NCBI GenBank assembly: GCA_030019105.1
Contig: JASEGY010000092.1
Span: 1 to 10,585 of the forward strand
DNA: 10,585 nt
DNA from: a bacterium
GTDB taxonomy: Bacteria; UBA9089; JASEGY01
Reading direction: 5' to 3'
In this document: piece after piece, positions 1 through 10,585 of the stretch
Layout: every line of letters starts with the position of its first letter
Numbering within the stretch: position 1 is the first letter of the stretch
The notes under the pieces: model-generated
What the model was told of the DNA's origin: nothing
What the model saw: only the letters and a program-made list of their open reading frames with translations
Databases searched by the model: none
Made by a program: the position numbers and the translations under genes

Positions 1-71
1 AACCTACAACCTACAACTAAAAGGCAACCCCAAAATCTTTTTCTTAACTACTATATTTAGTCAAACACCAG

Positions 72-90
72 TGGCCGAAACGATGAACAA
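72..90 (+). repeat. Solo copy of the 19-bp arm
   Basis: Identical over 19 bp to the right arm of the 1196-1297 element (TGGCCGAAACGATGAACAA), and the match extends past it (AA[TC]GCCG). No partner arm is visible upstream within the window. It may be the remnant of a second copy or a copy cut by the window edge. Confidence 0.65.
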
Positions 91-236
91 TGCCGCTTTC
101 TTCAACTGTGAACCGTGAACCTTGAACCCGTGAACGGTTACCGTAGGAGCGGATGAGCGCTCGAAAAGGACTACGAGAATAATATGGCCAGATTTTTTAA
201 TACCGCCAGTCCTTGTCAACCGGTCCCGTGTGATCG

Positions 237-267
237 GAAACCAGGTTTCTTTAAGAAACCTGGTTTC
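237..267. repeat. Perfect 15-bp-arm palindrome (AAACC/GGTTT type)
   Basis: Arms GAAACCAGGTTTCTT (237-251) and its exact reverse complement (253-267) are separated by one base. Each arm is itself partly self-complementary (GAAACC/GGTTTC). It lies 46 bp before the lipoprotein start. There is no T-run on the coding strand, so it does not look like a classical intrinsic terminator. It resembles the small dispersed palindromes of repeat-rich bacterial genomes. Confidence 0.8.
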
Positions 268-313
268 TATCGCCCTGGTTTTGGGATAGGCACTAAATAA
301 AGGAGGAGGAACG

Positions 314-1192
314 ATGCTTAAGAAATCATTTGTCGGGTTAGCCTTAGCGATTCTACTCCCGCTTGCTATCGGCTGTGGTAGAGGAAATATTGTTGGTGGA
401 CTGCATCAGGAAGGGAAGTCAAATGATGTAGAGGTCTTAGTTGCTGATGGACAGGCAGCCCTGGATCGAGGCGATTACGAGGAAGCCAGGGAGTACTTTG
501 GAAAGGCTAAGAACCTGGATGCTAATAACTGGAAGGCCAGGTATGGACATGCCGTCGCCTATATGCAAACATCTGAAGTCAGTATGGTGAAATTGTTAAC
601 CACCGTAACTAAGCAATCTGCAACAGGACGACAAGGGATCAGTCGCAAGTCGCCGGCTAAAACCGGTAACAATGGAGATTTTATAGAAGAGCTTCTGGAT
701 AAATTAGACGTCTTGAAAGATGTGGTGGAAGTTATTATCGTTGATTTAAGCCCGATTGGTCAGGCCTTACTCAATGAAGAGATTACACGTGAAGAGGCAG
801 AGGCAAGAATAGGGGCCACACTGGGAGACATAGAACTTAATTTAACTGTTTGTCACTTTCTATACGGTATACTTATTGTACTTGACAGTGATGATAATGA
901 CCATGTAGGAACAGGCGGAGATGTTTTTGAAATCAATAGAGAGACACTATGGGTTGAGTACCGTTCTGAATCAGGTGGCCCAGGTAAAGTAAAGGAGGTC
1001 GCAGATGAAGGACTTGGTGAAATAGACCGCGCCGTTGATTATTTGGAACTGGCCGTAAAAGATACACTTTTAACAGATCATGATATAAAGGATATCAGAG
1101 ATTTATTAGATGAGGCCAGAGATAGTATCGATCACGATGTGTGGACAGAGGCAGCGATTCAAGAAGTAGTAGATTACATTAATGGTTTATAG
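314..1192 (+). CDS. TPR-type lipoprotein, function unknown
   Basis: Predicted 292-aa secreted lipoprotein. Residues 1-21 form a signal peptide: two lysines, a hydrophobic core, then a lipobox LAIG-C with the lipidated cysteine at C21. Glycine at +2 is compatible with outer-membrane sorting. Residues about 38-87 look like one tetratricopeptide-type helical hairpin (ADGQAALDRGDYEEAREYF), a fold normally used for protein contacts. The rest is acidic and helical, with no catalytic motif that I recognise. The ATG is preceded by a strong Shine-Dalgarno run (AGGAGGAGGA, 301-310). The next gene in the same direction is an outer-membrane barrel, so the two may act together at the outer membrane; that is inference from adjacency. 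The exact function is unknown. Confidence 0.8.
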   Translation: MLKKSFVGLALAILLPLAIGCGRGNIVGGLHQEGKSNDVEVLVADGQAALDRGDYEEAREYFGKAKNLDANNWKARYGHAVAYMQTSEVSMVKLLTTVTKQSATGRQGISRKSPAKTGNNGDFIEELLDKLDVLKDVVEVIIVDLSPIGQALLNEEITREEAEARIGATLGDIELNLTVCHFLYGILIVLDSDDNDHVGTGGDVFEINRETLWVEYRSESGGPGKVKEVADEGLGEIDRAVDYLELAVKDTLLTDHDIKDIRDLLDEARDSIDHDVWTEAAIQEVVDYINGL

Positions 1193-1195
1193 GCC

Positions 1196-1297
1196 TTGTT
1201 CATCGTTTGGGCCAATAGCGCACCTTCCCGAAAGCTTCAAGCTTTCGGGAAGGTGAGGTTGCAAGTTGCAAGTCTAACTGGCCGAAACGATGAACAA
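1196..1297. repeat. 102-bp inverted-repeat element, MITE-like
   Basis: Terminal arms of 19 bp at 1196-1214 and 1279-1297 are reverse complements with one mismatch (TTGTTCATCGTTT versus AAACGATGAACAA at the outer ends). Between them is a perfect palindrome with 17-bp arms and a one-base spacer at 1221-1255 (CACCTTCCCGAAAGCTT and its complement). It begins 4 bp after the lipoprotein stop and ends 22 bp before the next start. It encodes nothing credible. In RNA it would form a long hairpin between the two genes and could attenuate or stabilise the message. A single arm recurs at 72-90. Confidence 0.75.
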
Positions 1298-1319
1298 CGC
1301 CGGTTTATAGGAGGGGGAA

Positions 1320-2453
1320 ATGAAGAAGAATTACCTTTTGTTGGCCGGGTTATTACTGTTTCTCCTTTGGAATGTTGCTTTGGCTTCGGAAGAGGAGGGC
1401 TTTATTCCAGGGGGACTACGTCCATTAGGAATGGGCGGAGCATTTGCAGCGGTCGGGGATGATCAAAATGCCTTCCTGTATAATCCTGCGGGGCTGACTC
1501 AGATATCAAGATCAAGATTCTCTATAGGCGAGACTACCTTTGGTTTAAACCAGGATACCCTGGATATATTAGATTTCCTCCAGGATAATAGAGATGATCT
1601 GGAAAACTACAATGACTTGGAAGAGGCTCGTCAGGAGGAATTGACTCAAGAGATTGTCGATAAGATAGCCGGCTTAAATGGATCGATAAAGGAAGGAATC
1701 CCGTTGAACTTCAGCTATATAAGACCTGATTTCGCCTTTGGGTTTTTAAACCGGGGAGACCTTAATGTAAAGGTGTCAACCGGTATCATTGTCCCCAGGT
1801 TACATGTTACAGTGATGGAAGATGTTTTGTTTTTAGCCTCTGCAGCCAGGAAGATGAAGGTTCCTATTGGAGATTTATCTTCAGGGGCAAGCCTGAAGTA
1901 TCTTATGCGATGGAAAATGGATGAAGATCGAACAGTGGTAGAATTGGGCGCTGAGGATTTTGAGCCTGAGCTATTAAGCGGGGATAGTTTTGGCCTTGAT
2001 CTTGGCACTTTATGGAAGATAAATAACCAGGCTTCAGTAGGGTTAACCATCCATGATATCTTAGCGACCAAAATAAAATATAAAGATTTGTTGGATAATA
2101 ATGCCTCCGCGGACTCAACTAAGATAAAGGCTAATGTTCGGCTTGGCGGAGCGTATAAACCAGGATGGAGGTGGATGCCGGCCTTTATGGATTTAGTTTT
2201 GGCGGCGGATATTAATCACCTGATTGATGGTGATTACACATTCTTTAAAAAGGTTCACCTTGGCAGCGAAGTTCGATTTTGGAAGCTGTTAGGGGTAAGA
2301 GGGGGCTTTTACCAGGGTTATCCCAGTTTTGGTTTAGGATTAAGATTAGCCTTCTTTAACCTTGACTATGCCTTTCATGGTGAAGAATTGGGTGAATATG
2401 CCGGCCAGGTCCCGGAATGGAATCATCTGCTCCAGGTGGGGCTAAGATTTTGA
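1320..2453 (+). CDS. PorV/UPF0164-like outer-membrane beta-barrel protein
   Basis: Predicted 377-aa outer-membrane protein of the broad PorV/UPF0164/TraF-like (FadL-related) group. Residues 1-22 are a Sec signal peptide (MKKN, leucine-rich core, ALA before S23). Directly after it comes the family's N-terminal signature: GLRPLGMGGAFAAVGDD at 32-48 followed by NPAGL at 55-59. The body shows alternating hydrophobic/polar strands with many glycines and aromatics, and the chain ends in a short amphipathic strand with terminal phenylalanine (LLQVGLRF), typical of barrels handled by BamA. Start chosen because AGGAGG (1309-1314) lies 5 bp ahead. Members of this group include type IX secretion shuttle proteins, but no type IX genes are visible here, so a specific role should not be assumed. 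It probably belongs with the upstream lipoprotein. Confidence 0.8.
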   Translation: MKKNYLLLAGLLLFLLWNVALASEEEGFIPGGLRPLGMGGAFAAVGDDQNAFLYNPAGLTQISRSRFSIGETTFGLNQDTLDILDFLQDNRDDLENYNDLEEARQEELTQEIVDKIAGLNGSIKEGIPLNFSYIRPDFAFGFLNRGDLNVKVSTGIIVPRLHVTVMEDVLFLASAARKMKVPIGDLSSGASLKYLMRWKMDEDRTVVELGAEDFEPELLSGDSFGLDLGTLWKINNQASVGLTIHDILATKIKYKDLLDNNASADSTKIKANVRLGGAYKPGWRWMPAFMDLVLAADINHLIDGDYTFFKKVHLGSEVRFWKLLGVRGGFYQGYPSFGLGLRLAFFNLDYAFHGEELGEYAGQVPEWNHLLQVGLRF

Positions 2454-2538
2454 GCGCAATTGGTAGCATAATTTTAGCACCGGCAGGCAGGTGCCGTGTT
2501 GTAATAGTCAGGTGATGGAAGCAGGAGGGAGGCGGCAA

Positions 2539-3900
2539 ATGATCCAATCATTTCTGGCCAGGGATGAGGGCAAGACGCTGGAGTTCAAGGAAGACTGTCG
2601 GTCTCTTCGTCAGATTGTCCGAACTGCCGTTGCTTTTGCCAATACAGCCGGGGGTAATATTGTCATCGGCGTGCGTGACCGAACTAAAGATGTAATAGGA
2701 CTTACGCATGCGCTGGACGACGAAGAACGACTCGCCAGCGCCTTTGTGGACAGCATTTACCCTCTTTTCGTTCCTGACATTCAGATTCATGCCTGGCGTG
2801 ACCGCGAACTCATTGTTGTCTCTGTCCCGCATGCAGTGGGGCCCTATTATCTTCGGTCGGAAGGCCCGGAAGCGGGCGTGTATGTTCGGTTGGGTTCTAC
2901 AAACCGGTGGGCAGGGCCGGAGATAATTGCCGAAATTAGGCGACTGGCACGTAATACCTTCTTTGATGAACAGCCCCGCCCGAAAATCAACTCGGAAGCA
3001 ATCGACTTCCGTGCTGCTTCCGAGTTCTTTAAGGCGGTGTCTCGATCCCTTACTCCTCCTAAGCGGAAATCATTGGGGCTTATTGTGGAACACGGAGGCC
3101 GTGATATTCCGACTCAGGGCGCTGTTCTCCTTTTCGGCAAGGACCGGCGAGGTTTATTTCCTGATGCCGCTATTCGGTGTGCGCGATTCCTGGGAATAGA
3201 TACAGTACGTTTTATAGACCAGACAGAGATAGACGAATATCTTCCTAAATCTGTCGAAAGCGTTATTTCCTTTATTGAGCGGCATACCTGTAACGGAATT
3301 GAGATCGGACGGGTGCAAGGGCGACAACGCCCGGAGTATTCTCCGCAAGTCGTGCGAGAAGCCATTATTAACGCAATTGTGCACACTGACTACTCGATCG
3401 GGGGCACTGGACTGAAAGTAGCCATTTTTGACGACCGCATTGAGATTACGAATCCGGGATGTTTACCTTTCGGCTTAACTCTCGAAGCGGCTCTTTCCGG
3501 GGTTTCTCGTCTGCGAAACAGGGTCATCGGTCACACTTTTCGGGAATTAGGGCTTATCGAGCAGTGGGGCTCAGGCATCGGCAGGATGCTGGCGGTCTGT
3601 GCTGAAGCAGGTCTTGTGCCTCCAAGGTTTGAAGAAATCGGCACAAATTTCCGGGTTACGCTCTTTAGTAATCAAGCTTCCGTTCCCGCACGACCGGAAT
3701 GGTACACTCTGCTCCTTAAACATCTTGCCTGGGAAGGTCAAATATCCACACGCCAGGCCGCCGGAATCTGGAACACCTCCGACCGGACTGCGAGAACCCG
3801 TTTGCAAAAGCTTGTCACCGAAGGCGTGCTTGCCGCCGTGGGAACAAGTCCTAAAGACCCTCGTAAAACTTATGTCCTCAAGGAGGGCAGACATAGCTAA
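2539..3900 (+). CDS. AlbA_2/Schlafen-type ATP-binding transcriptional regulator (RecG-like C-terminus)
   Basis: 453-aa protein. The N-terminal part (about 8-125) is an AlbA_2 domain: EGKTLEFK at 10-17, then [13 protein letters not shown] at 33-45. The C-terminal half carries a GHKL-type ATPase fold: N-box [10 protein letters not shown] at 273-282 with E274, N278 and H282, a DRIEITNPG segment at 299-307, and a glycine-rich [13 protein letters not shown] stretch. A winged-helix-like tail follows (about 395-450). Such proteins are often labelled 'RecG-like helicase', but there are no helicase motifs. They are thought to be nucleic-acid-binding regulators. Start chosen at 2539 because AGGAGG (2523-2528) lies 10 bp ahead and the AlbA_2 domain begins right after; an upstream in-frame start at 2491 lacks such support. 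The gene looks more GC-rich than its neighbours, which may indicate transfer. hisIE starts 25 bp downstream. Confidence 0.82.
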
Positions 3901-3925
3901 CACTTCAAAAGGAGGAATCGAAAGA

Positions 3926-4636
3926 TTGACAGAAAAGTTCAAATTTGATGACAAAGGACTTATCCCGGCCATAATTCAGGATGTAGAGTCGGATGAAGTC
4001 CTCATGCTGGCCTATATGAACAAAGAATCACTGGAGAAGACTATAGAGACAGGGAAGACCAATTTCTGGAGTCGTTCGCGGGATAAATTCTGGCTGAAAG
4101 GCGAAACCTCAGGGCATTACCAGTTTGTTAAGGAAATCTATTATGATTGTGACTATGATACTCTTTTGATTAAGGTTGACCAAAAAGGGGTGGCCTGTCA
4201 TACTGGTGAACGATCTTGTTTCTACCGGTCTCTTTCTGAAGGGAAGCTTGAGTTGCCTGATAGCGCTAAGATTATAAAAGAATTAGCTGAGGTTATTCGG
4301 GAACGGAAGGTCAATCCCAAAAATGGTTCTTATACCTCACATCTTCTTAAAGAGGGACAGGATAAGATTATTCAAAAGATCATCGAAGAAGCAGGCGAGC
4401 TTTTAATTGAAGCAAAAAATAAACATCAGGAAAGAATTGTGTCTGAGATGGCTGATCTCTGGTATCACTGCCTTGTCCTCTTAACATATCATGATATTGA
4501 ATTATCTGATCTTTTCAAGGAGTTGACTAATCGGCGACGAAACCGTAAAAAAGGTGAGAAGGCGGAACACCAGAATAATAGCAATCATAAAGATGAAAAG
4601 TCGGAGTCTGCTAATCATCCTATTTGGTGGGAGTAA
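3926..4636 (+). CDS. hisIE: Bifunctional phosphoribosyl-AMP cyclohydrolase / phosphoribosyl-ATP pyrophosphatase
   Basis: 236-aa cytosolic enzyme catalysing the second and third steps of histidine synthesis: PR-ATP to PR-AMP (HisE part), then ring opening of PR-AMP (HisI part). The HisI domain (about 1-112) shows the metal site DCDYD at 74-78 and Cys75, Cys91 and Cys98 (CHTGERSCF), matching the zinc and magnesium ligands of the family. The HisE domain (about 115-205) is a MazG-like helical fold with EEAGE at 154-158 and SEMADLWYH at 173-181. Start taken as TTG 3926: AGGAGG (3910-3915) sits 10 bp ahead and residue 1 aligns with the usual N-terminus. Longer in-frame reading upstream only overlaps the previous gene. 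About 30 C-terminal residues are extra, polar and probably disordered. No other his genes are in the window. Confidence 0.95.
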
Positions 4637-4646
4637 GGAGCTAAAC

Positions 4647-5141
4647 ATGATTATTGCTAAAGAAAATGCTGCATTTGTTGTGAAGGAATACATTTCGGAA
4701 ATACACCAATTGTACTCTGAGATAAGCAGTTGGCTTGAAGGTGAACAGCTCACTATTCAAGAAGAGGAAATTGAAATCAATGAGGAGGCACCTGGACGCT
4801 ACAACGCCCCAAGGCTTTTGATACGTGATCCAAGGGGGAACCAAATTGCAGATATAAAACCTATTGGCGCCTGGATAATCGGGGCCAAAGGCGGGATCGA
4901 TATTGTTGGGTTACTTGACAAGGAAGCGGTGGTTTATATGGAAGAAAGTCCCCAATTCTTCACTACGATTTCAGTGGGGGGAGAAGAGATAGAAGAACGT
5001 AGTTCAAAACCCCTCTTCAGGGGGGTAGAACGTCCGGGCTGGTATTGGATCGAAGACAAACGGCGAAGCAAAGCGCATCTTTTGGACAAGGAACTTTTCT
5101 TAGACCTGCTCACAGAGGTGTCAGATTATGAATTCCACTAA
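4647..5141 (+). CDS. Unrecognised 164-aa protein, partner of HEPN gene
   Basis: Not assigned to a named family. The protein is soluble (no signal peptide or membrane span) and rather acidic. Residues 5-45 are helical; residues 53-100 look like a compact beta-rich unit with APRLLIRDPRGNQIADIKP and GAWIIGAKGGIDIVG; the C-terminal part ends with a DKELFLDLL helix. TAAGGAG (4634-4640) lies 6 bp before the ATG, and the stop of hisIE is 10 bp upstream. The last 14 bp overlap the start of the HEPN gene, so the two are likely translationally coupled. Overlap with a putative HEPN ribonuclease suggests an antitoxin or sensor subunit; this is inference from context only. The gene is intact although its partner is broken, as expected if it neutralises a toxin. 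Confidence 0.7.
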   Translation: MIIAKENAAFVVKEYISEIHQLYSEISSWLEGEQLTIQEEEIEINEEAPGRYNAPRLLIRDPRGNQIADIKPIGAWIIGAKGGIDIVGLLDKEAVVYMEESPQFFTTISVGGEEIEERSSKPLFRGVERPGWYWIEDKRRSKAHLLDKELFLDLLTEVSDYEFH

Positions 5142-5475
5142 TCCATTGGACCCGATATGGCAGGCTTATCAAGTTACCAGGGACTGCCTCAAGATTGCTC
5201 AAAAAATGGTCAAGAAGGAAAATTATGAACTACTTAACCGTACCCAATTTATTAATGCTTCTCAAGAGAAGGCTATAGGTTGGATCACGAGAAGTCATGA
5301 TGAGTCGGACGACTTTGTAATTCTTTCGCTTTGGGCAAAATTTGAACGGTTCATCATTGATTACATCCAGGCGAAGGGTCGCAAAATACTTGAGGAATCC
5401 CCTGTTTTATTTTCACAAAGGTTTTACGAAAGGCTTGAGAAAGAAGTGGAGTATTGGAAAATAGACGATATCTTG

Positions 5476-5635
5476 GTATCTTCTTCAAATTCATTGGTAC
5501 AAGGGAAAACTTAAATAATCTCTCGCAAAGACGCAAAGGCGCAAAGAATAAAAGAATATAAGCTCTTAGCGACTTTGCGGCTTTGCGAGAGATAAAAAAC
5601 GGGCTGGGCTATACCATGACTTTTGAAGAGGATAC
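5476..5635. mobile_element. MITE-like palindromic insertion with target duplication
   Basis: About 160 bp. Terminal inverted repeats GTATCTTCTTCAAA (5476-5489) and TTTGAAGAGGATAC (5622-5635) match at 13 of 14 positions, with a further CAT-GGTA block inside each end. The core is a strong hairpin (5518-5593). The flanks are direct copies of ATATCTTG at 5468-5475 and 5636-5643; the next base is G on both sides, so the duplication is 8 or 9 bp. No transposase is encoded, so the element would need one supplied in trans. The parent transposase family is unknown, though an 8-9 bp duplication fits several IS families. Confidence 0.78.
5518..5593. repeat. Hairpin of CGCAAAG repeats
   Basis: Arms at 5518-5546 and 5565-5593 are reverse complements at 26 of 29 positions around an 18-base loop. 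Each arm is built from short tandem words (CTCGCAAAG, ACGCAAAG, GCGCAAAG). It forms the core of the insertion in the HEPN gene. On the + strand it would form a very stable RNA hairpin just after the premature TAA. Confidence 0.85.
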
Positions 5636-5845
5636 ATATCTTGGATGTCTTCAAGGGAACTATTGATTCACGTCTCATTGGGAATGCTAAACAAATCAAA
5701 GACTATCGTGATTGGGTAGCACATAGAAACATAAAGCAAGACTCTCCTCCCAAAGTTTATCCAAAAGTTGCTTACGAAATATTGTCACAAATTATGACGC
5801 AAATTCAAACTTAAAAAGGCACAAGGAGCAAAGGCGAGGTGAATA

Positions 5846-6172
5846 TTGAAGGATAACATTTTTGAGAAGGCAAGATTAGCTGCGCAAGCCACAGCCTCAA
5901 AGAAAGCAGAAGATATAGTCATCCTGAATGTGGGAGAGATCAGCTCTTTTACTGACTATCTTGTTATCTGTAGCGGGAGATCAAAGATTCAGGTTCAGGC
6001 GATTGCTGATGCGGTGGAAGAGCAACTGGCTGAAGCAGAATTTAAGATAGATCATCGTGAAGGTTATAAAGAATCAGCCTGGATCCTTCTTGATTATGGG
6101 GATGTAATTGTCAACATATTTCACTATGAAGCACGGGAGTTCTACCAGTTGGAAGAATTATGGGCTGAGTAG
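5846..6172 (+). CDS. rsfS: Ribosomal silencing factor RsfS (Iojap/DUF143)
   Basis: 108-aa cytosolic protein that binds uL14 on the large ribosomal subunit and blocks joining with the small subunit, lowering translation when nutrients are short (known for the family). The whole chain is the RsfS domain. Recognisable family segments are DIVILNVGEISSFTDYLVICSGRS (about 23-46, given as key residues D23, F35-T36-D37-Y38, S43-G44), then DHREGY, and the C-terminal WILLDYGDVIVNIF and YQLEELW. Length is normal. The start is a TTG; a GAGGTG ribosome site (5836-5841) lies 4 bp ahead, which is slightly short. It follows the broken HEPN gene by 31 bp. The usual neighbour nadD is not seen here. Confidence 0.93.
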   Translation: MKDNIFEKARLAAQATASKKAEDIVILNVGEISSFTDYLVICSGRSKIQVQAIADAVEEQLAEAEFKIDHREGYKESAWILLDYGDVIVNIFHYEAREFYQLEELWAE

Positions 6173-6176
6173 GTAA

Positions 6177-6252
6177 ATGGAAAATGGGAAATTAGGAAAG
6201 GGGAAGTATCTTGATTTACTTCCTATTTCCCATTTCTTACTTCCTATTTTTT
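6177..6252. repeat. Imperfect palindrome, copy 1 (GGGAAATTAGGAA type)
   Basis: A purine-rich left half (ATGGGAAATTAGGAAAGG, then GGGAAGTA) is followed by a pyrimidine-rich right half (TACTTCCTATTTCCCATTTC, ending in a T-run), able to fold into a long imperfect hairpin around TCTTGATT. The sequence is closely similar to copy 2 at 6337-6415. It lies between rsfS and the 3' end of tRNA-Ala. On the + strand the hairpin ends in TTTTTT, so it may also end rsfS transcription; on the - strand it is the tRNA trailer. Confidence 0.75.
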
Positions 6253-6255
6253 AAT

Positions 6256-6330
6256 TGGTGGAGGCGGTGGGAATCGAACCCACGACCTCATCCACGCCAA
6301 GGATGCGTTCTCCCCCTGAACTACGCCCCC
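6256..6330 (-). tRNA. tRNA-Ala (anticodon GGC)
   Basis: 75-nt cloverleaf on the minus strand. Acceptor stem GGGGGCG pairs with CGCCTCC and includes the G3:U70 wobble that identifies alanine tRNAs. The D stem is GTTC/GAAC, the anticodon stem CATCC/GGATG around loop TTGGCGT (anticodon GGC, reading GCC and GCU), and the T arm GTGGG-TTCGAAT-CCCAC. Discriminator A73 and an encoded CCA end are present. It lies downstream of tRNA-Gly in the same direction, with no promoter of its own visible, so the two are probably cotranscribed. Confidence 0.96.
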
Positions 6331-6336
6331 CAATTT

Positions 6337-6415
6337 AAAATGGGAAATGGGAAATTAGAAAATGGGAAGTATCTTGCTTTACTTCCTATTTTCCATTTCT
6401 TACTTCCTATTTTTA
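6337..6415. repeat. Imperfect palindrome, copy 2 (GGGAAATTAGAAAA type)
   Basis: Second copy of the palindrome seen at 6177-6252, with the same order of words: GGGAAATTAG, then GGGAAGTATCTTG, TTTACTTCCTATT, CCATTTCTTACTTCCTATTT. It fills the spacer between tRNA-Gly and tRNA-Ala. In the - strand transcript it would form a hairpin separating the two tRNAs. Confidence 0.75.
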
Positions 6416-6423
6416 TAATGGAT

Positions 6424-6498
6424 TGGAGCGGGAGAAGGGATTTGAACCCTCGACTTTAACCTTGGCAAGGTTACACTCTACCACTGAGTTACTCCCGC
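6424..6498 (-). tRNA. tRNA-Gly (anticodon GCC)
   Basis: 75-nt cloverleaf on the minus strand. Acceptor stem GCGGGAG pairs perfectly with CTCCCGC. The anticodon stem TAACC/GGTTA holds loop TTGCCAA (anticodon GCC, reading GGC and GGU), and the T arm is GAGGG-TTCAAAT-CCCTT, closing with one G:U pair. Discriminator U73 and an encoded CCA are present, as usual for bacterial tRNA-Gly. It is the promoter-proximal gene of the two-tRNA unit. Confidence 0.96.
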
Positions 6499-6512
6499 TC
6501 TTACTTAAGAAC

Positions 6513-6541
6513 AGTATACATGCTAAACCTGAGATTGTCAA
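6513..6541 (-). promoter_or_regulatory. Sigma-70-type promoter for the tRNA pair
   Basis: Read on the minus strand: -35 TTGACA (6541-6536), a 17-bp spacer, -10 TATACT (6518-6513). This is a full-consensus -35 with a one-mismatch -10 at ideal spacing. The predicted start near 6506 is about 8 nt before the 5' end of tRNA-Gly, as expected for a strong stable-RNA promoter. Confidence 0.88.
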
Positions 6542-6568
6542 GGGAAAAATTACGGGAGATTGACGAAT

Positions 6569-7678
6569 TTGAGCCACTTTCCACTTTCTGAGATAGACCC
6601 ATCCTGGTTGGCTATGTTGAAGAGCCGGCTTAGAGATTACGATTTTCAGGAAGAGGCCATGGCCTCAAGGCTGGATATCCCTAATATTTATACCCTTAAA
6701 CTCCTGGATATCCCTCTTTATCTTCATCGCTTGCGGGAGCTGTCTCCTGAAAATATCCTAATCAGGCTCTTTTTTTTAGAAGATGAATTAGAGGCTAAGG
6801 CCATCGAGCAGGTATTTACTCCCCCGGAGCTTGAAATACTGCAAAAGATAAACTTGCTTCAGATAAATGAGGCGACTCAGCGGATTAAATCACAGGTAAA
6901 GATTTACCCCTACCAGGGGTATTATTTCGCCTCGGATGTCCAATTCTTCCCTGAAGAAAAAGTGAAGGATGCGGAATTAGTTTATTATATTGGTTCGGAT
7001 TCGATTGATCTGGCCTCCTCAACGGTGAGGAGAGAAGTCTATTCTACCCTTGATTTGTGTACTGGCACCGGTATTCAGGCCATTCTGGCGGCTAAACACA
7101 GCCAAAAGGTAACCGGCGTGGATATAAATCCGCGGGCGGTCAATTTTGCCCGATTTAATGCCCTACTCAATCAGGTGGATAATGTTTCTTTTGTTGGGGG
7201 GTATCTATACGAGCCGGTGGGAGATGAGAGATTCGATCTCATTCTGGCTAACCCCCCCTTTGTTCCTTCTCCTTACGAAGGAGAGGATGAGGTCTTTTAT
7301 CGTGATGGGGGAAAGAAGGGACTGGATATTCTGGGCGAGATCGCGGCCGGGCTGCCGCATCATCTAAAAGAAGAGGGCTACTGCCAGATAATTACCCTCT
7401 TTGCCCGAACTTCGGATCACTCTCAGGAAGAATTTCTCAAATACTGGCTTAATAACGGCCCCTACCAGACCTCCCTCCTCTTGCTCGACACCTATTCTAT
7501 CTATCAAATAGCCTCTTCCAACACCTTTACCCTGGCCTTGGAAAAAGATTATCACACTTATAAGAAAGAAATTACCAGGTGGATTGAGAGCTTTGTTAAT
7601 CAGGGAATAGAAGCAATAGACTACACCTTGATAAATGTGCTGCCTGGCCATGCCTTTAGCTTCACCAGATGGAAGTAA
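6569..7678 (+). CDS. Class I SAM-dependent methyltransferase (NPPF type, PrmC/RlmG-like)
   Basis: About 369 aa, cytosolic. Residues 1-130 form an N-terminal domain without catalytic motifs (LIRLFFLEDELEAKA type helices). The SAM-binding motif I is DLCTGTGIQAILAA starting at D162, followed by the acidic motif II end VTGVDINPRA. The catalytic motif IV is NPPFVPSP at 228-235. NPP[FY] enzymes methylate exocyclic or side-chain nitrogens, for example in rRNA guanine, adenine or release-factor glutamine; the substrate here is not known. The two-domain layout resembles the PrmC-like methyltransferases with a DUF7059-type N-terminus common in actinobacteria (recalled, not searched). Start: TTG 6569 is preferred because GGGAG (6554-6558) lies 10 bp ahead; TTG 6560 is in frame but its spacing is too short. 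The gene is divergent from the tRNA unit, and a palindromic element begins right after its stop codon. Confidence 0.85.
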   Translation: MSHFPLSEIDPSWLAMLKSRLRDYDFQEEAMASRLDIPNIYTLKLLDIPLYLHRLRELSPENILIRLFFLEDELEAKAIEQVFTPPELEILQKINLLQINEATQRIKSQVKIYPYQGYYFASDVQFFPEEKVKDAELVYYIGSDSIDLASSTVRREVYSTLDLCTGTGIQAILAAKHSQKVTGVDINPRAVNFARFNALLNQVDNVSFVGGYLYEPVGDERFDLILANPPFVPSPYEGEDEVFYRDGGKKGLDILGEIAAGLPHHLKEEGYCQIITLFARTSDHSQEEFLKYWLNNGPYQTSLLLLDTYSIYQIASSNTFTLALEKDYHTYKKEITRWIESFVNQGIEAIDYTLINVLPGHAFSFTRWK

Positions 7679-7680
7679 GT

Positions 7681-7860
7681 AGTACAGCTCGGCGGAAATG
7701 TCTCCATGGTCTTTCCCCTCGTCCCCACGCTCTGCGTGGGATGCAGACTGTGACGCTCTGCGTCACATATCCACGACGCAGAGCGTCCCGGCTGGGGTTC
7801 CCACGCAGAGCGTGGGAACCAGAGAAACCAGGGAACAACTTCCGCCAACGTGTAGTAGTC
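7681..7860. repeat. Composite palindrome with four ACGCTCTGCGT units
   Basis: Four copies of an 11-bp self-complementary unit lie at 7727-7737, 7753-7763 (ACGCTCTGCGT), 7776-7786 and 7803-7813 (ACGCAGAGCGT). They sit in four small hairpins: 7724-7740, 7750-7766, 7775-7787 and 7798-7818 (9-bp arms). The first pair is the inverted image of the second pair, so the whole is a large cruciform-like structure. Outer ends carry an imperfect inverted repeat containing GGCGGAA (7691-7697) and TTCCGCC (7840-7846). It begins directly after the methyltransferase stop codon. Readings in all frames are arginine-rich and repeat-derived, so it is not a gene. Confidence 0.8.
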
Positions 7861-7919
7861 CGGATGTCAGCGCATGGTAAGTTTGGGAAGCTTTGTTGCC
7901 AATTATCTATACTCAGATT

Positions 7920-8130
7920 TTTCAGGTTCGAAGAAACGTGAATCAAAAAAATCGGGACGGTTCAAAAATCGTCCATTTTCTTGTGAAACCTTGCGTTCTT
8001 TCTGGAGTTTAGGCTTTAGCCTTTCATAACTAATGAAATCCTAAAGGATTAACTCCGGAAAGTTAATGATAATTTTTAGCCGCAAGCTTTCACAGTAAGG
8101 TGAACCATCCCAAAAAATCGAACCTTGAAA
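7920..8130. repeat. Nested inverted-repeat element, about 211 bp
   Basis: Several blocks match in inverted order around a centre near 8030: TTTCAGGTTCGA (7920-7931) with TCGAACCTTGAAA (8118-8130); GGGACGGTTCA (7954-7964) with TGAACCATCCC (8101-8111); TGTGAAACCTTGCG (7982-7995) with CGCAAGCTTTCACA (8081-8094). The core 8004-8056 is a separate palindrome bounded by GGAGTT and AACTCC with CTTTAG/CTAAAG inside. The layered structure suggests one palindrome inserted into, or grown from, another. No coding capacity is seen. Confidence 0.7.
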
Positions 8131-8310
8131 CCTAAGCGGTGATTACTTTCTGAGCCTGCTCCACAAAATATGGTGTATTCCTTGCGTCGGGGCACTACAC
8201 ATTATGTAGTATGATTGCTCCATAGATATACAGCATGTAGCAGGGGGCGAGTTGGATAAGAAGCATTTTCTTGAGGCATAAAAATTTAGGAAAAAAACTT
8301 AAAGCTTTAC
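8131..8310. other. Non-coding stretch between repeat element and flbD promoter
   Basis: I see no gene on either strand. The only local structure is a short hairpin at ACTACA-CATTA-TGTAGT near 8195-8215. A minus-strand reading of about 25 residues in this stretch has no family likeness and no ribosome site. The stretch just before the promoter is A/T-rich, which could act as an upstream promoter element. Confidence 0.5.
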
Positions 8311-8339
8311 TTGACATATTTCCGAAAAAGTGATATATT
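8311..8339 (+). promoter_or_regulatory. Sigma-70-type promoter upstream of flbD-motA-motB
   Basis: -35 TTGACA (8311-8316), 17-bp spacer, -10 TATATT (8334-8339), preceded by an A/T-rich tract. This is nearly full consensus. The predicted start is near 8346, giving a leader of about 150 nt before flbD. No other gene lies between, so it should drive the motility genes. Confidence 0.75.
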
Positions 8340-8344
8340 GACCC

Positions 8345-8407
8345 CAGATAGATAAACATGCCGCAGGCGATGTATAGCTAAGTATCGGTAAGCAGGATGG
8401 TTATCTG
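8345..8407 (+). ncRNA. Possible structured leader of the flbD transcript
   Basis: The predicted 5' end of the sigma-70 transcript would carry CAGATA (8345-8350), complementary to TATCTG (8402-8407). Enclosed is a small hairpin at 8357-8372 (CATGCC / GGC-G-ATG, one bulge) and an unpaired middle. I tested it by eye against cyclic-di-GMP class I, fluoride, ZTP and folate riboswitch signatures and found no match. It may be a regulatory leader or simply chance pairing. Confidence 0.25.
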
Positions 8408-8410
8408 TTA

Positions 8411-8425
8411 TGGCCTGTCACTTGC
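8411..8425 (+). promoter_or_regulatory. Sigma-54-type -24/-12 promoter for flbD operon
   Basis: TGGC-N7-TTGC (TGGCCTGTCACTTGC) matches the canonical spacing of RpoN promoters, with GG at 8412-8413 and GC at 8424-8425. The predicted start is near 8437. Flagellar genes in many bacteria use RpoN, so the location upstream of flbD-motA-motB supports it. The bases at -22/-21 (CT instead of AC) deviate from consensus. The needed activator is not in the window. Confidence 0.6.
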
Positions 8426-8451
8426 CGGTCGGATTTTATCGGTGGTAATTA

Positions 8452-8477
8452 GTTTCGAGGAACACACAACTCGAAAC
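8452..8477 (+). promoter_or_regulatory. Hairpin in the flbD leader
   Basis: GTTTCGAG (8452-8459) and CTCGAAAC (8470-8477) form a perfect 8-bp stem around a 10-base loop, 19 nt before the flbD start. It would be present in transcripts from both predicted promoters. No T-run follows, so it is not an intrinsic terminator. Given the lack of a Shine-Dalgarno sequence it might influence translation of flbD. Confidence 0.5.
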
Positions 8478-8496
8478 TCGATCCCCTAAACTTGTT

Positions 8497-8733
8497 ATGG
8501 TTAAGGTTACCCGGTTTAACGGAAGCCAATTTTATATCAGCGCCCACCAACTTGAGACATTAGAAGCCACTCCAGATACAGTTATTACCCTTCTCTCCGG
8601 CAGAAAATACATTGTAGTTGAAAGCATAGATGAAATTATTGACAGGATTGTAGAGTACAGGCGAAGACTGGTCTTATGGGGAAATGAAGATGAAAACCCA
8701 CCTGTTGAGGACAAAGAATATGCTGAGGAGTGA
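8497..8733 (+). CDS. flbD: FlbD-family flagellar protein
   Basis: 78-aa soluble protein of the small FlbD (swarming motility) family, which is distinct from the large Caulobacter regulator of the same name. The family pattern is clear: VTRFNGSQFYIS at the N-terminus, EATPDTVITLLSG in the middle (about 23-35), then VVESIDEIIDRIVEYRR (about 40-58). The C-terminus is an acidic tail. FlbD is found almost always next to motA/motB in flagellar operons; its molecular role is poorly understood. The ATG at 8497 fits the family N-terminus, but no Shine-Dalgarno sequence is visible in the CTAAACTTGTT just before it. motA follows after a 148-bp repeat-filled gap. Confidence 0.88.
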   Translation: MVKVTRFNGSQFYISAHQLETLEATPDTVITLLSGRKYIVVESIDEIIDRIVEYRRRLVLWGNEDENPPVEDKEYAEE

Positions 8734-8822
8734 AGGGTTCCAGGTTCAGGGTTCCAGGTTCACGGTTCGAAGAGCGTAAGGCGACCAACCGTGAACCTTG
8801 AACCGGGAACCTGACAACCTGA
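8734..8822. repeat. GGTTCCAGGTTC / GGTTCACGGTT word repeat with hairpin
   Basis: Tandem words GGGTTCCAGGTTCA are repeated twice, then AGGTTCACGGTT (8756-8767) pairs perfectly with AACCGTGAACCT (8787-8798) around a 19-base loop. The 18-bp word at 8787-8804 occurs identically at 111-128. It lies within the flbD-motA spacer, so it would be a hairpin inside the operon message. Confidence 0.75.
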
Positions 8823-8881
8823 TCACCGATTACCTGTCACGAACCACGATGCACGAATAACGGAGCAGGAGGTAACCATTT

Positions 8882-9643
8882 ATGGATATAGCGACTATAG
8901 GCGGTCTGGTTCTTTGTGTCGCGATGATCCTGCTGGGTATTCTGTTGGGGGGGAGTCTCTCGCAGTTTATCGATTACCCTTCAATGGCCATTGTTGTGGG
9001 CGGAACTATCGGGGCCGTCGCGATATCCTTCCCAATGCCTGTCTTGATTAATCTAATCTCCGTGACGATGAAGGCGGTCTTTGTTTATAGTTCCAATCCA
9101 GGCGAGCTTATTAAGACCTTTGTTGCCTTTGCGGAGAAAGCCAGACGGGATGGTCTGCTGGCCCTGGAAAGCGATGTCGGGAATCTAACCGATCCCTTTA
9201 TGAAAAAGGGGTTGCAGTTAGTAGTTGATGGAACCGATCCGGCGGTGATCAAAACGGTTATGGAAACAGAACTGGCCAGTATGCAGTCCAGACATGCTGC
9301 CGGTGTAACCACATACAAGCTATTTGGCTCCCTGGCCCCGGCTTTTGGGATGATTGGGACCCTGATCGGACTGATCAACATGTTGGCTTCTATGGATGAT
9401 CCATCAGCTATCGGGCCGTCTATGGCCGTCGCCTTGATTACTACTATGTATGGCTCGATGATGGCCAATATGTTTTGTATCCCCATGGGGAACAAAGTTG
9501 CTGTTTATAGCGCGATGGAATCATCAGACCGGATCTTGATGATAGAAGGCATGATGGGTATCCAGGCCGGGGATAACCCCAGGGTATTGGAGGAGAAGCT
9601 GAAATCTTTCCTTGGTCCGAAGGAACGCGGGGAAGAAAGATAA
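8882..9643 (+). CDS. motA: Flagellar motor stator protein MotA
   Basis: 253-aa inner-membrane protein; with MotB it forms the ion-conducting stator that turns the flagellar rotor. Four membrane segments are visible: about 5-24, 33-52, 150-170 and 180-200. The large cytoplasmic loop between the second and third carries KARRDGLLALE with R88 and E96, at the same spacing as the E. coli R90/E98 residues that contact FliG. Conserved prolines are P153 (APAFGMIGTLIG) and P201 (CIPMGNKV), matching the functional prolines of the family. Length is typical for the short MotA/PomA type. Proton or sodium use cannot be decided here. AGGAGGT (8867-8873) lies 8 bp before the ATG. motB starts 17 bp downstream. 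Confidence 0.95.
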   Translation: MDIATIGGLVLCVAMILLGILLGGSLSQFIDYPSMAIVVGGTIGAVAISFPMPVLINLISVTMKAVFVYSSNPGELIKTFVAFAEKARRDGLLALESDVGNLTDPFMKKGLQLVVDGTDPAVIKTVMETELASMQSRHAAGVTTYKLFGSLAPAFGMIGTLIGLINMLASMDDPSAIGPSMAVALITTMYGSMMANMFCIPMGNKVAVYSAMESSDRILMIEGMMGIQAGDNPRVLEEKLKSFLGPKERGEER

Positions 9644-9660
9644 TAAAGGGGATGAGATAA

Positions 9661-10455
9661 GTGGCTTTAACTAAATGCAAAAAATGCGGGGCCAATGTGG
9701 AGTATGAAGAAGGCAGTTCTGTCCCTGAGTATATGGCTACTTATGGAGATATGGTTACCCTCCTGCTTTGTTTCTTCGTTCTCCTTGTCTCTATGGCTAC
9801 CTTTGATAAGGTCAAGCTAAATATTGTCCTTTCTTCTTTTCGGGGCGCTTTGGGTGTTCTGGAACAGGGGCCATCCATTCAAAAATCCAAATTGCTTTCG
9901 ATGGGTGTGGGTACCCAGCAGTTATCCAAGGGGATACCAATTATGGCTACGGGAAGAGAAGCCGAGAAAGGAAGGAAAGAAAAGCAAAGTCTTCAGGCCA
10001 GGGCAGCTATGGTGATGGGTGAAGAGATGAAGCGGGGGTTAGTGAAATTCCGCCATGACGAGCGTGGAGAAATAGTGCAGCTTACTGATAAGACCCTCTT
10101 TGCGCCAGGAGAATTCCAACTCAAACCCTCAGCCAGGCCTATCCTTGATAAGCTGGCCATTTTACTTGAATCCATTCCCAATGAGATAGTGGTCGAAGGA
10201 CATACTGACAACCGGCCTATTCATACCAAAGAAATCCCATCTAACTGGTATCTTTCTGCTATGCGGGCCACCAATGTCCTTGATTATCTGGAGGCCAAAG
10301 AGGATATTGGTTCTAAACGGCTTTCTGTAGCTGCTTACGGCGAGCACAAGCCGATAGTGCCGAATGATTCCCTTGTCAACAGGGCGATAAACAGGCGGGT
10401 TGATATAGTCATCAGGAGGGAGGAAGTAGGACACGAGGATCCTCTGATGGACTAA
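9661..10455 (+). CDS. motB: Flagellar motor stator protein MotB
   Basis: 264-aa inner-membrane protein, the peptidoglycan-anchored half of the stator. A cytoplasmic N-terminal tail has CKKC (C6, C9). Then comes the single membrane span (about 25-47) with the ion-binding aspartate D30 in TYGDMVTLLLCFFVLL. A long linker follows, then an OmpA-type peptidoglycan-binding domain (about 140-258) with EGHTDNRPI near 178, NWYLSAMRA, and NRRVDIVI near the C-terminus. The start is GTG 9661; a GGGGATGAG purine-rich run (9648-9656) lies just ahead, and the protein would otherwise lack its N-terminal tail. The gene is intact and is the last complete gene in the window. Confidence 0.95.
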   Translation: MALTKCKKCGANVEYEEGSSVPEYMATYGDMVTLLLCFFVLLVSMATFDKVKLNIVLSSFRGALGVLEQGPSIQKSKLLSMGVGTQQLSKGIPIMATGREAEKGRKEKQSLQARAAMVMGEEMKRGLVKFRHDERGEIVQLTDKTLFAPGEFQLKPSARPILDKLAILLESIPNEIVVEGHTDNRPIHTKEIPSNWYLSAMRATNVLDYLEAKEDIGSKRLSVAAYGEHKPIVPNDSLVNRAINRRVDIVIRREEVGHEDPLMD

Positions 10456-10460
10456 TACGA

Positions 10461-10490
10461 TTTCGGATTGCGGATTTCGGATTGCGGAAT
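10461..10490. repeat. Tandem word GATTTCGGATTGCG
   Basis: A 14-bp word (GATTTCGGATTGCG) occurs twice in tandem just after motB, with a partial GATT lead. It is another of the word-like intergenic repeats in this window. No terminator or gene is visible in the final 130 bp; the next flagellar gene, if any, lies beyond the edge. Confidence 0.65.
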
Positions 10491-10585
10491 AAAGGGCATT
10501 GATTATCGTTCCGGGGCATCGTTTCAAATTGTCCCAATAGCAGCTTTACACTTTTGAAGCGGAGTTGCTTGTCCGAGTTTAAATT

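What the first reader, a model, noticed from the sequence alone, without database searches (positions are those of the whole stretch)
5468..5644. HEPN gene broken by a MITE-like element with exact target duplication
Seen in sequence: ATATCTTGG at 5468-5476 and 5636-5644, 168 bp apart (divisible by three); terminal inverted repeats of 14 bp (13 matching); a 76-bp core hairpin; in-frame stops at 5512 and 5617. Removing one period joins EYWKIDDIL to DVFKGTIDS in frame and recovers a full HEPN protein. This is a clean, probably recent insertion, and its length would preserve frame were it not for internal stops.
Basis: partly seen in the sequence, partly recalled or inferred. Interest (0 to 1): 0.75.

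Follow-up and report, generated by a model that had tools for sequence, protein, structure and literature searches.

The report
Small jumping element splits toxin-like gene
A 160-base jumping DNA element that carries no gene of its own has landed inside, and broken, a gene for a toxin-like (HEPN) protein; the element belongs to a family with copies elsewhere in the same genome, and its hairpin centre also sits inside unrelated jumping elements, one kind of them in another phylum.

Summary
Observation confirmed; interpretation mostly right. A 160-bp MITE (5476-5635; 14-bp ends, 13 matching) interrupts a HEPN gene and duplicates 8, not 9, bases (ATATCTTG). Among own-genome loci fetched, 15 complete elements with these or variant ends were found; 8 have exact 8-bp duplications. 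Searched apart, the two gene halves match abutting parts of one protein in 25 of 31 related loci. HEPN identity rests on an R-x4-H motif in 25 of 25 relatives and a model closest to HepT toxins. The insertion cuts off the catalytic helix. Beyond the finding: (1) the gene belongs to a two-gene cassette whose partner has no Pfam or NCBIfam family and a frataxin-like predicted fold, so a new toxin-antitoxin pair is plausible, untested; (2) an unrelated MITE broke the orthologous gene of a Thiotrichaceae genome about 13 codons away; (3) ends and cores mix: these ends carry five cores (six with variant ends), and the CGCAAAG hairpin core also sits in MITEs with three other kinds of ends, one in a genome outside this phylum. 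No transposase with these ends was found.

The parts
4647..5141 (+). upstream partner gene U (164 aa), intact; no Pfam or NCBIfam family; frataxin-like predicted fold; overlaps the HEPN start by 14 nt
5128..5475 (+). N part of the HEPN gene, residues 1-116 (the open frame runs on into the element to the stop at 5512-5514)
5468..5475 (+). left copy of the 8-bp target duplication, ATATCTTG
5476..5635 (+). MITE, 160 bp, no gene of its own
5476..5489 (+). left terminal inverted repeat (14 bp)
5622..5635 (-). right terminal inverted repeat (14 bp, 13 matching)
5518..5593 (.). core hairpin with arms built of CGCAAAG units at 8-bp spacing
5512..5619 (+). stretch holding the in-frame stops at 5512, 5593 and 5617
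5636..5643 (+). right copy of the 8-bp target duplication
5638..5814 (+). C part of the HEPN gene, with the RDWVAH (R-x4-H) motif

Best explanation
A non-autonomous DNA transposon (MITE, 160 bp) moved by a trans-acting transposase that makes 8-bp target duplications inserted after codon 116 of a HEPN gene, the second gene of a conserved two-gene cassette. SHOWN: ends, duplication, other copies with their own duplications, intact homologues spanning the site, R-x4-H motif in relatives, HepT-like predicted fold. By the model of a relative, the insertion lies in the short helix just before the one that carries the R-x4-H motif, and it brings three in-frame stops, so the product would be a 128-residue N-terminal fragment without the catalytic motif. 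INFERRED: the HEPN protein is an RNase toxin, the intact upstream protein its antidote, and the insertion a tolerated loss of the toxin; the transposase is of the DDE type and absent from, or not assembled in, this genome.
Confidence: 0.93

Rival explanations
1. The N-terminal ORF is a naturally short protein of 128 residues and the downstream ORF is unrelated.
For: Both pieces are open reading frames of their own, and neither alone hits a HEPN model.
Against: Both pieces match abutting parts of one protein in 25 of 31 loci and residues 117-128 are element sequence.
Confidence: 0.02
2. The junction is an assembly artefact: a multi-copy repeat wrongly joined two contigs of a fragmented assembly.
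For: The genome is in 1053 contigs and many contigs end inside such elements; 7 of 15 elements have no exact duplication.
Against: Here the flanks are two halves of one gene in register plus an exact 8-bp duplication, which a random misjoin would not give.
Confidence: 0.04
3. The cassette is not a toxin-antitoxin pair but a two-protein RNA-processing or regulatory module, whose loss is simply neutral.
For: No toxicity data; relatives sit next to ordinary genes, for example between leuA-like and aconitase-family genes in L078; a review passage says that HEPN domains lacking the motif probably act as non-catalytic RNA binders (PMC3710099, passages), though here the motif is kept.
Against: R-x4-H conserved in 25 of 25, HepT-like fold, partner first and overlapping in most loci, scattered contexts including plasmids and a viral contig, lesions seen only in the HEPN gene.
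Confidence: 0.4
4. The CGCAAAG hairpin is itself the mobile unit (for example moved by a Y1/RAYT-type enzyme) and the outer inverted repeats are older host sequence.
For: The same core occurs in four different kinds of ends and as arrays without such ends.
Against: At the window site the 8-bp duplication and the broken gene mark the outer ends as the insertion borders, and the same outer ends with other cores also show 8-bp duplications.
Confidence: 0.08

Closest known systems
Prokaryotic MITEs (review PMC10969869: passages and one section read)
   Same: Short, terminal inverted repeats, target duplication, several copies, natural inactivation of genes (that section names mcy, avrA, hopX1, pyrE).
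   Different: Mobilising transposase not identified here; ends and cores combine many-to-many.
BrickBuilt MITE of Porphyromonas gingivalis (PMC4596501: abstract and outline read)
   Same: A MITE whose interior is a tandem repeat.
   Different: There a 23-nt unit; here 7-8-nt units arranged as hairpin arms, and the same core in MITEs with unrelated ends.
HEPN-MNT (HepT-MntA) toxin-antitoxin systems (PMC7641770, PMC11586414: start of abstract in the listing)
   Same: HEPN gene in a two-gene module, second in order; R-x4-H motif; similar predicted fold.
   Different: The partner gives no nucleotidyltransferase match in 27 members and its model resembles frataxin.
TAACTGA heptamer repeats of Beggiatoaceae, Cyanobacteria and Bacteroidetes (PMC4679880: abstract and outline read)
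   Same: Short tandem units with patchy distribution across phyla and no evident means of spread.
   Different: Those are described as direct repeats, mostly just upstream of start codons; here the units form hairpin arms inside MITEs.

Membership tests
MITE | short element with terminal inverted repeats and no transposase gene | tested here: met
   160 bp, 14-bp ends 13/14; the ORFs of 50 or more codons that touch it are the two gene remnants and two antisense frames that run through its borders
MITE | target-site duplication of constant length | tested here: met
   8 bp exact here and in 7 more of 15 elements; the other 7 have none that is exact
MITE | several dispersed copies | tested here: met
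MITE | autonomous element or transposase with the same ends | tested here: inconclusive
   none found in own genome with PF01609, PF13751, PF12762, PF03050; end pattern in 1 of 61 genomes, the own one, and in no viral contig; other transposase families not searched
IS66-derived (8-bp duplication, ends beginning GTA; recalled) | DDE_Tnp_IS66 transposase in the genome | tested here: inconclusive
   0 of 4 genomes; a fragmented assembly may lack it
HEPN superfamily | R-x4-6-H motif at the end of a helix | tested here: met
   R138 and H143 invariant in 25 of 25 relatives, end of helix 125-143 in the model; window C part has RDWVAH
HEPN superfamily | all-helical HEPN fold | tested here: met
HEPN superfamily | RNase activity | not testable with these tools
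   needs an assay
HEPN-MNT toxin-antitoxin | partner is a minimal nucleotidyltransferase | tested here: not met
   no nucleotidyltransferase Pfam or NCBIfam model among 27 members at E 0.1 or better; partner model frataxin-like; a very distant nucleotidyltransferase cannot be excluded
frataxin/CyaY | sequence-profile membership | tested here: not met

The most novel reading that the evidence does not exclude
MITEs here are combinatorial: the CGCAAAG hairpin is a module exchanged among transposon families with unrelated ends (four kinds seen) and carried across phyla, so that tandem 7-8-bp repeats of bacteria spread as passengers inside MITEs; and the gene it broke belongs to an undescribed HEPN toxin-antitoxin type with a frataxin-fold antidote.
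Probability: 0.3. Interest if true: 0.65.

Novelty: new variant of a known kind. Interest (0 to 1): 0.45.

Why it matters
MITE insertions into genes are well known, so the insertion itself is ordinary. Two things around it are less so. First, a conserved HEPN cassette with a partner that no searched library knows, found on chromosomes, plasmids and a viral contig; it is a ready candidate for a toxin-antitoxin test, and its HEPN gene was broken independently by two unrelated MITEs about 13 codons apart. Second, the interchangeable ends and cores suggest how short tandem repeats of patchy distribution could travel; for another heptamer the means of spread is described as not evident (PMC4679880 abstract).

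Tried and rejected
Natural end of the short ORF: rejected. Nine-base duplication: rejected in favour of 8. IS1595 and IS66 as source of the element: no such transposase in the own genome or in four genomes; left open. The 1177-bp stretch between two exact TIR3 ends in G078 was looked at as an autonomous element: both of its ends are of the same, 'left', kind, and its ORFs were listed but not scanned for families; not a convincing transposon. Plasmid DNA search with the 160-bp element: no match, though BLAST's low-complexity filter may hide it. Phage-record search with the HEPN N part: no match. Viral scan with the HEPN N part alone: no relative; with the alignment: one. Plain Foldseek: no match at E 0.001 for either model. 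Frataxin function of the partner: not claimed; fold similarity only. Sequence search of solved structures: nothing convincing for the HEPN N part, the HEPN alignment or the partner alignment.

Unexplained: why 7 of 15 elements have no exact duplication; how cores are exchanged; which enzyme moves the elements.

Papers (held open library only): search for four core strings: 0 papers. HEPN + frataxin + toxin-antitoxin: 0. HEPN + MITE with two further terms: 4 papers, and as whole words: 3; passages of PMC3718332 read: it reports truncated HEPN genes and MITEs in Sulfolobus islandicus, and the passages shown do not join the two. Wording for chimeric or composite MITEs: 34 papers, 12 listed, none about bacterial core exchange by title. 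HEPN with novel toxin-antitoxin wording: 19 papers, 8 listed, none of the new ones opened. Heptanucleotide repeats: 16 papers, 12 listed, one opened. Bacterial MITEs: 112 papers, 15 listed, two opened. So 'not in print' is not claimed.

Full report
What is there. The window (G000:C975, an assembly of 4.34 Mb in 1053 contigs) carries an element of 160 bp at 5476-5635. Its ends are GTATCTTCTTCAAA and the inverse of GTATCCTCTTCAAA (13 of 14 match), its core is a hairpin of 30-nt arms at 5518-5547 and 5564-5593, and as a single strand it folds far better than 200 shuffles (z -10.25). It is flanked by ATATCTTG at 5468-5475 and 5636-5643. Reading on from the HEPN start at 5128, stops occur at 5512, 5593 and 5617, then 5812.

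It is a family. A search of the own genome with the element gave 60 matches (40 of 217 candidates scored); near-complete copies are L002, L003, L005 and L006, with L004 and L015 among the partial ones. Allowing one mismatch in the ends, the own-genome loci fetched hold 15 complete elements; 8 have an exact 8-bp duplication (L001 = window, L003, L006, L011, L021, L036, L045, L046) and 7 do not (L002, L005, L034, L035, L042, L044, L054). One of the 15 (L011) has variant ends (GTATCTTCTCAATA). The end pattern occurs 35 times in G000 and in none of the other 60 genomes searched, one of which is of the same genus.

The broken gene. The halves were searched apart. The N part matches four plasmid records; the C part matches the same four. 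In Cupriavidus pauculus they fall on residues 1-116 and 115-171 of one 183-residue protein: they overlap by the two codons that the target duplication doubles. A scan of one genome for each of 84,980 species with a four-row alignment gave 28 loci, mostly in Burkholderiaceae, in Thiotrichales (Thiomargarita, Parabeggiatoa and others) and one in a Planctomycetota assembly, the closest relative (55% and 57% identity of the two parts). Over 31 loci (these 28 plus L060, L061, L064; L060 repeats L065 and L064 repeats L074), the two parts abut with exactly that overlap in 25. The other six: L079 (frameshift), L089 (insertion), L092 (contig end), and L080, L090, L091, where the C part matched elsewhere or not at all but the frame is open through the motif.

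Parallel breaks. In the Thiotrichaceae genome of L089 another element, 165 bp with 24-bp ends (22 matching), sits in the same gene about 13 codons upstream of the window's site (after residue 103 against 116). It is a MITE of its own: 40 full-length copies among 64 matches (40 of 561 candidates scored); of 11 distinct copies examined 6 have exact 8-bp duplications, and the one in the HEPN gene matches at 7 of 8. L079 has a frameshift near the same place and L088 a replaced 3' end; the C end of the Burkholderia glumae copy L061 also departs from the others after the motif, which I did not examine. An open partner frame was seen in every one of the 31. Lesions only in the HEPN gene are what a toxin and antidote would give, but the numbers are small and several contigs come from metagenomes.

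Modular ends and cores. The 15 elements carry six kinds of core: CGCAAAG hairpin (5), GTCAGG heptamers (5), GGTTCAA type (2), and one each of three others, one of these with the variant ends. Conversely the CGCAAAG hairpin sits in two further kinds of ends in the same genome: GGCAYCCTTCAAAAA (3 of 3 elements found, but their loci had been fetched for resembling the element; 2 exact 8-bp duplications) and GGCCTTGWTCAYCGTTTCGGC (2 of 8 rows; 1 of these 2 with an exact duplication). In G078, a genome outside this phylum, GTAACTGTTCACA ends occur 167 times (100 listed, 30 fetched); with 8 loci fetched for the core, 18 rows were examined (two of them spans that include a smaller row): 17 are flagged as carrying the core and 10 have exact 8-bp duplications; of the 15 rows from loci fetched by the ends alone 14 are flagged. 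The triple unit occurs exactly in 5 of 193 genomes, and the GTCAGG triple in 8 of 193; the reversed control gave none in either. Tandem arrays without such ends also exist (G001, G178). So the core is not tied to one transposon family. Exchange by recombination or nested insertion is my inference; copies L008 and L016 of the second kind keep a piece of the window family's own right end inside, which favours nested capture in those.

How it most likely works. A trans-acting DDE-type transposase recognises the ends and makes 8-bp duplications; the core is a passenger. The site in the HEPN gene was probably tolerated because losing a toxin while keeping its antidote is harmless. Neither the transposase nor the toxicity has been shown.

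Noticed in passing
window 6175-6258 and 6338-6421: Two 84-nt direct repeats (90% identical) made of GGGAAAT-like heptamers flank the tRNA at 6256-6330: another short-unit hairpin repeat of this genome.
   Followed up: partly
window 6256-6330: ARAGORN calls a tRNA-Ala (ggc) here, while Rfam reports a tmRNA exactly at its gathering score; the tmRNA call looks spurious.
   Followed up: no
window 7713-7827: A 29-nt inverted repeat (86%) with a GCGTGGGA motif, a palindrome of a kind I recall from other phyla (recalled, not searched).
   Followed up: no
L006 1301-1447: A copy of the window's element inserted next to the end of another MITE-like element (GGCCTTG... ends), which looks like a nested insertion.
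   Followed up: partly
L011 1418-1447: A bare 30-bp palindrome made of two GTATCTTCTCAATA ends with no core between.
   Followed up: no
L153 591-1767: Two like ends of the GTAACTGTTCACA family enclose 1177 bp with several ORFs, perhaps a composite of two MITEs.
   Followed up: partly
L088 after 5522: The 3' end of the HEPN gene is replaced by other sequence just after the motif.
   Followed up: partly
window 2491-3900: A Schlafen/AlbA_2 plus RecG-C-like protein (Pfam 3.8e-19 and 7.4e-26) with weak PADLOC matches to Argonaute-associated models (best 6.1e-10).
   Followed up: no
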